A stretch of DNA of 64,000 nucleotides from Arthrobacter sp. B3I4 (GTDB taxonomy: Bacteria > Actinomycetota > Actinomycetes > Actinomycetales > Micrococcaceae), in contig NZ_JAUSYK010000001.1 in the NCBI RefSeq assembly GCF_030816855.1, positions 1,054,001-1,118,000 on the forward strand. The letters run 5' to 3'. The notes beneath the pieces were generated by a model that saw only the letters and a list, made by a program, of their open reading frames with translations, made no database searches and was not told where the DNA came from. Positions within the stretch are counted from its first letter, which is position 1. Every line of letters starts with the position of its first letter. The translations under genes and the position numbers were made by a program. Positions 1 to 64,000 of this stretch are shown here, one piece after another.

Positions 1-39
1 CCTTTCGGAACGGCGCCGTTCGCCTGCCAGAATGGGTCG

Positions 40-1353
40 GTGACAACACCAAAGAACGCGACCGGACCCGCCCGCAACGTGCCCGGGAGCGCCCCGGAGA
101 GCCGGCGCGAACCATGGGCGGATTCACTGGTGGACGCTGAGATCGATGATGTCCCCGCCGTGGGACCCACCGTGCTCGGCAGCCGCCGCGCCCTCGCTTA
201 CCTGGGTGTCTGCCTGGTGCTGATCGGGCTGAACCTTCGCAGCGTCTTCTCCAGTTTCGCCGCGGTGCTCCCCGAGGTGACAGCTGATGCGGGCCTGCCA
301 GGCTGGGCCGTCGTTGTGCTGACCACCGCGCCGGTCACGCTGCTGGGAGTGTTCGCCCCGCTGGCGCCGGTGCTCGCCCGGCGGTTCGGCGCCGAACGGG
401 TGCTGCTGGGCGCCATGGCCGTCCTGACCGGGGGCCTGCTGCTCCGGCCGCTGGAGGCCCCCGGCGTGGGCCACTTGCCGGCTCTGCTGGCCGGGACCGC
501 CGCCTGCGGCGCCGCGATCTCCCTTTGTAACGTCCTGCTCCCGGGCCTGGTGAAACGCGATTTCCCGCACCGCCTTGGTCTGATGGGCGGGTTGTATACG
601 ACGGCGATCTGCGCCTCCGCGGCCCTCGGCGCCGGCTTCACCTATCCGCTGTTCAAGGCGACCGGGCAATGGACCGCGGCCCTGTGGTTCTGGGCCCTGC
701 CCGCCGCCGTCGTCGCCCTGCTGTTCCTCCCGGTGGCGCTGCGGCAGCGGCACGGACGGCAGCATGCAGCAGCCGGCGGAGTCAACGTGTGGCGCTCTGC
801 CATCGCCTGGCAGGTGACGATCTTCATGGTGCTCCAGGCGATGATGTCCTTCAGCGTCTTCGCCTGGCTGGCACCGATCCTGCGCGAACGCGGCGTCGAC
901 GGCAACACGGCGGGCCTGATTGTGTCCGCATCGATCCTGTTGCAGATGCTCGGCTCCCTGTTCGCGCCGGCCCTGGCCGCCCGGCTTCGGGACCAGCGCG
1001 CCATCAACGTGGTCGTGGCGCTGATGACCGGCGGCGGGTTCGCCCTGAGCATCTTCGGCCCGCTGGACCTGGTCTGGCTGTGGACCGGGCTGCTGGGCCT
1101 GGGCCAGGGCAGCCTGACCGCGGTGGCGCTCACCATGATCATGCTGCGGACCCGCGACGGGCACACCGCTGCCCACCTCTCCGGCATGATGCAGGGGGTG
1201 GGCTACGGCGTCGGCTCAGTGGGAACCCTGCTGGTCGGCCAGCTGCACCAGTCCACGGGCACCTTCGCCGCCGCCGGCGTGCTCTTCCTCGGCGTCGGAA
1301 CCCTGGCCGCCGTGTTCGGCTACCGGGCCGGCAAGGACCGTTTCATCGGCTAA
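40..1353 (+). CDS. MFS transporter, CynX/NimT type
   Basis: The 437-residue protein has a hydrophilic, probably cytoplasmic N-terminus of about 50 residues, then about 12 hydrophobic segments in two six-helix halves joined by a basic loop (RQRHGRQH, around residue 240). The segment LVLIGLNLRSVFSSFAAVLPE after the first helix is typical of the CynX/NimT (cyanate/2-nitroimidazole transporter) branch, so a small anion or drug exporter is likely; the substrate cannot be read from sequence. A second CynX-type protein lies at 35159-36367. The GTG start is supported by CAGAAT at 28-33, six bases upstream, which suggests a leaderless transcript. A strong inverted repeat follows the stop. Confidence 0.85.
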   Translation: MTTPKNATGPARNVPGSAPESRREPWADSLVDAEIDDVPAVGPTVLGSRRALAYLGVCLVLIGLNLRSVFSSFAAVLPEVTADAGLPGWAVVVLTTAPVTLLGVFAPLAPVLARRFGAERVLLGAMAVLTGGLLLRPLEAPGVGHLPALLAGTAACGAAISLCNVLLPGLVKRDFPHRLGLMGGLYTTAICASAALGAGFTYPLFKATGQWTAALWFWALPAAVVALLFLPVALRQRHGRQHAAAGGVNVWRSAIAWQVTIFMVLQAMMSFSVFAWLAPILRERGVDGNTAGLIVSASILLQMLGSLFAPALAARLRDQRAINVVVALMTGGGFALSIFGPLDLVWLWTGLLGLGQGSLTAVALTMIMLRTRDGHTAAHLSGMMQGVGYGVGSVGTLLVGQLHQSTGTFAAAGVLFLGVGTLAAVFGYRAGKDRFIG

Positions 1354-1372
1354 CCCTGCCCAAAATAGAGAT

Positions 1373-1426
1373 GCGCTATCAGTTGTGGCTGTTCTGAGCC
1401 TCCAGAACAGCCACAACTGATAGCGC
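1373..1426. terminator. 24-bp perfect inverted repeat, likely bidirectional terminator
   Basis: Arms at 1373-1396 and 1403-1426 are perfectly complementary over 24 bp and enclose a 6-base loop (AGCCTC). It lies between the converging 3' ends of the CynX-type gene and the MHS-type gene. There is no T-tract, so it may act as a rho-independent-like or processing hairpin on both strands. Confidence 0.7.
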
Positions 1427-1457
1427 AACCGGGCAGGCCGGTGATAGCGCAACCGGG
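1418..1457. repeat. 16-bp direct repeat overlapping the hairpin
   Basis: TGATAGCGCAACCGGG occurs at 1418-1433 and again at 1442-1457. The first copy begins inside the right arm of the 1373-1426 hairpin, so this looks like a partial duplication of a mobile or expanding palindromic unit. Confidence 0.75.
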
Positions 1458-1464
1458 AGTCGGC

Positions 1465-2755
1465 TTAGAAGGTGAGGTCCTTGCCTTTGGTCTCCGGGAT
1501 GGTGAAGACGAAGACGGCGGACACGGCCAGGAGCAGCACGGCGTAGACGTTGAACAGCTGCGGCATCTGCAGGCTGGTGCCAAGCCACTGCTGCAGGTAG
1601 GGCGCGGTTCCGCCAAACAGCGCCACGCAGATGGAGTACGGGACGCCGACGCCGACCGTGCGGATGCTGGTCGGGAACAGTTCGGCGTAGACGGCCGGAA
1701 CGATGGCCGCGCTCGCGGCGATAAAGATCAGCATGACGGACATGCTCACCGCCAGCTGCCAGGCGGAATCCTTGAGCAGGGCAGTCATCGGAAAATGCAG
1801 CACGCCGGCGCCGATCGCCCCGGCCCAGAGCACCTTCTTGCGGCCGATGCGGTCCGAAAGCTTGCCCCAGAAAGGGCAGCGCGGCAATGAAGACGATATT
1901 GCCCACTACGCCTGCCCACAGGGCCTCGCCGCGGTCGATCTTCAGGGCGGTGGTGGCGTAGCTGGGGGCAACGACGCCCCAGATGTAGTAGATCACCGTC
2001 AGCCCGACCGTCAGGCCGATGACCTGCAGGGCCTGCTTGCGGTGCCGGACGATCTGCGGCCAGATCGGCGCGCGCTTCTCCGCGGGCGCTTCACCTTCGA
2101 AGACATCCGATTCATGCAGCCGAGCCCGCATGATGAGTCCGTAAAGCCCCATTGCGGCGCCGAGCAGGAACGGGATTCGCCAGCCCCAGGCGTTCATCGC
2201 CTCGGTGCTCATGGCCATGTTCAGGACCGCTCCCAGGAGGGTGCCGAACAAGATGCCCACCGTGCCGGAGGTGTAGATCAGGGTGGCCCAGAAGCCTCGG
2301 TGTTCCTTGGGTGCCATCTCGGAGAGGTAGGTCTGGGACGAGGGCAGTTCCCCGCCGTGCGCCAGGCCCTGGATTAGGCGGGCCACCAGAAGTAGGAAGG
2401 ATGCCCACGCGCCCACTGCCGCGAAGGTCGGGGCGATGCCGATCATGAGGCTGCCCACGGACGCGAGGCCCACGGCCAGGGTCATGGACGCCTTCCGGCC
2501 GATCCGGTCGCCGATCCAGCCGAAGAGGAACCCGCCGAAGGGGCGGGCAACGAAGCCGACGGCGAAGATGGCCAGCGTCGACAGCACAGCGGACGCGGGG
2601 TCGGCTTTGCTGAAGAGCTGGCTGGCGATGAACGGTGTGAAAGTGGCGTAGATGGCCCAGTCGTACCACTCGACAGCGTTGCCGATGCCGGTTCCGATGA
2701 GCGTCTTGCGGGTCGATGTCCGGGATGTCGAGGACTGGGACGCGGTTGAGGTCAT
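1465..2755 (-). pseudogene. MHS-family metabolite:H+ symporter, single frameshift
   Basis: The first part starts MTSTASQSST, continues with GNAVEWYDWAIYATFTPF, and carries the MHS-family loop GWIGDRIGRK, RLIQGLAHGGELP and YLSEMAPKEHRG. These are hallmarks of proton symporters such as ShiA, KgtP and ProP. After FIAALPF (near 1873) the frame is lost. The rest of the family sequence (WGKLSDRIGRKKVLWAG to IPETKGKDLTF) continues in the next frame to 1465, so one extra base is present (CCCTTTC at the break). The total span is 3n+1. It lies 19 bp downstream of the M20 amidohydrolase stop, so the two form an operon in which the transporter probably imported the hydrolase substrate. It may be a true pseudogene or a sequencing indel. 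Programmed +1 slippage is possible but unsupported. Confidence 0.8.
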
Positions 2756-2774
2756 GGTGTTCTCCGTGAGTGGG

Positions 2775-4031
2775 CTAGGAATCGGTGGAGGCGGCAGCAG
2801 CGCCGACGGAAGGAACCGCTGCAGCGAGCGACGCCAGCCGGGAGATGGCGAGTTCGGCGTACAGGGCGGCACCGTCTGCCAGCACGCCGTCGTCGAACGT
2901 GGCATAGGGGGAGTGGTTGAACGCGGTTGTCCCGTGGTCGACGCCGGGTGCGACGGCGCTGAGGCCGATGAACGTGCCGGGGACTTCGGCGAGGACGCGG
3001 GAGAAATCTTCCGAGCCGCTGAGCGGAGTGGCCCAACGTGCCAGCCGGGTATCCCCGAAGAGGCTTTCAATGACGTCCTCGGCGGTGTGGGTTTCGTCCT
3101 GGTCGGTGATGGTGAGCGGGTATTCCTGCTGGTAGTTCACGTCGACCTCGACACCGTGGGCCGCCGCGATGCCTTTAAGCAGGCGCGGCACGGCGTCCAT
3201 CATCTTGAGCCGGGAATCCTCGGAAAACGTCCGGACTGTCGCCTCGATGCGGGCGGTCTCCGGAATGATGTTGCGTTTGGTTCCGGCCTGCAGGACCCCC
3301 ACAGACAGAACAACCGGATCGAACATGTTGAACTGGCGGGTGACCATGACCTGGAGCGCGGTCACCATCTCGGCAGCAACCGTGACCGGGTCCTTGGCCG
3401 CGTGCGGTGCCGAACCGTGCCCGCCGGCGCCCAGCACGGTCACCGTCAGGCCGTCGGAGGAGCTCATCATGACACCCGGTTTGGTGCAGAAGGTGCCGTG
3501 CGGCTCCAGCGCAGAGAACACATGCATCCCATAGGCGGCGTCGACACGCCGGCCCGGGGCGTCCAGTACACCCTCGCGGATCATGTAGCTGGCACCGTCG
3601 AAGCCTTCCTCGCCCGGCTGGAACATCAGGACGACGTCGCCGGCCAGCCGGTGCCGCTGTTCGGCCAGCAGCGTCGCGGCTCCGGTGAGCATGGAGGTGT
3701 GCAGGTCGTGGCCACAGGCGTGCATGGCGCCGTCCACCCTGGAGGTGAAGTCCACCCCGGTTTTCTCCTGGACGGGCAAAGCGTCCATGTCCGCGCGGAG
3801 AAGGACCGACGGGCGGGTCTCCGCGGCACCGGGGGCCTGGCCGCGCAGGACGGCGGTGACCGACGTCGTGTCCGCGCCCAGGGTGATCTCGTAGCCGAGT
3901 CCGTCGAGCTCTTTGAGGACTTTCTCCTGCGTTCGCGGCAGCTCGAGGCCGATTTCCGGTTCCTGGTGCAGCTCATGCCGGAACCGGGCGAGGTCGGCCT
4001 GCAATTCGCGGGCGTCTGCGGTGATGGACAC
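2775..4031 (-). CDS. M20-family metallo-amidohydrolase (hippurate/IAA-amino acid hydrolase type)
   Basis: The 418-residue M20D-type peptidase has metal-binding motifs LLRADMDALPV, HACGHDLHTSML and MFQPGEEGFDGA, and a small dimerisation domain starting near GVMMSSSDGLTV. Enzymes of this family hydrolyse N-acyl amino acids or related amides. The GTG start at 4031 is preceded by GGAGGAG at a normal distance and gives MSITADAREL. Longer in-frame starts lack this ribosome site and would run through the divergent promoter region. The gene precedes a transporter by 19 bp and diverges from an AsnC-type regulator, so it is probably controlled by that regulator and linked to uptake of its substrate. 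Confidence 0.88.
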   Translation of the reverse strand: MSITADARELQADLARFRHELHQEPEIGLELPRTQEKVLKELDGLGYEITLGADTTSVTAVLRGQAPGAAETRPSVLLRADMDALPVQEKTGVDFTSRVDGAMHACGHDLHTSMLTGAATLLAEQRHRLAGDVVLMFQPGEEGFDGASYMIREGVLDAPGRRVDAAYGMHVFSALEPHGTFCTKPGVMMSSSDGLTVTVLGAGGHGSAPHAAKDPVTVAAEMVTALQVMVTRQFNMFDPVVLSVGVLQAGTKRNIIPETARIEATVRTFSEDSRLKMMDAVPRLLKGIAAAHGVEVDVNYQQEYPLTITDQDETHTAEDVIESLFGDTRLARWATPLSGSEDFSRVLAEVPGTFIGLSAVAPGVDHGTTAFNHSPYATFDDGVLADGAALYAELAISRLASLAAAVPSVGAAAASTDS

Positions 4032-4192
4032 GTGTTCTCCTCCACGGGTGGGTACTGGATACGGGCGCCCCTTGGTCGGGCCGACCCCTTGGTCTATTCT
4101 GAGGTGACGCAAGCCACAGCGGCGGAAACGCCTGAAAGAATGCAAAAGACCCGGCTGTGCCCAAGATTCGTGCAGGAAAGAGTTGAAGCGCT

Positions 4193-5221
4193 GTGGAACC
4201 AAGCGAAGAAGACCTTGCGCTGATTAACGTGCTGCAGATCGCCCCGCGGCTGAGCTGGGCAGACGCCGCCGAGGTCCTGGGAGTCCATGCCACCACTCTT
4301 GCGGCCCGCTGGGAACGTTTACGGACCGCGGGGGCCGCCTGGGTTACCGCGCACCTGATCGGAGACCCGCAGCAAATGTGCCTGGCGTTCGTCGCCGTGG
4401 ACTGCGAGATGAACCGGCGCCAGGAAGTAACCGCCAGGCTCACCGAGATGCCGGAGGTTGTCACGGTGGAGGAGGCCGCCAGCAACCGGGACCTCATGCT
4501 CACCGTGATCACGGCCTCGCTGGACGATTTCAGCTTGCGGGTGGTGTCGAAGCTGAAGGAGATCAGCGGGCTGGTCAAATATGAGACGGCGCTGTGCACC
4601 CGGCTGCACTCCAGCGGCGGGGCTTGGCGGCTGAACGTGCTGAGCCGGGCCCAGGAAGCCGCCGTGCGGAAAATGGCCGGACCCGAGGCCACCGGAATTG
4701 ACCAGCCGGCCCTGCAGGACCTGCCGGCAAGCCACTTGGCGCTGCTGCCGTACCTGGCCCGGGACGGCCGGGTGACCGCGGCGGAGATTGCCCGCGGGCT
4801 GGGCAGGCATCCGGCCACGGTGCAACGGCAACTCAACCGCGTGCTGGCCAGCGGGATCCTGTCTTTCCGGTGTGAGATCGCGCAGAAGTATTCGGCTTTC
4901 CCAGTCACTTGCCAGTGGTTCGTCAACGTTCCGGCCGGACAGCACGAGGCTGCAGCGGCCCAGCTGAAGACGATGCGGAACGTCCGGCTCAGTGCTTCCA
5001 CCACTGGTCCCACCAACTTCGTCATCATCATGTGGCTGCAGTCCTTGGCAGATGTGATGAATATCGAGTTGGCCCTGCAACAAAAAGTGCCCGGGATCCT
5101 CCTGGTGGAAAGCGTCGTCATGCTCAGCACGGTTAAGCGGGTGGGCTGGATGCTCAACCCCGACTCACGGGCGAGCGGCGCCGTCGTTGTCCCGGCCCAG
5201 GGCCTGGAAGCCGCCCGCTGA
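4193..5221 (+). CDS. Double Lrp/AsnC-family transcriptional regulator
   Basis: The 342-residue protein is about twice the length of ordinary AsnC/Lrp proteins. It contains two helix-turn-helix segments (LSWADAAEVLGVHATTLAARW near residues 18-40 and VTAAEIARGLGRHPATVQRQL near 188-210), each followed by an alpha-beta ligand-binding-like domain. It looks like an internal tandem duplication forming a covalent dimer. It starts with GTG at 4193 after an AGGAAAG about 12 bases upstream, so initiation is only moderately supported. It is transcribed away from the M20/MHS pair across a 161-bp divergent intergenic region, the usual arrangement for a local regulator responding to an amino acid or derivative. 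Confidence 0.83.
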   Translation: MEPSEEDLALINVLQIAPRLSWADAAEVLGVHATTLAARWERLRTAGAAWVTAHLIGDPQQMCLAFVAVDCEMNRRQEVTARLTEMPEVVTVEEAASNRDLMLTVITASLDDFSLRVVSKLKEISGLVKYETALCTRLHSSGGAWRLNVLSRAQEAAVRKMAGPEATGIDQPALQDLPASHLALLPYLARDGRVTAAEIARGLGRHPATVQRQLNRVLASGILSFRCEIAQKYSAFPVTCQWFVNVPAGQHEAAAAQLKTMRNVRLSASTTGPTNFVIIMWLQSLADVMNIELALQQKVPGILLVESVVMLSTVKRVGWMLNPDSRASGAVVVPAQGLEAAR

Positions 5222-5300
5222 ATTCCCGGCGCCAAGAGCGCGGACGTGCGGCTCGGGCTGCAGGTTTCCGCCTGCGGTGTTGTCCCTCTAGGCTTCATCC

Positions 5301-6713
5301 ATGCCTGCTCGTCCGCAGTCCGGCCCGGACCTTGCCCCGGAGGCCGCCGGCATCTTCCACCGCAGTTACCTGCTGGTGACGCTGGGCGCGTGCGCGCTGG
5401 TATTCCTGGCCGCCTTCGAATCGCTGGCCGTGACCACCATCATGCCGGTGGTCAGCCGGGAACTGGACGGTGCCGGGCTCTATGCCCTGGCTTTCGCCGG
5501 ACCCCTCGCCACCGGGGTGATCGGCATGGTGGCGTGCGGGGGATGGTCGGATCGAAGAGGACCAGTGGCGCCGCTCCTGACCGCCGTCGGAGTCTTCGTG
5601 CTGGGCCTGCTCATCGCCGGAACTGCGCCGACCATGCCGGCTCTGGTGGCCGGGCGGCTCGTCCAGGGACTGGGCGGGGGAGGGTTGACCGTGGCCCTGT
5701 ACGTTGTGGTGGCCCGGGTCTACCCGCCGGTGCTGCATCCAAAAATCTTTGCCGCCTTTTCCGCGGCCTGGGTCATACCGTCCCTCGTCGGCCCGTTCGC
5801 TGCCGGGCTCGTGGCGCAGGTGGCGGGCTGGCAGTGGGTCTTCCTCGGCGTGGTCGGGCTGGTGCTGCCGGCACTGCTCCTGACCGCCCCCGCGCTGCGC
5901 GGGCTGCGGGGAACGGGCGAACGGCCGGCCGACGCCCCCGCGGCTGCCCCCGGACCGGGCGGCGCCGTGAAGCTGGCCCTGGCGGCGCTCGCCGCGGCTG
6001 CCGTGCTGGGCCTGAACCTGTCCGCCAAGCTGCCGGGACCGTCCGGCGGGTTCCTCGCTGCGGCCGCCATCGCCGTAGCGCTCGTGGCGGTCCGTCCCCT
6101 GATACCCCCCGGAACATTGACCGCCCGGCGCGGGCTGCCAAGCGTCATCCTGACCCGCGGGCTGGCTGCAGCCGCCTTCTTCGGCGCCGAGGTGTATCTG
6201 CCCTACCTGCTGGTGGAGCGTTACGCCTTCGCCCCGACGTTCGCCGGCCTCACGCTCACCGGCGGCGCCGTGGCCTGGGCTGCGGCCTCGGCCGTCCAGG
6301 GCAAGCTCGGTTCCCGGCTGGATCACCGAAAGGCAATCCGGATCGGTTCAGTCCTGGTGCTCGGCGCCGTCGTCCTCGCCCTGCTGACAACGCTGCTGGG
6401 GTGGCCGGCCGCCGTCGCGATCATCGGCTGGATCTTCGCCGGCGGCGGCATGGGGCTGATGTACGCCAGGCTCAGCGTGATGACCCTAGCGCTATCCACC
6501 AAAGACACCGAAGGGTTCAACAGCTCCGCGATGTCCATCTCCGATTCACTCGGCGGCGCGCTGGCGCTCGCGGCCACCGGGATCGTCTTCGCCGCGTTCG
6601 CCACATGGGCCGGCGCGGCCCCCTTCGCCGGGGTCTTTGCGCTTACTGCCGCGATCGGCGTCGTCGGCGTCCTCGTCGCACCGCGGGTGTCCGGGCCCAG
6701 GGAGGGCGGCTAG
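5301..6713 (+). CDS. MFS multidrug-type transporter
   Basis: The 470-residue membrane protein has the drug:H+ antiporter signature region: FESLAVTTIMPVVSREL in the first helix and the loop GGWSDRRGPVAP near residue 85. GRLVQGLGGGGLTVALYVVVARVYPP follows in helix 4-5. This places it in the DHA2-like drug efflux group; its substrate is unknown. The middle loop (around 200-220) is rich in Ala/Pro/Gly. The ATG at 5301 lies six bases after TAGGCT (5289-5294) and no Shine-Dalgarno is visible, so a leaderless mRNA is likely. Confidence 0.85.
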   Translation: MPARPQSGPDLAPEAAGIFHRSYLLVTLGACALVFLAAFESLAVTTIMPVVSRELDGAGLYALAFAGPLATGVIGMVACGGWSDRRGPVAPLLTAVGVFVLGLLIAGTAPTMPALVAGRLVQGLGGGGLTVALYVVVARVYPPVLHPKIFAAFSAAWVIPSLVGPFAAGLVAQVAGWQWVFLGVVGLVLPALLLTAPALRGLRGTGERPADAPAAAPGPGGAVKLALAALAAAAVLGLNLSAKLPGPSGGFLAAAAIAVALVAVRPLIPPGTLTARRGLPSVILTRGLAAAAFFGAEVYLPYLLVERYAFAPTFAGLTLTGGAVAWAAASAVQGKLGSRLDHRKAIRIGSVLVLGAVVLALLTTLLGWPAAVAIIGWIFAGGGMGLMYARLSVMTLALSTKDTEGFNSSAMSISDSLGGALALAATGIVFAAFATWAGAAPFAGVFALTAAIGVVGVLVAPRVSGPREGG

Positions 6714-7030
6714 GAAACGAGAGGGCTCCCGCAGATGATAGACTGGGGGAACTTGATGTGCAGTGATGCCCACTTTGGTCTTGAATGACCGGCCCGGTCC
6801 ATCAACCGGTTCGCCTGCTGGATTCCTTACGGATTCCGTTCAGGGAGTGGGATTTTTTCATGTGAGAGGCACATCCTGCGTCGATGAACGCGTTCTATTT
6901 GGTCCCAGCCGCCCGCAAAGCTTGCGGACAGCCCGGTTGATCACCTGACTTTTCTTCGGCGAACCCCTGGTCCAACCGGCGCCGGGGGCCGATATCCGCA
7001 CGGATACCGCCTGAAAGACCTTCAAAACAC
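6714..7030 (+). other. Long structured 5' leader of the DEAD-box helicase
   Basis: No convincing gene is present in these 317 bases. A candidate -10 TAGACT lies at 6739-6744, giving a leader of roughly 280 nt. The leader can fold into several stems, for example CCGCAA/TTGCGG at 6913-6927 and TATCCG/CGGATA at 6993-7006. A 61-codon open frame (6763-6948) has no ribosome site and no recognisable content. Long leaders before RNA helicase genes are often cold-responsive or autoregulatory; that role is inferred here. Confidence 0.5.
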
Positions 7031-8929
7031 ATGACTACTTTTGCTGCCCTCGGCACGCCCAAGGCTCTCGCCGAAACCCTCACCGCCCAGGGGATCACCG
7101 AACCGTTCCCCATTCAGGTCAAGACCCTGCCGGACACCCTGGCCGGACGCGATGTCCTGGGCCGCGGCCGCACCGGTTCCGGCAAGACCATCGCCTTCGC
7201 CATCCCGCTGGTCGCCCGGCTCGCCGAGCGCGAAGCCAAGCACTTCCGCAAGCCCGGCCGCCCGATGGGTCTGGTCCTCGCACCGACCCGCGAACTGGCC
7301 ACCCAGATCAACGCCACCATCGAGCCGCTGGCCAAGGCCATGGGCCTGAACACCACCGTGATCTACGGTGGCATCTCCCAGGCCCGCCAGGAAAAGGCCC
7401 TGCGCGCCGGCGTCGACATCGTCATCGCCTGCCCGGGCCGCCTGGAGGACCTGATCCGCCAGCGGGTCCTGACCCTTGAGGGCGTTGAGATTACTGTCCT
7501 GGATGAGGCCGACCACATGGCGGACCTCGGCTTCCTCCCCGTGGTCAAGAAGCTCATGGACATGACCCCCAGCCAGGGCCAGCGCCTGCTGTTCTCGGCC
7601 ACCCTGGACAATGGCGTGGACAAGATCGTCCAGCGCTACCTCTCCAATCCGCTGACCCACGCGGTCGACGAGTCACAGGCTGCGGTCACCACCATGGAGC
7701 ACCACGTTCTCGTGGTCAACGACCAGACCGTCAAGAAGCAGCTGATCGTCGAGCTCGCCTCGGGTGCCGGCCGCCGTGTGCTGTTCATGCGCACCAAGCA
7801 CCACGCCCGCAAGCTGGCCAAGACGCTGACCGACGCCGGCATCCCCGCCGTCGACCTGCACGGCAACCTTTCGCAGAACGCCCGTGACCGCAACCTCGCC
7901 GAGTTCTCCTCGGGCGAGGTCCGCGTCCTGGTCGCCACCGACGTCGCGGCCCGCGGTGTCCACGTCGACGACGTCGAACTGGTCATCCACGTGGACCCGC
8001 CCACCGAGCACAAGGCCTACCTGCACCGCTCGGGCCGCACCGCCCGGGCCGGTTCCGACGGCACCGTCGTCACGCTGACCCTCCCGGAGCAGCAGTCCGA
8101 CGTCAAGAAGCTGATGAAGGCTGCCGGCGTCGACGTCAGCTTCGAGCGCGTCACCGCCAACTCGCCGCTGGTCGCCGAACTCGTGGGCGAAATGGCCGAC
8201 AAGATCGATCCGCGCACCCGCGCCGCGCTGCTGGCAGCCAAGTCCAACCAGGGCGGAGGCACCTCCACCGGGGCCAACGCTGAGCGCAAGCGGGCCCGCC
8301 ACCAGGCTGCCCCCACCGCGGGTGGCCGGGGCGGACGCGGCGGACGCGGCCGGGTTTCCGCCGAAGCTCCCCGCACGGATCTTCCCCGCGCTGAGCGCCG
8401 CGCCGTGGCCTACGAAGGCCAGGCCGCTGCCCGCAACGCCGCGGACCGCGTCATCGAGCAGAACCAGGACCGGGCCGACGCCCAGCGCGCCGAACGCCGC
8501 AACGCCCGTGGCCGCGGCCGTGCCACTGCCTACGCTCACCACAACGACGTACCCGCCGCCGGGGGCCGTCCCGCTGCCGGACGCGGTTCCGACGGCCGGG
8601 CAGCCGACGGCCGCACCGATTCCCGCACCGGCGCTCCGCGCACCGGTTCTGCGCCCCGCTCCGGCTCTGCGCCCCGCTCCGGCTCTGCGCCGCGCGGCGG
8701 CTCGGCAGCTGGCGGCCAGCGCGGCGGACGCCCGGCAACGGGCCAGCGTGCAGCCGCAGGCGCCAAGTCCGGCGGGTCCGCCCCGGTGTGGTCCTCCAAC
8801 ACCGGCGGAACCTCGGGCGGCTCCTACGCCGGCGGCGGCAACGGCCGCTCCGGCGAAGGCCGTCCGGCACGCAGCGGCGGCCCCCGCCGCGCGTCCGCCC
8901 CGGCGTCCAACGAACGCCGCAGCCGCTAA
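7031..8929 (+). CDS. DEAD-box ATP-dependent RNA helicase
   Basis: The 632-residue protein has all core motifs of the DEAD-box family: the Q-motif region PFPIQ, motif I GRGRTGSGKT (residues 43-52), PTRELA, motif II VLDEADHMADLG, SATLD, ARGVHVDDV and the motif VI segment HRSGRTARAG. After about residue 410 the chain becomes a low-complexity, basic, Gly/Arg/Ala-rich tail with GGRGGRGGRGR and tandem SAPRSG units, a disordered RNA-binding extension common in actinobacterial RhlE/DeaD-like helicases. It probably acts in ribosome assembly or RNA turnover and may respond to cold, given the long leader. Translation starts at an ATG after GAAAG. Confidence 0.93.
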   Translation: MTTFAALGTPKALAETLTAQGITEPFPIQVKTLPDTLAGRDVLGRGRTGSGKTIAFAIPLVARLAEREAKHFRKPGRPMGLVLAPTRELATQINATIEPLAKAMGLNTTVIYGGISQARQEKALRAGVDIVIACPGRLEDLIRQRVLTLEGVEITVLDEADHMADLGFLPVVKKLMDMTPSQGQRLLFSATLDNGVDKIVQRYLSNPLTHAVDESQAAVTTMEHHVLVVNDQTVKKQLIVELASGAGRRVLFMRTKHHARKLAKTLTDAGIPAVDLHGNLSQNARDRNLAEFSSGEVRVLVATDVAARGVHVDDVELVIHVDPPTEHKAYLHRSGRTARAGSDGTVVTLTLPEQQSDVKKLMKAAGVDVSFERVTANSPLVAELVGEMADKIDPRTRAALLAAKSNQGGGTSTGANAERKRARHQAAPTAGGRGGRGGRGRVSAEAPRTDLPRAERRAVAYEGQAAARNAADRVIEQNQDRADAQRAERRNARGRGRATAYAHHNDVPAAGGRPAAGRGSDGRAADGRTDSRTGAPRTGSAPRSGSAPRSGSAPRGGSAAGGQRGGRPATGQRAAAGAKSGGSAPVWSSNTGGTSGGSYAGGGNGRSGEGRPARSGGPRRASAPASNERRSR

Positions 8930-8961
8930 GGCTCCGGTCTTGCGCTAGGCAAAATAGCTGG

Positions 8962-9021
8962 CGCTACGGAAACGGACGGCCGCTACGGGGATCCCCGTAG
9001 CGGCCGTCCGGATCCGTAGCG
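8962..9021. terminator. Nested palindromic terminator between convergent genes
   Basis: The inner perfect 18-bp arms lie at 8973-8990 and 8993-9010. An outer stem (CGCTACGGA at 8962-8970 with TCCGTAGCG at 9013-9021) extends the structure. It separates the helicase stop (8929) from the metallo-hydrolase stop (9036). It has no T-run and is symmetrical, so it should work on both transcripts. Confidence 0.75.
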
Positions 9022-9035
9022 GATTCTGCACAGCC

Positions 9036-9692
9036 TTACCAGCCGCGGGCGCGCCACTCTTCCAGGTGCGGGCGTTCCGCGCCGAGGGTGGTCGGCTTGC
9101 CGTGGCCCGGGTGCACCACAGTGTCATCCGGATAGACGTCGAACAGCCGCTCAGTCACGTCGGAGAGCAGCTGGGCGAACCGCTCCGGATCCTGCTGCGT
9201 GTTGCCCACGCCCCCCGGAAACAGCGAGTCGCCGGAGAAGATGTGCGCCGGTCCCTCCGGGTCCTGGTACACCAGGGCAACCGAGCCGGGGGTATGCCCG
9301 CGCAGGTGCACCGCCGTCACGTCGAACCCGTCGAAGTTGCCGACGTCGCCGTGATCCAGCAGTACATCGACTTTCACCGGCAGCTCCGCGGCATCGTCCG
9401 TCCCGGCCGCCGTCTTCGCGCCGGTCGCCTCCACCAGACCCGGCAGCGCCCGGACATGGTCCCAGTGCTGGTGGGTGGTGGCGATCAGCGCCAGCTTCGG
9501 CACGGCATTCGTGTCCGCGGCGGCGTCCGCCAGCAGCCCCTGGATGGCGGCCAGGTCATCGGCCGCATCGATCAGGAGTTGCGCGCCGGAGGCCTTGGCG
9601 GTGAGCAGGTACACGTTGTTGTCCATCTCGCTGACCGAAATCCTGCGGATGGTGATGTCCCGGAGCGAGTGCATAAGTGAGTCCATGGGCAT
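9036..9692 (-). CDS. MBL-fold metallo-hydrolase (glyoxalase II-like)
   Basis: The 218-residue protein has the metallo-beta-lactamase fold signature TTHQHWDH near residue 75, followed by HLRGHTPGS, SGDSLFPGG and a C-terminal VVHPGHGKPTT. These supply the His/Asp metal ligands used by glyoxalase II and related thioester or lactone hydrolases. The specific substrate is unknown. It lies 4 bp after an aldo/keto reductase on the same strand, so the two are co-transcribed, perhaps for reactive carbonyl or thioester handling. An alternative ATG start two codons downstream is possible. Confidence 0.88.
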   Translation of the reverse strand: MPMDSLMHSLRDITIRRISVSEMDNNVYLLTAKASGAQLLIDAADDLAAIQGLLADAAADTNAVPKLALIATTHQHWDHVRALPGLVEATGAKTAAGTDDAAELPVKVDVLLDHGDVGNFDGFDVTAVHLRGHTPGSVALVYQDPEGPAHIFSGDSLFPGGVGNTQQDPERFAQLLSDVTERLFDVYPDDTVVHPGHGKPTTLGAERPHLEEWRARGW

Positions 9693-9696
9693 CAGT

Positions 9697-10716
9697 CTAG
9701 GAGGACTGTTCGCGGCCTTGCGAGACCCAGTTCGGGTCAGCGGCGCGGGAACCGACGACGGCGTCCGCGGCGGCGTCGAGCCGTTCCAGTTGCGCCGCGG
9801 TCAGGTCCAGGGCGAGGGCGCCGAGGTTCTCGTCGATCCGAGCCGCCTTGCGCGTGCCGGGGATCGGCACCACGGGCAGCCCCAGCTTGCGGCCCTGCGC
9901 GAGCAGCCACGCCAGCGCCACCTGGGCCGGCGTCGCGGCATGTCCGGGGCTGCTGAGCTCAGCGGCAACCGACTGGATCGCGGCGACGACCGCCTGGTTG
10001 GCGTCCTGTGCGGTGGCGGCAAAACGCGGGATGTTGCGGCGGAAGTCGTCACTGCCCAGCTTTGACGCGTCGACCGTGCCGGTGAGGAATCCCCGGCCGA
10101 GCGGCGAGTACGGCACGAAGCCCACACCAAGTTCGACCGCGGCCGGGACCACGTGGCGCTCCACGTCCCGGCTCCAGATGGACCACTCGCTCTGCACTGC
10201 GGCGATCGGGTGGACCTTGCTAGCCTCGCGCAGTTCCTCGGCCGTCACCTCGGACAGGCCCAGGTGCCGCACCTTGCCGGCCTGCACCAGCCCCGCCATG
10301 GCCTCCACGGTTTCCCCAATCGGAACGCGGAGGTCACGGCGGTGCATGTGGTACAGGTCGATGGTGTCGGCGCCCAGGCGCTGCAGGCTGCGGTCCACTG
10401 CCTGCTTCACGTAGGCGGCGTCACCGCGGATGTCCGAATAGCCCTTGGACGGTGTTCCCACCAGGGCGAACTTGGTGGCCAACTGCACCTCACCGCGGCG
10501 CTCCTTGAGCAGCTGCGCGATCAGTTCCTCGTTGCTGCCATCGCCGTAAATGTCCGCCGTGTCGATGAAGGTCATGCCGGCGTCGACGGCGTGGTGCAGG
10601 GTGGCCAGCGCCTCGGCGGGGTCGACCTCGCCATACACCGGGGTCAGGGCCATGCCGCCGAACCCGAGGGGGCTGACGCTGAGGCCGTCGCCGAGGTGGA
10701 CTGAAGCTGCCGTCAT
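9697..10716 (-). CDS. Aldo/keto reductase
   Basis: The 339-residue TIM-barrel NADPH-dependent oxidoreductase has the catalytic tetrad visible as IDTADIYGDG (Asp and Tyr), LATKFALVG (Lys) and IDLYHMHRRD (His). The C-terminal VVPIPGTRKAARIDEN segment is the cofactor-binding region. It most resembles the AKR11/AKR13-type group acting on aldehydes or ketones. AGGAG precedes the ATG by 8 bases. It is the first gene of a two-gene operon with the MBL-fold hydrolase. Confidence 0.9.
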   Translation of the reverse strand: MTAASVHLGDGLSVSPLGFGGMALTPVYGEVDPAEALATLHHAVDAGMTFIDTADIYGDGSNEELIAQLLKERRGEVQLATKFALVGTPSKGYSDIRGDAAYVKQAVDRSLQRLGADTIDLYHMHRRDLRVPIGETVEAMAGLVQAGKVRHLGLSEVTAEELREASKVHPIAAVQSEWSIWSRDVERHVVPAAVELGVGFVPYSPLGRGFLTGTVDASKLGSDDFRRNIPRFAATAQDANQAVVAAIQSVAAELSSPGHAATPAQVALAWLLAQGRKLGLPVVPIPGTRKAARIDENLGALALDLTAAQLERLDAAADAVVGSRAADPNWVSQGREQSS

Positions 10717-10892
10717 GGGTGGGTCTCCTGTCGTTGCTGCACGGGTTTACCAGCCAAGAACCCCGGCGGGCGCTCCGGTATTCCGGCGCGTCGGGCAGCC
10801 GTCCCGCGCTCCTGCCCAGTTACCGGCCGGTTTCTGCCCGGTTAGGGCCGAAACCACGGCGTGTCGGCCCGCATCCGGCCCGCAGGTTCTAA

Positions 10893-11312
10893 CTAACCGG
10901 GCGGGAGCGTCGCACCGGCTGCCGGATCGCCGGACGGAAGCAGCTTCAACCCGGCCGCGCAGCCCACGATCCCGGCGATGAAGAGTAGCTTCAGGGGACT
11001 CGCAGGCTCGACGCCGGTCGCCATCGCCCAGCCGACCGTCAGGGCCGCTCCGATTCCCACCCAGACGGCGTAAGCGGTGCCGAGCGGGATGCTTCGCACC
11101 GCCAGGCCGAGTCCCACCATGCTCAGGGTCGCAGACACGCCGAAGACCAGAGTCGGCAGTGGCCGGGAAAAGCCATCGGACAGGCCCAGGGCCGTGGCCC
11201 AGACCGCCTCCAACACCGCGGAGGCTAGCAGGATGAGCCACGCCAAGGCAGTTGAGTTAGTGGCGGGTTTCGGCGCCTGGCCGGCGACTTCCGGTGTCTG
11301 GCTCGGTGCCAT
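10893..11312 (-). CDS. SMR-family transporter subunit (second of pair)
   Basis: The 139-residue protein has four transmembrane segments of the small multidrug resistance fold: SAVLEAVWATALGLSDGF in helix 1 with the essential Glu, and IPLGTAYAVWVGIGAALT in helix 3. It also has a 20-residue hydrophilic N-terminal extension and a C-terminal tail that its partner lacks. Its ATG overlaps the stop of the upstream SMR gene (TAATG), implying coupled synthesis of a heterodimer. LEAVWA resembles the Gdx (guanidinium exporter) branch rather than EmrE. Location behind a guanidine-III riboswitch supports guanidinium export. Confidence 0.9.
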   Translation of the reverse strand: MAPSQTPEVAGQAPKPATNSTALAWLILLASAVLEAVWATALGLSDGFSRPLPTLVFGVSATLSMVGLGLAVRSIPLGTAYAVWVGIGAALTVGWAMATGVEPASPLKLLFIAGIVGCAAGLKLLPSGDPAAGATLPPG

Positions 11313-11635
11313 TACGCCACCAGCTTCAGGCCGGCCACGCAGGCCACGATCCCGCCCAGCAGCAGGATCCGCCCGGCGGTCGCCGGCTCCACCTTGGTGG
11401 CCATGGCATAGGCGGAGGTCAGCACGACGCCGACACCCACCCAGACGGCGTACGCGGTGCCGGTCGGGATGGACTGCATGGCGATGGCGAGGCCGCCCGT
11501 GCTGGCCAGGACGGAGACAAGGAAGATGGCGGCCGGCGCAATCCGGCGGCGGCCCGGCGCCTGTGAGGTCCGGTGCAGCGCTGCAGCCCACACGGCTTCC
11601 AGCGATCCGGACAAAATGAGAATCAACCACGACAT
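11312..11635 (-). CDS. SMR-family guanidinium-type exporter subunit (first of pair)
   Basis: The 107-residue protein has four helices and ordinary SMR length. Helix 1 is MSWLILILSGSLEAVWAAAL with the conserved Glu at residue 13. Helix 3 carries IPTGTAYAVWVGVGVVLTS. The ATG at 11635 follows AGGAT in the sequence just downstream of a guanidine-III riboswitch core. The pair probably forms an asymmetric or dual-topology H+/guanidinium antiporter in the cytoplasmic membrane. The start is chosen by the ribosome site and normal family length; the frame remains open upstream without homology. Confidence 0.92.
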   Translation of the reverse strand: MSWLILILSGSLEAVWAAALHRTSQAPGRRRIAPAAIFLVSVLASTGGLAIAMQSIPTGTAYAVWVGVGVVLTSAYAMATKVEPATAGRILLLGGIVACVAGLKLVA

Positions 11636-11649
11636 GACACAGATCCTTT

Positions 11650-11690
11650 GGCCAGTCTTGTCGCGTGCCGGGTACTGAACCGTCGTCCGG
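11650..11690 (-). promoter_or_regulatory. Guanidine-III (ykkC-III) riboswitch
   Basis: Read on the minus strand, the element has the order CCGGACGA, a short variable stem, GTACCCGG, then GACAAGAC and a closing stem strand. The conserved blocks match what I recall of the guanidine-III aptamer (Thermobifida fusca type): CCGGACGA..GUACCCGG forms P1, and GGTTCAGT pairs with ACTGGCC to form the pseudoknotted second helix. The ribosome site AAGGAT begins immediately after the aptamer and the SMR start is 14 bases downstream. Guanidine binding probably frees the ribosome site. A GACCGC/GCGGTC hairpin (11692-11708) and a candidate -10 TACGCT (11717-11722) precede it. Confidence 0.85.
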
Positions 11691-11873
11691 AGACCGCGAG
11701 CAGCGGTCTTGCTTTCAGCGTAGCAACGCCCTCGCGGAGAGACGAACCCGGGGAACCGCCGTCGAGCGGTACCGACCAGCCCCGCCCCACCCAGAGCCCA
11801 TCGAGGGCCCCGGAACGGCCGTTTTGAGGGCTGGCAACGGCACTTGTGGAGCCGTCGATCGGGGTACCGGGGT

Positions 11874-12482
11874 TTAGTCCTTGACGGGGTCGATCGACAC
11901 GACGGCCAGGAAACCGCGGCCCAGGATTTCCGGTGTTTCAGTGTCGGAGCCGACGACGGCGTCGTATCGGTTGAGCGGCTCTGCGCCGCCGGCACTGCTG
12001 CCCGCGCCGCCGCCACTGCTGGCGGCCGCGCTGACGGTGGCCTGGCCCTGCAGCAGGATCCCGAACTGGCCGCCGAAGACCGGATGGGGACGTTTCTTGG
12101 AGAGCTCGATGATGGACGTGTAGCCCTTGAAGACACCGGCCCGGGTCAGGACGTTCAGATCCCGGATGTCACCAGTCGGCAGGGCCCCGGCTGCCTCGGC
12201 GTCGCCGGTAAACCGGAACGGCCGGTATCTCTCCAGCGGATGCTCGGCGCCGTCGACGGTAAGAAGCAGCAGTTCGCCCTCAACCACGGTGAGCACACGC
12301 TCCATCCCCGGAAAGCTGGAAAACGCGCCGGCCTTGGTGACGTCGGCAATGCTGACGCGCCAGTCCCAGCTTTCATCCGCCGCACGCTGGGCGGGCGCCG
12401 GGAACCGGGCCAGTTCGCGGGTCGCGCCGCCGCCGTTGCGCCACGGACGGGGTTTGAGCTCGGCATAGCGGATGATCTCCAT
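11874..12482 (-). CDS. HutD/Ves family protein
   Basis: The 202-residue cupin-like protein has the family signature WRNGGGATRELARFP near the N-terminus, then WRVSIADVTKAGAFSSFPGMERVLTVVEG and the RPFRF segment. HutD/Ves proteins are linked to histidine utilisation or environmental response, but their biochemical role is unproven. No hut genes are nearby. A Ser/Gly/Ala-rich insertion lies near residues 155-170. TAAGCT at 12489-12494 sits six bases before the ATG, so the message is probably leaderless. Confidence 0.85.
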   Translation of the reverse strand: MEIIRYAELKPRPWRNGGGATRELARFPAPAQRAADESWDWRVSIADVTKAGAFSSFPGMERVLTVVEGELLLLTVDGAEHPLERYRPFRFTGDAEAAGALPTGDIRDLNVLTRAGVFKGYTSIIELSKKRPHPVFGGQFGILLQGQATVSAAASSGGGAGSSAGGAEPLNRYDAVVGSDTETPEILGRGFLAVVSIDPVKD

Positions 12483-12566
12483 CGCCCCAGCTTAACCGCG
12501 TAATTTCGGTGCGGGCGCGGCGGTCTTGCTAACGTCAAGGAACAACAAGCTTTATAGGGAGCCGGA

Positions 12567-13166
12567 ATGTTCGTCAAAGTGTGCGGCCTCAGTACGCCCG
12601 AAGCAGTGCAGGCCGCCGTCGACGCCGGCGCGGACGCCGTTGGCCTGGTGCTGACGCGCAGTGCCCGCCAGGTGTCACCAGAACATGCCCGGGAACTCCT
12701 GGCCGGGGTACCGGCGGGGCTGCCCGCGGTGGGCGTTTTCCGGGATGAGCCCACCGCCGACGCCGTCGCGGCCGCCCAGGAGGCCGGGCTGGAATGGGTG
12801 CAGCTGCACGGCGACCGGACCCCCGCGGACGTCCGGACGGTGCACAGTGCAGGGCTCAAACTTATCCGGGCCATCAGCATGGCGTCGGCGCCGGAGTCCT
12901 TTGCCGACTGGGGAGAGGACCAGCTGCTCATCGATGCGGCGGTGCCCGGATCCGGTGAGGCCTGGGACTACGCCTCGGTCCGCGATCTCGGACTTGAGGG
13001 CCGGAAGTGGTTGCTCGCCGGCGGCCTGGACCCCGACACCGTGGCCCAGGCCGCGGGGGCGGCCGGAGCCTGGGGTGTTGATGTTTCGTCCGGCGTCGAG
13101 CAGTCCCGGGGCGTCAAGGACCTCACGAAAATCTCCGCGTTCGTCAAGGCGGCCAAGGGCACCTAG
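12567..13166 (+). CDS. trpF: Phosphoribosylanthranilate isomerase
   Basis: The 199-residue TIM-barrel protein has VKVCGLSTPEAV at the N-terminus (catalytic Cys in KVCG), GAGADAVGLVL-like strand 2, WVQLHGDRTP (LHG motif), DAAVPGSG with the acid residue, LLAGGLDPDTV for phosphate binding, and GVDVSSGVEQSRGVKD. It catalyses the third step of tryptophan synthesis. It stands alone here, away from other trp genes. GGGAG lies five bases before the ATG. Confidence 0.9.
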   Translation: MFVKVCGLSTPEAVQAAVDAGADAVGLVLTRSARQVSPEHARELLAGVPAGLPAVGVFRDEPTADAVAAAQEAGLEWVQLHGDRTPADVRTVHSAGLKLIRAISMASAPESFADWGEDQLLIDAAVPGSGEAWDYASVRDLGLEGRKWLLAGGLDPDTVAQAAGAAGAWGVDVSSGVEQSRGVKDLTKISAFVKAAKGT

Positions 13167-13227
13167 CATGCAGCCGTGGCGGCTTGCGCCACCGCGGCCA
13201 CTGCAACAACCAAAAGCGGCCAGGCAG

Positions 13228-14382
13228 CTAGCGCGTGATCTCGAAGGAGTCGGTGAAGCTTCCCTCCGCCGGAACCAGCTCTGCGGCCAGCGAGTCCCGG
13301 GTGACCGTGACTTTCAGGGTCCCGTAGGTCGCCTTCCGGTTCTTGCCGGACCATGCCGCGAAGTAGCCGACTTCCGGGTCGTCCTCGCGGACCTCGTGTA
13401 GGCCCACGCCGCCGATCCCGACCCCCGCAAAGACGGTGCCGCGGCCCTGGACCATGGTGTCATCGGTCTCGGCCAGGCACTGGCGGGAGAAGGACTCCGG
13501 AACCACATCCGCGCAGTCACGGCTCAGTCCCAGCTGGTGGGTCCGCTGGTAAATGTGCTGGTGGCCGCTGAGGACCAGGTCCGCCTTCTTCTCGATCAAC
13601 ATGTTGGTGAATGCCTCACCAGGCTGGCACTCGTAGGCTCCCAGGTTGAAGCAGGGGGTGTGCATGCCGACCACGGTCCAGGGGATCTTTCGCGACTTTG
13701 CCTCGTCGAGGGCGTCGGCTGTCCAGCGCCACCTCGCGCTGTCCTTTGAGTAATCCAGCGGCTGGCCGTCACGGAACTTGATGCCGGGGGAGACCATGAT
13801 GATCCGCACCAGAGGGTTTTTCTGCGGGACGTCGACGTACCACTGCGTACCGTACTCACCTTCAAGTCCGGGCAGCCGGTTGGGCAGGCACTTGACGAAG
13901 TTGGCAATGTCCCCGTCGTGGCCGTCACTCTCGTGGTTGCCGGCCACCAGCTGGTACGGAAATTCGGAGCCGAGCTTTTCGGTAACCATGTCGCAAAACT
14001 GTTGTTCGATCCCGGGTTCGTAGGTGAAGTCGCCGAGGGCAAGGTTGAGTTGCGGCTTGATCTTCGCGATTGAGCTGAGCACCTTGCGGGCGCTGGAGCC
14101 GATGCCGATATCCCCCTGCGCGGTGAAAAGCACCGGGGGCTCCTCCGGAGCCGAGGATTTGGACGGCGAACGGCTGGAACCCGAGGGCGCCGGCGTTTGA
14201 CCCGAATCGGACGACGGCGGCGGCTTGGGGGTCTCGGGGGTGCAGCCACTCACCAGCAGTGCCATCAGCGCACCGATGATCACGGCCCTTCTGCCCCTGG
14301 AGGCGGATGACTCGGCCACTCTTCCTCGTTTCGCACGTAATTTCGCACCTAGGCCGGACGACCTGAGCACGCATCGGCGCAT
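13228..14382 (-). CDS. Lipoprotein metallophosphoesterase
   Basis: The 384-residue protein begins with a basic segment and hydrophobic stretch ending in the lipobox LLVSGC, so it should be lipid-anchored outside the membrane. A Pro/Ser-rich linker follows. The calcineurin-like phosphoesterase motifs are present: GDIGIG, LALGDFTYEPG, VAGNHES, VVGMHTP and SGHQHIYQRTH. It resembles purple acid phosphatase-like or alkaline-phosphatase-like secreted enzymes. TACCCT at 14389-14394 lies six bases before the ATG at 14382, favouring a leaderless long form. A GTG at 14319 after GAGGAAGA is an alternative giving a more ordinary signal peptide. Confidence 0.85.
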   Translation of the reverse strand: MRRCVLRSSGLGAKLRAKRGRVAESSASRGRRAVIIGALMALLVSGCTPETPKPPPSSDSGQTPAPSGSSRSPSKSSAPEEPPVLFTAQGDIGIGSSARKVLSSIAKIKPQLNLALGDFTYEPGIEQQFCDMVTEKLGSEFPYQLVAGNHESDGHDGDIANFVKCLPNRLPGLEGEYGTQWYVDVPQKNPLVRIIMVSPGIKFRDGQPLDYSKDSARWRWTADALDEAKSRKIPWTVVGMHTPCFNLGAYECQPGEAFTNMLIEKKADLVLSGHQHIYQRTHQLGLSRDCADVVPESFSRQCLAETDDTMVQGRGTVFAGVGIGGVGLHEVREDDPEVGYFAAWSGKNRKATYGTLKVTVTRDSLAAELVPAEGSFTDSFEITR

Positions 14383-14534
14383 GGGCCTAGGGTAAGCCAG
14401 CGGCGTCTGCTCAGGCCAGAGACTGCCGGGCAGCCGCGGACACCTATCGTCGCTTGGGATTCCTCGCTAGCATGCGGAAGAGGGCTCCAGGCCCCGGCGG
14501 CCCGGCCCTCAATCTACGCAAAGGAGAAATGACG

Positions 14535-15080
14535 ATGACCCTGCCCCAAGGATTAACGCCCGGCACCTGGACACTGGATATGTCCCACAGCGAGGTCGGC
14601 TTCAGTGTCCGCCACGCCGGAATCAGCAAAGTCCGGGGGCGGTTCACGGAAGCGACGGCGGAGGCGCGGGTGGGAGATTCGCTCGCCGATGCCACGCTGC
14701 ACGCCACGGTGAAGACGGCAAGCTTTGACTCCGGCGATGCCAACCGCGACGGCCACGTGCGCGGGCCCGACTTCTTCGACGTCGAGAACTACCCGGAAAT
14801 GACGTTCCGTGCAACGTCCATCCGGGGCGACGGTGAGGACTACGTGCTGACCGGCGACCTCACCATCCGCGACGTCACGAAGCCGGTGGATCTGGAAGTC
14901 GAGTTCACCGGCGTCGCTGTGGATCCGTTCGGTGCGACCCGGGCCGGTTTCAGCGCTGAGACGGACATCAGCCGCAAGGAGTTCGGGCTGACGTGGAATG
15001 CTGCGCTGGAGGCGGGCGGACTCTTGGTCAGTGACAAAGTCAAGATCAGCGTCGAAGCGGCCATGGTGAAACAAGCCTGA
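14535..15080 (+). CDS. YceI-family lipid-binding-like protein
   Basis: The 181-residue protein has the YceI lipocalin-like beta-barrel pattern: GTWTLDMSHSEVGFSVRH, a KVRGRFTEATAEARV strand, GHVRGPDFFDVENYPEMTFRAT, and KEFGLTWNAALEAGGLLVSDKVKI at the end. No signal peptide is present, so it is probably cytoplasmic. Family members bind isoprenoid or quinone-like lipids; a specific ligand cannot be inferred. The second ATG of ATGACGATG (14535) is preferred because AAGGAG lies eight bases upstream, while the first ATG is too close. Confidence 0.88.
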   Translation: MTLPQGLTPGTWTLDMSHSEVGFSVRHAGISKVRGRFTEATAEARVGDSLADATLHATVKTASFDSGDANRDGHVRGPDFFDVENYPEMTFRATSIRGDGEDYVLTGDLTIRDVTKPVDLEVEFTGVAVDPFGATRAGFSAETDISRKEFGLTWNAALEAGGLLVSDKVKISVEAAMVKQA

Positions 15081-15082
15081 CA

Positions 15083-15118
15083 CTTTGCCTGCGCGGCAGG
15101 CCTGCCGCGCAGGCAAAG
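15083..15118. terminator. 36-bp perfect palindrome after yceI
   Basis: The sequence 15083-15118 is self-complementary over 18+18 bases without a loop and starts two bases after the YceI stop. It would form a strong hairpin, probably a terminator or 3' processing signal. There is no T-tract. Confidence 0.7.
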
Positions 15119-15196
15119 CACCGCAGTCTTTGTTTCAGGGGCGATTCAGGGCCAACCCCTAGTCCGGATGTCGGACCAGCGGGGGACAATGGAGCC

Positions 15197-15598
15197 ATGA
15201 AGACACTGCTCAACATCATCTGGCTGGTTTTCGGCGGCCTCTGGCTGGCCCTGGGGTACTTTCTCGCCGGCATCATCTGCTGCGTCCTGATCGTCACCAT
15301 TCCGTGGGGGCTGGCGTCATTCAGAATCGCCTCCTACGCGCTGTGGCCCTTCGGCCGGACCGTGGTCGACCGGCCCGGCGGAACCGGGGTGTTCTCACTG
15401 CTGGGCAACGTCATCTGGCTTCTCGTGGCAGGCATCTGGATCGCCGTCGGCCACGTGCTGACGGCGGTCGCGATGGCGGCAACCATCGTCGGGATCCCGC
15501 TGGCCATCGCCAATCTCAAACTCATCCCGGTGTCGCTGATGCCGTTGGGAAAGCAGATCGTGCCCAGCGACCGGCCGTTTGCAGGGACGTACCGCTAG
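15197..15598 (+). CDS. YccF-domain membrane protein
   Basis: The 133-residue protein contains two copies of the YccF motif: NIIWLVFGGLWLALGYFLAG with TIPWGLASFRIASYALWPFGR, and NVIWLLVAGIWIAVGHVLTA with GIPLAIANLKLIPVSLMPLGK. Each half has paired membrane segments. The cellular function is unknown. GACAAT at 15185-15190 lies six bases before the ATG, consistent with a leaderless start. Confidence 0.9.
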   Translation: MKTLLNIIWLVFGGLWLALGYFLAGIICCVLIVTIPWGLASFRIASYALWPFGRTVVDRPGGTGVFSLLGNVIWLLVAGIWIAVGHVLTAVAMAATIVGIPLAIANLKLIPVSLMPLGKQIVPSDRPFAGTYR

Positions 15599-15639
15599 TA
15601 CAAGCCGGGCGTGGACCGGCCAGGCCGAGGGAGGCAGCA

Positions 15640-16128
15640 ATGCAGGAGTCCGTGGTGCCGGAGGCAGAAAACAGCGACGAGGGGCTCATGCTCCTCATCA
15701 CCCGCGAGTTCCAGGTTCCGATCGCGGCCGTTTGGTCCGCCCTGACCGACCCGGACCAGGCTCCGGCGTGGTGGGGACCGCGCGGTTTCCACACGCCGCG
15801 GGAAAGTATCGACGCCGACCTGGAGGTGGGCGGCTTCTACCGGGCCTGCATGGTCCAGGACGCCACCGGGCAGGAACTCTGGTGGAGCGGCATCCACACT
15901 GACATCGAACCGCCGAACCTGTTCATCTTCACCCACGCGTGGGACAAGCCGGACGGCACCCGCGGGGTCGAAACGGAGGTCGCTTTCCGGCTGGAGGAGA
16001 TCGACGGCGGCACCCGGATGACGTTTACGCAGGGTCCCTTCGAATCCGTAGCGGACCGGGACAGCAATGGCACCGGCTGGCGTGAGTCCTTCGACCGCCT
16101 CGCTGAACACCTCCGCCGGCAGGCGTAA
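15640..16128 (+). CDS. SRPBCC/AHSA1-domain protein
   Basis: The 162-residue protein has the START-like fold signature of the activator of Hsp90 ATPase homology 1 family: ITREFQVPIAAVWSALTDPDQAPAWWGPRGF, then GGFYRACMVQ, IEPPNLFIFTHAWD and TRMTFTQGPF, ending in GWRESFDRLAEHL. It probably binds a small hydrophobic ligand; the ligand is unknown. GAGGGAGG precedes the ATG. Its stop converges closely on the HD-domain gene. Confidence 0.88.
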   Translation: MQESVVPEAENSDEGLMLLITREFQVPIAAVWSALTDPDQAPAWWGPRGFHTPRESIDADLEVGGFYRACMVQDATGQELWWSGIHTDIEPPNLFIFTHAWDKPDGTRGVETEVAFRLEEIDGGTRMTFTQGPFESVADRDSNGTGWRESFDRLAEHLRRQA

Positions 16129-16147
16129 GAGACAAGCGGGAACGGGT

Positions 16148-17017
16148 TCAGCCGAGTTCGGCGTGCAGGTTCCGCCGGGCGGCGTCCTGCCAGAGTGCGC
16201 GGCCGCGCAGGGTGTGGAACAGCGGGTCCAGTTCCAGCAGTTGGCGCACGACGGCGGCGCGCCCTGCGGCGAAATCGGCGTCGCCGATGTGCGCAAAGTC
16301 TATCCGGACGGCCGCGAGGTAGCGGGCGTAGGCTGTCGGATCGCCACCCAGGACCGAGAGATCTGCGTCGCTGAGGAGGGCGGCGGCTTCATCGCCGGCA
16401 TCCGGCCGGTGGTCCGCCGTCATCCGCACCAGCCGGGCCACCTCGTAAACCTCCTCGGCGGGAAGCCCGGCGTGCGCCAGCCGGTCCTCCGCCAGCCGGG
16501 CCGACTCCTCCTCGTCCTCACCGGCGACGCCACGGTAAACGGCGTCGTGGAACCAGGCGCCTAGCAGCACCGACCGGGGCGGGGCTGCGGGCGCGGTGAG
16601 CAGGTCAAGGGCTTCCAGCACGGCGAGCAGGTGGGTTCGGCCGTGGTAGTTCCGATGCTCCTCACCCCAGCGGTCCAACAGATCCAGGAAGAGCGCATCG
16701 TGGCCCGGCAGGACCTCATTCCACCGGGTCAGCAACGGCAGTTTCAGTGAACCACTGCGCCGCCGTGCCGGAATCCGCAACCCGCTGGCAATGAGCTTCC
16801 GGACCAGGACACGGCCCTCGACGGGCACGGCGCCGGCGGCCACCAGAGCAGCGTAACGGGACTCGGCGACGTCGTAGTGGTCCCCGTCGAAGGCCCGCTC
16901 CGGGATGCCCTCGGCCCGCGCGAAGGAGTGCAGCTCCTCGAGCGAGGTGTCCGAGACGAGATGGGAAAAGTGCGTTCCGTGTGCGGGCCACAGGGGCGGA
17001 TCAAGGTAGATGGCCAT
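16148..17017 (-). CDS. DUF4031-HD domain fusion protein
   Basis: The 289-residue protein begins with MAIYLDPPLWPAHGTHFSHLVSDTSLEELHSFA, typical of DUF4031, over about 85 residues. From about residue 95 an HD-superfamily hydrolase domain follows, with YHGRTHLLAVLEAL, LGAWFHDAVYRG (the HD pair), MTADHRP and DADLSVLGG. HD proteins are metal-dependent phosphohydrolases; the substrate is unknown. TAGACT at 17024-17029 lies six bases before the ATG, so a leaderless message is expected. Confidence 0.85.
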   Translation of the reverse strand: MAIYLDPPLWPAHGTHFSHLVSDTSLEELHSFARAEGIPERAFDGDHYDVAESRYAALVAAGAVPVEGRVLVRKLIASGLRIPARRRSGSLKLPLLTRWNEVLPGHDALFLDLLDRWGEEHRNYHGRTHLLAVLEALDLLTAPAAPPRSVLLGAWFHDAVYRGVAGEDEEESARLAEDRLAHAGLPAEEVYEVARLVRMTADHRPDAGDEAAALLSDADLSVLGGDPTAYARYLAAVRIDFAHIGDADFAAGRAAVVRQLLELDPLFHTLRGRALWQDAARRNLHAELG

Positions 17018-17122
17018 ACCGGCAGTCTACGAGGTGACCCTCAGGACGTAAGGACCGATGTAAAACCGACAATGCGGGGCCCAGGGACCTTAAGTGGCGC
17101 AAATGCGGCCTAGAATGTTCGT

Positions 17123-17533
17123 ATGTCTCGTTTTCGCGTTTCTGAAGCCGCCCGGTTCCTGGGTGTCAGTGACGACACCGTGCGCCGCTGGACCGAGAAC
17201 GGCAGCCTCACGCCGCTCAAGGACGAGTCGGGCCGGCTGGTGGTCGACGGGCTTGAGCTCGCCACGTTGGCCCGCCAACAGGCGAAGCTTCCGGACGACC
17301 CCTCGCGTGCCGGCAGTTCCGCACGAAACCGCTTCGTCGGTCTGGTCACCGCCATCACCGCCGACACCGTCATGGCACAGGTGGAGCTGCAGTGCGGGCC
17401 GTTCCGGGTGGTCTCGCTGATGAGCAGCGAGGCCGTCCGCGACCTGGGCCTAGAGCTGGGCTCGGTGGCCACCGCCGTCGTCAAAGCCACCACGGTGATC
17501 ATCGAAAACCCGCACGGAAAGAGCATGCTGTGA
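17123..17533 (+). CDS. HTH-TOBE molybdate-responsive regulator
   Basis: The 136-residue protein has an N-terminal MerR/excisionase-like helix-turn-helix (FRVSEAARFLGVSDDTVRRWTENGSL) and a C-terminal TOBE/Mop domain from about residue 68 (NRFVGLVTAITADTVMAQVELQCGPFRVVSLMSS). Mop domains bind molybdate or tungstate. It directly precedes and overlaps modA (GTGA), so it probably senses molybdate and regulates or buffers the modABC operon. TAGAAT at 17111-17116 lies six bases before the ATG, suggesting that the operon transcript begins at this start codon. Confidence 0.88.
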   Translation: MSRFRVSEAARFLGVSDDTVRRWTENGSLTPLKDESGRLVVDGLELATLARQQAKLPDDPSRAGSSARNRFVGLVTAITADTVMAQVELQCGPFRVVSLMSSEAVRDLGLELGSVATAVVKATTVIIENPHGKSML

Positions 17534-18324
17534 ACCGGGCCCGGAAGGCCGCGGCCCTGCTGCTCTCCGCAGTCCTCGCGGCGGGTGCCGCCGGCTGCGC
17601 GTCGCCCGGTAGAGGTGCCGGCAGCGGTGCCGGCGGGGCGGACGGTTCAGGCCAGAAACTCACCGTGTTCGCCGCCGCCTCACTGAAGGAACCTTTCACA
17701 GCGCTGGCCCGGAAGTTCGAAGTCGGCCACCCCGGGTCCAGCGTCGCGCTGAGCTTCGCCGGTTCGGCCGATCTCGCGACACAATTGAGCCAGGGCGCCG
17801 CCGCGGACGTGTTCGCTTCCGCGGACCCGGCGAACATGGCCAAGGTCTCCGACGCCGGGCTGGTGAACGGGGCCCCGCAGGACTTCGCCAGCAACGTCCT
17901 GGCCATTGCGGTGCCTCCTGCCAACCCGGCCCGGATCGGCTCGTTCGAGGACCTGACCAAGGCGGGGACCCGGGTGGTGGTGTGCGCGCCGCAGGTCCCG
18001 TGCGGTGCGGCCGCCAAATCAGTTCAGGAGAAAACCGGCGTGACCCTACAGCCGGTGAGTGAGGAATCCTCCGTGACCGACGTGCTCGGCAAGGTCAGCT
18101 CGGGCGAGGCCGACGCCGGACTCGTCTACGTCACCGATGTCCGGAGCGCCGGGACAAAGGTCAAAGGCATTCCCTTCCCCGAGGCGGCCGCCGTCGTCAA
18201 CCGGTATCCGATCGCCGCGCTGAGGACCGGCCGCGATAAGGACCTCGCGGCCGCCTTCGTCTCGCTGGTCACCGGATCCGAGGGCCGGCAGGTCCTCGCC
18301 GACGCCGGCTTCGGGCGCCCGTGA
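17530..18324 (+). CDS. modA: Molybdate ABC transporter substrate-binding protein
   Basis: The 264-residue lipoprotein has a signal peptide ending in the lipobox AAGAAGC. The mature chain starts [21 protein letters not shown] and contains [40 protein letters not shown] and [10 protein letters not shown], all typical of ModA. It captures molybdate at the membrane face for ModB/ModC. The GTG start at 17530 overlaps the stop of the HTH-TOBE gene by four bases, so translation is coupled. Confidence 0.94.
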
Positions 18325-19157
18325 CCCGCCACGGCTACAGCGGCATCCCTCGCTGGGTTTTCGCCCTCGCCGCCGCAGGGGCGCTGTTTGTCCTGCTGCC
18401 GCTTGCCGCCGTCGCCGCCCGGGTCGACTGGCCGCAATTTCTCCCGCTCGTCACCTCGGAAGCCTCGCTCACCGCCCTTGCACTCAGCCTGCGCACGGCG
18501 GCTGCGAGTACCGTGCTCTGCGTGCTCTTCGGTGTCCCGCTGGCCCTGGTGCTGGCCCGCGCCGATTTCCCCGGCCAGCGGCTGCTGCGGTCGCTCGTGC
18601 TGCTGCCGCTGGTGCTCCCGCCGGTGGTGGGCGGCATTGCGCTGCTCTACACCTTCGGCCGGCAGGGCCTGTTGGGGCGGAGCCTGGAGCTTGCCGGCAT
18701 CCAGGTCGCGTTCTCGACGACGGCGGTGGTCCTCGCCCAGACCTTCGTTGCGCTGCCATTCCTCGTGGTGAGCCTCGAAGGTGCCCTGCGCTCCGCCGGA
18801 AGCCGGTACGAGGCGGTAGCGGCGACCCTCGGCGCCAGTCCGTCGACCGTGCTGCGCCGTGTCACGGTGCCGCTGGTGCTGCCCGGCCTCGCCTCCGGGG
18901 CCGTGCTTTCCTTCGCGCGCAGTCTGGGGGAATTCGGCGCCACTCTCACCTTCGCCGGAAGCCTGCAGGGTGTCACCCGCACGCTGCCGCTGGAGATCTA
19001 CCTGCAGCGGGAGACCGACGCTGACGCCGCCGTCGCGCTGTCGCTGGTCCTTGTCGCGGTGGCGGTCATCGTCGTCGGGCTCAGCTATCGGGGCCCGGCG
19101 CCGGCGCGCCGTTCCGCCGGGGACCCCGCGCCGGCGGCGGCAGGGGCGCTCTCATGA
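18321..19157 (+). CDS. modB: Molybdate ABC transporter permease
   Basis: The 278-residue permease has about five or six membrane segments and the inner-membrane-component EAA loop [58 protein letters not shown] follows, a strong ModB signature. The GTG start overlaps the modA stop (GTGA). Confidence 0.94.
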
Positions 19158-20203
19158 CGTTCAAGCTGGAGGCCGCAGTTCCCAGCCGCGGCGTGGACGT
19201 GTCGCTGGGTCTGGGCGCCGCCGAGACGGTGGCGGTGCTGGGACCCAACGGAGCCGGGAAATCCACCCTGCTGTCGGTCATCGCCGGCTTGCTCCGGCCG
19301 GATTCAGGCCGGGCGGAGATGGACGGCCGCGTTCTTTTCGAGCTGGGGCAGGGACGGCCTACCTGGAGCCCACCGCACCGCCGCGGCACGGCCCTGCTGG
19401 CCCAGGAGCCGCTGCTATTCCCGCATCTGACCGCCTTGGAAAACGTTGCCTTCGGACCGCGCAGCGCGGGCGTCCCGCGGACGGAGGCGCGGGACACCGC
19501 CCGGCACTGGCTCACCGAGGTCGACGCCGCAGAGCTGGCCGGCCGGCGCCCGGCCGAACTTTCCGGCGGTCAGGCGCAGCGCGTCGCGGTGGCCCGCGCC
19601 CTGGCCGCCGGTCCGGACCTGCTGCTGCTGGATGAGCCGATGGCCGCCCTGGACGTCCATGCCGCGCCCCTGCTGCGGCGCCTGCTGAAGAGAGTCCTAG
19701 CGGGCCGGCGCGCCATCATCGTCACGCACGACGTCCTGGACGCCTACATGCTGGCCGACCGCGTGATTGTGATGGACGCGGGCCGGATCACCGAGGACGG
19801 ACCCACCCGAGAGGTGCTCCAGCGGCCCCGCAGCCGCTTCGCCGCCGGACTCGCCGGGCTGAACCTTGTAACCGGCACGGTAACCCCCGCAGGTCTCCAG
19901 ACCGCATCGGGACGGGAATTCTCCGGCCGGCACGAGGAGCCGCCGGTTCCCGGCCAAGGCGGCGTGGCGGCTTTCCCGCCGTCGTCCGTCTCCGTCTTCC
20001 TGACCGAAGCGCACGGCAGTCCGCGCAACTCCTTCCCGGTCACGGTGACGGACCTGGAACCGCACGGCGACCAGATCCGGGTGCGCGCCGGAGAGCTGTC
20101 CGCGGACGTCACGCCGGCGGCGTCAGCGGACCTCGGACTGGCCCCGGGAGTGCAGGCGTACTTCGTGGTGAAGGCCGCCGCCGTCTCGATCTACCCGGCG
20201 TAG
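19154..20203 (+). CDS. modC: Molybdate ABC transporter ATP-binding protein
   Basis: The 349-residue ATPase has Walker [10 protein letters not shown] (residues 31-39), the ABC signature [15 protein letters not shown], Walker [13 protein letters not shown] and the switch His in IVTHD. The C-terminal 100 residues include a TOBE/Mop-like region ([22 protein letters not shown]) that may bind oxyanion. Its ATG overlaps the modB stop. It powers molybdate import. Confidence 0.93.
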
Positions 20204-20286
20204 GCCGGTATCTACGGTAACCACGCGGCCGGCTCCGGGGCCTAGGGTGGAGAGGACCGCCGTCCCGAAACCAGGAGGAACCACAC

Positions 20287-21369
20287 GTGCGCAACAGCCC
20301 AGAGCTTGGCCAGGGACGGACCGCCCTGGTGGCAGGTGCCAGCGGGATTGCGGGCTCTGCGCTTGTGGCCCTGCTCGCGGAGAGGGGATGGGACGTCCTC
20401 GCCTTGTCTAGGAGCGGTGTCGCTCGGCCCGGTGTACGGCCCGTCGGCGCGGACCTGACCTCACCCGAGAGCCTGGCAGCAGCACTGGCCGGGGAGAAAC
20501 CGACCCATGTGTTCTTCACCGCGTGGTCGCGGCAGGCAACGGAGCGCGAAAACATCGACGTCAACGCCGCGCTGCTGCGGAACCTGCTCGATGCCCTGCA
20601 GGGCAGCCCGGTGGAACACGTCGCCCTGATGACGGGGCTGAAGCACTACCTGGGCCCGTTCGAAGCGTATGCCGCCGGTGAAATGCCCGATACGCCCTTC
20701 CACGAGGAAGAGCCCCGGCTGCCGGCTCCCAACTTCTACTATGCCCAGGAGGACGAACTGTGGGCCGCGGCGGAACGCCAGGGTTTTACCTGGTCAGTTC
20801 ACCGCGCCCACACCGTAATCGGCCACGCGGTGGGCAACGCCATGAACATGGGACTCACCCTCGCCGTGCAGGCGTCTCTCTGCAAGGAGTTGAACAAACC
20901 GTTCATCTTCCCCGGCTCGGAGACCCAATGGAACAGCCTCACGGACATGACCGACAGCGGGCTGCTGGCCGAACACATGCAGTGGGCGGCCACGGCCGGT
21001 CAGGCGGGAAACCAGGCCTACAACATCGTCAACGGCGACGTCTTCCGGTGGCGCTGGATGTGGCCGCGGCTTGCCGCCTACTTCGGGCTCGAAGCCGTCG
21101 GTTTCGAGAACGAGCCCCGCCCGCTGGAAGAGCAGATGCAGGGCATGGAGACGGTGTGGGCCGACCTGGCGGCCCGCCACGGCCTTGCTGAACGGGACCT
21201 GGGCCGCGTCTCGTCGTGGTGGCACACCGACGGCGACCTGGGCCGCAACATCGAGGTCCTGGCGGACATGAGCAAGAGCCGCCTCGCGGGCTTCACCGGG
21301 TACCGGCGGACGCTGGACTCCTTCACGGGGCTGTTCGACAGGCTCCGGGCTGACCGGCTGATTCCCTGA
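20287..21369 (+). CDS. PRISE-type NAD(P)-dependent short-chain reductase
   Basis: The 360-residue extended SDR has the nucleotide-binding motif LVAGASGIAGSALVALL near residue 14. It then shows markers of the progesterone-5-beta-reductase/iridoid-synthase-like family: VFFTAWSRQATERENIDVN, LMTGLKHYLGPFE, NFYYAQEDELW and WSVHRAHTVIGHAVGNAMN. These enzymes reduce activated enones; the bacterial substrate is unknown. AGGAGG precedes the GTG start. A TAGGGT -10 candidate near 20243 would give a leader of about 38 bases. Confidence 0.85.
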   Translation: MRNSPELGQGRTALVAGASGIAGSALVALLAERGWDVLALSRSGVARPGVRPVGADLTSPESLAAALAGEKPTHVFFTAWSRQATERENIDVNAALLRNLLDALQGSPVEHVALMTGLKHYLGPFEAYAAGEMPDTPFHEEEPRLPAPNFYYAQEDELWAAAERQGFTWSVHRAHTVIGHAVGNAMNMGLTLAVQASLCKELNKPFIFPGSETQWNSLTDMTDSGLLAEHMQWAATAGQAGNQAYNIVNGDVFRWRWMWPRLAAYFGLEAVGFENEPRPLEEQMQGMETVWADLAARHGLAERDLGRVSSWWHTDGDLGRNIEVLADMSKSRLAGFTGYRRTLDSFTGLFDRLRADRLIP

Positions 21370-21379
21370 GCCGCCCGGC

Positions 21380-21880
21380 CTAATGCTTATTCCTGCCGTT
21401 CCTGTTCCGGACCGGGTGCCGGCTGACAATCGAAACCCGGTTGAACGCGTTCATGGTGATTGCGAGCCAGCTGACCGCGGAGAACTCGGCGTCGTTGAGA
21501 TGCTTTCTGGCCTGGCGGCCCTCGCGCTCGCGGGACGGCTGGTCCGCGATGTTCGTGATTGCCTCGGCCAGAGTCAGGGCGGCACGCTCCTTCTCGGTGA
21601 AGAGCTCCGTCTCCCGCCAGGCCGGCAGCACGGCTAAACGCTGCGGCGATTCGCCATTCTGGACGGCATCGCCGACGTGCAGGTCCAGGCAGTAGGCGCA
21701 TCCGTTGATCTGGGAGATGCGCACGTTAAGCAGTTCGATCAGTGTCTCGTCCAGCCCGGCCTCCAGGGCTGACTCCTTGGCTTTCAGCCCGAGCCCGTTG
21801 AGCGCCCGCCACGCTGCAGGGTGTTCTTTGTCTAGGAAAACGCTGCGGGGGCTGTGCCCTGGTCCCGAAATCTCATCCAT
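21380..21880 (-). CDS. Carboxymuconolactone decarboxylase/AhpD-like protein
   Basis: The 166-residue all-helical protein has the redox motif QINGCAYCLDLHVGDAVQNGE, with the CxxC and His expected of AhpD-type alkylhydroperoxidases. WRETELFTEKERAALTLAEAITNI follows. It probably acts in peroxide detoxification. TAGTCT at 21888-21893 lies seven bases before the ATG, so the message is probably leaderless. Its 3' end converges with the PRISE reductase, 10 bp apart. Confidence 0.88.
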   Translation of the reverse strand: MDEISGPGHSPRSVFLDKEHPAAWRALNGLGLKAKESALEAGLDETLIELLNVRISQINGCAYCLDLHVGDAVQNGESPQRLAVLPAWRETELFTEKERAALTLAEAITNIADQPSREREGRQARKHLNDAEFSAVSWLAITMNAFNRVSIVSRHPVRNRNGRNKH

Positions 21881-21925
21881 AACTCCCAGACTACCGACAA
21901 CTTTTTCGTCGCTACGCCGTGTGAT

Positions 21926-21941
21926 GTGACAAATCTGTCAC
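21926..21941. promoter_or_regulatory. GTGACA-N4-TGTCAC palindrome
   Basis: A perfect 6-bp inverted repeat with a 4-base centre lies in the divergent region between the AhpD-like gene and selO. It sits 33 bases upstream of the AhpD-like -10 and 133 bases before the selO -10. It looks like an operator for an unknown dimeric regulator. The half-site spacing does not fit the CRP/GlxR consensus. Confidence 0.4.
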
Positions 21942-21973
21942 GCGTATGACATTGTTTACCCATAGCCATACTT

Positions 21974-22016
21974 CGATCCGGTGGTCGGTTCCTTGGGGGA
22001 ACCGTCCGCCGGATCG
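21974..22016. other. Strong hairpin upstream of selO
   Basis: A 19-bp imperfect inverted repeat has arms at 21974-21992 and 21998-22016, one mismatch and one G-U pair, and a 5-base loop TTGGG. It lies about 60 bp before the proposed selO promoter. It may insulate selO from leftward or upstream transcription, or be part of an unannotated transcript. Confidence 0.45.
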
Positions 22017-22086
22017 CTTACTTTGTCAGCCGTGTTGCCGATTTGGCGGGCAACCACGCAAGAGGGCATCCGCGTAGTCTTGATGG

Positions 22087-23544
22087 ATGAAGGACACAGT
22101 CAATTCCACCGCCACCTTCGAGGGCCAGTTCGCACGTGATTTTGCGGAGCTGGCCATTCCCTGGCGAGCCGAGGAGGCCCCGGACCCGCGGCTGTTGGTG
22201 CTCAACGAGCCCCTCGCCGTGGACCTTGGCCTTGATCCTGACTACCTCCGCAGTCCGGAGGGCACGCTTCTGCTGATCGGGAACGGACTGCCCGACGGCG
22301 CCACGCCAGTAGCGCAGGCCTACGCCGGCCACCAGTTCGGTTGGTACGCGCCCCGTCTGGGCGACGGCCGCGCGCTGCTGCTCGGGGAGCTCACCCACGC
22401 CGACGGGCGGCTGCGCGATGTCCACCTCAAGGGCTCAGGGCGCACTCCGTTCGCCCGCGGTGGTGACGGCCGGGCAGTCGTCGGCCCGATGCTGCGTGAA
22501 TACATCGTGAGCGAGAGCATGCACGCCCTTGGCGTGCCCACCACGCGGTCCCTCGCCGTCGTGGCGACGGGGCGCCCAGTGCAGCGCGACACCGTCCTGC
22601 CGGGCGCGGTTTTAACCCGCGTGGCCAGCAGCCACCTGCGGGTGGGCAGTTTCCAGTACGCCCGGGCCACCGGCGACATCGATTTGCTGCGCCGGCTTGC
22701 CGACTATGCCATCAGCCGCCACCACCCCGCCGCGGCAGAGGCGGAGAACCGGTACCTGGCACTCTTTGAGGCGGTCGTGGAAGCCCAGGCGTCCCTGCTG
22801 GCCCGGTGGATGCTGGTGGGCTTCGTCCATGGGGTCATGAACACGGACAACATGACCATCTCCGGCGAGACGATCGACTACGGGCCGTGTGCGTTCATGG
22901 ACGCGTTCGATCCCGCGGCCTCCTTCAGCTCCATCGACGAGACCGGCCGCTATGCCTACCGCAACCAGCCGCCGGTCGCGGAGTGGAACCTTGCCCGGCT
23001 GGCGGAGACGCTCCTCCCGCTCATCCATGATGACCAGGACAAGGCGGCGGAACTGGCGGTGGAGGCTCTTGGCGGGTTCCGGCCGCAGTACAGCGCCGCC
23101 TGGGCGGCAGGCATGAAGGCCAAAATCGGGCTTCGGGGCGTGAAAGACGACGCCGCCTCGCCCCTCGTCGACGAGCTTCTGGCCCTCCTGCAAGCGGCGC
23201 GCGCGGACTACACCTCGTTTTTCCGGGCCCTGGCCCAGGCGGCCCGGGGCCGGCGGGAGTCTGCGCGGAACATGGTTGCCGACGCGGCCGCCTTCGAATC
23301 CTGGGCCGAGCGGTGGTGCGCCCTGGAGCCCGACGCCGATGCGATGGACCGGGTGAACCCCGTCTATATACCTCGGAACCATCTGGTGGAGGAGGCCCTC
23401 GCGGCCGGCACCGACGGTGATGTGGGCCCGCTCGGCAGGCTGATGGAAGCGGTCTCCAGCCCCTTCGATGAGCGCCCTGGTCTGGAGCGGTATGCCGAAC
23501 CCGGTCCGGAAGACACCGCCTATCGAACGTTCTGCGGCACCTGA
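22087..23544 (+). CDS. selO: Protein adenylyltransferase SelO (YdiU family)
   Basis: The 485-residue pseudokinase-fold protein has the SelO hallmarks [26 protein letters not shown] (glycine-rich region), [58 protein letters not shown] and a final [11 protein letters not shown]. SelO transfers AMP to Ser/Thr/Tyr residues of proteins. As in many bacteria the C-terminus ends in Cys-Gly-Thr where eukaryotes use selenocysteine. TAGTCT at 22075-22080 lies six bases before the ATG and no ribosome site is seen, suggesting a leaderless mRNA. Confidence 0.92.
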
Positions 23545-23666
23545 CTGCCGGTCCGCGTCGCAGGGCATCGTTGATCGGCGTCCCGCGGTGAACTGCGCCG
23601 GGCTGGGCGCCCCTAGACAGCAGTTTCGCCGTGGGCAAACATGGAGCCAAAGCGACGCAATCCAAA

Positions 23667-23687
23667 GTTGAGCGGGCTAGACTCAAC
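23667..23687 (+). promoter_or_regulatory. HAIR-type HspR operator overlapping clpB -10
   Basis: GTTGAGC-N7-ACTCAAC closely follows the HAIR inverted repeat (CTTGAGT-N7-ACTCAAG) bound by HspR in actinobacteria. A TAGACT -10 candidate (23678-23683) lies inside it, so HspR binding would block the promoter. The clpB TTG start is 36 bp downstream. Confidence 0.8.
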
Positions 23688-23722
23688 TCTGACGACAGTA
23701 TTATCCCCGGAAGGAGCTCTCT

Positions 23723-26383
23723 TTGGACGCCAAATTCACCACCAAGAGCCAGGAGGCGCTTTCGGCAGCTGCCATGAACGCCTCGACGGCCGGAAACCCG
23801 CAGCTGGAACCGGCCCACCTGCTCAAGGCGCTCATGGACCAGCGGGAAGGCGTCGCCGTCGCACTGCTCCGGGCCACCGGCACCGATCCGGACGCCGTCA
23901 GCGTCCAGGCGAGCTCCGCGATCAAGGCCCTGCCGGCGACGTCGGGCAGCTCTGTGCAGCAGGCGCAGTTGTCCCGTACCGCCATGCAAGCCATCAAGAA
24001 CGCCCAGAATGAAGCAGAACGGCTCGGGGACTCCTTCGTCTCGACCGAGCATCTGCTGCTGGGCCTCGCCTCCGGCAGCGACGGCGTCGGCCGGCTCCTG
24101 CGCGAGGCGGGCGCCTCCCACGAGGCGCTGCTCGCGGCACTGCCCGGGGTCCGCGGCGACCGCAAGGTGGACAACGCCGACCCGGAAAACACCTTCCAGT
24201 CGCTGGAGAAGTTCGGCACCGACCTGACCGCGATCGCGCGTTCCGGCAAGCTGGACCCCGTGATCGGGCGCGACGCCGAGATCCGCCGCGTCATCCAGGT
24301 CCTCAGCCGCCGCACCAAGAACAACCCGGTGATCATCGGCGAGCCCGGCGTCGGCAAGACCGCCGTCGTCGAAGGCTTGGCCCAGCGCATCGTGGCCGGC
24401 GACGTGCCCGAGAGCCTGCGCGGCAAGACCCTGATCGCTCTGGACCTGGCCTCGATGGTCGCCGGTGCCAAGTACCGCGGCGAATTCGAGGAACGGCTCA
24501 AGGCCGTGCTCGAGGAAATCAAGAACTCCGAGGGCCAGATCGTCACCTTCATCGACGAGCTGCACACGGTGGTGGGGGCCGGGGCCTCCGGAGACAGCTC
24601 AATGGATGCGGGAAACATGCTCAAGCCGATGCTCGCCCGCGGGGAACTCCGGCTGATCGGTGCCACCACGCTCGACGAGTACCGCGAGAACATCGAAAAA
24701 GACCCTGCCCTGGAGCGCCGCTTCCAGCAGGTCTTCGTCGGTGAACCCAGCGTGGACGACACCATCGGCATCCTGCGCGGCCTGAAGGAACGCTACGAGG
24801 CCCACCACAAGGTCTCCATCTCGGACTCCGCCCTGGTGGCCGCCGCAACCCTCTCCAACCGCTACATCTCCGGCCGGCAGTTGCCGGACAAGGCGATCGA
24901 CCTGGTGGATGAGGCAGCGTCGCGGCTGCGGATGGAGATCGACTCCGCACCGGAAGAAATTGATCAGCTGCGCCGCCAGGTGGACCGGCTGACCATGGAG
25001 GAACTCGCCCTGGCCGGGGAGACCGACCCCGCCTCGGTGGAACGGCTCGCGGCTCTCCGCTCGGACATGGCGGACAAGAAAGAAGAACTCGCGGCCCTGA
25101 ACGCCCGCTGGGAGGCCGAAAAGGCTGGTCTGAACCGGGTGGGTGACCTCCGGGCCAAGCTCGACGAGCTCCGCTCGACCGCCGACAAGGCCCAGCGTGA
25201 AGGCGACCTTGAGGTTGCCTCAAGGATCCTTTACGGCGAAATTCCGGCCCTGGAACGCGAGCTCAAAGCCGCCGCCGAGGCCGAGGCAGCGGCGCCGGAC
25301 AAGTCGCGGCAGATGGTGGCCGACGAGGTCACGGCCGACGACATCGCCGAAGTCATTTCCGCCTGGACCGGCATCCCGGCCGGGCGCATGCTGCAGGGCG
25401 AGAGCCAGAAACTGCTGGAGATGGAACACGTCCTGGGTGAACGGCTGATCGGCCAGACCAAGGCCGTCACCGCCGTATCCGACGCCGTCCGCCGCGCCCG
25501 CGCCGGCATCAGCGACCCCAACCGGCCCACCGGATCCTTCCTGTTCCTGGGCCCCACCGGCGTCGGCAAAACCGAACTGGCCAAGTCGCTCGCCGACTTC
25601 CTCTTCGACGACGAACGCGCCATGGTGCGGATCGACATGTCCGAGTACTCGGAGAAGCACTCCGTGGCCCGGCTCGTCGGTGCACCTCCGGGCTACGTGG
25701 GCTACGAGGAGGGCGGCCAGCTGACCGAAGCCGTCCGCCGTCGTCCGTATTCCGTGCTGCTTCTGGACGAAGTGGAGAAGGCGCACCCGGAAGTCTTCGA
25801 CATCCTGCTGCAGGTGCTCGACGACGGCCGCCTCACCGACGGGCAGGGCCGGACCGTGGACTTCCGCAACGTCATCCTGGTTCTGACCTCGAATTTGGGC
25901 AGCCAGTTCCTGGTGGACCCGAACCTGGACGCCGCGGCGAAGCGGGACGCCGTGATGGCCACCGTGCACGCCTCCTTCAAGCCGGAGTTCCTGAACCGGC
26001 TCGACGAGGTGGTGCTCTTCGACCCGCTGAGCGTCGAGGAACTCGCCCATATCGTGGAACTGCAGGTCAAGGAACTTGGCGAACGGCTCAAGGGCCGCCG
26101 GCTCAACCTGGAGGTCACGGAGGGCGCCCGAGCCTGGCTCGCTGTCACCGGCTACGACCCGGCCTACGGCGCCCGCCCGCTGCGCCGCCTGGTGCAACGC
26201 GAAATCGGCGACCGGCTGGCCAAGGCGATCCTCGCCGGGGAGATTGCCGACGGCGACACCGTCCTGGTCGACACCGCCCCGGACCTGATGGAACTCACCA
26301 TGGGCGGCTCCGACGTCTCCGCCAGGCCCGACGGCGGCGCCGCCTCCAGGAGCGGCGGACTTTCCGTCCGCCGCAAGGGCTGA
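23723..26383 (+). CDS. clpB: ATP-dependent disaggregase ClpB
   Basis: The 886-residue Hsp100 protein has an N-domain ([18 protein letters not shown]), NBD1 with Walker [10 protein letters not shown] near residue 210 and TFIDELH, and a coiled-coil middle domain at about 410-530. NBD2 follows with GPTGVGKTE near 615 and [15 protein letters not shown], then a C-terminal D2-small domain and a Gly/Ser-rich tail. It rescues aggregated proteins together with DnaK. The TTG start follows GGAAGGAG. A HAIR operator upstream predicts HspR-controlled heat induction. Confidence 0.96.
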
Positions 26384-26384
26384 A

Positions 26385-27342
26385 CTAGGGGAGCAGTGAT
26401 TCCTTGATGATGTTTCCGCCGTCGGCGGCTACATAGCAGTCCACCCGACGGTCGCCGGTACCCCAGCTGGAGGAGCTGGGGTTACGCCAGCTTGTAGTTG
26501 AGCGTGTAGCCGCTGGACTTCTCGGTCAGGGTTGCGCCCTTGCAGGCGTCAAGCGCCCGTTGTTTCAGGGGATCGCGGCCCGGGTAGGTGTCCGAGGCGG
26601 CATACGACTGGACCGCCACCAGCTGCGCTGAATGCCCGGCGTCGCAGGCCACCACGGTGGAAGTCGCGGCGTTCGGGTCAAAATCCTTGAAGCAGTCGCC
26701 CAGCCGGAAGTCCAGCGGGCTCACGCCCTCCAGGGGCAGCGGCCCGCGGTCCGCGGGGGCGGACGAGGCGCCGGCCGCCGGCGTGCGCGAACTCTCGGCG
26801 GAGTCCTGGCCGGCGGATCCCAGCGAGGTCAGCCACCACATCAGCAGGGCCAGCACGACGACGGCGGCCAGCGCGGCGGCGATCTTCGCCGGGCCCAGCC
26901 GCTGCGCGCCCGCCTGCGCGCCCGCCAGCGCGGTGCTGCCCAGCGAGCGGGCCCGCGGCCCAAGCTGCGCAGCCCTGAGCTGGGCTGTGCGGGCGGCAAG
27001 CTGTTTGCGGAGCTGCTCTGCGCCGGGCATGGACCGGCCCGCGGCTGTGTTCGAAGCCTTCTCGGCGGGCTGTCCGTCGGGGGCGGCCGCCGGCGTCGTC
27101 CGGTTCTTGGTTCGCGTGGCGCTCCGGCGCGAGGCGGGTGTTTCCGGCTCCGGTGCGGCTGGGGGTGGGGCTGGGGCTGCCACGACCGGCACGGCCGAGG
27201 TGGGCGGCGCCGAGGGCCGTGGCGGGATGCGGACAGGAGGTATGCGTACCGGCGCCTCGCCGGATCCGTCCGTGGGGGCAGCGCCAGGCATCCCGGCATC
27301 GCCGCGCCTGACGTTCACGTCGCTCACCGGTTTTTCGGTCAC
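26385..27342 (-). pseudogene. Septum-formation family membrane protein with late frameshift
   Basis: The N-terminal half is Pro/Ala-rich and disordered (about 130 residues), then a single membrane helix (KIAAALAAVVVLALLMWWL), then an extracytoplasmic domain beginning DFRLGDCFKDFDPNAATSTVVACDAGHSAQLVAV. Translation stops at 26482 after LNYKLA. In the next frame the expected family C-terminus continues as SSSSWGTGDRRVDCYVAADG, then GNIIKESLLP, ending at a TAG at 26385. The span is 3n+1, so one base is inserted. The break abuts a hairpin (CCCCAGCT/AGCTGGGG, 26461-26480). The missing piece contains a conserved Cys, so a disulfide would be lost. The GTG at 27342 is favoured by GAGGTGG eight bases upstream. 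It could also be a sequencing error. Confidence 0.8.
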
Positions 27343-27692
27343 TCGGGAATCCACCTCTTCAGTGCGTCAGGCCGGGCAGGAGGTCCGGCTTGGGCTCCGT
27401 CTCCGGGAACCCAAGATGAGACTCTATCGAAGAAGCCCGCCTGCCCGCATTTGGGCGGGCCGCCGGCGGCACGGTCTGGCCCTGTCAGAAACCGTCACGT
27501 CGGGCTCGGGAGGCCGGGCCGAGGAGCCGGAGCGTGCCTGGATGGTCCACACTGTCCCCAGCGGTCCGGGCCGGCGCGCAGTCGGAGCCGAAAGCATGTA
27601 ATCTAGGTGTACGACAAATTGACCAAACATTCCGGGGCCTCACTAACGCCAATGGTGACCACCTCCGGTCCGAGTACAAAGGGGGTCACGCC
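27343..27692. other. Intergenic region with divergent promoters
   Basis: No coding potential is evident in these 350 bases. A GCCCGC/GCGGGC hairpin lies at 27443-27460. Rightward promoter candidates for DUF3073 are TAATCT (27599-27604) and TTGACC (27619-27624) with ACTAAC 17 bases further on. The upstream regulatory region of the septum-formation gene must also lie here. Confidence 0.5.
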
Positions 27693-27926
27693 ATGGGGCG
27701 CGGCCGTCAAAAGGCAAAAGCTACCAAGCAGGCTCGGGACATCAAGTACTACTCCCCGAATACTGACTACACAGCCCTTCAGCGTGAGTTGAAGAGCTCT
27801 GAGGTCCGTGCGCCGAGTCGTTTCTCGAGTGAGCCTGTAGAGCCGGATTATTCGGCCTACGTGGATAAGTACGCGGACGATTTGGAAGACGACGACGACG
27901 GGGTAGGTACCCGCCGCATCGGTTAG
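27693..27926 (+). CDS. DUF3073 small basic-acidic protein
   Basis: The 77-residue protein starts MGRGRQKAKATKQARDIKY, highly characteristic of actinobacterial DUF3073, followed by SPNTDYTALQRELKSS and an acidic tail YADDLEDDDDG. The basic N-terminus suggests nucleic-acid binding, but no function is established. GGGGG lies just before the ATG. The gene is monocistronic and followed by a clear terminator. Confidence 0.92.
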   Translation: MGRGRQKAKATKQARDIKYYSPNTDYTALQRELKSSEVRAPSRFSSEPVEPDYSAYVDKYADDLEDDDDGVGTRRIG

Positions 27927-27982
27927 TCGGTCCTCTTCCGGCGGTCCTTTCCAGGAAGGGCGCCGGCCATGTTTTTCAGGCC

Positions 27983-28023
27983 CGTCGGCCACGACCCTTA
28001 CGGGGCGTGGCCGGCGGTTTTTT
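27983..28023 (+). terminator. Rho-independent terminator after DUF3073 gene
   Basis: A 15-bp stem (27983-27997 with 28002-28016, one mismatch) with a short loop TTAC is followed by a T6 run at 28018-28023. Confidence 0.88.
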
Positions 28024-28170
28024 GTGTTTGCCCACAAGGTGCCGTCCGCCTCCGGCTGCGTCCCGGCAATTGCCGTGCCCTGCCGCCGCTGATCGGTTGC
28101 TGAGGCCCCCGGGCCCGGCTACCGTGGACCTTGCCGGGACGTCCGGCAGCGGCGCACGGGGAGGGCTTCC

Positions 28171-28950
28171 ATGGCCATTCGTTCCGGCTTTTCCGAAGGT
28201 GAGGTCTGCTGGGCGGACCTGCAGACCGCGGATGTGGCAGCCGCCAAGGAGTTCTACTCGGCACTCTTCGGCTGGCGCTACGAGGATGAGCCAACCCCGG
28301 ACGGGCGAAGCTACTCCAAGGCCTTCCTGGGCTCGGAACTGGTGACTGTCATTGCGCCGCAGAACACTCAGCAGTTGGACGCCGCAACTCCGGGCCGGTG
28401 GAACGTCTATTTCGCCGCTGCCGATGCCGCTGCCCTTGCCGCTGATGTGCCGCACGCCGGTGGGACGCTGGACTTTGGTCCGGAGGCGGTCGGTGACACC
28501 GGCGTGATGGTCTTCCTGACTCCGCCGGGAGGAGGAACCACCGGCGTCTGGCAGCAGGGCTCCCACTTCGGTGCCGCCCGCACCGAGGAGCCCGGGGCGC
28601 TGGCCTGGGTGGAGCTTCTCACTCCCGAGCCGCGGGCCGCCGTCGGCTTCTTCCAGACTTTGTTTGGCCACGATGTGACCGAATATCCGCAGGACGACGG
28701 CGGAACGTACACGACGTTAGTGGTGGGCGGTACCGAAGTGGCGGGCATCGCCACCGTGCCCGAAGCCGAAGCCAACCTTGAACCGGGCTGGCAGGTGTAT
28801 TTCGGTGTCCCCAGCGTGGCCGAAGCCGTCGCGGCGGCGCGGGCAGCCGGCGGCGTGGTCCTGGTCGAACCGGAGGACATCGAAGAAGCCGGAACCATCG
28901 CCACCCTCCGGGACCCGCAGGGCGGCGTCTTCAGCCTGCTGGAGGTCTAA
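28171..28950 (+). CDS. Two-domain VOC (glyoxalase/bleomycin-resistance fold) protein
   Basis: The 259-residue protein has two vicinal-oxygen-chelate domains: residues about 8-125 (VCWADLQTADVAAAKEFYSALFGW) and about 138-259 (LAWVELLTPEPRAAVGFFQTLFGHDV). It resembles hydroxylase-like CFP32-type VOC proteins. Substrate and metal use are unknown. GGGGAGG precedes the ATG. Confidence 0.87.
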   Translation: MAIRSGFSEGEVCWADLQTADVAAAKEFYSALFGWRYEDEPTPDGRSYSKAFLGSELVTVIAPQNTQQLDAATPGRWNVYFAAADAAALAADVPHAGGTLDFGPEAVGDTGVMVFLTPPGGGTTGVWQQGSHFGAARTEEPGALAWVELLTPEPRAAVGFFQTLFGHDVTEYPQDDGGTYTTLVVGGTEVAGIATVPEAEANLEPGWQVYFGVPSVAEAVAAARAAGGVVLVEPEDIEEAGTIATLRDPQGGVFSLLEV

Positions 28951-28957
28951 CCCGGCC

Positions 28958-29000
28958 GAGTGCTCCCCGCCAACAGATCGGGAGCCGGCGGGAGCACTCG
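28958..29000. terminator. Hairpin between convergent VOC and purM genes
   Basis: GAGTGCTCCCCGCC (28958-28971) pairs with GGCGGGAGCACTC (28987-28999) across a 15-base loop, with one bulge. It probably ends both transcripts. Confidence 0.65.
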
Positions 29001-29026
29001 ATCGATGGGCCGGGCACTCGATGACG

Positions 29027-30196
29027 CTAGGCGTAGGCGTTGACCATCCGGACGGCGCCGCCGTCGACGCCCTTGGCGCCCTGGACGTAATCCGGGCCGC
29101 TCTTGACGACCGAATCGGAGTTTTCCCCGACGGTGCCCATGATCCACGAGGGCAGGCCGCGGGCATTCAGGTGGTCCACCGCGGCGTCGGCGGCTTCCGG
29201 GGAGACGATGGCGACCATGCCGACGCCGACGTTGAGGGTGCGTTCCAAGTCGGGGAGCGGGACGTTGCCCAGTTCGGAGACCAGCTTGAAGATGGCGGGC
29301 AGTTCCCAGCTGGCGCGGTCGACGGTGGCGAGCAGGCCCTGCGGCAGCACGCGGGCGAGGTTCGCGGCCAGCCCGCCGCCGGTGACGTGGCTGAAGCCGC
29401 GGACGGCCCGGCCGGCAGCGGAACCGTTGACCGGGAAGGCGCGGGCCAGGTCCAGGCAGTCCGCGGCGTACACGCGGGTGGGTTCGAGGAGTTCCTCGCC
29501 CAGGGTACGGTCGAATTCGGAGACGTGCCGGTCCAGGGCCCAGCCGGCGTGGTTGACCACCCGGCGGACCAGAGAGTAGCCGTTGGAGTGCAGGCCGGAG
29601 GAAGCCATGCCGATCACCACATCGCCGGCGCGGACGCGGTCCGGGCCGAGCAGGGAGTCGGCCTCGACGACGCCCGTGGCGGCCCCGGCGACGTCGTACT
29701 CGTGTTCGCCCAGCAGGCCCGGGTGCTCGGCGGTTTCGCCGCCCACCAAAGCGGTCCCGGCGACCGAGCAGGCGGCCGCGATGCCCCGGACAATGTCCGC
29801 GATGCGCTCCGGAACCACCTTGCCGCAGGCGATGTAGTCGGTCATGTAGAGCGGTTCGGCGCCCACCACGACGATGTCGTCCACCACCATGCCCACCAGG
29901 TCAAAGCCGATGGTGTCGTGGATGTCCATGGCCTGCGCAATCGCGACCTTGGTGCCCACGCCGTCAGTCGACGTCGCCAGCAGCGGCCGCTTGTAGGTCA
30001 GCAGCTTCGACACGTCGTACAGGCCGGCGAAACCGCCGACGCCGCCGATTACCGAGGAATTGTGGGTCGCCTTGACGGCGTCCTTCATGAGTTCGACGGC
30101 GCGGTCGCCCGCTTCGACGTCGACGCCGGCGGAAGCGTAGGTGATGCCGGTGCTCCCGGCGTCGTTCATGTCAGCGGCCGGGGAGGCGGAAGTCAT
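29027..30196 (-). CDS. purM: Phosphoribosylformylglycinamidine cyclo-ligase
   Basis: The 389-residue AIR synthetase has TYASAGVDVEAGDRAVELMKDAV, STDGVGTKVAIAQAMD, VGMVVDDIVVVGAEPLYMTDYIACGK and VGGETAEHPG, typical of the ATP and substrate sites. It makes aminoimidazole ribonucleotide in purine synthesis. The ATG overlaps the purF stop by four bases, so the two are translationally coupled. Confidence 0.95.
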   Translation of the reverse strand: MTSASPAADMNDAGSTGITYASAGVDVEAGDRAVELMKDAVKATHNSSVIGGVGGFAGLYDVSKLLTYKRPLLATSTDGVGTKVAIAQAMDIHDTIGFDLVGMVVDDIVVVGAEPLYMTDYIACGKVVPERIADIVRGIAAACSVAGTALVGGETAEHPGLLGEHEYDVAGAATGVVEADSLLGPDRVRAGDVVIGMASSGLHSNGYSLVRRVVNHAGWALDRHVSEFDRTLGEELLEPTRVYAADCLDLARAFPVNGSAAGRAVRGFSHVTGGGLAANLARVLPQGLLATVDRASWELPAIFKLVSELGNVPLPDLERTLNVGVGMVAIVSPEAADAAVDHLNARGLPSWIMGTVGENSDSVVKSGPDYVQGAKGVDGGAVRMVNAYA

Positions 30197-31887
30197 ACTG
30201 GCTCTTTCTTGTCGGCGCCGGGGGTAGTGGCTTCGTGGTGGATCTCGGGCACAAGGTCGGCCTCGGTGAGCAGTTCCTCGAACTCGGAGTCAGGACCGGG
30301 ATCGCAGCCGGTGGCACCGGCTTTCTCGGCCGGGTCGGTCTGCGGCGAGATGGCATCGGCGCCGGCGGCATCAACGGCAACCGGAGCACCCGCAGGGGCC
30401 GGGGTTGCGGGCAGGCCGCCGAGGTCCGTGCGCTCCAGCAGGTTCTTGCCGAGCTTGTCCGCCGTGGGCAGTTCGATGGGGTACTTGCCGGTGAAGCACG
30501 CGGTGCAGAGCCGCTCGCGCGGCTGGCGGGTGGCTTCGATCATGCCGTCTTCGGAGATGTAGGCGAGGGAATCCGCGCCGATGGCCTGCGTGATTTCCTC
30601 GATGGTGGCGCCGTTGGCGATCAGTTCCGCACGGGAGGCGAAGTCGATGCCGTAGAAGCACGGCCACTTGACCGGCGGGGAGGAGATCTTGATGTGCACG
30701 CTCGCAGCGCCGGCCTCGCGGAGCATCCGCACGATGGCGCGCTGGGTGTTGCCGCGGACGATAGAGTCGTCCACCACCACGACGCGCTTGCCGCGGATCA
30801 CGGACTCCAGCGCGTTGAGTTTGAGCCGGATGCCGAGCTGGCGCAGCGTCTGCGAGGGCTGGATGAAGGTCCGGCCCACATACGCGTTCTTGACGAAGCC
30901 GTGCGCGAACGGGATGCCCGATTCCTCGGCGTAGCCGACGGCGGCGGGGGTGCCGGATTCCGGCACCGGAATGACGATGTCCGCTTCCTGGGTGTTCTCC
31001 CGGGCGAGCTGCCGGCCCATTTCCACGCGGGACTCGTACACCGAGCGGCCGGCGATGGAAGCATCCGGGCGGGCGAGGTAGACGTACTCGAAGACGCAGC
31101 CGGCCGGCGTCGCCTCGGCGAAGCGCTGCGAACGGACGCCGTCCTCGTCGATCGCGATGAATTCGCCCGGTTCAATCTCGCGGATGAAACTCGCCCCGAC
31201 AGTGGCGAGGGCGGACTGCTCGGAGGCGACCACCCAGCCGCGCTCCAGCCGGCCCAGCACCAGCGGGCGGATGCCGTAGGTGTCGCGGGCAGCGTAGAGG
31301 GTCCCTTCGTCCATGAAGACAAAGCAGAAGCCGCCCTTGATCTTGGGCAGCAGTTCCATGGCGGTCTGCTCGAGGGACACTCCCTCCTCGCCCTGCAGCA
31401 GCGCGGTGACCAGGGCGGTGTCGGAGGTGTTGCCCTGCTTCAGCTCCCCGGTCAGCTGAGCGTCTTTGCGGGCCACGATCATGGCTTTGAGCTCGGCGGT
31501 GTTGGTCAGGTTGCCGTTGTGTGCCAGCGCGACCGTGCCGGTGGCGGTGGCGCCGAGGGTGGGCTGGGCGTTGGCCCAGTGGCTCGCGCCGGTGGTGGAG
31601 TATCGGCAGTGGCCGACGGCGAGATGGCCGGTCAGGGTGTTCAGCGTGGTCTCGTCAAAGACCTGCGACACCAGGCCCATGTCCTTGTAGACGTTGATCC
31701 GCTTGCCGTCGCTGGTGGCAATACCAGCCGACTCCTGACCCCGGTGCTGCAGCGCGTACAGCCCGTAGTAGGTGAGTTTTGCTACTTCTTCGCCGGGAGC
31801 CCAGACGCCGAAGACGCCACATGCGTCCTGCGGGCCTTTTTCGCCAGAGAGAAGATCATGAGTGAGTTTTCCATCGCCGCGTGCCAC
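30193..31887 (-). CDS. purF: Amidophosphoribosyltransferase
   Basis: The 564-residue enzyme has an N-terminal propeptide ending before the catalytic Cys in DACGVFGVWAP. The glutaminase domain is typical (YALQHRGQESAGI, HCRYSTTG) and the PRTase domain carries VVVVDDSIVRGNTQ. Three or four Cys of a potential Fe-S site occur late (CFYGIDF, LCTACFTGKYP). The acidic Pro/Ala-rich C-terminal tail of about 70 residues is non-conserved. It catalyses the first committed step of purine synthesis. The GTG start is six bases downstream of GATAAT (31894-31899), implying a leaderless purF-purM transcript. Confidence 0.95.
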   Translation of the reverse strand: MARGDGKLTHDLLSGEKGPQDACGVFGVWAPGEEVAKLTYYGLYALQHRGQESAGIATSDGKRINVYKDMGLVSQVFDETTLNTLTGHLAVGHCRYSTTGASHWANAQPTLGATATGTVALAHNGNLTNTAELKAMIVARKDAQLTGELKQGNTSDTALVTALLQGEEGVSLEQTAMELLPKIKGGFCFVFMDEGTLYAARDTYGIRPLVLGRLERGWVVASEQSALATVGASFIREIEPGEFIAIDEDGVRSQRFAEATPAGCVFEYVYLARPDASIAGRSVYESRVEMGRQLARENTQEADIVIPVPESGTPAAVGYAEESGIPFAHGFVKNAYVGRTFIQPSQTLRQLGIRLKLNALESVIRGKRVVVVDDSIVRGNTQRAIVRMLREAGAASVHIKISSPPVKWPCFYGIDFASRAELIANGATIEEITQAIGADSLAYISEDGMIEATRQPRERLCTACFTGKYPIELPTADKLGKNLLERTDLGGLPATPAPAGAPVAVDAAGADAISPQTDPAEKAGATGCDPGPDSEFEELLTEADLVPEIHHEATTPGADKKEPV

Positions 31888-31959
31888 TGGTCGATTATCT
31901 CACGTTGCGTGCAGGGTCTGTCCCGACGACTGCTTTGTGACCTGCTTGTGCTCGCCCGC

Positions 31960-32298
31960 TTACGCGCGGTCCCCGCCGTCGTTCTCGCCCTGGGTGTCCG
32001 GAACCGAGTCGGGGACGGACTCTACGACGGCGCGTTCAGCCTTGCGGACACTCAGCCGGTCCAGCACCAGTGCCACGGCGGCGCCCAGGGCTGCGCCGCC
32101 GGCGATGCAGAAGGTCAGGAAGAAGCCGAAGACGGAATTCGCGTCGTAGCCCTCGTCCCCCGGCAGGCCGTAGGCGATGACAGCCGCCACCACGACGCCC
32201 AGCAGGCCGCCAGCAATCAGGAACGGCACATACTTCGGAGCGCGCCGGACGGTGACGGCGCGTCGTTCGGGCACAACGGGGGTGTCTTCAGGAACCAT
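31960..32298 (-). CDS. Small two-helix membrane protein of unknown function
   Basis: The 112-residue protein has a basic cytoplasmic N-terminus (VRRAPKYVPF) and two membrane helices (residues about 27-45 and 62-81), then an acidic C-terminal tail. It lies upstream of purF on the same strand, 72 bp away. No catalytic motif is visible. TAGGCT at 32306-32311 lies seven bases before the ATG, so its message is probably leaderless. Confidence 0.75.
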   Translation of the reverse strand: MVPEDTPVVPERRAVTVRRAPKYVPFLIAGGLLGVVVAAVIAYGLPGDEGYDANSVFGFFLTFCIAGGAALGAAVALVLDRLSVRKAERAVVESVPDSVPDTQGENDGGDRA

Positions 32299-32352
32299 GC
32301 CGTTAAGCCTACTGCCCCGCCGTGCCTCGGATTCGCGCCGGTTCGCCCCGGT

Positions 32353-32420
32353 TTTTCGCGCCGGATTCGGACAGGGGCTGCCCAGATCCGGGGTGCGGCT
32401 GTCCGATTCCGCGGCGGAAA
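32353..32420. repeat. Dispersed intergenic palindrome, copy A
   Basis: A GC-rich imperfect palindrome has the core TCGGACAG...GGTGCGGCTGTCCGA bounded by TTTCGCGCCGG. The same arrangement occurs in copies B (33358), C (34471) and D (41261). This copy lies between divergent genes. Confidence 0.7.
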
Positions 32421-32503
32421 TCCGGAAGCCTAGCGGGAACGGGGACTACGGGGCAGACTTGTGTGCGGGGGAGGGTGCGGTCCGCGGACTGTAAGGACGC
32501 ACC

Positions 32504-33352
32504 ATGGCAGTTGCAGCGGACGACATCCGCGACCGGCAGCGCATTATTTGGGACCATTTCGCGGCCGGCTGGAAGAAGTGGGACGCGGCACTGCTCGGCT
32601 GGCACGGGCCCTTCGGCGACGCTGTGATCGAGGACGCCTGGCTGGGGCCGGATTCGGTGGTGCTCGACGTCGCCTCGGGGACCGGCGAACCCGGGCTTAC
32701 GGCCGCGGCGCTGGTGCCGGAGGGCCAGGTCGCCATGGCGGACATTTCTGCCGGCATGCTGCACGTGGCCACCGAGAAAGCCGCTGGCCTGGGCCTGACC
32801 AACGTGAGCTTCAGTGTCTGCGACGCCGCAGGGTTGCCCTTTGAGGACGCGACGTTCGACGCCGTCCTGTGCCGCTTCGGGTTCCTGTACTTTCCGGACA
32901 CGCGGGCCGCTCTTGCGGAAATGATGCGCACGGCAAAGCCCGGCGCGAGGATCAGCGCCGCCGTCTGGGGCCGGGCCGCCCAGAACCCCTGGGCCACCCT
33001 CGTGCTCGGCGCGCTCGTGCAGCATGCCGAGCTCGCGCGGCCGCCGGCCGGGATGCCGGGGGTGTTCCGTTGCTCGGCGCCGGGCTTCATGGCCCGGCTG
33101 TTCCGGCAGGCCGGACTCGTGGAGGTCACCGAGCGGACGGTCAGCACGGACCTGGTGCACCGCTCCCCGGAGAGTTACTGGGAGTTCATGCAGGACATCG
33201 CGACCATGGTGGCACTGGGGCTGGCGCAGGCGGACCGGGAAGCACAGGCCCTGATCCGTTCGGACGTGTTCCAGATGCTGGGGCGCTATGAGCACGAAGG
33301 CGCCGTCCGGCTGCGGTCAGCGGCGACCATCGTGGCCGGAACCCGGGTGTAG
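32504..33352 (+). CDS. Class I SAM-dependent methyltransferase
   Basis: The 282-residue UbiE/Methyltransf_11-like enzyme has motif I VVLDVASGTGEPGLTAA near residue 49, an acidic loop MADISAGML, and FSVCDAAGLPFEDATFDAVLCRFGFLYF as the post-motif strands. The substrate is unknown. TAAGGA precedes the ATG. Confidence 0.88.
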   Translation: MAVAADDIRDRQRIIWDHFAAGWKKWDAALLGWHGPFGDAVIEDAWLGPDSVVLDVASGTGEPGLTAAALVPEGQVAMADISAGMLHVATEKAAGLGLTNVSFSVCDAAGLPFEDATFDAVLCRFGFLYFPDTRAALAEMMRTAKPGARISAAVWGRAAQNPWATLVLGALVQHAELARPPAGMPGVFRCSAPGFMARLFRQAGLVEVTERTVSTDLVHRSPESYWEFMQDIATMVALGLAQADREAQALIRSDVFQMLGRYEHEGAVRLRSAATIVAGTRV

Positions 33353-33357
33353 GCCGC

Positions 33358-33424
33358 TTTTCGCACCGGTTCCGGACAGCCGCACCGCGGACCCGGGGTG
33401 CGGCTGTCCGAAACCGGCGCGGAT
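33358..33424. repeat. Dispersed intergenic palindrome, copy B
   Basis: Arms GGTTCCGGACAGCCGCACC and GGGTGCGGCTGTCCGAAACC pair with one mismatch. It lies between the convergent methyltransferase and AbiEi-like genes, where it may terminate both. Confidence 0.75.
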
Positions 33425-33443
33425 TTCGAGGATCGGCGCGGTT

Positions 33444-34391
33444 TCAGTGGCGGCAGGCCGGTCGTGTCTGCCGCGGGACGCCCATAGCCGAAAGGTAAGC
33501 CCCGAACCGGGCAGAGCAGGAGATCCCCTTCCAGGTCCAGCGGATCACCCTCCGCCCGGTCGCCCGAATCCGGTCTTCGCGGCGCTTCTCCTCAATGACG
33601 ACGTCGGAGGCGGTGCGGCCCTGTAGGTACTCCGGCTTCTGGTATTTGACCAGGCCGTCGAATTCTCCGCAGAGCCGGTCTTCGCACCATTCGAAGTCGG
33701 GGCGGCCGGCAAAACCCCTGGCATCGAAGACTTCGGACTGGAGCGTCGGAGACTGGAAGCCGAGGCGGTGCATCAGGGCCCGGCTTACGGACTCTCCGGC
33801 CGAGCCCGACGCCGCATCCGCGAAGTCTAGGGCGGCACGGATGCGCCTGGCCGCCGAGGCGGAGTAGTTGGTCCCGATGCCGGCATCCAGCTCCGACTTG
33901 CTCAGCGGCGCCAGCCCGGGTTGAGGTTTCAGGACGTGGTCGAGGGCGGCAACCGCCTGTTCGAAAGACTCGAACGCCGCGAGGTCCAGCACCGTCTGGA
34001 GCCGGGAAGTGACCAGCAACCCGCGACGTTCGTCGACCTGCAGCAACCCGGCATCAGCGAAGTGCCGCCGGACGCCGGCCCGGGAGCGGCCGCCGCGGTC
34101 ATCGAAGGTGCAGGCATGCACCAACAGTGAGCGGCCCAGTACTGGAAGATCCCACAGCGCGGCGGATGATGCCCGGCAAAACACGGTCCGGTTTTGCAAG
34201 GTCGACGCGGCTGCCTGAACCAGAAGCGGGTACTTGTCCCAGAATTTCAGCGCGTCCCACACAGCGGCGGGCGCGTAGACGCCCTGCCGGATCCGGCGCA
34301 ACTCGCCCGCGGCAGCCCGGCGGGCAAGCTGACGGGTATCGCGGCCCAGACGTGCCGAGTCGCTGCTGAGGATGAAGTCGGTTCGGTCCAT
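33444..34391 (-). CDS. AbiEi antitoxin-like/DUF559-type protein
   Basis: The 315-residue protein has an N-terminal winged-helix-like region (LARRAAAGELRRIRQGVYAP, residues about 22-42) like AbiEi-type antitoxins. A middle region of unknown fold follows, then a C-terminal segment (AGRPDFEWCEDRLCGEFDGLVKY and RIRATGRRVIRWTWKGI) that resembles the restriction-endonuclease-like fold of DUF559/Vsr proteins. No AbiEii-type nucleotidyltransferase toxin lies beside it. Such orphan proteins are common in actinobacteria and have no established role. Confidence 0.7.
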   Translation of the reverse strand: MDRTDFILSSDSARLGRDTRQLARRAAAGELRRIRQGVYAPAAVWDALKFWDKYPLLVQAAASTLQNRTVFCRASSAALWDLPVLGRSLLVHACTFDDRGGRSRAGVRRHFADAGLLQVDERRGLLVTSRLQTVLDLAAFESFEQAVAALDHVLKPQPGLAPLSKSELDAGIGTNYSASAARRIRAALDFADAASGSAGESVSRALMHRLGFQSPTLQSEVFDARGFAGRPDFEWCEDRLCGEFDGLVKYQKPEYLQGRTASDVVIEEKRREDRIRATGRRVIRWTWKGISCSARFGAYLSAMGVPRQTRPACRH

Positions 34392-34470
34392 GCCCCGATG
34401 CTGTCCCGGGAATGCGACGCCGGCAACGGACTAAACAGCGGATGTGGAGAACCGCCGGAGTGGTTCGCGG

Positions 34471-34537
34471 TTTTCGTGGCGGTTCCGGACGGGCGCACCG
34501 CGGGCCCGGTGCGCGGCCGTCCGAAACCGGCGCGGAT
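34471..34537. repeat. Dispersed intergenic palindrome, copy C
   Basis: The copy keeps the order TTTTCG, GGTTCCGGAC, then GTCCGAAACCGGCGCGGAT, with a GGGC/GCCC-rich centre. It lies 3' of the bcp stop and 5' of the AbiEi-like gene. Confidence 0.72.
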
Positions 34538-34558
34538 TTCCGGATACCGTGCGGACCC

Positions 34559-35035
34559 CTAGACGCCCAGTTCGGCTTTCAGTGCGGCGACGTGGCCCTC
34601 GGCCTTGACCTGGTACTGCGCGAGCTTGACCTTGCCCTCCGGATCAAGGACCACGGTGGAGCGAACGATGCCTTCGGTTACCTCACCGCGGACCAGTTTC
34701 TCGCCCCAGGCTCCGTAGGCCAGGGCGACGGCGTGGTCCTGGTCGGCGAGCAGTGGGAAGGTCAGCGCGAAGTCACCGGTGAAATGGGCGAGTGCTTCGG
34801 GGCCGTCGGGGGAGATGCCCAGCACTTCGTAACCCGAGCCCTGCAGCGAGGACAGGCTGTCACGGAAGTCGCAGGCTTCGGTGGTGCAGCCCGGGGTGGC
34901 CGCCTTCGGATAGAAGTACACGATGACGTTCTTGCCGCGGTAGTCAGCGAGCGACACCCGATTGCCCTCGGCATCGGGAAGCGTGAAGTCGGGGGCCGGG
35001 GTACCGGGCTGGAGCTTGACGGGGTTCTGGCTCAT
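34559..35035 (-). CDS. bcp: Thioredoxin-dependent thiol peroxidase (Bcp/PrxQ)
   Basis: The 158-residue peroxiredoxin has LQPGTPAPDFTLPDAEGN and VIVYFYPKAATPGCTTEACDFRD, with the peroxidatic Cys in PGCT and the resolving Cys five residues later as in BCP. GISPDGPEALAHFTGDFALTFPLLADQD follows. It reduces hydroperoxides using thioredoxin. The ATG at 35035 follows GAAGGA at normal spacing; an upstream ATG adds a non-family leader. Confidence 0.94.
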   Translation of the reverse strand: MSQNPVKLQPGTPAPDFTLPDAEGNRVSLADYRGKNVIVYFYPKAATPGCTTEACDFRDSLSSLQGSGYEVLGISPDGPEALAHFTGDFALTFPLLADQDHAVALAYGAWGEKLVRGEVTEGIVRSTVVLDPEGKVKLAQYQVKAEGHVAALKAELGV

Positions 35036-35158
35036 GGGAAGTCCTTCGGGAGGGCTGGAATGGAATCTGTGAGGCACAACACCGGGCGCTGATTCCCTAT
35101 TCCGCGAGCGGCACCCGCGCCCCGCACCTGCCGGACCCGCGCTCGGGCCGGTCCGCCC

Positions 35159-36367
35159 TCAGGCCGGTCCGCTGATGACCCGGTTCCGCCCGGCCAGCAG
35201 CCCCACCAGGGAGAGGACCGCCATGATGCCCGCGGTCACGAGGAGCGGCAGCGTCCAGCCGTCGGTGAGGTCGTGAAAGGCGCCGAACAGGACCGGTCCC
35301 ACCGCGCTGAGCCCGTAGCCGACAGATTGCGCCATGCCGGACAACGCCGCAGCCTGCGGGTGGTTCACCGTCCGGAGGCTGAACAGGGACAAGGCGACGA
35401 CAATGAGGCTTCCGCAGCCGATGGCCCCCAGGACGATCCACAGCAGCACCAGGTCCGGCGCCAGCGTCAGCCCCAGGAACGTCGCCACCGTGAGCGCGCC
35501 GCTGGTGGAGGCCACCAGCCGCTGGTCGCGTCCGCGGTGAAGGATGCCGCCGGCGGCAAGGCTGGCGAAGACGCTGATCAGCAGGAACACAGACAAGTGG
35601 ATACCGGCGGTGGTGGCGGGGACGCCGCGGCTTTGTTCGATGGTGGGCAGCCAGGCCATCAGGACGTAGAAGGCGATCGACTGCAGCCCCATGAAGATCG
35701 TCACCTGCCAGCCCAGGGCGGAGGACCAGGGCGACCGGTAGGTGGCCTTCGGGGCGGCAGCATGTGCCGTGCCCGTCCGGTGGCGGCGCAGCCAGGGCAG
35801 CAGCACCGCCATGGCAATCAGAGCCAGTCCCACCCAGATTCCCAGGGCCAGCCGCCAACCGGCCGGGGAGGTTTGGGCTACCGGGACGACGACGGCGGCC
35901 CCCACCGCGGCGAAGGCGGCCTGGGCGGCGGTATAGCCCCCGGTGACCTGACTGACCCGCATTGGAAAATCCCGCTTCACGAGCGAGGGCACCAGGACAT
36001 TGAGGAACGCGATGGCCAGCCCGATCAGCGCGGTGCCGGCCCAGATCACCCCGGTCAGCGGCAGGGAGCGCAGCACGATACCCGCGGCGAGGATCAGCAG
36101 GGAGGTCCAGAGCGCCCGGTCAAGGCCCACCCGGTTGGCGAAGCCGGGCGCCAGGGGCGAGAAGACGGCAAAGGCAATGAGTGGAAGTCCGGTCAGGAAC
36201 CCGGCTGCGGCACTGGAAAGCCCGAGGTCGGTGCTGATGTTCCCGAGGACGGGCCCCACGGTGACAAAGGAAACCCGCAGGTTGACGGCGATAAGCAGCA
36301 CGCCGATGAAGGCGACGCCGATCCTGGCGGTACGGTCGGTCGTGTTCCGGGTGGCGGCGGGGGTCAC
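35159..36367 (-). CDS. MFS transporter, CynX/NimT type
   Basis: The 402-residue protein has 12 membrane segments and the CynX-like opening LLIAVNLRVSFVTVGPVLGNIS. LNVLVPSLVKRDFPMRVSQVTGGYTAAQ follows, closely similar in layout to the protein at 40-1353. The ATG overlaps the stop of the hydroxypyruvate isomerase-like gene by four bases. The pair suggests transport linked to a small hydroxy- or keto-acid pathway, but the substrate is not determined. Confidence 0.87.
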   Translation of the reverse strand: MTPAATRNTTDRTARIGVAFIGVLLIAVNLRVSFVTVGPVLGNISTDLGLSSAAAGFLTGLPLIAFAVFSPLAPGFANRVGLDRALWTSLLILAAGIVLRSLPLTGVIWAGTALIGLAIAFLNVLVPSLVKRDFPMRVSQVTGGYTAAQAAFAAVGAAVVVPVAQTSPAGWRLALGIWVGLALIAMAVLLPWLRRHRTGTAHAAAPKATYRSPWSSALGWQVTIFMGLQSIAFYVLMAWLPTIEQSRGVPATTAGIHLSVFLLISVFASLAAGGILHRGRDQRLVASTSGALTVATFLGLTLAPDLVLLWIVLGAIGCGSLIVVALSLFSLRTVNHPQAAALSGMAQSVGYGLSAVGPVLFGAFHDLTDGWTLPLLVTAGIMAVLSLVGLLAGRNRVISGPA

Positions 36368-37203
36368 GGCATGTCCCTCCGGCCGGAGGCGGCCCGGCTG
36401 GCGGGCTCGCTGGCAGGCTGGCCGAGCGCCCAGTCGAACGCGGTTTCCGCCGGCGCCTTGTATTCCAGGCCGATCCGGCCTTCGTACCCCAGCTCCCGGC
36501 TGCGGGCGATCCAGCCGGCCAGCCGAAGGCCGCCCGACCCCGGAGCGCCGCGGCCCGGGCTGTCGGCGATCTGGACGTGGCCGAAATCCCGGGCGTGCCG
36601 CTCGATGACCGCATCGACGTCGTCGCCGTTGACCGAAAGGTGGTAAAAATCGGCGAGCAGCTTGATGTTCGCCGCGCCCGTCTCCTGCCTGACCCGCGCC
36701 AGAACGCGGACGGCGTCGTCGGCCGTCAGGAGTGGGTAGCGGGGTGCGCCGCTGACCGGCTCCAGCAGCACTGTTCCGCCGCTGCGGCCCACAACGGCTG
36801 CCGCGGCGGCGAGGTTTTCGACGGCGAGTTCGTCCTGCTCCTCGGGGGAGTGCCCGTCCTGCCGGTTGCCGTAGAGCGCGTTGAAGGAGGTGCAGCCAAG
36901 CCGCGCGCCGATGCCGGCGACGACGTCGATGTTGTCCCGGAACTCCGAGCTGCGGCCGGCCCAGGAGACCAGACCGCGGTCCCCGGCAGGCATGTCCCCG
37001 GCGTTGAAGTTCAGCCCCGTGAGCCGGACGCCTGCGTCGGTGATGGCCCGTTCGAAGGCAGTGATCTCGGCGTCACCGGGAACGGAGTCCGCGAAGGGCC
37101 ACCAGAACTCGACGGCGTCGAAACCCGCCGCTTTCACCGCCGCGGGACGTTCCAGCAGCGGCAGTTCGGTCAGCAGGATGGAGCAGTTCACGGTGTAGGA
37201 CAT
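36364..37203 (-). CDS. Hydroxypyruvate isomerase-like sugar-phosphate isomerase/epimerase
   Basis: The 279-residue TIM-barrel (xylose isomerase-like) protein has VNCSILLTELPLLERPAAVKAAGFDAVEFWWPF, FNALYGNR, LLEPVSGAPRYPLLTADDAV and LLADFYHLSVNGDD. It also has FGHVQIADSPGRGAPGSG and YEGRIGLEYKA, matching Hyi/OtnI-type enzymes. It probably interconverts hydroxypyruvate and tartronate semialdehyde or a related ketose. The adjacent CynX-type gene overlaps it. Confidence 0.85.
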   Translation of the reverse strand: MSYTVNCSILLTELPLLERPAAVKAAGFDAVEFWWPFADSVPGDAEITAFERAITDAGVRLTGLNFNAGDMPAGDRGLVSWAGRSSEFRDNIDVVAGIGARLGCTSFNALYGNRQDGHSPEEQDELAVENLAAAAAVVGRSGGTVLLEPVSGAPRYPLLTADDAVRVLARVRQETGAANIKLLADFYHLSVNGDDVDAVIERHARDFGHVQIADSPGRGAPGSGGLRLAGWIARSRELGYEGRIGLEYKAPAETAFDWALGQPASEPASRAASGRRDMP

Positions 37204-37232
37204 GGGTTCTTTCGGGTGCAGGGCGGGACGGG

Positions 37233-37397
37233 CTACCGCCGCTTCCGCGGATCTTTCCGGGTGGCCAGGCCGACCAGCGCCCCGACGGCCACGCCAATCA
37301 GCAGCCCGGTGAAGGGTTTGTCCGCCGTGGCCACGCCGACGGCATAGCCGATGGCAGCACCAACCAGCATTCCGATCCACAGCGACTCGTACTTCAC
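37233..37397 (-). CDS. 54-residue glycine-zipper membrane protein
   Basis: An open frame beginning GTG (37397) encodes MKYESLWIGMLVGAAIGYAV, continues through GVATADKPFTG and ends LIGVAVGALVGLATRKDPRKRR. It has two Gly-rich membrane segments and a strongly basic tail. Such Gly-zipper peptides with positive-inside tails are plausible membrane proteins, and the reading frame shows natural codon-position GC bias. There is no clear ribosome site. It lies 29 bp upstream of the isomerase gene on the same strand. Confidence 0.6.
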   Translation of the reverse strand: MKYESLWIGMLVGAAIGYAVGVATADKPFTGLLIGVAVGALVGLATRKDPRKRR

Positions 37398-37417
37398 AGG
37401 CTCAGGCTAGCAAGCCC

Positions 37418-37480
37418 CAAGCCGCGCGGGCCCCCATCCAAGCCGCGCGGGCCCGCATCCGAGCCGCCCGGGCCCACATC
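37418..37480. repeat. Three 21-bp tandem repeats
   Basis: Units at 37418-37438, 37439-37459 and 37460-37480 follow the pattern CAAGCCGCGCGGGCCCNCATC with few changes; a partial fourth (TGAGCC) follows. They lie just upstream of the aldo/keto reductase -10 element. Confidence 0.85.
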
Positions 37481-37486
37481 TGAGCC

Positions 37487-37492
37487 TATAGT
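37487..37492 (+). promoter_or_regulatory. -10 TATAGT of a leaderless promoter
   Basis: TATAGT lies six bases before the ATG at 37499, so transcription should start at or next to the start codon. It is the clearest example of the same spacing found before many genes here. Confidence 0.7.
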
Positions 37493-37498
37493 CGGAGC

Positions 37499-38482
37499 AT
37501 GGAACAGCGCATCTTGGGCAAGACCGGACGGAACGTCTCCATCGTCGGGCTGGGAACCTGGCAGCTTGGAGCGGACTGGGGGACCGTGGACCCGGCGCAG
37601 GCTCGGGCCGTCCTGGACGCCGCCGCCGAAGCGGGGGTCACTTTCTTCGACACCGCGGACGTCTACGGGGACGGCCGCAGCGAGCAGGCCATCGGCGCTT
37701 TCCTAGCGGACAACCCGGGCCTGGACATCACCGTGGCCACCAAGATGGGCCGCCGCGCGGAGCAGCGGCCGGAGAACTACACCCTCAGCAACTTCCGCGA
37801 GTGGACTGACCGGTCCCGGCGCAACCTCGGCAGAGAGCAGCTCGATCTGGTCCAGCTGCACTGCCCGCCGAGTGCCGTCTACAGCAACGCCGAGGTCTAC
37901 GATGCTCTGGACACCCTCGTGGCCGAGGGCGCTATCCGGAACTACGGCGTCAGCGTCGAGCGGACCGATGAGGCCCTCGAAGCGATCCGGCATGACGGTA
38001 CCGCCACGGTGCAGATCATCCTCAACGCCTTCCGGCTCAAGCCGCTGGACGAGGTGCTACCCGCGGCACAGGCCGCCGGCGTCGGCATCATCGCCCGCGT
38101 GCCGCTCGCCTCCGGTCTGCTCTCCGGGAAATACACCGCGGACACGTCCTTCGCCGAGGACGACCACCGGAACTACAACCGCGCCGGGGCGGCGTTCGAC
38201 GTCGGCGAGACTTTCTCCGGCATCGACTTCGCGGAGGGCCTCAAGGCCGTGGCGGAGTTCGAACAGCTGGTGCCCGACGGCGTCAGCACCGCCCAGGCGG
38301 CCATCGCCTGGATCGCAGCCCAGGACGGCGTGAGTACCGTCATTCCCGGCGCCCGGAACGTCGAGCAGGCCCGCGGCAACGCGGAGGCGGCGTCGGTCAG
38401 CGGCATCGACGCGACGTTCGACGTCGGCGTCCGCGAAATCTATGACCGCTACTTCCGCGCCTCGATCCACCCGCGCTGGTAG
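37499..38482 (+). CDS. Aldo/keto reductase
   Basis: The 327-residue enzyme has FDTADVYGDGRSE (catalytic Asp and Tyr), VATKMGRR (Lys) and LDLVQLHCPPS (His). It also has IIARVPLASGLLSGKY and VIPGARNVEQARGN for cofactor binding. It belongs to the AKR11-like group. It appears leaderless, with TATAGT six bases upstream and 21-bp repeats before it. Confidence 0.9.
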   Translation: MEQRILGKTGRNVSIVGLGTWQLGADWGTVDPAQARAVLDAAAEAGVTFFDTADVYGDGRSEQAIGAFLADNPGLDITVATKMGRRAEQRPENYTLSNFREWTDRSRRNLGREQLDLVQLHCPPSAVYSNAEVYDALDTLVAEGAIRNYGVSVERTDEALEAIRHDGTATVQIILNAFRLKPLDEVLPAAQAAGVGIIARVPLASGLLSGKYTADTSFAEDDHRNYNRAGAAFDVGETFSGIDFAEGLKAVAEFEQLVPDGVSTAQAAIAWIAAQDGVSTVIPGARNVEQARGNAEAASVSGIDATFDVGVREIYDRYFRASIHPRW

Positions 38483-38512
38483 CCCGCTCTACTGGTAGGT
38501 TGCCGGGCCGGA

Positions 38513-39037
38513 TCACTCCGGTGGGTACCAAATCCGCTCCCCGTCCACCCGCGCGAAGGAGGTCAGGGTGTGGGGCTTGGCGGACTTTTCCGTCATGATG
38601 TCCAGCACCTTGGCCTTCCGGACCAGCAGCGCGTCGCCGACCAGCGAGCGGTGGCAGCGCCAGGGGACGGCTTCGGCGCACATGATCGCCGCGTCGCTGT
38701 GCTTGCCGTGCTCCAGCAGCTGGCCAACGGCGTCAGCGAAGTCCTCGGTCTGCATGTAGTCCGCATAGCCCCGGAACGAGGCATTGCGCCAGGCGCCGTT
38801 GGGACTGTCCTTGGTGGTGTGCCGCAGCCCGCCCAGGGAGGCCATCCGCCGGTAGGTGATTCCGCTGGCCCGGACGCTCGCCGCCAGCTCATCGGTGTTG
38901 AACTGCGGGTTGTGCCGTGACTTCGGGACGGTCCGCACATCGATCAGCTTCTTGATCCCGTGGGCCTTGAGGATGCCGATGAACTCGTCGATGGGGTGCG
39001 TGGAGTGCCCCACCGTGAAGATAGTCGTGTCCGTCAT
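38513..39037 (-). CDS. DUF488-family protein
   Basis: The 174-residue protein shows the DUF488 pattern: IFTVGHSTHPIDEFIGILKAHGIKKLIDVRTVPKSRHNPQF, YRRMASLGGLR, GYADYMQTEDF and AIMCAEAVPWRCHRSLVGDAL, with conserved Cys-x-Glu and CHR. The function is unknown. TAGCAT at 39045-39050 lies seven bases before the ATG at 39037. An ATG three codons upstream overlaps that element and is less likely. Confidence 0.85.
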   Translation of the reverse strand: MTDTTIFTVGHSTHPIDEFIGILKAHGIKKLIDVRTVPKSRHNPQFNTDELAASVRASGITYRRMASLGGLRHTTKDSPNGAWRNASFRGYADYMQTEDFADAVGQLLEHGKHSDAAIMCAEAVPWRCHRSLVGDALLVRKAKVLDIMTEKSAKPHTLTSFARVDGERIWYPPE

Positions 39038-39120
39038 GTCCCCCATGCTAAACGCCGGCGGCGGGGGCGGCGCGGATAGTCTGGTTGAGCTACGAGCTGC
39101 CAACGGAACGGGCACCAGCT

Positions 39121-39771
39121 ATGACTTCACGCGCCATTGAGGACTTCGTCAACCGGCTCGCCGCCGTGGAGACAGGGCCAGCGTGCAACAACTTCTTTGA
39201 CGACGCTGCACCCGGGAACGCCCAGCGCCGGCTGAACCTCGCCATCTACCTGCAGGAAATGCTCGACCGCTCCCCGAAAGTGCTGCTGGTCGGTGAGGCG
39301 CCGGGCTTCCGGGGCATGGGGATCACCGGCGTTCCCTTCACCAACAGGACCATGTTCGGCGGTCCAGCGAACCGGCTCGGGCTTTTCGGACCAGGCAAGG
39401 GCTACGTTGTGCCGCCGGACGCCGACGGAATTGCGGCGGAGCCGACGGCGACGGTGATGTGGGAGGTCCTAGCCGAGCTGGAGTTCCTTCCGCTGCTCTG
39501 GAGCGCCTGCCCCTGGCACACCCACCTGCCTGGCCGGCCGCTGTCCAACCGCACCCCCACCGCCGCCGAAGCGGCCCTCGGTTCCCCATTCTGGCAGGAG
39601 CTGGCCCGGATCTTCGCCGTCGAGGCGGTGGTGGCCGTCGGTAACGTGTCGCACCGCAGCCTGCAGCGCAGCGGCTTCGACGCCCCGAAAATCCGGCACC
39701 CTGCGCACGGCGGCCGGGCCGGGTTCAAGCGGGGACTGCAGGAACTGATCGACGCCGGCATGGCCCGTTAG
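39121..39771 (+). CDS. Uracil-DNA glycosylase superfamily protein
   Basis: The 216-residue protein has the UDG-like motif LLVGEAPGFRGMGITGVPFTN near residue 60, WSACPWHTHLPG, and a C-terminal HPAHGGRAG that replaces the HPSP-type loop. A DNA-repair role is inferred from the fold; activity is unproven. The ATG at 39121 is preferred over the TTG at 39085. Confidence 0.78.
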   Translation: MTSRAIEDFVNRLAAVETGPACNNFFDDAAPGNAQRRLNLAIYLQEMLDRSPKVLLVGEAPGFRGMGITGVPFTNRTMFGGPANRLGLFGPGKGYVVPPDADGIAAEPTATVMWEVLAELEFLPLLWSACPWHTHLPGRPLSNRTPTAAEAALGSPFWQELARIFAVEAVVAVGNVSHRSLQRSGFDAPKIRHPAHGGRAGFKRGLQELIDAGMAR

Positions 39772-39774
39772 GTT

Positions 39775-39829
39775 CGTCGGCAGGGTCGGTGGGTCGGCAG
39801 GTTAGGCAGGGTCGGCACGGTCGGCAGGG
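39775..39829. repeat. Degenerate short tandem repeat
   Basis: About six copies of a 8-11 bp unit related to GGTCGGCAG follow the UDG-like gene. It is a low-complexity spacer of no evident function. Confidence 0.6.
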
Positions 39830-39900
39830 GAGCCCCCGGCGTCCGTGCCGGCCGGGCTAGGGTGGAAGGACGTTTTGATCCGTGGATGAAAGGCAGGACC

Positions 39901-40140
39901 ATGACTGATCCGAACCAACCGAGCACCGATCCCGCCGACCTGCGCGGACCGGGCGACCCGGACGCCGTCGAAGTCCGCCAGCCGCACGCCGAACCGGGGC
40001 AGGCCGGCAACATCCGTGACGAACAAATGACCCATGCCGCCGGAACGGTGCCCGCCGCCTATGTCGGGTCCGGCGACCCCGGAGCCGAGGACAAGCCGGA
40101 AGACGCCGTTGACGCCGGCACCTGGGACGACGAGGTGTAA
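39901..40140 (+). CDS. Small acidic hypothetical protein
   Basis: The 79-residue protein is Pro/Asp/Glu-rich and predicted disordered (starts MTDPNQPSTDPADLRG, ends DAGTWDDEV). AGGA precedes the ATG. No domain is recognised. It is similar in style to the larger acidic protein at 51352-51864. Confidence 0.65.
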   Translation: MTDPNQPSTDPADLRGPGDPDAVEVRQPHAEPGQAGNIRDEQMTHAAGTVPAAYVGSGDPGAEDKPEDAVDAGTWDDEV

Positions 40141-40213
40141 GAGACCGTCGCCATGACCGGGTGACAGCAAGTTCAAAGTTCTTCCATAGGTCGTACCGCT
40201 AGCTTGAGCCGCT

Positions 40214-41242
40214 ATGGAAGAGAGCATGACCTGGCACGGGCACACCGGCCCGCGGCACGTACGGGCGGATCGGCGCAGCACCGCCCTGTTGCCGGTCGCA
40301 GTTACTGCCCTTTTGGCAATGGGGCTAGCCCTCGGCGGCTATTCGGCCGCGCACCCCCGTTCGACGGCGGCCGCGGCCGGAACCGTAACCGGAACCGTGA
40401 CAAGCAAGCTCGCACCGGCCGGCGCTGCCGTTCAGGCCGCCGGAACTGCCGTCCTCGCAGCCGGGGCTGCCGCTGGCACCGCAGCGGGAACCGGCGCTGC
40501 GGCCGCAGGAGCGGGCACCGCAGCCCTGCACGCCGCCGCCGGAACCATTGACCCGGAACTTGAGACGGAGATCAACGGCATCATTGACGCCAGTCCTGAG
40601 TACCGGATCGGGGTGGCCCTAGTGGACCTATCGGGCGGCTCCGATGCGGAGGTTCACCGGTATGGGAGCGAGGACCCCTTCGTGGCGGCCAGCACCGCCA
40701 AGGTGCTGGCTGCGGAGGCATTTTACCACCAGGTCGACATCGGCGCAGCCTCGCTGGACGAACAGCTGGGCGACTACTCCGCGGCCTTCCAGCTGCAGGC
40801 GATGATCCAGCAGAGTGATAACGACTCCTGGGCGCTGATCATGGACGCCGTGGGCCACGCGGAACTGACGGACTATGCGGCGTCGCTGGGCGTGCAGTAC
40901 AGCCCCGAGAGCAACGCGCTCACGCCGTCGGACATGGCCCGGATTCTGGCGGGGCTCTACCGCGGAACGCTGCTGGAGGCCAGGGATGCCGCGCAATTGC
41001 TTTCCGCCATGCAGGACACGAACGATGAGACACTGATTCCCGCCGCGGTTCCCGCCGGCGTCACCGTCTTCCACAAGTACGGCGCGCTGGACGGGGAACT
41101 GCACGATGCCGCCATCCTCGCCAAGGACGGGCAGGCGTACGCCCTCGTGGTTTACACCAGCGGTGACGACCTGAGCAGTGCCCCGGAGCGCACGGACATC
41201 ATCCACCGGATAGCGGCCGCGGTAACGGACGCCGTGTTCTAG
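40214..41242 (+). CDS. Class A beta-lactamase-fold serine hydrolase
   Basis: The 342-residue protein has a membrane-spanning or signal segment (residues 26-45), an Ala/Gly/Thr-rich linker (50-110), and a hydrolase domain with the catalytic SxxK motif ASTAKV, the SDN motif QQSDNDSW and a third motif FHKYGAL where KTG is usual. It is probably extracytoplasmic and acts on cell-wall or other acyl substrates. A TAGCTT -10 candidate lies eight bases upstream. An ATG 12 bases downstream is an alternative start. Confidence 0.8.
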   Translation: MEESMTWHGHTGPRHVRADRRSTALLPVAVTALLAMGLALGGYSAAHPRSTAAAAGTVTGTVTSKLAPAGAAVQAAGTAVLAAGAAAGTAAGTGAAAAGAGTAALHAAAGTIDPELETEINGIIDASPEYRIGVALVDLSGGSDAEVHRYGSEDPFVAASTAKVLAAEAFYHQVDIGAASLDEQLGDYSAAFQLQAMIQQSDNDSWALIMDAVGHAELTDYAASLGVQYSPESNALTPSDMARILAGLYRGTLLEARDAAQLLSAMQDTNDETLIPAAVPAGVTVFHKYGALDGELHDAAILAKDGQAYALVVYTSGDDLSSAPERTDIIHRIAAAVTDAVF

Positions 41243-41260
41243 ACGCGCTTCGCCGAGTCC

Positions 41261-41342
41261 GCACCGGAAACGGACGGGCGCACCGGAAACGGACAGGCGC
41301 ACCCCGGGCCCGGGGCGCGCCTGTCCGAAAGCGGCGCGAAAA
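41261..41342. repeat. Dispersed intergenic palindrome, copy D, with duplicated arm
   Basis: GCACCGGAAACGGACGGGC (41261-41279) and GCACCGGAAACGGACAGGC (41280-41298) are tandem copies of the left arm. The right arm GCGCCTGTCCGAAAGCGGC follows after a GGGCCC centre. It lies between convergent genes. Confidence 0.75.
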
Positions 41343-41348
41343 GCCCGG

Positions 41349-42510
<1,162 letters not shown>

Positions 42511-42619
42511 AGCCTGCCCGTGTCCGGGCGGCGGTAAGGCTCCCGCTGCCCGGCAGCTGGCTGCCCGGGTTGTGGACACTGTCAGCAAAGGGTGAGGCCT
42601 GACCACTAGGCTGGCAGCT

Positions 42620-43540
42620 ATGCCAAGGAAAATTTCAGTCAGCCTGCCGGACTCCAGCCTGCGGGAATACCTCAAACCCCACCCCGACGTCACTGTCCTC
42701 GAATGGGACCTGACCGGGGAACCGCCCCAGTCCCGCCTCGACATCGTGGTGCCGCCCTACATGGGCGGCCAGGGAGTCCTGCGAGGACTGGAAGCCGTGG
42801 AGACCGGGCTGGTGCAGAGCCAGTCGATCGGTTACGACGGCGTGGAGGAGTTCCTGCCTGCCGGCCGGACGTACGCCAACGCCGCCAGTGTCCACGAGGC
42901 ATCCACCGCTGAGCTGACCGTGGCCCTGATCCTGGCCAGCCAGCGTGAGCTGCCGAGGACGCTGCAGAACCAGCGCGAACGCCGCTGGGAAGCCCGTCCG
43001 ACTGCCAGCCTGGCGGACCAGCGCGTCCTGATCATTGGTTACGGCGGCGTCGGCAAGGCGATCGAAGACCGGCTGCTGCCGTTTGAAACCACCGTGGCCC
43101 GCGTGGCCAGCAAGGCGCGGTCTGACTCACGCGGTCCCGTCCACGGCATCGACGAGCTGCAGGCCCTGTTGCCGGAGCACGACATCGTGGTGGTCGTGGT
43201 GCCGCTCAGCGACTCCACCCGGCACCTCGTCGACGATACGTTTCTTGCCGCCATGCCCGACGGCGCCCTGCTGGTCAACGTGGCCCGCGGACCGGTCGCG
43301 GACACCGATGCCCTGGTCAAGCACACCGGCTCCGGCCGGCTCCGCGCCGCGCTGGACGTCACCGATCCCGAGCCGCTGCCCGAGGACCACCCGCTGTGGG
43401 ACATCCCCGGCGTCATCATCAGCCCGCACGTCGGCGGGGCGAGCGCAGCCATGCGTCCTCGGATGGGCAGGCTGCTGCAGCGGCAGATCGAGTTGATGCT
43501 CGCTGATGAGCCGCCGTTGAACGTGGTGCTGGGCGGCTAA
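42620..43540 (+). CDS. D-2-hydroxyacid dehydrogenase
   Basis: The 306-residue NAD-dependent enzyme has the Rossmann motif VLIIGYGGVGKAIEDRL near residue 137, then VVVPLSDSTRHLVDDTFLAAMPDGALLVNVARGPVADTDAL, ALDVTDPEPLPEDHPLW and PHVGG, including the catalytic Arg/Glu/His positions. The substrate could be glyoxylate, hydroxypyruvate or another 2-keto acid. TAGGCT at 42607-42612 lies seven bases before the ATG. Confidence 0.9.
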   Translation: MPRKISVSLPDSSLREYLKPHPDVTVLEWDLTGEPPQSRLDIVVPPYMGGQGVLRGLEAVETGLVQSQSIGYDGVEEFLPAGRTYANAASVHEASTAELTVALILASQRELPRTLQNQRERRWEARPTASLADQRVLIIGYGGVGKAIEDRLLPFETTVARVASKARSDSRGPVHGIDELQALLPEHDIVVVVVPLSDSTRHLVDDTFLAAMPDGALLVNVARGPVADTDALVKHTGSGRLRAALDVTDPEPLPEDHPLWDIPGVIISPHVGGASAAMRPRMGRLLQRQIELMLADEPPLNVVLGG

Positions 43541-43549
43541 GCCGAAAGG

Positions 43550-43951
43550 CTAGGAACCAGGCTGCCGGGCGCCGTCGGGCGGGGTGCTATCGCCCCGTCC
43601 GGCGGTGTCCACCACGCAGAACCGATTGCCTTCCGGATCGGCCAGGATGACGTAGTCCGCGTCCGCCGGCCGCTTGCTCCATTCAACCTTGGTGGCGCCG
43701 AGGTCCAGGAGGCGCTGCACCTCGGCGTCCTGGTCCTCCGTGTAAAGGTCCAGATGCAGACGCGGTGGGACCTGCACGGCGGCCGGTACGTGGTCCAGGG
43801 AAATGCACGTGCCACCCCCTCCGGGCGGCTGCAGAATCACGAAACCGTCGTCCGGCTCCCGCCGCGGCTCGTAGCCCAGGGCGGCCTGCCAGAAACTCAT
43901 TTGCCGTTCCAAGTCATCCACCCGGATCACGACCGAGCCGATGCTCAACAT
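43550..43951 (-). CDS. VOC-family protein
   Basis: The 133-residue single-domain protein has IGSVVIRVDDLERQMSFWQAALGYEPR at the N-terminus and VILADPEGNRFCVVD at the end, typical of glyoxalase/bleomycin-resistance fold proteins. It lies 4 bp after an SDR gene, forming an operon. The start at MLSIGSV fits the domain limit. Confidence 0.87.
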   Translation of the reverse strand: MLSIGSVVIRVDDLERQMSFWQAALGYEPRREPDDGFVILQPPGGGGTCISLDHVPAAVQVPPRLHLDLYTEDQDAEVQRLLDLGATKVEWSKRPADADYVILADPEGNRFCVVDTAGRGDSTPPDGARQPGS

Positions 43952-43955
43952 CGCC

Positions 43956-44765
43956 CTAAACGCTCCGCCAGTCGTGCCCGGTGATGTGGGAGCCGGCCTG
44001 CGGTCCCATCTGGAGCATGCCGCCGTCGACCGCCCAGGTGGCTCCGGTGACATAGCTCGAGGCCGGGGAGGCCAGGAAGGCGATGACGGCCGCCACTTCC
44101 CGGGCGTCACCGGGCCGGCCGAGGGGAACGCCGGGCCGGTCGGCCTGCGTGGGGTCTTCGTCCGTCTGCCCGGTCATGGGAGTGGCGATCTCGCCGGGTG
44201 CGACGTTGTTTGCCGTGATGCCGTGCTCGGCGAGTTCCAACGCCATGGTCTTGATCAACCCGCCCAGGCCGTGCTTCGAGGCGTCATAGGCGGCGGCCCC
44301 CACCCGGGGCTGGAGCTCGTGGACGCTGGTGACGGCGACGATGCGGCCGCCGCGGCCCTGCTTCACCATGTGCCGCGCGGCGGCCTGCAGGCAGACGAAC
44401 GCGCCGTTGAGGTTGGTGTTGAGGGTCTGCATCCAGGTGTCCAGGTCAAGGTCAATGAATTTGGTGCCGTCGCCGGTGCCGGCGTTGTTGACGTACACGT
44501 CCACGCTGCCCAGTTCCTTGGCCAACTCATCTATGGCGGCTGCGGCTTCGCGGACCTCGGTGGTGTCCAGGCGGCGAACCACTGCTTTGCGCCCGAGGCT
44601 CCGGATCTCTTCGGCCGTCGCTTCCGCGCCCTGCTGGTCGGTGTGCCAGGTGACGCCGACGTCGAGCCCGGCTTTCGCCAGCGCCACCGCCGTCGCGCGG
44701 CCTATGCCGGAGTCGGATCCCGTGACGATTGCCGTTGCAGGCTGAAAACTGGTCGTGTCTTCCAT
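43956..44765 (-). CDS. SDR-family oxidoreductase
   Basis: The 269-residue classical short-chain dehydrogenase has the cofactor motif AIVTGSDSGIGRATA near residue 12, NNAG, a Ser in VAVTSVHELQP, and the catalytic YDASK. It ends with WAVDGGMLQMGPQ. The substrate is not known. AAAGGA precedes the ATG. Confidence 0.92.
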   Translation of the reverse strand: MEDTTSFQPATAIVTGSDSGIGRATAVALAKAGLDVGVTWHTDQQGAEATAEEIRSLGRKAVVRRLDTTEVREAAAAIDELAKELGSVDVYVNNAGTGDGTKFIDLDLDTWMQTLNTNLNGAFVCLQAAARHMVKQGRGGRIVAVTSVHELQPRVGAAAYDASKHGLGGLIKTMALELAEHGITANNVAPGEIATPMTGQTDEDPTQADRPGVPLGRPGDAREVAAVIAFLASPASSYVTGATWAVDGGMLQMGPQAGSHITGHDWRSV

Positions 44766-45115
44766 CGCACATCCTTTCGTGAGGGTGGGCCGTGAGCCGT
44801 GAGCCGTGGTCGCGAACCAGGCAGGCTTTCACGCTAGGCGCGCCGGGGCGCGACGCGCAAGGGCTGCCCCGGACCGGCCCCGGCCGTTGGCGGTGGCACT
44901 AGCGGCTCCCGTCGGCCCGGCGCATCGCCGCCGACCGGAACACCGCGGCCTGCTGCGCGGCCGGGCTGAGCCGGTGGCTGGCGAGCTGGGCGAGGAGGAT
45001 CCTGCGTTTCGGGTGCCAGCCCGTGACCCCCGACGCCGGGCACCCGGCGGAACCGGTCAAGGCTCCGCAGCCGGTGCTGGCGCACTAGCTTCTCAACCTC
45101 CGCATTCTCGAATAT
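44766..45115. other. Intergenic region, no confident gene
   Basis: No gene is clear. A minus-strand frame at 44899-45060 (TTG start) would encode 53 residues ending WHPKRRILLAQLASHRLSPA and AAMRRADGSR. It looks protein-like but has no recognised family or good ribosome site and may be a gene remnant. The rest is the SDR promoter region and spacer. Confidence 0.4.
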
Positions 45116-45156
45116 AAAAAAGGGCGGGTCCTCCGGTTTTCACCGAAGGACCCGCC
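45116..45156 (-). terminator. Rho-independent terminator of the DUF4352-like gene
   Basis: On the minus strand a 14-bp stem (one mismatch; 45143-45156 with 45123-45136) and a 6-base loop are followed by a T6 run (A6 at 45116-45121 on the plus strand). It lies 24 bp after the stop at 45181. Confidence 0.88.
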
Positions 45157-45180
45157 TTTACTGGTGCTATTTACGTTGAC

Positions 45181-46080
45181 TTACTTGACGGCGACAAATG
45201 CTTTGTCGGCCACCATTCCCGGCCGAATAGCGAGGACGCCCTGGGCGGCAGTGGCTGACGGCACTTCGATGGCTTTGTTGCCGGTGGCTGTCCCGCCCTT
45301 GTAGAGCGCGCTGGTCGTGTCAATCGGTTCAGGCGCCATGACCAGCTTGTCGAGGCCGTTGATTGTCTTGCCGTCCGGCGTGACGTACTCGACGGAGACG
45401 AATGCGGGCATCTGTCCGTTGGCGTCGTTGCCGATGTAAGTGGCCGAGAAGTTCACGAGGATGTACTCGGAGCCTGCGGCCGGCGGCTTGTTGTAAGTGT
45501 CGGCCGCCATTACAGCATCAGTTGCGGCGAGCTTGACCGAGTTGACGACGATGCGCCAGTCCTTGGACTCCACGGCGGAACCAATCGGGTTCGGGTTTTC
45601 GCGGGTGCCGACTTTGCTGCCACTGTTGCCTGCGGGCGCGGCATTCGTGGAGGTTGCCCCGGAGGGCTGAACGACCTTCGTCTCGCCGCTGCCCACTGCG
45701 TTACTAAATGATGTGGCGACAACCGAAGTAAATACGACGACGCCGACGATGGTGCCCACTACGGAGATGATGAGGGCGGCGATACCCATCCCCTTGGCCT
45801 TGTCCTTGAAGAACAAGGAAACAATGGCAAGGATGAAGGCAATCGGAAGCAGAATCCAACCGATGATCAATGCACCGGGGACGCAAGCAAAAATAAATCC
45901 GACGATCGCCGCAATAAGGGCAATCAGCCCGACGACATTCCTCGGTTTCTTTGCCTTTGTCGGCTGCTGTACAGGTGCTACGGGTGGCGCCCCGTGTCCG
46001 GCTTGTGCGGTGGACGGCTGCTGCGGTTCGTGGGGCGCGGTCTGCTGTGAGCCCACCCCAGGGAGCTCTGAATTTGTCAT
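45181..46080 (-). CDS. DUF4190/DUF4352-like membrane-anchored protein
   Basis: The 299-residue protein has a Pro/Gln-rich cytoplasmic N-terminus (about 45 residues) and three hydrophobic segments between about 48 and 125. The extracytoplasmic C-terminal domain (KVGTRENPNPIGSAVESKDWRIVVNSVKLAATDAV, then EYILVNFSATYIGND) resembles DUF4352/telomeric-repeat-binding-factor-2-like domains. A surface or stress-related role is possible but not established. The codon usage is less GC-rich than its neighbours. Confidence 0.75.
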   Translation of the reverse strand: MTNSELPGVGSQQTAPHEPQQPSTAQAGHGAPPVAPVQQPTKAKKPRNVVGLIALIAAIVGFIFACVPGALIIGWILLPIAFILAIVSLFFKDKAKGMGIAALIISVVGTIVGVVVFTSVVATSFSNAVGSGETKVVQPSGATSTNAAPAGNSGSKVGTRENPNPIGSAVESKDWRIVVNSVKLAATDAVMAADTYNKPPAAGSEYILVNFSATYIGNDANGQMPAFVSVEYVTPDGKTINGLDKLVMAPEPIDTTSALYKGGTATGNKAIEVPSATAAQGVLAIRPGMVADKAFVAVK

Positions 46081-46322
46081 AACTCAAACTATTTCAGAGG
46101 GGTATGACAACAAGCGTTTCCCGACACAGATGAAGTGATAACGAATTGGCATTCAAATTCCACCCTGCCCCCGCCCGGCCTCCGGTCGTAAACTGACGGA
46201 CGGGCGCGGGGTCCGCGATGCCGGTTGGCCATGGCGGCCGGCCGGAACCGCTGGCATGTGCCCCCGAATGACCGAACGGCCCGGCTGTCCCACCAGGGCC
46301 GCCATCGAGAGCTACGGAAAGG

Positions 46323-46630
46323 GTCACGGACGCCAAAGCCGTGAGAGCACCATTGCGGGCTTCGCGCCCCGCGGCCGGCCGGTGGTTCTGGGCGTTCCTC
46401 AGGAATCCCTCGAGGCCAGCGCCGCCAGCTTGGTGATGGGCAGCAGCTCCGAAAACGGGCACGCCTCCGGCCTGCGAAGGACTCCGAGTACACGCTCCGA
46501 CTCTCCGCCCTCACCGGGTTCCGGCCCATGGTCGAACGTACCCGCTGGAGAAGGCCGCAGAGGCTTCGACCACATGATGTCCGGGAAGGCGCGCTTCCGC
46601 GTGGCCCTGGCCACCGACGGCGCCCACTGA
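46323..46630 (+). pseudogene. Zinc-type alcohol dehydrogenase, 3' remnant with four frameshifts
   Basis: Pieces of one medium-chain dehydrogenase C-terminus appear in shifting frames: VTDAKAV, then STIAGFAPRGRPVVLGVPQ with SLVMGSSSENGHASG, then AKDSEYTLRLSALTGFRPMVE, then TYPLEKAAEA, then FDHMMSGKARFRVALATDG, ending at a TGA at 46628-46630. Each junction is explained by loss of one base from a short run. No N-terminal catalytic half (GHE, Cys-rich zinc loop) is found upstream. It is a decayed gene unless sequence quality is poor. Confidence 0.78.
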
Positions 46631-46677
46631 GCGGTTGTAACTGCAGGGCTCCCTTCCCGGGGTACTCGCGGTGACAG

Positions 46678-46708
46678 GAGGCAGGAGACCTTGACGGCTT
46701 CCTGCCTC
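46678..46708. terminator. Hairpin after the ADH remnant
   Basis: GAGGCAGGA (46678-46686) pairs perfectly with TCCTGCCTC (46700-46708) across a 13-base loop. It lies between the ADH remnant and the converging small membrane gene. Confidence 0.55.
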
Positions 46709-46767
46709 GTTCGCGTTTATCCAAGCCGTAGTTGGACATGCGCTCAGCGCGACATCAAGCCTTCAGC

Positions 46768-47017
46768 CTAGCCCGAGCCGCCGTGCAGGCGCTGGGTAGG
46801 GGTGCGCAGTTCGCGGGCCAGGAACCGGTACAGCCCGACGGCCAGGGATACCAGACCCAGGACCAGGAATTTGATCAGGAGCACAGCAAGGGCAACCGCG
46901 CCGGTGATGAGCAGCAGCAGGCCAAGGGGGACCAGCAGGGGCAGATAGATGAGGAAGGCGCCGAACACCGCCGCGAGGTAGCCGCGCTGCGTATGTCATG
47001 ATCGTGGCCTGATCCAT
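46768..47017 (-). pseudogene. Small three-helix membrane protein, probable frameshift
   Basis: The ATG at 47017 follows AGGAT and starts MDQATIMTYA. The hydrophobic body (QRGYLAAVFGAFLIYLPLLV, then VPLGLLLLITGAVALAVLLI and a basic tail) lies in the next frame. The span is 3n+1. If intact, translation could instead begin at GTG 46968 (66 residues), but no ribosome site precedes it. No family is recognised. Confidence 0.45.
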
Positions 47018-47246
47018 CGAAAATCCTGTCGAAAAGACACGGCGTCGGCGGTGCTGCACGGCGATAGATTGTTAATAGCACCGCCCTATCGGACCAGCAA
47101 GAGCCCGCGGAATCCGCCCTGAGAGGAACGCCTTCCCTTCCAAGCATCCGGACGTAAACTGACATTCGAACCACCGGGGGAACCGTGCGAGATGCGGCGG
47201 GAACCGTGCGCCACGACGGGTAATCCGCGCATGAACTGGAGGCCGG

Positions 47247-48983
47247 ATGCTCTGGAAACTGCTCGTCCAATACCTGCGGCCGCAGCGCAGGCTGTTGCTC
47301 GCCGTCGTCGTCTTCCAGCTGGCCGCGTCTATCGCCTCGCTCTACCTGCCCACGTTGAACGCCGACATCATCGATAACGGCGTGGCGCGCGGGGACACGG
47401 ACTACATACTACGCACCGGCGGTGTGATGCTGATGATCACCCTGTTGCAGATCGCCTGCACCATTGCTGCCGTCTACTTCGGTGCGAAGGCCGCGATGGC
47501 GCTGGGCCGGGACGTGCGCGGGGCGATCTTCACCCGGGTGGCCGAGTTCTCCGAGCAGGAAGTCACCCGGTTCGGCGCGCCCAGCCTGATCACCCGCTCC
47601 ACCAACGACGTCCAGCAGGTCCAGCAGTTGGTGCTGATGTCCGCCACCCTGATGGTCACCGCCCCCATGCTGAGCATCGGCGGCGTCATCATGGCCATCC
47701 GGCAGGACGTGCAGTTGTCCTGGCTGATCGCCGTCAGCGTGCCGGTGCTCCTCATCGCTGTGGGCTTGATCGTCTCCCGGATGGTGCCGCTGTTCCGGCT
47801 GATGCAGACCCGGATCGACACGGTCAACCGGGTGCTGCGTGAACAGCTCACCGGCATCCGCGTGGTCCGCGCGTTCGTGCGTGAGGACATCGAGACCGCG
47901 CGCTTTGGCCGGGCCAACGAGGACGTCACGGACACCGCGCTGCGCGCCGGGCGGCTGATGGCGCTCGCGTTCCCCACCGTGATGCTGGTGCTCAATGTCT
48001 CCTCCGTGGCGGTGATCTGGTTCGGCGCGTTCCGGATTGAGGACGGCTCCATGCAGGTGGGCACGATGATCGCGTTCCTGAGCTACCTGATGCAGATCCT
48101 GATGTCCGTCATGATGGCCACCTTCATGGCGATCATGATCCCGCGCGCGGCCGTTTCCGCGGACCGGATCGGCGCGGTGCTGGGCACCGAGTCCAGCGTC
48201 CGGCCGCCCGTGCATCCGGTCAGCATCTCCGGTGCCGCCCGCGGTGAGCTGGAGATGCGCGACGTCGGATTCGCCTACCCGGGTGCGGAGGCGCCGGTCC
48301 TCTCGGACGTGGACTTCACTGCCCGAGCCGGGCAGACGACGGCGATCATCGGGGCCACCGGGTCGGGCAAGACCACGCTGGTGAACCTGATGCCGCGGCT
48401 CTTCGATGCGACCTCCGGGTCTGTGCGGATCGACGGCGTGGACGTCCGCGAGCTGCACCCGGACCTGCTCTGGGGGCACATTGGCCTGGTCCCGCAAAAG
48501 CCCTACCTGTTCTCCGGCACGGTGCGCAGCAATCTGCTCTACGGCAAGCCGGACGCCTCCGAGGAGGAACTCTGGCAGGCGCTGGCGATCGCCCAGGCCG
48601 AGGACTTTGTCCGTGAGATGGAGGGCGGCCTGGACGCGCCGATCTCGCAGGGCGGCACCAACGTCTCCGGCGGGCAGCGGCAGCGGATCGCGATCGCCCG
48701 GGCGCTGGTGAAGCGACCCGAGCTGTACATCTTTGACGACTCGTTTTCCTCGCTGGACACCGCCACGGATGCTCGGCTGCGGCAGGCGCTCAAGGACCAC
48801 ACCGCCGGTGCGACGCTGGTGATCATCGCCCAGCGGGTGTCCAGCATCGCGGTCGCTGACCAGATCCTGGTGCTCGACGACGGCAGGATCGTCGCGCACG
48901 GCACGCACGAGGAGTTGCTGGAGACCTCGGAGACGTACAACGAAATTGTGAACTCCCAGCTGGCAGCGGAGGAAGCGGTATGA
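47247..48983 (+). CDS. ABC exporter half-transporter, subunit 1 (degenerate site)
   Basis: The 578-residue protein has six membrane helices (about 15-310) fused to a nucleotide-binding domain. That domain has Walker A GATGSGKTT, signature NVSGGQRQRIAIARAL and Walker B LYIFDDSFSSLD, where Asp replaces the catalytic Glu. QRVSSIAVADQILVLDDGRI follows. GGAGG lies just before the ATG. It overlaps the next ABC gene by four bases. The pair matches heterodimeric drug or lipid exporters of the TM287/288 and BmrCD kind. Confidence 0.93.
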   Translation: MLWKLLVQYLRPQRRLLLAVVVFQLAASIASLYLPTLNADIIDNGVARGDTDYILRTGGVMLMITLLQIACTIAAVYFGAKAAMALGRDVRGAIFTRVAEFSEQEVTRFGAPSLITRSTNDVQQVQQLVLMSATLMVTAPMLSIGGVIMAIRQDVQLSWLIAVSVPVLLIAVGLIVSRMVPLFRLMQTRIDTVNRVLREQLTGIRVVRAFVREDIETARFGRANEDVTDTALRAGRLMALAFPTVMLVLNVSSVAVIWFGAFRIEDGSMQVGTMIAFLSYLMQILMSVMMATFMAIMIPRAAVSADRIGAVLGTESSVRPPVHPVSISGAARGELEMRDVGFAYPGAEAPVLSDVDFTARAGQTTAIIGATGSGKTTLVNLMPRLFDATSGSVRIDGVDVRELHPDLLWGHIGLVPQKPYLFSGTVRSNLLYGKPDASEEELWQALAIAQAEDFVREMEGGLDAPISQGGTNVSGGQRQRIAIARALVKRPELYIFDDSFSSLDTATDARLRQALKDHTAGATLVIIAQRVSSIAVADQILVLDDGRIVAHGTHEELLETSETYNEIVNSQLAAEEAV

Positions 48984-51070
48984 GCAAGGTCGAGTCCCCG
49001 ACGGCGGGCGGCGGCCCGGGCGGCTCGCGCGGCGCGGGCGGGGCCCGCGGCGCGGGCGGGGCCGCAGCGGGCGGAGAGCCGCGCTCCGGTGCCGGCGCAC
49101 CCGGGGCTGCGCAGGAGGCCCCGCTGCGGATTCCCCGGCCGCGCGGCGGCCCCGGCCACGGCGGCCCGTTCGCCGGGATGAACGTCCCTGCCGAGAAGGC
49201 GATGAACTTCGGCCCGTCCGCGGAGCGGCTGCTCGGCGAACTCCGCCCCGAACGGCTCTGGCTGGCGCTGGTACTGGCCCTCGCCGTCGTGAGCGTGGCG
49301 CTTTCGGTGATCGGGCCGCGTCTGCTCGGTGAAGGGACCAACCTGATCTTCGCCGGCGTCGTGTCCAAACAGCTGCCCGCCGGGGTGAGCAAGGCGCAGC
49401 TGATCGCGCAGCTGCGGGCCGCGGGGGAGAACCAGAAAGCGGACATGCTCAGCGCCATGGCGCTCACGCCCGGCACCGGCATCGACTTCGCCGCGCTGTC
49501 CTCGGTGCTGCTGTGGGCGCTGGTGCTGTACGTGCTGGCGTCGGCGTTTATGTGGATGCAGGCATATATCCTCAACGGCGTGGTGCAGCGGACCGTGTAC
49601 CGGCTGCGCGAACGGATCGAGGCGAAGATCAACAGGCTGCCGCTGCGCTACTTCGACACCGTGCAGCGCGGCGAACTGCTCAGCCGGGTGACCAACGACG
49701 TTGACAACATCTCCCAGAGCCTGCAGCAGTCCATCAGCCAGGCGGTGACCTCGCTGCTGACCGTCGCCGGGGTGCTGGTGATGATGGTCATCCTGTCGCC
49801 GACGCTGGCGATCATCGCCCTGGTGACCATCCCGCTGACCCTGGTGACGACTGCGCTGATCGCCAAGCGCTCACAGAAACTGTTCGTGGCGCAATGGAAG
49901 AACACCGGCGAGCTGAACGGCCAGATCGAGGAGACCTACACCGGACACGCGCTGGTGAAGGTCTTCGGCCGGCAGCGCGAGGTGGAGGAAACATTCCGAA
50001 AGAAGAATGTGGAGCTGTACCAGGCCAGCTTCGGTGCGCAGTTCATTTCCGGGCTGATCATGCCGGCCATGACGTTCATCGGGAACCTGGTTTACGTGGG
50101 GATCGCTGTGGTGGGCGGGCTGCAGGTGGCGTCCGGGGCGATGCAGCTGGGCGATGTGCAGGCGTTCATCCAGTATTCGCGGCAGTTCACCCAGCCGCTG
50201 GCCCAGCTGGGCTCGATGGCGAACCTGCTGCAGTCCGGCGTGGCCTCGGCCGAGCGGGTGTTCGAGCTGCTGGACACTGAGGAGCAGTCGCCTGACCCGG
50301 TTCCGGCCGTGGCACCCGACGGCGGGCGGGGGCGGCTGGTGTTCGAGGACGTGTCCTTTGCCTACTCTCCGGACAAGCCGCTGATCTCTTCGCTGTCTCT
50401 GGTGGCGGAGCCGGGGCAGACCGTGGCGATCGTGGGGCCGACCGGGGCAGGCAAGACCACGCTGGTGAACCTGATGATGCGCTTCTACGAGCTCGATGCC
50501 GGGCGGATCACGTTGGACGGCGTGGATGTCGCGGCGATGTCCCGGCACGAGCTGCGGTCGCGGATGGGCATGGTGCTGCAGGACACCTGGCTGTTCGGCG
50601 GGACCATCCGGGACAACATCGCCTACGGCCGGCCGTCGGCCACGGAAGCGGAGATCCTGGAGGCGGCGAAGGCGACCTACGTGGACCGGTTCGTGAAGTC
50701 CCTGCCGCAGGGCTATGACACCGTGCTCGACGACGAAGGTTCCAATGTCTCGGCGGGGGAGAAGCAGCTGCTGACGATCGCCCGGGCATTCCTGGCCCGG
50801 CCGTCGGTGCTGATCCTGGACGAGGCTACATCGTCTGTGGATACCCGGACCGAGGTGCTGGTGCAGAAGGCGATGAGCGCGCTGCGGTCCGACCGCACCT
50901 CGTTCGTCATAGCCCACCGGCTTTCCACCATCCGCGACGCCGACCTCATCCTGGTGATGGAAGCCGGCCAGATCGTGGAGCAGGGGACTCACGCGTCATT
51001 GTTGGAGGCCGGTGGCGCGTACGCCGCGCTGTACGAGGCGCAGTTCGCGGCTCCCGTGGCGGAGGTCTAA
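48980..51070 (+). CDS. ABC exporter half-transporter, subunit 2 (consensus site)
   Basis: The 696-residue protein has a Gly/Ala/Arg-rich disordered N-terminus of about 70 residues and a six-helix domain. The loop between helices 1 and 2 is enlarged, at about 110-165. The NBD has Walker A GPTGAGKTT, signature NVSAGEKQLLTIARAF (degenerate SAGE for SGGQ) and normal Walker B VLILDEATSSVD. With its partner it forms one consensus and one degenerate ATP site. Substrate is probably a hydrophobic drug, peptide or lipid. Confidence 0.93.
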   Translation: MSKVESPTAGGGPGGSRGAGGARGAGGAAAGGEPRSGAGAPGAAQEAPLRIPRPRGGPGHGGPFAGMNVPAEKAMNFGPSAERLLGELRPERLWLALVLALAVVSVALSVIGPRLLGEGTNLIFAGVVSKQLPAGVSKAQLIAQLRAAGENQKADMLSAMALTPGTGIDFAALSSVLLWALVLYVLASAFMWMQAYILNGVVQRTVYRLRERIEAKINRLPLRYFDTVQRGELLSRVTNDVDNISQSLQQSISQAVTSLLTVAGVLVMMVILSPTLAIIALVTIPLTLVTTALIAKRSQKLFVAQWKNTGELNGQIEETYTGHALVKVFGRQREVEETFRKKNVELYQASFGAQFISGLIMPAMTFIGNLVYVGIAVVGGLQVASGAMQLGDVQAFIQYSRQFTQPLAQLGSMANLLQSGVASAERVFELLDTEEQSPDPVPAVAPDGGRGRLVFEDVSFAYSPDKPLISSLSLVAEPGQTVAIVGPTGAGKTTLVNLMMRFYELDAGRITLDGVDVAAMSRHELRSRMGMVLQDTWLFGGTIRDNIAYGRPSATEAEILEAAKATYVDRFVKSLPQGYDTVLDDEGSNVSAGEKQLLTIARAFLARPSVLILDEATSSVDTRTEVLVQKAMSALRSDRTSFVIAHRLSTIRDADLILVMEAGQIVEQGTHASLLEAGGAYAALYEAQFAAPVAEV

Positions 51071-51274
51071 GGGGCGTTAGGCTGCGGGAAGCTAATGACG
51101 GAGGGCTTCAACGCTCCTAAAATTTGCAGTGCAAGGCGCGGGCCGGAAACGGCGGGTAACAACCTGGACTAGTGCGCTGGCCGTGTTGGGCGCAAGGCTC
51201 CCCGGAGTCATACCGGTGATCCAGGTGGCCCGTGCCCTGCCCTAGTCGCTGCCGGGCCACGGCAGGCAGACCTG

Positions 51275-51301
51275 TTGAAGCGCCGAGCCTCTGTCTAGAC
51301 T
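51275..51301 (+). promoter_or_regulatory. Promoter of the acidic hypothetical gene
   Basis: TTGAAG (51275-51280) and TAGACT (51296-51301) are 15 bases apart, slightly short, giving a leader of about 44 nt. The rest of 51071-51351 shows no coding signal. Confidence 0.45.
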
Positions 51302-51351
51302 TGAATTGCGCCCGAGCAGACGCACGAATTCTTCTCGAAAGGGCAAGGATC

Positions 51352-51864
51352 ATGACAGACCGCAGCGACTCCGAATCGCCGGAAGAGGCACCCCAAAAAC
51401 CGGCATCGGGCAAACACGAGGCCCTGGGCGGGCCGGCTGAAGGTATCAACCAAGACGCTGTGTCCCAGGACCAGCAAATGTCGTCCGGCTTCGACGCCCT
51501 GGCCGATGATTCCCGCAGCGGTGCGGACGTCCGCGAAGCGGTCAACGTCGCGGAGGCGGGCACCAGCGCGGAAGGCGACCATGCGCATCCGGAACGGGCC
51601 AAGAGCGGCGAGGCGCCCGTCGAGCAAGTCTACAACGATCCGGCAATGACGGAGGGACAGCGGACCGGAACCGGCGCCGCAACCTCGGCCGCCGGCGCTG
51701 CGCCCGGACCATCCCCGGCTGAGGCGGGATCCGGCGGCGCTCAGTCCGTTGTCGGCGCCCGGGAGTCGGACCGACGCGCCGCCGGTGAGCCGCCGGCTGC
51801 AGGGCCGCCCTTCGAAACGGGGGAGTCTGGCCAGCAGGCAAAACAGCAGGGCCACTCCGAGTGA
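51352..51864 (+). CDS. Acidic, disordered hypothetical protein
   Basis: The 170-residue protein is Ser/Glu/Gly/Ala-rich with no predicted fold (MTDRSDSESPEEAPQKP; VYNDPAMTEGQRTG). AAGGAT precedes the ATG. It has a style similar to the small acidic protein at 39901-40140 and to stress-associated disordered proteins. No family is recognised. Confidence 0.65.
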   Translation: MTDRSDSESPEEAPQKPASGKHEALGGPAEGINQDAVSQDQQMSSGFDALADDSRSGADVREAVNVAEAGTSAEGDHAHPERAKSGEAPVEQVYNDPAMTEGQRTGTGAATSAAGAAPGPSPAEAGSGGAQSVVGARESDRRAAGEPPAAGPPFETGESGQQAKQQGHSE

Positions 51865-51893
51865 GGGCCTAGCGCCGACCCGGCGCCGTCGGG

Positions 51894-51909
51894 GGCAAGG
51901 ATGCTTGCC
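51894..51909. terminator. Short hairpin at convergent junction
   Basis: GGCAAG and CTTGCC (6 bp, GATG loop) lie between the acidic gene and nagA. A short T-containing run follows on the plus strand. It is weak evidence for a terminator. Confidence 0.4.
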
Positions 51910-51986
51910 TCAGTTTGTGCGGACTCGTCTGGTCTTGCGCGGCGAGCGCTGCCGCGAGGCCGGTCCGAGGTGTGGCACCGCGCAGA

Positions 51987-53165
51987 TCAGCGAGTGAAGA
52001 GGCAGCGTCCTGCCGCGTACGTGGCGCTGATCTTCCAGTCGGAGTCGAATAAGGCAAGGTCGGCTTCGTATCCCGGTGACAGCAGCCCCAGGGTGTCCTG
52101 CAGGTTTAGCAGCCGGGCTGGAGCGAGAGTCAACGCTTCAACCACAGCATTCTGGCCAATGTTGTTGCTAATCCCCAGTCGCAGCGCGTTATCGAGCGTC
52201 AGCGTGGAACCGGCCAGTGTGCTTGTTCCCGCCAAGACCGCCCTGCCATCGCCAGCTTCGACGTGCAGTTCGCCGAGTAGATAGGATCCGTCCGGCGCGC
52301 CGGCAGCGGCCATGGCGTCGGAAACGAGCACCACCCGGCCGGCCGCAAGCCGGAACACCATGGCAGCTACTCGCGGATGGACATGGATGCCGTCCAGGAT
52401 GAGCTCCATATAGGCGTCCCGATCGAGGGCGGCGATGATGGGACCGGGTTCTCGGTGGTGGATCCCTGGCATGGCGTTGAACGCGTGAGTCAGCATCGTT
52501 GCGCCTGCCTCGAAAGCGGCGAGGGAAGTCTCGTAGCTCGCCTCCGTATGTCCGATGGCGACGCGCACCCCGGCCCGGGAGAACTCTCCGATCGCCTCGA
52601 AAGCTCCTGGCTGGTCCGGGTCAATCGTGACCTGCCGCAGTGTTCCACGGCCCGCCTCAATGAGCTGACCGATGTCGGTGTCCGCGGGAGCGACCAGATG
52701 CTGCGCGCTATGGGCTCCTCTCCGTTCCTTGGCAAGAAACGGCCCTTCCAGGTGACTGCCCAGAACCAAAGGCGATGTAGCGGCGAGCTCAGCGACCATT
52801 CTGAGGTTGGCCATGAGTTCGGGTACGGGGTTGGCCACAAAACTCACGACGGCGCGGGTGGTCCCATGGGTGTGGTGGGCTGCCAGCGCCGCCATGATGG
52901 CCTGCGGGCCCTGTTCGTTGCTGTACGTACCACCGCCGTGGAAGTGGACATCGATGAACCCGGGCGTGACATACCCGCCCCGGCCCTCCACCACGGCCGT
53001 CAAAGGAACAGCGGCGCTCTGCCACGAATCACCCTGTCCCAAGTCCTGGATTCGGCCAGCGGCCACGCTGATCCACGCGTTCTCAATGGTCTTGGTGGCG
53101 TCGACGGCTGTGACATCCCGGATTAAGAAGGATTTGTCGTCGATATGTGAAGGTCGGTCGTTCAT
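51987..53165 (-). CDS. nagA: N-acetylglucosamine-6-phosphate deacetylase
   Basis: The 392-residue amidohydrolase has VTPGFIDVHFHGGGT (metal His pair), LGSHLEGPFLA (Glu), AIGHTEASYE, LTHAFNAMPGIHHREPG and LVSDAMAAAG (catalytic Asp). It removes acetate from GlcNAc-6-P, giving GlcN-6-P for cell-wall synthesis or catabolism. It is the last gene of the predicted muropeptide-recycling operon. Its ATG overlaps the preceding MFS stop (TAATG). Confidence 0.94.
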   Translation of the reverse strand: MNDRPSHIDDKSFLIRDVTAVDATKTIENAWISVAAGRIQDLGQGDSWQSAAVPLTAVVEGRGGYVTPGFIDVHFHGGGTYSNEQGPQAIMAALAAHHTHGTTRAVVSFVANPVPELMANLRMVAELAATSPLVLGSHLEGPFLAKERRGAHSAQHLVAPADTDIGQLIEAGRGTLRQVTIDPDQPGAFEAIGEFSRAGVRVAIGHTEASYETSLAAFEAGATMLTHAFNAMPGIHHREPGPIIAALDRDAYMELILDGIHVHPRVAAMVFRLAAGRVVLVSDAMAAAGAPDGSYLLGELHVEAGDGRAVLAGTSTLAGSTLTLDNALRLGISNNIGQNAVVEALTLAPARLLNLQDTLGLLSPGYEADLALFDSDWKISATYAAGRCLFTR

Positions 53166-54434
53166 TAGTCTGCATTCTTCTCTGCCGAGGGCTCGGGCGG
53201 TGACTTTTTATGGACGGTCAGGGGCGCTATGAGTGCCGTCAGAAAGGCGGCCGTAACTAGGATCCGGGAGGCTCCCGGGCGCAAGGTGACCGAGAGGAGC
53301 ACGGCCGGAATGCCTGCCCCGCCTGCCGCCCCAATGGCGACCAGCAGCCCGACCGCCTTCTTTGCGTCGTAGATCTTGACCCGGGAGAGCCCAATGCCGA
53401 GAACTAGTGAGTACGTCGGGCCGAGGGACAAGATGGCAACGCCGGAGAAGACCATGGCCAACCCCGGGTTTACCTGCCTGACCAATCCCGCTGCGGCAAA
53501 GCACGCCACGGCCAGTGTGCACGCGACGGTAAGTAGCGCTGACGGAGTCACTGATGACTTGAGTATGCACCATGCCGCATACCGGCCGGCGGCCATCAAT
53601 ACCCAAAATACTGAAGTGCCTGCCGCCGCGGTGTGGGGGTCCAAAGCAAGAACATCCGTCGCGATGACCGCTGACCAGCCCGAGAATACTGTTTCGATGC
53701 CCACGTAGACGAAGAGGGCTGCCGCTACGGGAGCCAGCAGGACGAGCAGGGACTTTGCAGGGGACCCGGTGCGGGTTTCGGCGGCAAGGTTCTCGGGCTC
53801 AGTTTTTCCCGCCTTGGGCACCAGGCGGTGGAAGAGAACCGTGGCCACATGAATGAGCGCAATTGAAGCAAGCAAGGGAGCAGGGCTCGCACCGACTAAG
53901 CCTGAGACGATGAACAGCGGCCCGGCGGCCCCGACGAAGGCAACTGTCCCGGTGAGGGCTGACAAAAGTCTGGCTGTCCCGGCGCGCGGCAAAGACACGA
54001 GCCAGCACACTTCCACTGGCTTCGCATAACCCGAATCCAACGCCGGCGACCATCGCCGACATTGCGAAGGCAGGCCCGTCTGGTGCAAGCGGGAGTGCAA
54101 CGAGAGCAGCAGCTTGAAGTGCCGATCCAGTGCTAAGGACGGCTGACGGCGACATTGCCCGCAGCAGAATTGCGGAGAGCAGCACGCCCGCCATCAGGCC
54201 GAAGAAGAGCGCAGGAACAACACCAAGGTAGTCCGCTGTGGAGGCGTGGACGTTATGGGCGCTAAGGGGAATGCTCGCTGGGATTACGGAAGCCGTACCG
54301 CCCATGCCGGCGAAAGCGGTGAACAGCCCCACCTTTGCAGTCCGCTGTAGCGGTACCTCTGAGGCCGGGTTCAGTCGATTCGGACTCGGGAGGGACGCCC
54401 GAAGGGCGTCATCTCCAACGTTACGGTGGGCCAC
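53165..54434 (-). pseudogene. MFS transporter with single frameshift, in the recycling operon
   Basis: The N-terminal frame covers residues around TAKVGLFTAFAGMGGTASVIP to CEASGSVLARVFAA, five or six helices. Near 53983 (GC-rich GCGCGCCGGG on the minus strand) the frame shifts, and the remaining helices (GTARLLSALTGTVAFVGAAG to VHKKSPPEPSAEKNAD) continue in the next frame to 53165. The total length is 3n+1, so one base is inserted. The start is uncertain: GTG 54434 is chosen as the first plausible start after the upstream ABC stop at 54454. It is probably a sugar or muropeptide permease by context. A sequencing indel must be excluded before calling it dead. Confidence 0.75.
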
Positions 54435-54453
54435 TACGGTAGCGCTTTTGCGT

Positions 54454-56103
54454 TCATGCGCCCGTCTTGGCGGCAGGAATAGCTGCGAGGAGTTCCCGGG
54501 TGTAATCCGCGACGGGGCGGTCGAAGATGTCTGAGGGGCTGCCGCTTTCAATGATTTTGCCGCGCTGCATGACGTGTACCGTGTGGGAGATCATGCGGAC
54601 GACGGCGAGGTCGTGACTGATGAAGAGGTAACTGACGTTTAGCTCTTTCTGGAGCTCCGCCAGCAGGTCCAGCGTCTGGGCTTGAACGAGAACATCGAGG
54701 GCGGAGACGGCCTCATCGAGTACGACAAGTTCGGGAGAGAGCGCTAACGCGCGGGCGATCGCGACACGCTGCCGCTGACCGCCGGAGAGCTCATGGGGCA
54801 GACGCTCAGCAAGGTCTGCAGGCAGGGCGACCTGGTCCAGCAGCTCAAGGCACCTTCTTCGGCGTGCGTCCTTCGTTCCGATGCGGTGCACCCGTAGGGG
54901 CTCAATAATCGATTCGGCGACGGTGTAGCGGGGGTCAAGGGACGCATACGGGTTCTGGAAGACCGGTTGGATCCGGCGGCGGAATGCGAAGAGCTCCCGT
55001 CTGCTCAGGGTTGCGATGTTGGTCCCGGCAAAAAGTATCTGCCCGGTGCTGATCTCCTCCAAGCCGAGCATGAGATTTGCAGTTGTCGATTTGCCGGATC
55101 CTGATTCCCCGACAATTGAGACGGTCTTGCCCCGCGGGATGCTGAAGCTGATGTCGTCGACCGCCGTGAACGTCGTGCCCGCCTTTCCGCTGGATCCACG
55201 GATGGTGAAGGTTTTGCTTAGGTTGCGGACATCCACGATGGTGTCCTCGGCTTCGCCTGGTGGCCGCTGGGCGGTGCTGGCCGGGGTTTCCATGACGAGG
55301 GTTCGGGAGGTCAGGCTTGGCGCGGCCTGCAGAAGGCGTCGAGTGTAATCATCCTGGGGGTTGTTGAGGATGGTGGTTGCGGGGCCGGACTCGACGATCT
55401 GCCCCTGACGCATGACGACGATGGAGTCTGCGCGTTCGGCCGCCAGTGCAAGGTCGTGGGTGATGAGCAACACGGCGGTGTCCATTTGGGCCGTCAGTTC
55501 TTCAAGCCGGTCTAGGATTCGTCTCTGCACTGTCACGTCAAGTGCTGATGTCGGCTCATCGGCAATCAGGAGTCGTGGCCGGCACGCCAGCCCGATTGCA
55601 ATGAGCACACGCTGGCGCATCCCGCCGGAGAATTCATGGGGGTATTGGCTGAGTCTGCGTTCGGGGTCCGGGATGCCGACCATTTTGAGGAGCTCGATGA
55701 CTTCCTCCTGCCCGGTGGCGCCCAAGGGGCGGCCGTGGACTTCCAGCGCTTCCGCGATCTGATCTCCGATGCGCATGAGCGGGTTCAGATTGGACATCGG
55801 ATCCTGGGGCACGAACCCGATTTTGGCGCCGCGGATTGTCATCATTTCCCGGTTGGATGCGTCCGCTAGGTTCGAGCCGTCGAAGTAGATCTCGCCTCCG
55901 GTTATCTGGCCGTTGGAGGGTAGCAGCCGGTTGATGGCCGCTGCGGTCGTGGACTTTCCCGACCCGGATTCACCAACAACGGCCACAGTTTGTCCGGGGA
56001 AGACGTCGAGGGAGACGCCGCGGACAACCGTCACGGGCCGGGCCGTGGTGCCGAATGCGATTGAAAGATTCTTTATGGAAAGGACTGGGGAAGGGGCAGA
56101 CAT
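54454..56103 (-). CDS. Fused double ATPase of an oligopeptide-type ABC importer
   Basis: The 549-residue protein contains two complete nucleotide-binding domains in tandem (DppD-DppF-like). The first has GESGSGKST, FSGGMRQRVLIAIGL and LLIADEPTSALD. The second, from about residue 290, has GESGSGKST, LSGGQRQRVAIARAL and LVVLDEAVSALD. This suits the two-permease importer encoded upstream. GAGAGAGGAA precedes the ATG at 56103. Confidence 0.93.
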   Translation of the reverse strand: MSAPSPVLSIKNLSIAFGTTARPVTVVRGVSLDVFPGQTVAVVGESGSGKSTTAAAINRLLPSNGQITGGEIYFDGSNLADASNREMMTIRGAKIGFVPQDPMSNLNPLMRIGDQIAEALEVHGRPLGATGQEEVIELLKMVGIPDPERRLSQYPHEFSGGMRQRVLIAIGLACRPRLLIADEPTSALDVTVQRRILDRLEELTAQMDTAVLLITHDLALAAERADSIVVMRQGQIVESGPATTILNNPQDDYTRRLLQAAPSLTSRTLVMETPASTAQRPPGEAEDTIVDVRNLSKTFTIRGSSGKAGTTFTAVDDISFSIPRGKTVSIVGESGSGKSTTANLMLGLEEISTGQILFAGTNIATLSRRELFAFRRRIQPVFQNPYASLDPRYTVAESIIEPLRVHRIGTKDARRRRCLELLDQVALPADLAERLPHELSGGQRQRVAIARALALSPELVVLDEAVSALDVLVQAQTLDLLAELQKELNVSYLFISHDLAVVRMISHTVHVMQRGKIIESGSPSDIFDRPVADYTRELLAAIPAAKTGA

Positions 56104-56168
56104 AGTCTGTTCCTCTCTCTTGCTGGGCTGCAGGTAGCTGCGGTCGGAGTTGAAGGCTGGGCGGGCTT

Positions 56169-57314
56169 TCATCGACATCGGCGCTCAATCTCTTCGCCTG
56201 CCGCTTGGAGGAGCTCCGCCCACAACACGTCCGTCGGGACGGGTGTTTCATTCACGAGGAGGCGGTTGCTCCCGAGGGCGAGGGCAATTTCTCGTCCAGG
56301 GACAAAACCGACGGCGCATCCGACGTACCCCGGATGGCCGAGCACCGTGTATGTCTTGTCGGCGACCCGCATCTGGTATCGGCGGAATCCCAGCGACTGC
56401 CCAGCGTCGGGTCCCGGCGCAAAGAACTCGGCGACGACGGAGGGGTGCCACAATTCTTCGTGGTCCTCGAAGGCCGCCAACGCGGCACCGAAACGGAGAA
56501 GATCCGGAACAGTGGAGAACAATCCTGCGTGACCGGAGACTCCGCCGAACGCGTGGTAAGCATTGCCATCAGCCACCTCGCCGTGGACCGGTCGGACCCG
56601 CCAGCCTGCGAAGTCGGTGCTGTGGAACGGAACCTCATAGGGAACTTGGGAATCGATCATGGTCGCTTCGATCCGGTCGTCTCGGGCGCCGGTCGCGACA
56701 TTGGGCCCGGCCGGCCGGGCGTAGCGCGTCGAGGTGAGTTGGAGCGGGCGGTGGATGAGTTCCTCAGCAGCTGAGGCGAGGTCTAGACCCGTGGCGCTGG
56801 CCACAATGCGGCCAAGAAGAATGAATCCCAGGTCGGAGTAATGGCGGGCAGACCCCGGGGTGAACCCTAGCGGGAGGGTTTCGACCAGCCGGTGCGCTTC
56901 TTCCGGCTCGGTGGTAGCCAAGTACAGCGGGTACCACTCTTTCAGGCCGCCCCGGTGAAGGAGCAGGTCCCGCACCGTAACAGCCTCCCGGGCGCCGTCG
57001 GAGAACCCAGAGAGGTAGAGCCGGACAGGGTCCTCGAGGCCGACGAGTCCGTCGGACACCAGCCGCATCAGACAGGCGGTTGTCGCCAGGACCTTGGTGA
57101 CTGAGGCCATGTCGTGTTGGGTTTCCACCGTCATGGGATCAACTCCGACCCGCTCGCCGTCAATCCACCGGGCTGTGCGGTAGCCTGCGGAAGCTGTGGT
57201 GGAAAAGCGCGCGCACTGGACTCCGAGGGTGACCCCGGCAGGAGGCTGCGTGCCCGGAGGCGTCCCCGGCGTCGGCGAGACCATGCGGCGTGCGACGTGC
57301 ATCATGTCCGTCAT
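56169..57314 (-). CDS. Beta-lactamase-family serine hydrolase (AmpH/YbbE-like)
   Basis: The 381-residue class C-type hydrolase has MASVTKVLATTACLMRLVSDG (SxxK), the HYSDLGFILLGRIV Tyr motif and LGHPGYVGCAVGF in place of KTG. No signal peptide is seen, so it may be cytoplasmic. In Bacillus a similar protein (YbbE) sits in the MurNAc locus, so a D,D-peptidase or esterase step in muropeptide breakdown is plausible. Its start overlaps the GNAT stop by four bases. Confidence 0.87.
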   Translation of the reverse strand: MTDMMHVARRMVSPTPGTPPGTQPPAGVTLGVQCARFSTTASAGYRTARWIDGERVGVDPMTVETQHDMASVTKVLATTACLMRLVSDGLVGLEDPVRLYLSGFSDGAREAVTVRDLLLHRGGLKEWYPLYLATTEPEEAHRLVETLPLGFTPGSARHYSDLGFILLGRIVASATGLDLASAAEELIHRPLQLTSTRYARPAGPNVATGARDDRIEATMIDSQVPYEVPFHSTDFAGWRVRPVHGEVADGNAYHAFGGVSGHAGLFSTVPDLLRFGAALAAFEDHEELWHPSVVAEFFAPGPDAGQSLGFRRYQMRVADKTYTVLGHPGYVGCAVGFVPGREIALALGSNRLLVNETPVPTDVLWAELLQAAGEEIERRCR

Positions 57315-57874
57315 GGCGTAGGTCCGGCGTTAGCCCCGGAAACGGCTGCTCCCGGCCTGCCCGTGGAGGAGAGCGCGTTTGTCATTGTCAATACCGGTTC
57401 GCCGAACTCATAACGTGTCTCGCCGTCCTGGTGCGCGGCCTTCCAGCCGTGATGACCGTAGAAGGCGATGGACGGCGCGTTCCGCGCGAACACACATAGG
57501 CTCGCCGAGTTTGCTCCTTTCGCCGCCAAAGCCTCCTCCGCTGTTCGGAGGAGGAGGGCGCCAAACCCGGCGCCCTGGGCGGGTGGGTCGACGTACAGCG
57601 ACCAGATGATCCCCTGACCGTCGCTGCCCCTGAGCCCGTACCGTACGACGGCGCAGGCAGCGCTTCCCTCGCCACGGCTCGCAACGAGGATCTCGTCCGG
57701 CTCCGTCCGGTCGGCAAAGGCCTTACTCCACAGCTGGACGGCGCGTTCGTCGGTCATCTGCCGTATGGCGCCCGAGGGGAGGACCTGCGCGTAGGGGCCG
57801 CGCCAGCATGCCAGGAAGACTCGGACGATGGCTTCCATGTCGGCGGCTGTTGCCGGGCGCAGGGTGAGGGTCAT
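57311..57874 (-). CDS. GNAT-family N-acetyltransferase
   Basis: The 187-residue protein has LRPATAADMEAIVRVFLACWRGPYAQVLP and the acetyl-CoA loop GIIWSLYVDPPAQGAGFGALLLRTAEEALAAKG, then ARNAPSIAFYGHHGWK. The acceptor is unknown; the operon suggests an amino sugar, peptide or a toxic amine. It starts 13 bp after the anmK stop and overlaps the serine hydrolase. Confidence 0.88.
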   Translation of the reverse strand: MTLTLRPATAADMEAIVRVFLACWRGPYAQVLPSGAIRQMTDERAVQLWSKAFADRTEPDEILVASRGEGSAACAVVRYGLRGSDGQGIIWSLYVDPPAQGAGFGALLLRTAEEALAAKGANSASLCVFARNAPSIAFYGHHGWKAAHQDGETRYEFGEPVLTMTNALSSTGRPGAAVSGANAGPTP

Positions 57875-57887
57875 GGTGACTTTCGAT

Positions 57888-59054
57888 TCAGGAGCGCACG
57901 AGCGTGAGTGCCCGCGGCGAGGTCCGTTTGGGTGCCGGAAGGTTCAACGGCCCCTTGCCGGGAGTGATCGTGCCAAGAATGCGGCTTTCCCGTGCCCCTG
58001 TTCCGGCCGGTACCGTCCCGGGCAGACCGTGCGCGGTGCACCACCCGATGAGGGCGAAGGCAATTGCTTCCTTGTCATCCGCCGGAGCACCGTAGTCGTC
58101 GGACAGTTTGATTGCCACATCTGGTAGCGCTCGCCGCAGCCCGTTCATCAGAAACTGGTTGCGGCATCCCCCGCCGGAAGCGACAAGGAGGTCGACCCCG
58201 TGGTTCCTAACTTCTCTGGCGACCGTTTGGACCGTCAGCTCGGTCAGCGTGGCAACCAGATCGGCGTCGCTGGGAGTGCGCCCCGTCGTTCGGAGCATTT
58301 CTTGTACGTAAGCGAGATGAAAGTGCTCCTTCCCGGTGGACTTGGGAATGGGCAGGTCAAAGTACTCGTCGGCCATCAGCGCTTTGAGGAGGACACCGTC
58401 GACGGCGCCCGTTGCGGCGATCTGTCCGTCGGCGTCGTAGCCGTCGGGATGGAGCTTGCGGTCAACAATGACGGCATCGATAAGGGCGTTGGCCGGCCCG
58501 ATGTCGTAGGCAAGGAGGTCCGAGCTTCCGAAGACGACGGTCATGTTGGCGATGCCGCCCAGGTTGAGAGCCGCCGCTGTCCCGTCGTGGCCGGCGAGCA
58601 GGAGACCGTCCAGGTAGGAGACCAATGGGGCGCCGTGACCACCGGCGGTGATGTCCCGGATCCGGACGTCGGAGAGCACCGGGGCGCCGGTAGTTTCCGC
58701 GATCCAGGCGGGCTGGCCGATCTGAAGTGTCCCGCGGGCCCGTCCTCCCTCCACCCAGTGGAAGACGGTCTGCCCGTGGGATACGACCAGGTCGACGGGG
58801 CCCGTACCGCTCAGGATGTCGGCGGCGGCCTGCGCGAAGCTTTGTCCCACGATCGTGTCGAGTTCACAAACCTCCGCGAGTGTGGTGGCCGCAGGAAGAG
58901 CCCGGAGAAGCCGTGCCCTAAGGGACGGCGGATAGGGTGTGCTGGCGGTTTTGAGCACCGTGCCGGTGAGGTTCCCGTCCTGCTCGCTGAATTCCACGAC
59001 GGCGGCATCGATCCCGTCGTGCGAGGTTCCTGAAATCATGCCCAAGATTTTCAC
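57888..59054 (-). CDS. anmK: Anhydro-N-acetylmuramic acid kinase
   Basis: The 388-residue kinase starts MKILGMISGTSHDGIDAAVV (phosphate-binding GTSxDG), continues VVSHGQTVFHWVEGG, NLGGIANMTVVF, DIGPANALIDAVI and LVASGGGCRNQFLM, all diagnostic of AnmK. It opens the 1,6-anhydro ring of anhMurNAc and phosphorylates it to MurNAc-6-P. It overlaps murQ by four bases. Confidence 0.95.
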   Translation of the reverse strand: MKILGMISGTSHDGIDAAVVEFSEQDGNLTGTVLKTASTPYPPSLRARLLRALPAATTLAEVCELDTIVGQSFAQAAADILSGTGPVDLVVSHGQTVFHWVEGGRARGTLQIGQPAWIAETTGAPVLSDVRIRDITAGGHGAPLVSYLDGLLLAGHDGTAAALNLGGIANMTVVFGSSDLLAYDIGPANALIDAVIVDRKLHPDGYDADGQIAATGAVDGVLLKALMADEYFDLPIPKSTGKEHFHLAYVQEMLRTTGRTPSDADLVATLTELTVQTVAREVRNHGVDLLVASGGGCRNQFLMNGLRRALPDVAIKLSDDYGAPADDKEAIAFALIGWCTAHGLPGTVPAGTGARESRILGTITPGKGPLNLPAPKRTSPRALTLVRS

Positions 59055-59974
59055 GCGTGCTCCCCAAGGGCGGCACGAAGCCGTCCGTCGTTGTCTTTGA
59101 TTTGAGCAGCCGCGTCCTCCGGGCCGAGATTCAGCCGGATGGCGACAATGGCGCGCTTAACCGACTGGCTGTTCGCGTCCAGGGCCTCGGCTGCTGTGGT
59201 TCTCTCGGCTCCCGTGACGGTTTGGATCATCCTCAGGGCCCGTTCGCGCAACTTGGCATTGGTGGGCTTCACGTCGACCATGAGATTTCCGTAAGTCTTG
59301 CCCAACTGGACCATCACAATGGTTGAAAACATGTTCAACACAAGTTTTTGGGCTGTGCCAGCCTTCAGCCGGGTGGAGCCCGCCACTACCTCCGGACCAA
59401 CGAGGACCTCGATCCGGTGTTCCGCTGCGGCCGCCAGCGGCGTACCCGCATTGCAGGTCAAAGCAATGGTGAGGGCTCCGTTGGCACGGGCACGCTCCAG
59501 AGCAGCGACGACGTATGGGGTCCGGCCACTGGACGCGATGCCGATGACGGTGTCAAGCCGCCCTACCCCGGCCGCGTCCATCGCGGCCGTACCGGCCTGC
59601 GTGTCGTCCTCCGCGCCTTCGCTTGGCGAAACGATCGCGCTCGGACCACCGGCGATGACCGCGAACACCTGTTCCGGGGGAGTGCCGAACGTTGGAGGAC
59701 ATTCGGATGCATCGAGGACCCCGATCCGCCCCGGTGTCCCTGCACCGACGTAGATCATTCGCCCTCCTGCCTTCATGCGGGACACAGCAGCCTCAATCGC
59801 GGGCGATATCTGGGGGAGGGCCCGCCTGACAGCATCCGGCACGGAAGCGTCCGCGGTGTTCATGGTGGCGGCGAGCTCGCCAACGGACATCTTGTCGATG
59901 TCGGCGAAACGTGAATCGGTGCCCTCAGTGTCGAGACGGGTGAGTCGGGCAATCTCCGTTGGATTCAGAGTCAT
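59051..59974 (-). CDS. murQ: N-acetylmuramic acid 6-phosphate etherase
   Basis: The 307-residue SIS-domain enzyme has IYVGAGTPGRIGVLDASECPPTFGTPPEQV and SPSEGAEDDTQAG, holding the two catalytic Glu positions, then GIASSGRTPYV and a C-terminal helical domain. It cleaves D-lactate from MurNAc-6-P, giving GlcNAc-6-P. Pro replaces the usual Ser in GAGTSGRLG. The ATG overlaps the permease stop (ATGA) and fixes the start. Confidence 0.95.
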   Translation of the reverse strand: MTLNPTEIARLTRLDTEGTDSRFADIDKMSVGELAATMNTADASVPDAVRRALPQISPAIEAAVSRMKAGGRMIYVGAGTPGRIGVLDASECPPTFGTPPEQVFAVIAGGPSAIVSPSEGAEDDTQAGTAAMDAAGVGRLDTVIGIASSGRTPYVVAALERARANGALTIALTCNAGTPLAAAAEHRIEVLVGPEVVAGSTRLKAGTAQKLVLNMFSTIVMVQLGKTYGNLMVDVKPTNAKLRERALRMIQTVTGAERTTAAEALDANSQSVKRAIVAIRLNLGPEDAAAQIKDNDGRLRAALGEHA

Positions 59975-60858
59975 CGGTCGCCTCGTTTCCGGGGGTCCAG
60001 GCTGTCGCGCAGCCCGTCGCCGAGCAAGTTCAAGCCGACGACGAGGAGAACGACAACCGCACCGGGGGCAACCATGGTCCAAGGCGCCGCGTAAACGAGG
60101 GTGCGGGCTTCGAAGATCATGGAACCCAGCGACGGTGCCGGCGGGGGAGTACCCAGCCCGAGGAAGCTCAGGGACGCCTCGGTCAGGACCGCCCATGAAA
60201 GGGACAGCGCAACCTGCACCACAATGATCGACGTGATGTTAGGCAGGACATGGCGCAGCATAATCATCAGACGGCTCTGACCCGTGCTGGTCGCGGCCCT
60301 GACGTACTCCACCTCCCGCAGGGACAGCACGGGGCCGCGAGTGACGCGAACGAAGATCGGCACGTAGACGATGGCGATGGCCACGGCGATGGTGAACCAA
60401 TTGCGGTCGAACACAGAGGCCAACGCGAGGGCCAGAAGCAGAGGCGGGAAAGCGAAGAGGACGTTCGTTATGCCACCGATCACGCCGTCCGGTACGCCAC
60501 GATAAAAGCCGGCGAAGAGCCCGCCCATGGTACCAATGACGGTTGCGAAGGCAACGGCGGTCACGGCGATGACGGCCGAGTTGGACACCCCGGCGGCGAC
60601 GCGTGCAAAGACGTCGCGTCCGAACTGGTCGGTACCGAACCAGTGCGTCGCCGATGGCGGGAGCAACCTGGAGGGGGCATTCTGGGCGATCGCGTCGTAA
60701 GGAAGGGCGTGGGAAAGAGACAAGGCCGAAAGAAGTACGAGAAGTCCGATGATGATCAGGCCTGTCAAACCGGTAGGACTCTTCCACAGCCCCGCACCCA
60801 GGCGCGCCGGCCTCGGCAAAACAGCTTGCGCCTCAGCGACCACGGCGTTCTCGCTCAT
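59971..60858 (-). CDS. ABC importer permease (DppC/OppC-like)
   Basis: The 295-residue permease has six helices and the family segments HWFGTDQFGRDVFARVAAG and EYVRAATSTGQSRLMIMLRHVLPN (EAA loop). PWTMVAPGAVVVLLVVGLNLLGDGLRD follows. It forms the heterodimeric channel with the upstream permease. The ATG overlaps the upstream permease stop by four bases. Confidence 0.94.
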   Translation of the reverse strand: MSENAVVAEAQAVLPRPARLGAGLWKSPTGLTGLIIIGLLVLLSALSLSHALPYDAIAQNAPSRLLPPSATHWFGTDQFGRDVFARVAAGVSNSAVIAVTAVAFATVIGTMGGLFAGFYRGVPDGVIGGITNVLFAFPPLLLALALASVFDRNWFTIAVAIAIVYVPIFVRVTRGPVLSLREVEYVRAATSTGQSRLMIMLRHVLPNITSIIVVQVALSLSWAVLTEASLSFLGLGTPPPAPSLGSMIFEARTLVYAAPWTMVAPGAVVVLLVVGLNLLGDGLRDSLDPRKRGDR

Positions 60859-61826
60859 GAGGCACGCACCCGGGGATCAATGACCCTGTAAAGCAGGTCG
60901 GTAAGCAGATTGACGATGACAAAACTCAAGGCAATAACCAAGACGGTGCTCTGCACGAGGGCATATTCCTTCTGCTGGATTCCCAGCAACACCTGACGCC
61001 CGATTCCTGGGATGGAAAAAATTTGCTCAACCACCACCGCTCCGCCGAGCAGGTAGCCGAACTGAAGCCCGGTCATGGTGGTTATCGGGACCAAAGAGTT
61101 TCGCAGGACGTGCCTGAACTGCAGCCGCCTTTCCGGAACCCCCTTCGCGCGGGCGGTGCGAATGAAGTCGTTGGAGCGGATCTCAAGCACCGCAGTGCGG
61201 GTGGTCCTGATGATGGGTGCCGCAATTCCGAAACCAAGGACGACGGACGGCAGCAGCATCTGCTGCAGGTTCAGCAGCGGGTCCGCTGTCAGGGCAGCGA
61301 AGCCTCGGCCGTTGGGATTGAAGCCGTACGACGCTGCGAAGACTGACAAGAGGGTCGTGGCCAGCAGGAACGCCGGGATGGAAAGCCCGGCCAAGCTAAC
61401 CGCCTGCGACACCGCGTCACGCGGAGAATCCGGCCGGGAGGCCCCGAGCATACCGAGGGGAACTCCAATGACCAACGCAAGGATGATGGCGAGAACTGCT
61501 AGTTCGAAGGTCACCGGCAGAGACCGCACCGTGAGGTCAAAAACGCTCTGTTGCGACCGGGACGAGAATCCCAGATTCCCCGTAAAGAGGTTTCCGAGCC
61601 AGGAGAAGAACTGGACGAAGAGGGGCTGGTCAAGACCGTAATACCGTTCCAGTGCAGCCTGCTGGGAGGGCGTCAGGGCAGCGGCCTCGGTGCCCAGGCC
61701 GGCCGTTATCTGGTCCCCAGGAATGGCCCGGAGCATGATGAAAACGAAGATCGCCACACCCAGCAGAGTGCCGGCGGCGCCGCCGACGCGGCGAAGAACG
61801 GGATTGTGAATGAGTCTCTGAAGCAT
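60855..61826 (-). CDS. ABC importer permease (DppB/OppB-like)
   Basis: The 323-residue permease has six helices and the DppB pattern VAIFVFIMLRAIPGDQI, the PLFVQFFSWLGNLFTGNLGFS loop, EIRSNDFIRTARAKGVPERRLQFRHVLRNSLVPI, and FSIPGIGRQVLLGIQQKEYALVQ. It pairs with the DppC-like permease. Confidence 0.94.
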   Translation of the reverse strand: MLQRLIHNPVLRRVGGAAGTLLGVAIFVFIMLRAIPGDQITAGLGTEAAALTPSQQAALERYYGLDQPLFVQFFSWLGNLFTGNLGFSSRSQQSVFDLTVRSLPVTFELAVLAIILALVIGVPLGMLGASRPDSPRDAVSQAVSLAGLSIPAFLLATTLLSVFAASYGFNPNGRGFAALTADPLLNLQQMLLPSVVLGFGIAAPIIRTTRTAVLEIRSNDFIRTARAKGVPERRLQFRHVLRNSLVPITTMTGLQFGYLLGGAVVVEQIFSIPGIGRQVLLGIQQKEYALVQSTVLVIALSFVIVNLLTDLLYRVIDPRVRAS

Positions 61827-61847
61827 GTGCCTGGTTTTCTCGCCAGT

Positions 61848-61879
61848 CAGCGGGGCCCTGGCGGACCAGGCCCCCGCTG
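61848..61879 (-). other. Intercistronic hairpin after the binding-protein gene
   Basis: A 14-bp stem with one mismatch and a CGGA loop (arms 61848-61861 and 61866-61879) occupies the 60-bp gap between the binding-protein stop (61887) and the permease start (61826). Such stems often raise the level of binding protein over permease mRNA. Confidence 0.65.
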
Positions 61880-61886
61880 GCGCGGG

Positions 61887-63449
61887 TTAGTTGATGGTCG
61901 TGGTCCGCAGGAACTGCAGGGAGCCGTTGGCCATCGGAACGAAGCCTTGGACGGAGGATGTGGTGGTGGTGTACGTGTAGCTCGTGAACAGCCAGACCCA
62001 GGCAGCATTGTTCTCAAGCTCCTTGGAAACCTTGGCGTAGATGTCCTTCCGCTTCTGCGGGTCGGTGCTCGCTTTACCTTCGGCGAAGAGGGCGTCAAGG
62101 GCTGGGGAACTGTAGCCCGCCACCTTGTTGAGGTTGCCGGTGCTGGTGAAGTAGCGCCCGTACATGCCATCCGGATCCGGGCGGCCGCCGTTGAGGGCCA
62201 CCGCTGCGTCAAAGTCGCCAGCCTTCCACCGGGTAACGAAAGCGCCTGACTCCAGCACTTCCACGTTGAGGGTGATCTTCGCTTCGGCGAGCTGGGACTT
62301 CAGATTCTGGGCCTCGTCCACTGAAGTGGCGTACTCGCCCTGGGAGACGATGGTTGAGAGCGTCACGCCGTCTTTCTTGCCAGCCTTGCTGAGGTAGTCA
62401 GCGGCCTTGGAGAGATCCCGTTTAGCGCAAGGGCGGTCGTCCGCGTTGGACTTGAACGCCGGGGAGGTGATCGGTCCGGTGACTTCGCCCTCGCCGAGGG
62501 CGGCGGTATCGAGCACCTGCTGCCGGTCCACGGCGCACTGGATGGCCAAGCGGACGTTGACGTCCTGCAGGTCCCCCCGTCGGGCGTTCAGCTGCAGGGC
62601 GTGGTAGCTGAGTTGAGGCGTCTTAGCGACGGACATGTTGGGCCCCGCAGCAGTTTTAGCCACCAAAGGGCTGTTGAACACGGCGAAATTCACGTTGCCG
62701 GACTGCATCGCCGAAACGATGGAGTTTTCATCAGGAATGACGCGCATCTCCACGGTGTCGAGCTTGGCCTTGTCTCCCCAGTAGGAATCGTTACGGGCAA
62801 GCTTCAGCGACTGACTCGCGACCCGGTCCTTCAAAGCGAACGGGCCAGTACCGTTGGGAGCCTTCATAAGGGACTGCTCCGCGTCGTCCGAGGACAGAAT
62901 CGCCATATTCACGACGGCGAGATTGGATGGCAGGGCAGCGTCCGGAGCGGACAGTCGCAGGACAACAGTGGCGGGGTCCGGGGCCTCCACTGCCGTCACG
63001 GCTGCCAGGGATGTACGGGCGACAGCACCTGTAGCTTCCTCTCTGATCTTGTCCAGGGAGAACTTGACGTCCTTGGAGTCGAAGGCACTGCCGTCGCTGA
63101 ACTTGACGCCCTCCCGGAGCTTAAACGTCAGGGTTTTTCCGGCATCCGACGCCTCCCAGGACTTCGCCAGGCCGGGAACGACCGCCAAATCCTTATCGAA
63201 CTCTGTCAGCGTTCCATAGATGTTCTGCAGAACAGAGACCGCCTGGAACTGGGTGGCTTTCCAGGGAAGGAGGGTGTCCGGATCGGTGGTGATCCCTACG
63301 ACCAGGTTTCCGCCGGAGTTTCCGGCCTTGCCGGCCGTCGCACCCGTTGGGGCGGACTGGGCGCCGCAGCCAGTAATGGTGACGGACACTGCTGCGGCTA
63401 TTGCGAATGCCGAAAGCGTGCCACGGATGAATCGGGAACCGCTGTGCAT
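61887..63449 (-). CDS. ABC importer substrate-binding lipoprotein (SBP_bac_5)
   Basis: The 520-residue protein has a signal peptide ending at the lipobox SVTITGC and then the family-5 solute-binding fold (GGNLVVGITTDPDTLLPWKA, GLAKSWEASDAGKTLTFKLREGVKFSDG, IQCAVDRQQVL). It captures peptides or peptide-like ligands; a muropeptide ligand is inferred from the operon. GGAG precedes the ATG. Confidence 0.93.
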   Translation of the reverse strand: MHSGSRFIRGTLSAFAIAAAVSVTITGCGAQSAPTGATAGKAGNSGGNLVVGITTDPDTLLPWKATQFQAVSVLQNIYGTLTEFDKDLAVVPGLAKSWEASDAGKTLTFKLREGVKFSDGSAFDSKDVKFSLDKIREEATGAVARTSLAAVTAVEAPDPATVVLRLSAPDAALPSNLAVVNMAILSSDDAEQSLMKAPNGTGPFALKDRVASQSLKLARNDSYWGDKAKLDTVEMRVIPDENSIVSAMQSGNVNFAVFNSPLVAKTAAGPNMSVAKTPQLSYHALQLNARRGDLQDVNVRLAIQCAVDRQQVLDTAALGEGEVTGPITSPAFKSNADDRPCAKRDLSKAADYLSKAGKKDGVTLSTIVSQGEYATSVDEAQNLKSQLAEAKITLNVEVLESGAFVTRWKAGDFDAAVALNGGRPDPDGMYGRYFTSTGNLNKVAGYSSPALDALFAEGKASTDPQKRKDIYAKVSKELENNAAWVWLFTSYTYTTTTSSVQGFVPMANGSLQFLRTTTIN

Positions 63450-63544
63450 GGTTTGGTCTCCTCAGTGACAAGTGATGCCTCCTGCCATGCCGCACCGGCT
63501 GTTGCAGGTCCCCCAGAGAGCATCGATGATCCGGGTTGGTCATT

Positions 63545-63574
63545 AACTTACCCATGTGACCTGAATCATGTAAA
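63545..63574 (-). promoter_or_regulatory. Promoter of the recycling operon
   Basis: On the minus strand TTTACA (63569-63574) and TAAGTT (63545-63550) are 18 bases apart, close to a standard promoter. An imperfect inverted repeat (TTACCCATG...CATGTAA, 63548-63573) overlaps it and could be the MurR-type operator. Confidence 0.55.
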
Positions 63575-63651
63575 GATATTCCGCAGAAGAGTTTTGCGAC
63601 GTCGGTCCCTTGAAGACTGACGTCCGATGAACATGTTGAAGAGGGAGCAGA

Positions 63652-64000
63652 ATGGCGAAGAGCGCAGTAAATGCCGCGGACTCTGAAGCGGTGCTGATTC
63701 GCATTCGCGCAGCTTTGCCCTCGCTGCGGCCGTCTGAAAGACGTATCGCTCAGGTGTTCGTGGACAGTCCGTCGGAGGGCGCCACCCTGTCGGTGGCCGA
63801 ACTTGCCGACCGTTGTGAAACGTCCACCACATCGGTGGTGCGTTTCTATAAACGAATGGGGTACTCCCACTACAAGGACCTTCTGATGGACCTCACACGG
63901 GAGGCCATGCGTCAAGAAATGACCACTTCGAGCCTCCCGCCGGTTTCCGGAGACATTGGGCGCAACGATTCTCTCGACGTCATTGTGGCCAAAGTGGCCA
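63652..64000 (+). CDS. MurR/RpiR-family regulator, partial at window end
   Basis: The first 116 residues are visible. After MAKSAVNAADSEAVLIRIRA there is LPSLRPSERRIAQVFVDSPSEGATLSVAELADRCETSTTSVVRFYKRMGYSHYKDLLMDL, a typical RpiR-type helix-turn-helix. A C-terminal SIS sugar-phosphate sensing domain should follow beyond the window. GAGGGAG precedes the ATG. Divergence from the operon suggests it senses MurNAc-6-P or a related phosphosugar. Confidence 0.9.
   Translation, partial: MAKSAVNAADSEAVLIRIRAALPSLRPSERRIAQVFVDSPSEGATLSVAELADRCETSTTSVVRFYKRMGYSHYKDLLMDLTREAMRQEMTTSSLPPVSGDIGRNDSLDVIVAKVA

Follow-up and report, generated by a model that had tools for sequence, protein, structure and literature searches.

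A candidate actinobacterial operon for the import and breakdown of (anhydro)muropeptides

In Gram-negative bacteria, another importer is already described as doing the job that we propose here for an actinobacterial ABC importer. In Agrobacterium tumefaciens, the Dpp/Opp-type importer YejBEF-YepA is reported with a dedicated binding protein and with AnmK downstream; the binding protein is encoded apart, the amidase is AmpD and the route is MupP/AmgK/MurU (PMC9790009). The Bacillus subtilis cluster murQ-murR-murP-amiE-nagZ-ybbC holds MurQ, a MurR-type regulator and an amidase, but its importer is the PTS permease MurP, its AmiE and NagZ are extracellular, and AnmK is absent among the six genes that the account names (PMC5061867). 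The same account gives the Escherichia coli murR / murQ-murP-yfeW divergon, with MurQ and a divergent MurR-type regulator, where PBP4B adjoins, uptake is by the PTS and AmpG, and the three genes that the account names for the operon do not include anmK. It also gives Streptomyces coelicolor SCO4305-4308, an actinobacterial murQ locus with a MurR-like regulator and no MurP, for which it names neither an importer nor AnmK and lists the other two genes as being of unknown function (PMC5061867). According to a 2019 review, AmpG is apparently absent from Gram-positives (PMC6448482), and a 2026 preprint still calls the mycobacterial MurNAc transporter unknown (PMC13041923). The AnmK chemistry of the E. 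coli AmpG-AmpD-AnmK recycling pathway is like that considered below. MppA of E. coli and DppE of B. subtilis belong to general peptide importers. Both bind murein tripeptide, but as the free tripeptide (PDB 3o9p, 8ay0).

We analysed a window of 64,000 nucleotides from Arthrobacter sp. B3I4, in which an operon runs on the minus strand from 63449 to 51987. Its first gene (61887..63449) encodes a family-5 solute-binding lipoprotein, SBP (PF00496, 288 bits), with a lipobox ending in TGC seen by eye. It is followed by the DppB-type permease PermB (60855..61826; PF00528, 135.9 bits, and PF19300) and the DppC-type permease PermC (59971..60858; PF00528, 96.7 bits), which overlap by 4 bp. Next come the MurNAc-6-phosphate etherase MurQ (59051..59974; TIGR00274, 351.4 against a cut-off of 302), the anhydro-MurNAc kinase AnmK with a GTG start (57888..59054; NF007146, 537.8 against 440), a putative N-acetyltransferase, GNAT (57311..57874; PF00583, 49.5 bits), and a serine hydrolase of the class-C beta-lactamase fold, SerH (56169..57314; PF00144, 158 bits). 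The operon ends with the two-domain ATPase of the importer (54454..56178; PF00005, 218.3 bits in two stretches, and oligo_HPY), an MFS-like gene (53165..54551) and the GlcNAc-6-phosphate deacetylase NagA (51987..53165; TIGR00221, 237.2 against 225.65). By these coordinates, six of the nine gene junctions overlap by 1-10 bp. An earlier note on this DNA had proposed a single tightly coupled minus-strand operon, and these gene calls uphold it, together with its ABC importer, GNAT and serine hydrolase; MurQ, AnmK and NagA all exceed their NCBIfam equivalog cut-offs. The MFS gene is present as claimed but is split over two reading frames (53799-54551 and 53165-54100). Its counterpart in genome G043 is a single 426-aa frame (L063:13845-15125) that scores below the Pfam MFS_1 cut-off (26.5 against 33.4). 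dN/dS ranges from 0.027 to 0.348 across nine genes and is 0.030 for SBP (against G043).

Across an intergenic control region (63450..63651, by sequence inspection), an RpiR-type regulator with HTH_6 and SIS domains is transcribed divergently. Its 5' part occupies 63652..64000 on the plus strand and the whole gene, running past the window, is L003:653-1555. The earlier note had called it MurR-like; we class it as RpiR/MurR-type, but the score falls below the cut-off of the MurR model NF012026 (124.8 against 408), and the best NCBIfam model, NF008458, gives 166.8 against a cut-off of 378. A promoter and terminator scan of 63300-63800 returned no sigma-70-like promoter match and nothing usable, a simple search of 18 intergenic stretches found no common operator, and an Rfam search of L002 gave nothing usable. 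Directly behind the regulator, beyond the window, lies nagB (L003:1628-2440; TIGR00502, 249.3 against 236.9). On the other side of the operon, the 3' end of an ABC exporter gene, recognised by its exporter domains (50439..51069, plus strand), has an 88% identical copy past nagB (L003:2452-3081), so that the cluster is flanked by direct repeats. The gene set has probably spread horizontally.

To locate the same system elsewhere we used SBP alone as the query at E<=1e-110, which gave 19 of 394 class genomes and 17 of 396 order genomes, our own being counted in both. We examined all 30 other genomes in the union of the two samples, plus G263, and in all 31 loci AnmK and both permeases lie beside SBP. 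The gene set recurs in ten families besides our own among the samples searched, and this recurrence marks it as more than chance. This gene-order comparison, which the earlier note had proposed, also favours its PTS-independent anhydromuropeptide salvage. The two PF02378 matches in the genome are mannitol- and fructose-type, neither of them MurP-like. Eight weaker SBP matches (30-34% identical) fall outside the 31-locus count; one of these, in G348, has AnmK about 1.3 Mb away. Among the 17 phylum-sample genomes that carry AnmK, an SBP more than 40% identical occurs in just two, our own and G263.

Viewed from the side of AnmK, most loci (64 of 80) are without this importer, which counts against the reading given below. 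SerH accompanies AnmK at 13 of the 16 loci with the importer and at one of the 64 without; the corresponding figures are 8 of 16 and none of 64 for GNAT, and 4 of 16 and none of 64 for an epimerase-type gene. SerH, GNAT and the epimerase-type gene thus follow this importer and not AnmK in general. The tree left out the contigs present twice (L079, L082, L086 and L101) and L183, in which the AnmK match is in two pieces. MurQ is encoded elsewhere in nine of the ten genomes whose examined stretch lacks it, two of these nine copies passing the cut-off, and G1068 has the importer and AnmK without MurQ.

Gene families, gene order and conservation can be read directly from these loci, and so can shared frames. 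AnmK, GNAT and SerH form a single open frame in L064 and L193, two genomes of one genus. GNAT and SerH share a frame in L082 (the contig of L179) and L180, of one genus, and in L194 and L196, of another pair within one genus; AnmK and GNAT share one in L124. Apparent shared frames of PermB and PermC were set aside as cross-matches between the two permeases. GNAT is detected in 15 of 32 loci, and GNAT domains are present on four SerH homologues among the best 120 listed. In SerH, S71, K74, Y159, S160, D161, H327 and G329 are invariant across 29 sequences, no signal peptide is seen by eye, and the AlphaFold2 model has a pLDDT of 93.1.

We found the epimerase-type gene within 10 of 32 clusters by direct tblastn, which replaced an all-against-all ORF clustering that was swamped by antisense frames in this high-GC DNA. 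Five of the ten matches show no more than 30-36% identity with the query. Four loci were covered by a Pfam scan (three as stop-extended frames), and the other six rest on tblastn. The copy in L199 likely has L-Ala-D/L-Glu epimerase function, since its top PDB match is the L-Ala-D/L-Glu epimerase 1jpm (E 1.4e-67). Its family membership is unproven: none of the four copies scanned reaches a specific epimerase cut-off, the L199 copy scoring 163.9 against 500 for NF041118 and 118.5 against 343 for NF011708. The window's own cluster has no epimerase gene, and the best match in the genome is 35% identical.

Our preferred reading, to which we give a probability of roughly 0.7 on the sequence evidence, is an operon devoted to the uptake and catabolism of (anhydro)muropeptides, combining ABC import, cytosolic removal of the stem peptide and the AnmK-MurQ-NagA-NagB steps. 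In the scheme below, we infer the ligand, the bond cut by SerH, the direction of the pathway, the role of GNAT and the regulation. Wall enzymes such as Rpf-type transglycosylases would release GlcNAc-anhMurNAc-peptides, from which a secreted GH3 lipoprotein would strip GlcNAc outside the cell; the genome carries two Rpf-type genes and one GH3, a secreted lipoprotein that scores below the NagZ cut-off (142.9 against 207). SBP and the Dpp-type importer would then take in anhMurNAc-peptide, perhaps also MurNAc-peptide, with the stem peptide attached. In the cytosol, SerH, a candidate MurNAc-L-Ala amidase, would cleave the lactyl-L-Ala bond in the manner of E. coli AmpD. AnmK would yield MurNAc-6P, MurQ GlcNAc-6P, and NagA with NagB fructose-6P. 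The freed peptide would be degraded, in some relatives perhaps via the epimerase encoded in the same cluster, and the MurR-type regulator would govern both arms. By analogy, the operon would work like Agrobacterium YejBEF-YepA plus AmpD, yet it misses the YejABEF models (YejF NF011713, 514.7 against 834; YejB NF011712, 113.3 against 445).

The view that this importer works for the AnmK pathway is well supported. The earlier note had guessed that the stem peptide enters still attached to the sugar; we consider this quite probable, on three supports of unequal weight. First, SerH lacks a visible signal peptide, and two loci encode it in one frame with AnmK. Second, the epimerase-type gene lies inside the cluster in nearly a third of the loci. 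Third, at one position where SBP has an invariant Gly, two of the five solved relatives aligned with it have Asp. This change is not unique, the relative lacking Asp in three of the five alignments. SBP also has an invariant NGG (420-422), which would be expected to face the blocked N-terminus of L-Ala.

Muropeptides may enter as we propose while SerH is a cytosolic stem-trimming peptidase, DL- or DD-specific, and the MurNAc-L-Ala amidase is encoded elsewhere. This differs from the preferred reading only at the SerH step. The bond that SerH cuts is a guess, because its fold matches include esterases, D-amino acid amidases and DL-peptidases. Its best NCBIfam model is PBP4B, the protein that adjoins the E. 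coli divergon, with a score below the cut-off (NF002968, 109.4 against 385). Against a stem peptidase, the frames shared with AnmK and GNAT point to a step close to the sugar, and AmiE, the B. subtilis amidase beside murQ, belongs to the same fold family as SerH. We hold the peptidase role to be unlikely.

We think it slightly more doubtful that free MurNAc or anhMurNAc is imported without peptide, with SerH acting elsewhere, perhaps on residual peptides or as an esterase. All the sugar steps are present, and SerH was not found in two of the 32 loci. Moreover, the three importer-less AnmK loci that we inspected, out of the 64, have sugar-type transporters (an SBP_bac_1 ABC system with SSF, SSF, and an MFS sugar porter), so peptide uptake does not follow from AnmK by itself. 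Here, however, the importer belongs to the peptide type. Other AnmK loci hardly ever contain SerH, GNAT or the epimerase-type gene, all of which occur with this importer, and if sugars alone entered, there would be nothing for a dipeptide epimerase to do.

It is very improbable that the importer is a commonplace one for peptides or nickel/metallophores, standing by chance next to MurNAc genes. The best NCBIfam models for SBP and the permeases are indeed nickel/Opp models, and the ATPase exceeds several cut-offs at once, among them those of NikD, NikE, CntD, CntF and the dipeptide subfamily NF008453, and so does not tell these families apart. SBP has 1797 homologues at E<=0.001 among 8000 scored candidates (the best 120 listed), and its AlphaFold2 model (pLDDT 86.7) has a cluster-C fold that matches NikZ, DppA and AapF alike. 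This fold decides nothing, since proteins that bind peptides, nickel, opines or sialic acid all have it. But SBP and the permeases reach none of the cut-offs of the NCBIfam models that they matched (NikA 195.8 against 393, DppA 116.9 against 1005, Opp2B 291.6 against 350), PermB and PermC each falling short in all 24 families matched, and the link to AnmK in 31 of 31 loci, spread over those ten other families, leads us to reject this as the main reading.

Finally, the kinase could act on levoglucosan or another anhydrosugar in an operon living off burnt plant matter, as AnmK is nearly as near to levoglucosan kinase (4zxz, E 2e-54) as to solved AnmKs (3cqy, E 5.8e-56). The neighbouring genes rather than the kinase sequence make this hardly credible, the locus also holding MurQ (PDB match 4lzj, E 3e-79), NagA, NagB and a MurR-type regulator, and neither etherase nor deacetylase being needed for levoglucosan. 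That AnmK passes the NF007146 cut-off also speaks against it, the 13 other AnmK models matched staying below theirs. D184 of AnmK is invariant in a 12-row alignment.

Our literature search returned no paper that we recognised as describing this operon, in agreement with the earlier note's view that the route is little described in this group; related sets exist in other actinobacteria. The operon offers a concrete candidate importer and a candidate beta-lactamase-fold amidase. A broader reading, for and against which we see about even odds, is that these proteins represent a family of Gram-positive importers specific to anhydromuropeptides, which is encoded with AnmK wherever we found it with more than 40% identity. 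Such importers would hand MurNAc-peptides over whole to a serine hydrolase in the cytosol that serves as amidase instead of AmpD, with kinase, acetyltransferase and amidase being one protein in some lineages and GNAT acting inside the same steps, for example by restoring the acetyl group on muramic sugars that come from N-deacetylated walls. It might also be a route for Rpf-made 1,6-anhydromuropeptides. Since the product of RpfB is reported to be a GlcNAc-1,6-anhydroMurNAc peptide (PMC6572805), the importer would also matter for the way in which actinobacteria deal with these proposed resuscitation signals. If the proposal is true, the importer could take up and switch off Rpf-made 1,6-anhydromuropeptides, the proposed actinobacterial wake-up signals.

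In the Arthrobacter sp. B3I4 genome (3,609,760 bp, one contig; window G000:C1:1054001-1118000), the minus-strand operon starts, in transcription order, with the family-5 binding lipoprotein SBP (63449-61887), followed by the DppB- and DppC-type permeases PermB (61826-60855) and PermC (60858-59971), MurQ (59974-59051), AnmK (59054-57888), the N-acetyltransferase GNAT (57874-57311), the beta-lactamase-fold serine hydrolase SerH (57314-56169), the two-domain importer ATPase ABCF (56178-54454), an MFS-like gene broken into two frames (54551-53799 and 54100-53165), and NagA (53165-51987). Overlaps of 1-10 bp occur at six of the nine operon junctions; gaps of 60 and 13 bp separate SBP from PermB and AnmK from GNAT. 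On the plus strand, an RpiR/MurR-type regulator runs from 63652 to beyond the window and is followed there by nagB; MurQ, AnmK, NagA and NagB each score above the cut-off of a curated equivalog model. The earlier note called the adjoining regulator MurR-like, which holds for its family (RpiR/MurR), yet its score falls short of the MurR model cut-off (124.8 against 408). The MFS-like gene is one 426-aa frame in G043, another genome of the genus, versus two frames in the window (53165-54551); this split, seen in one assembly, is either a real break or a sequencing error. The MFS-like family also lies near clusters L063 (the G043 locus), L083, L084, L087, L174, L175, L178, L181, and L200, and the five copies scanned (L063, L083, L084, L087, L181) all score below the MFS_1 cut-off of Pfam.

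Judged by its gene neighborhoods, the importer would be dedicated to the AnmK pathway, with a probability of about 90%. When SBP was used as the only query (counts include the own genome), matches at E<=1e-110 were found in 19 of 394 class-sample and 17 of 396 order-sample genomes, a union of 31. We examined the loci of the 30 others plus that of G263 (L064, L174-L203), from ten families besides our own. The earlier note had proposed looking for this gene order in related genomes; AnmK and both permeases adjoin SBP in all 31 of these SBP-located loci (tblastn). With G043, located through AnmK, the set comprises 32 loci, in which (matches at E<=1e-4 that span 25% or more of the query) ABCF is present in 31, SerH in 30, the MurR-type regulator in 24, MurQ in 22, GNAT in 15, the MFS-like gene in 6, and NagA and NagB in 3 each. 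The locus without ABCF, L193, stops at a contig end. MurQ is absent from ten stretches and present elsewhere in nine of these ten genomes, over the TIGR00274 cut-off in two of the nine; in G826, one of the nine, it lies 5 kb from SBP on the same contig. No MurQ was found in the G1068 genome, despite its importer locus.

In the phylum sample, SBP matches at E<=1e-60 occur in 10 of 396 genomes, only the own genome and G263 exceeding 40% identity and the other eight reaching 30-34%; in one of the eight, G348, AnmK lies ~1.3 Mb from the SBP match. AnmK itself (E<=1e-30) is found in 17 of the 396, two of which (own, G263) carry an SBP more than 40% identical. The relatives sample comprises 149 genomes, 91 of them of our genus; six of the 91, own included, give strong AnmK matches (E below 1e-60), and 31 give MurQ matches above 250 bits (hand count among the matches listed). 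Of the other five AnmK genomes in the genus, G043 alone shares the cluster (85.2% identical across 13,470 bp); the other four have MurQ and NagB near AnmK, some with NagA or a MurR-type gene, without this importer.

For the converse comparison, we scanned genome contigs with an AnmK alignment and used the best 80 of the 588 loci confirmed, so that the sample consists of close AnmKs. The importer, defined as a PermB at least 40% identical across 60% of its length, is present in 16 of these 80. Within these best 80 of 588, loci with and without the importer compare as follows, with p-values that kinship among the rows makes a guide only: SerH, 13/16 versus 1/64 (p 2e-11); GNAT, 8/16 versus 0/64 (p 4e-7); the MFS-like gene and an epimerase-type gene, each 4/16 versus 0/64 (p 0.001); NagA, 5/16 versus 1/64 (p 0.001); MurQ, 10/16 versus 13/64 (p 0.002); the regulator, 8/16 versus 15/64 (p 0.06); and NagB, 1/16 versus 1/64 (p 0.36). 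In the relatives sample, one 3.2-kb contig, G120:C480 (L006, L066), gives two equal-scoring inverted AnmK matches and is probably an assembly artefact.

On a quick-method tree of 122 AnmKs, 44 of them importer-linked, the importer label changes 9 times versus 36.2 in shuffles (none of 500 as low); the main importer clade has 48 rows, 9 of them importer-free. The two AnmKs of the window type form a group with their counterparts in Psychromicrobium and in families f105 and f107 (support 94 for the group as a whole), and the four remaining AnmKs of the genus fall outside it. Between the window and G043, dN/dS is 0.030 for SBP, 0.027 for PermB, 0.061 for PermC, 0.111 for ABCF, 0.093 for MurQ, 0.086 for AnmK, 0.348 for GNAT, 0.164 for SerH, and 0.157 for NagA; with values of 0.027-0.348, all nine genes are constrained, SBP and PermB most. 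The cluster is flanked by the 3' end of an ABC exporter gene (window 50439-51069) and a 631-bp copy of that end beyond nagB, outside the window (L003:2452-3081), in direct repeat and 88% identical; in G043, remnants of the same exporter lie beside nagA. This arrangement suggests that the cluster moves with a piece of the exporter gene and may have entered by recombination with a resident copy, the direct repeat being a likely trace of that insertion. A phage-defence set adjoins the cluster beyond nagB, outside the window (L003:3259-6482); it consists of a PADLOC match to a type II restriction enzyme, a D12 adenine methyltransferase that also matches PD-Lambda-5_B, and a protein matched along its full length by PD-Lambda-5_A.

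SerH is most likely cytosolic, because in some relatives its domain shares a frame with AnmK, and a kinase that uses ATP is a cytosolic enzyme. AnmK, GNAT, and a beta-lactamase-type domain form one open frame at L064:8651-11908 (1085 aa) and L193:5490-8699 (1070 aa), two loci from a single genus. GNAT and SerH share a frame in L082 (taken as the same contig as L179) and L180, of one genus, and in L194 and L196, of another; AnmK and GNAT do so in L124. GNAT domains occur on 4 of the 120 SerH homologues listed, and no signal peptide is visible at the N-terminus of the window SerH. A cytosolic SerH would differ from B. subtilis AmiE, which PMC5061867 places outside the cell. We somewhat favor a MurNAc-L-Ala amidase as the predicted activity of SerH.

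The substrate is probably imported with its stem peptide attached, as the gene content of relatives would indicate. In L199, AnmK and SerH are separated by a gene of the enolase superfamily; the best solved relative of its product is 1jpm (E 1.4e-67), an L-Ala-D/L-Glu epimerase from B. subtilis. Such a gene is present in 10 of the 32 loci (tblastn) and additionally in L083, L084, and L152. Five of the ten matches are 42-100% identical to the query (itself counted) and five, all of family f113, 30-36%. None of the four covered by our Pfam check passed the specific NCBIfam epimerase cut-offs, which leaves epimerase as a likely but unproven name. Dipeptide epimerases use L-Ala-D-Glu out of murein stems, and the stem peptide therefore appears to reach the cytosol in epimerase-bearing relatives. 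The window cluster has no epimerase gene, the best match elsewhere in the genome being 35% identical. We infer every chemistry and transport step of the proposed route, from import of (anhydro)MurNAc-peptides through SerH to AnmK, MurQ, NagA, and NagB.

The lack of the PTS permease MurP, noted earlier for the locus, extends to the PF02378 search of the genome: the two permeases are of mannitol type (NF011663, 777.7 against 589) and fructose type (TIGR01427, 328.8 against 157.55), so that this search finds no MurP- or NagE-like permease. The single GH3 gene (PF00933) encodes, by eye, an N-terminal signal sequence and lipobox, and its product scores under the NagZ cut-off (142.9 against 207). 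There are two Rpf-type genes (PF06737), and since the RpfB product is reported in PMC6572805 as a GlcNAc-1,6-anhydroMurNAc peptide, an anhydro compound is a plausible substrate in actinobacteria. AmpG is apparently missing in Gram-positives (PMC6448482), the MurNAc transporter of mycobacteria is described as unknown (PMC13041923), and the nearest working analogue of the importer is YejBEF-YepA of Alphaproteobacteria (PMC9790009). Searches of open-licence papers listed none recognizable as describing this operon.

We inspected the neighbors in three of the 64 importer-free AnmK loci. L129 carries two transporters, an SBP_bac_1-type ABC system and an SSF symporter, along with a BadF-type kinase and GH3; L094 has SSF and a BadF-type kinase, and L128 an MFS sugar porter. 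By these gene assignments, uptake at all three is predicted to be of sugar type. Actinobacterial AnmK loci may thus have two forms, one importing sugars and one importing peptides, and loci like these three perhaps represent a second version of the pathway in which no peptide is involved.
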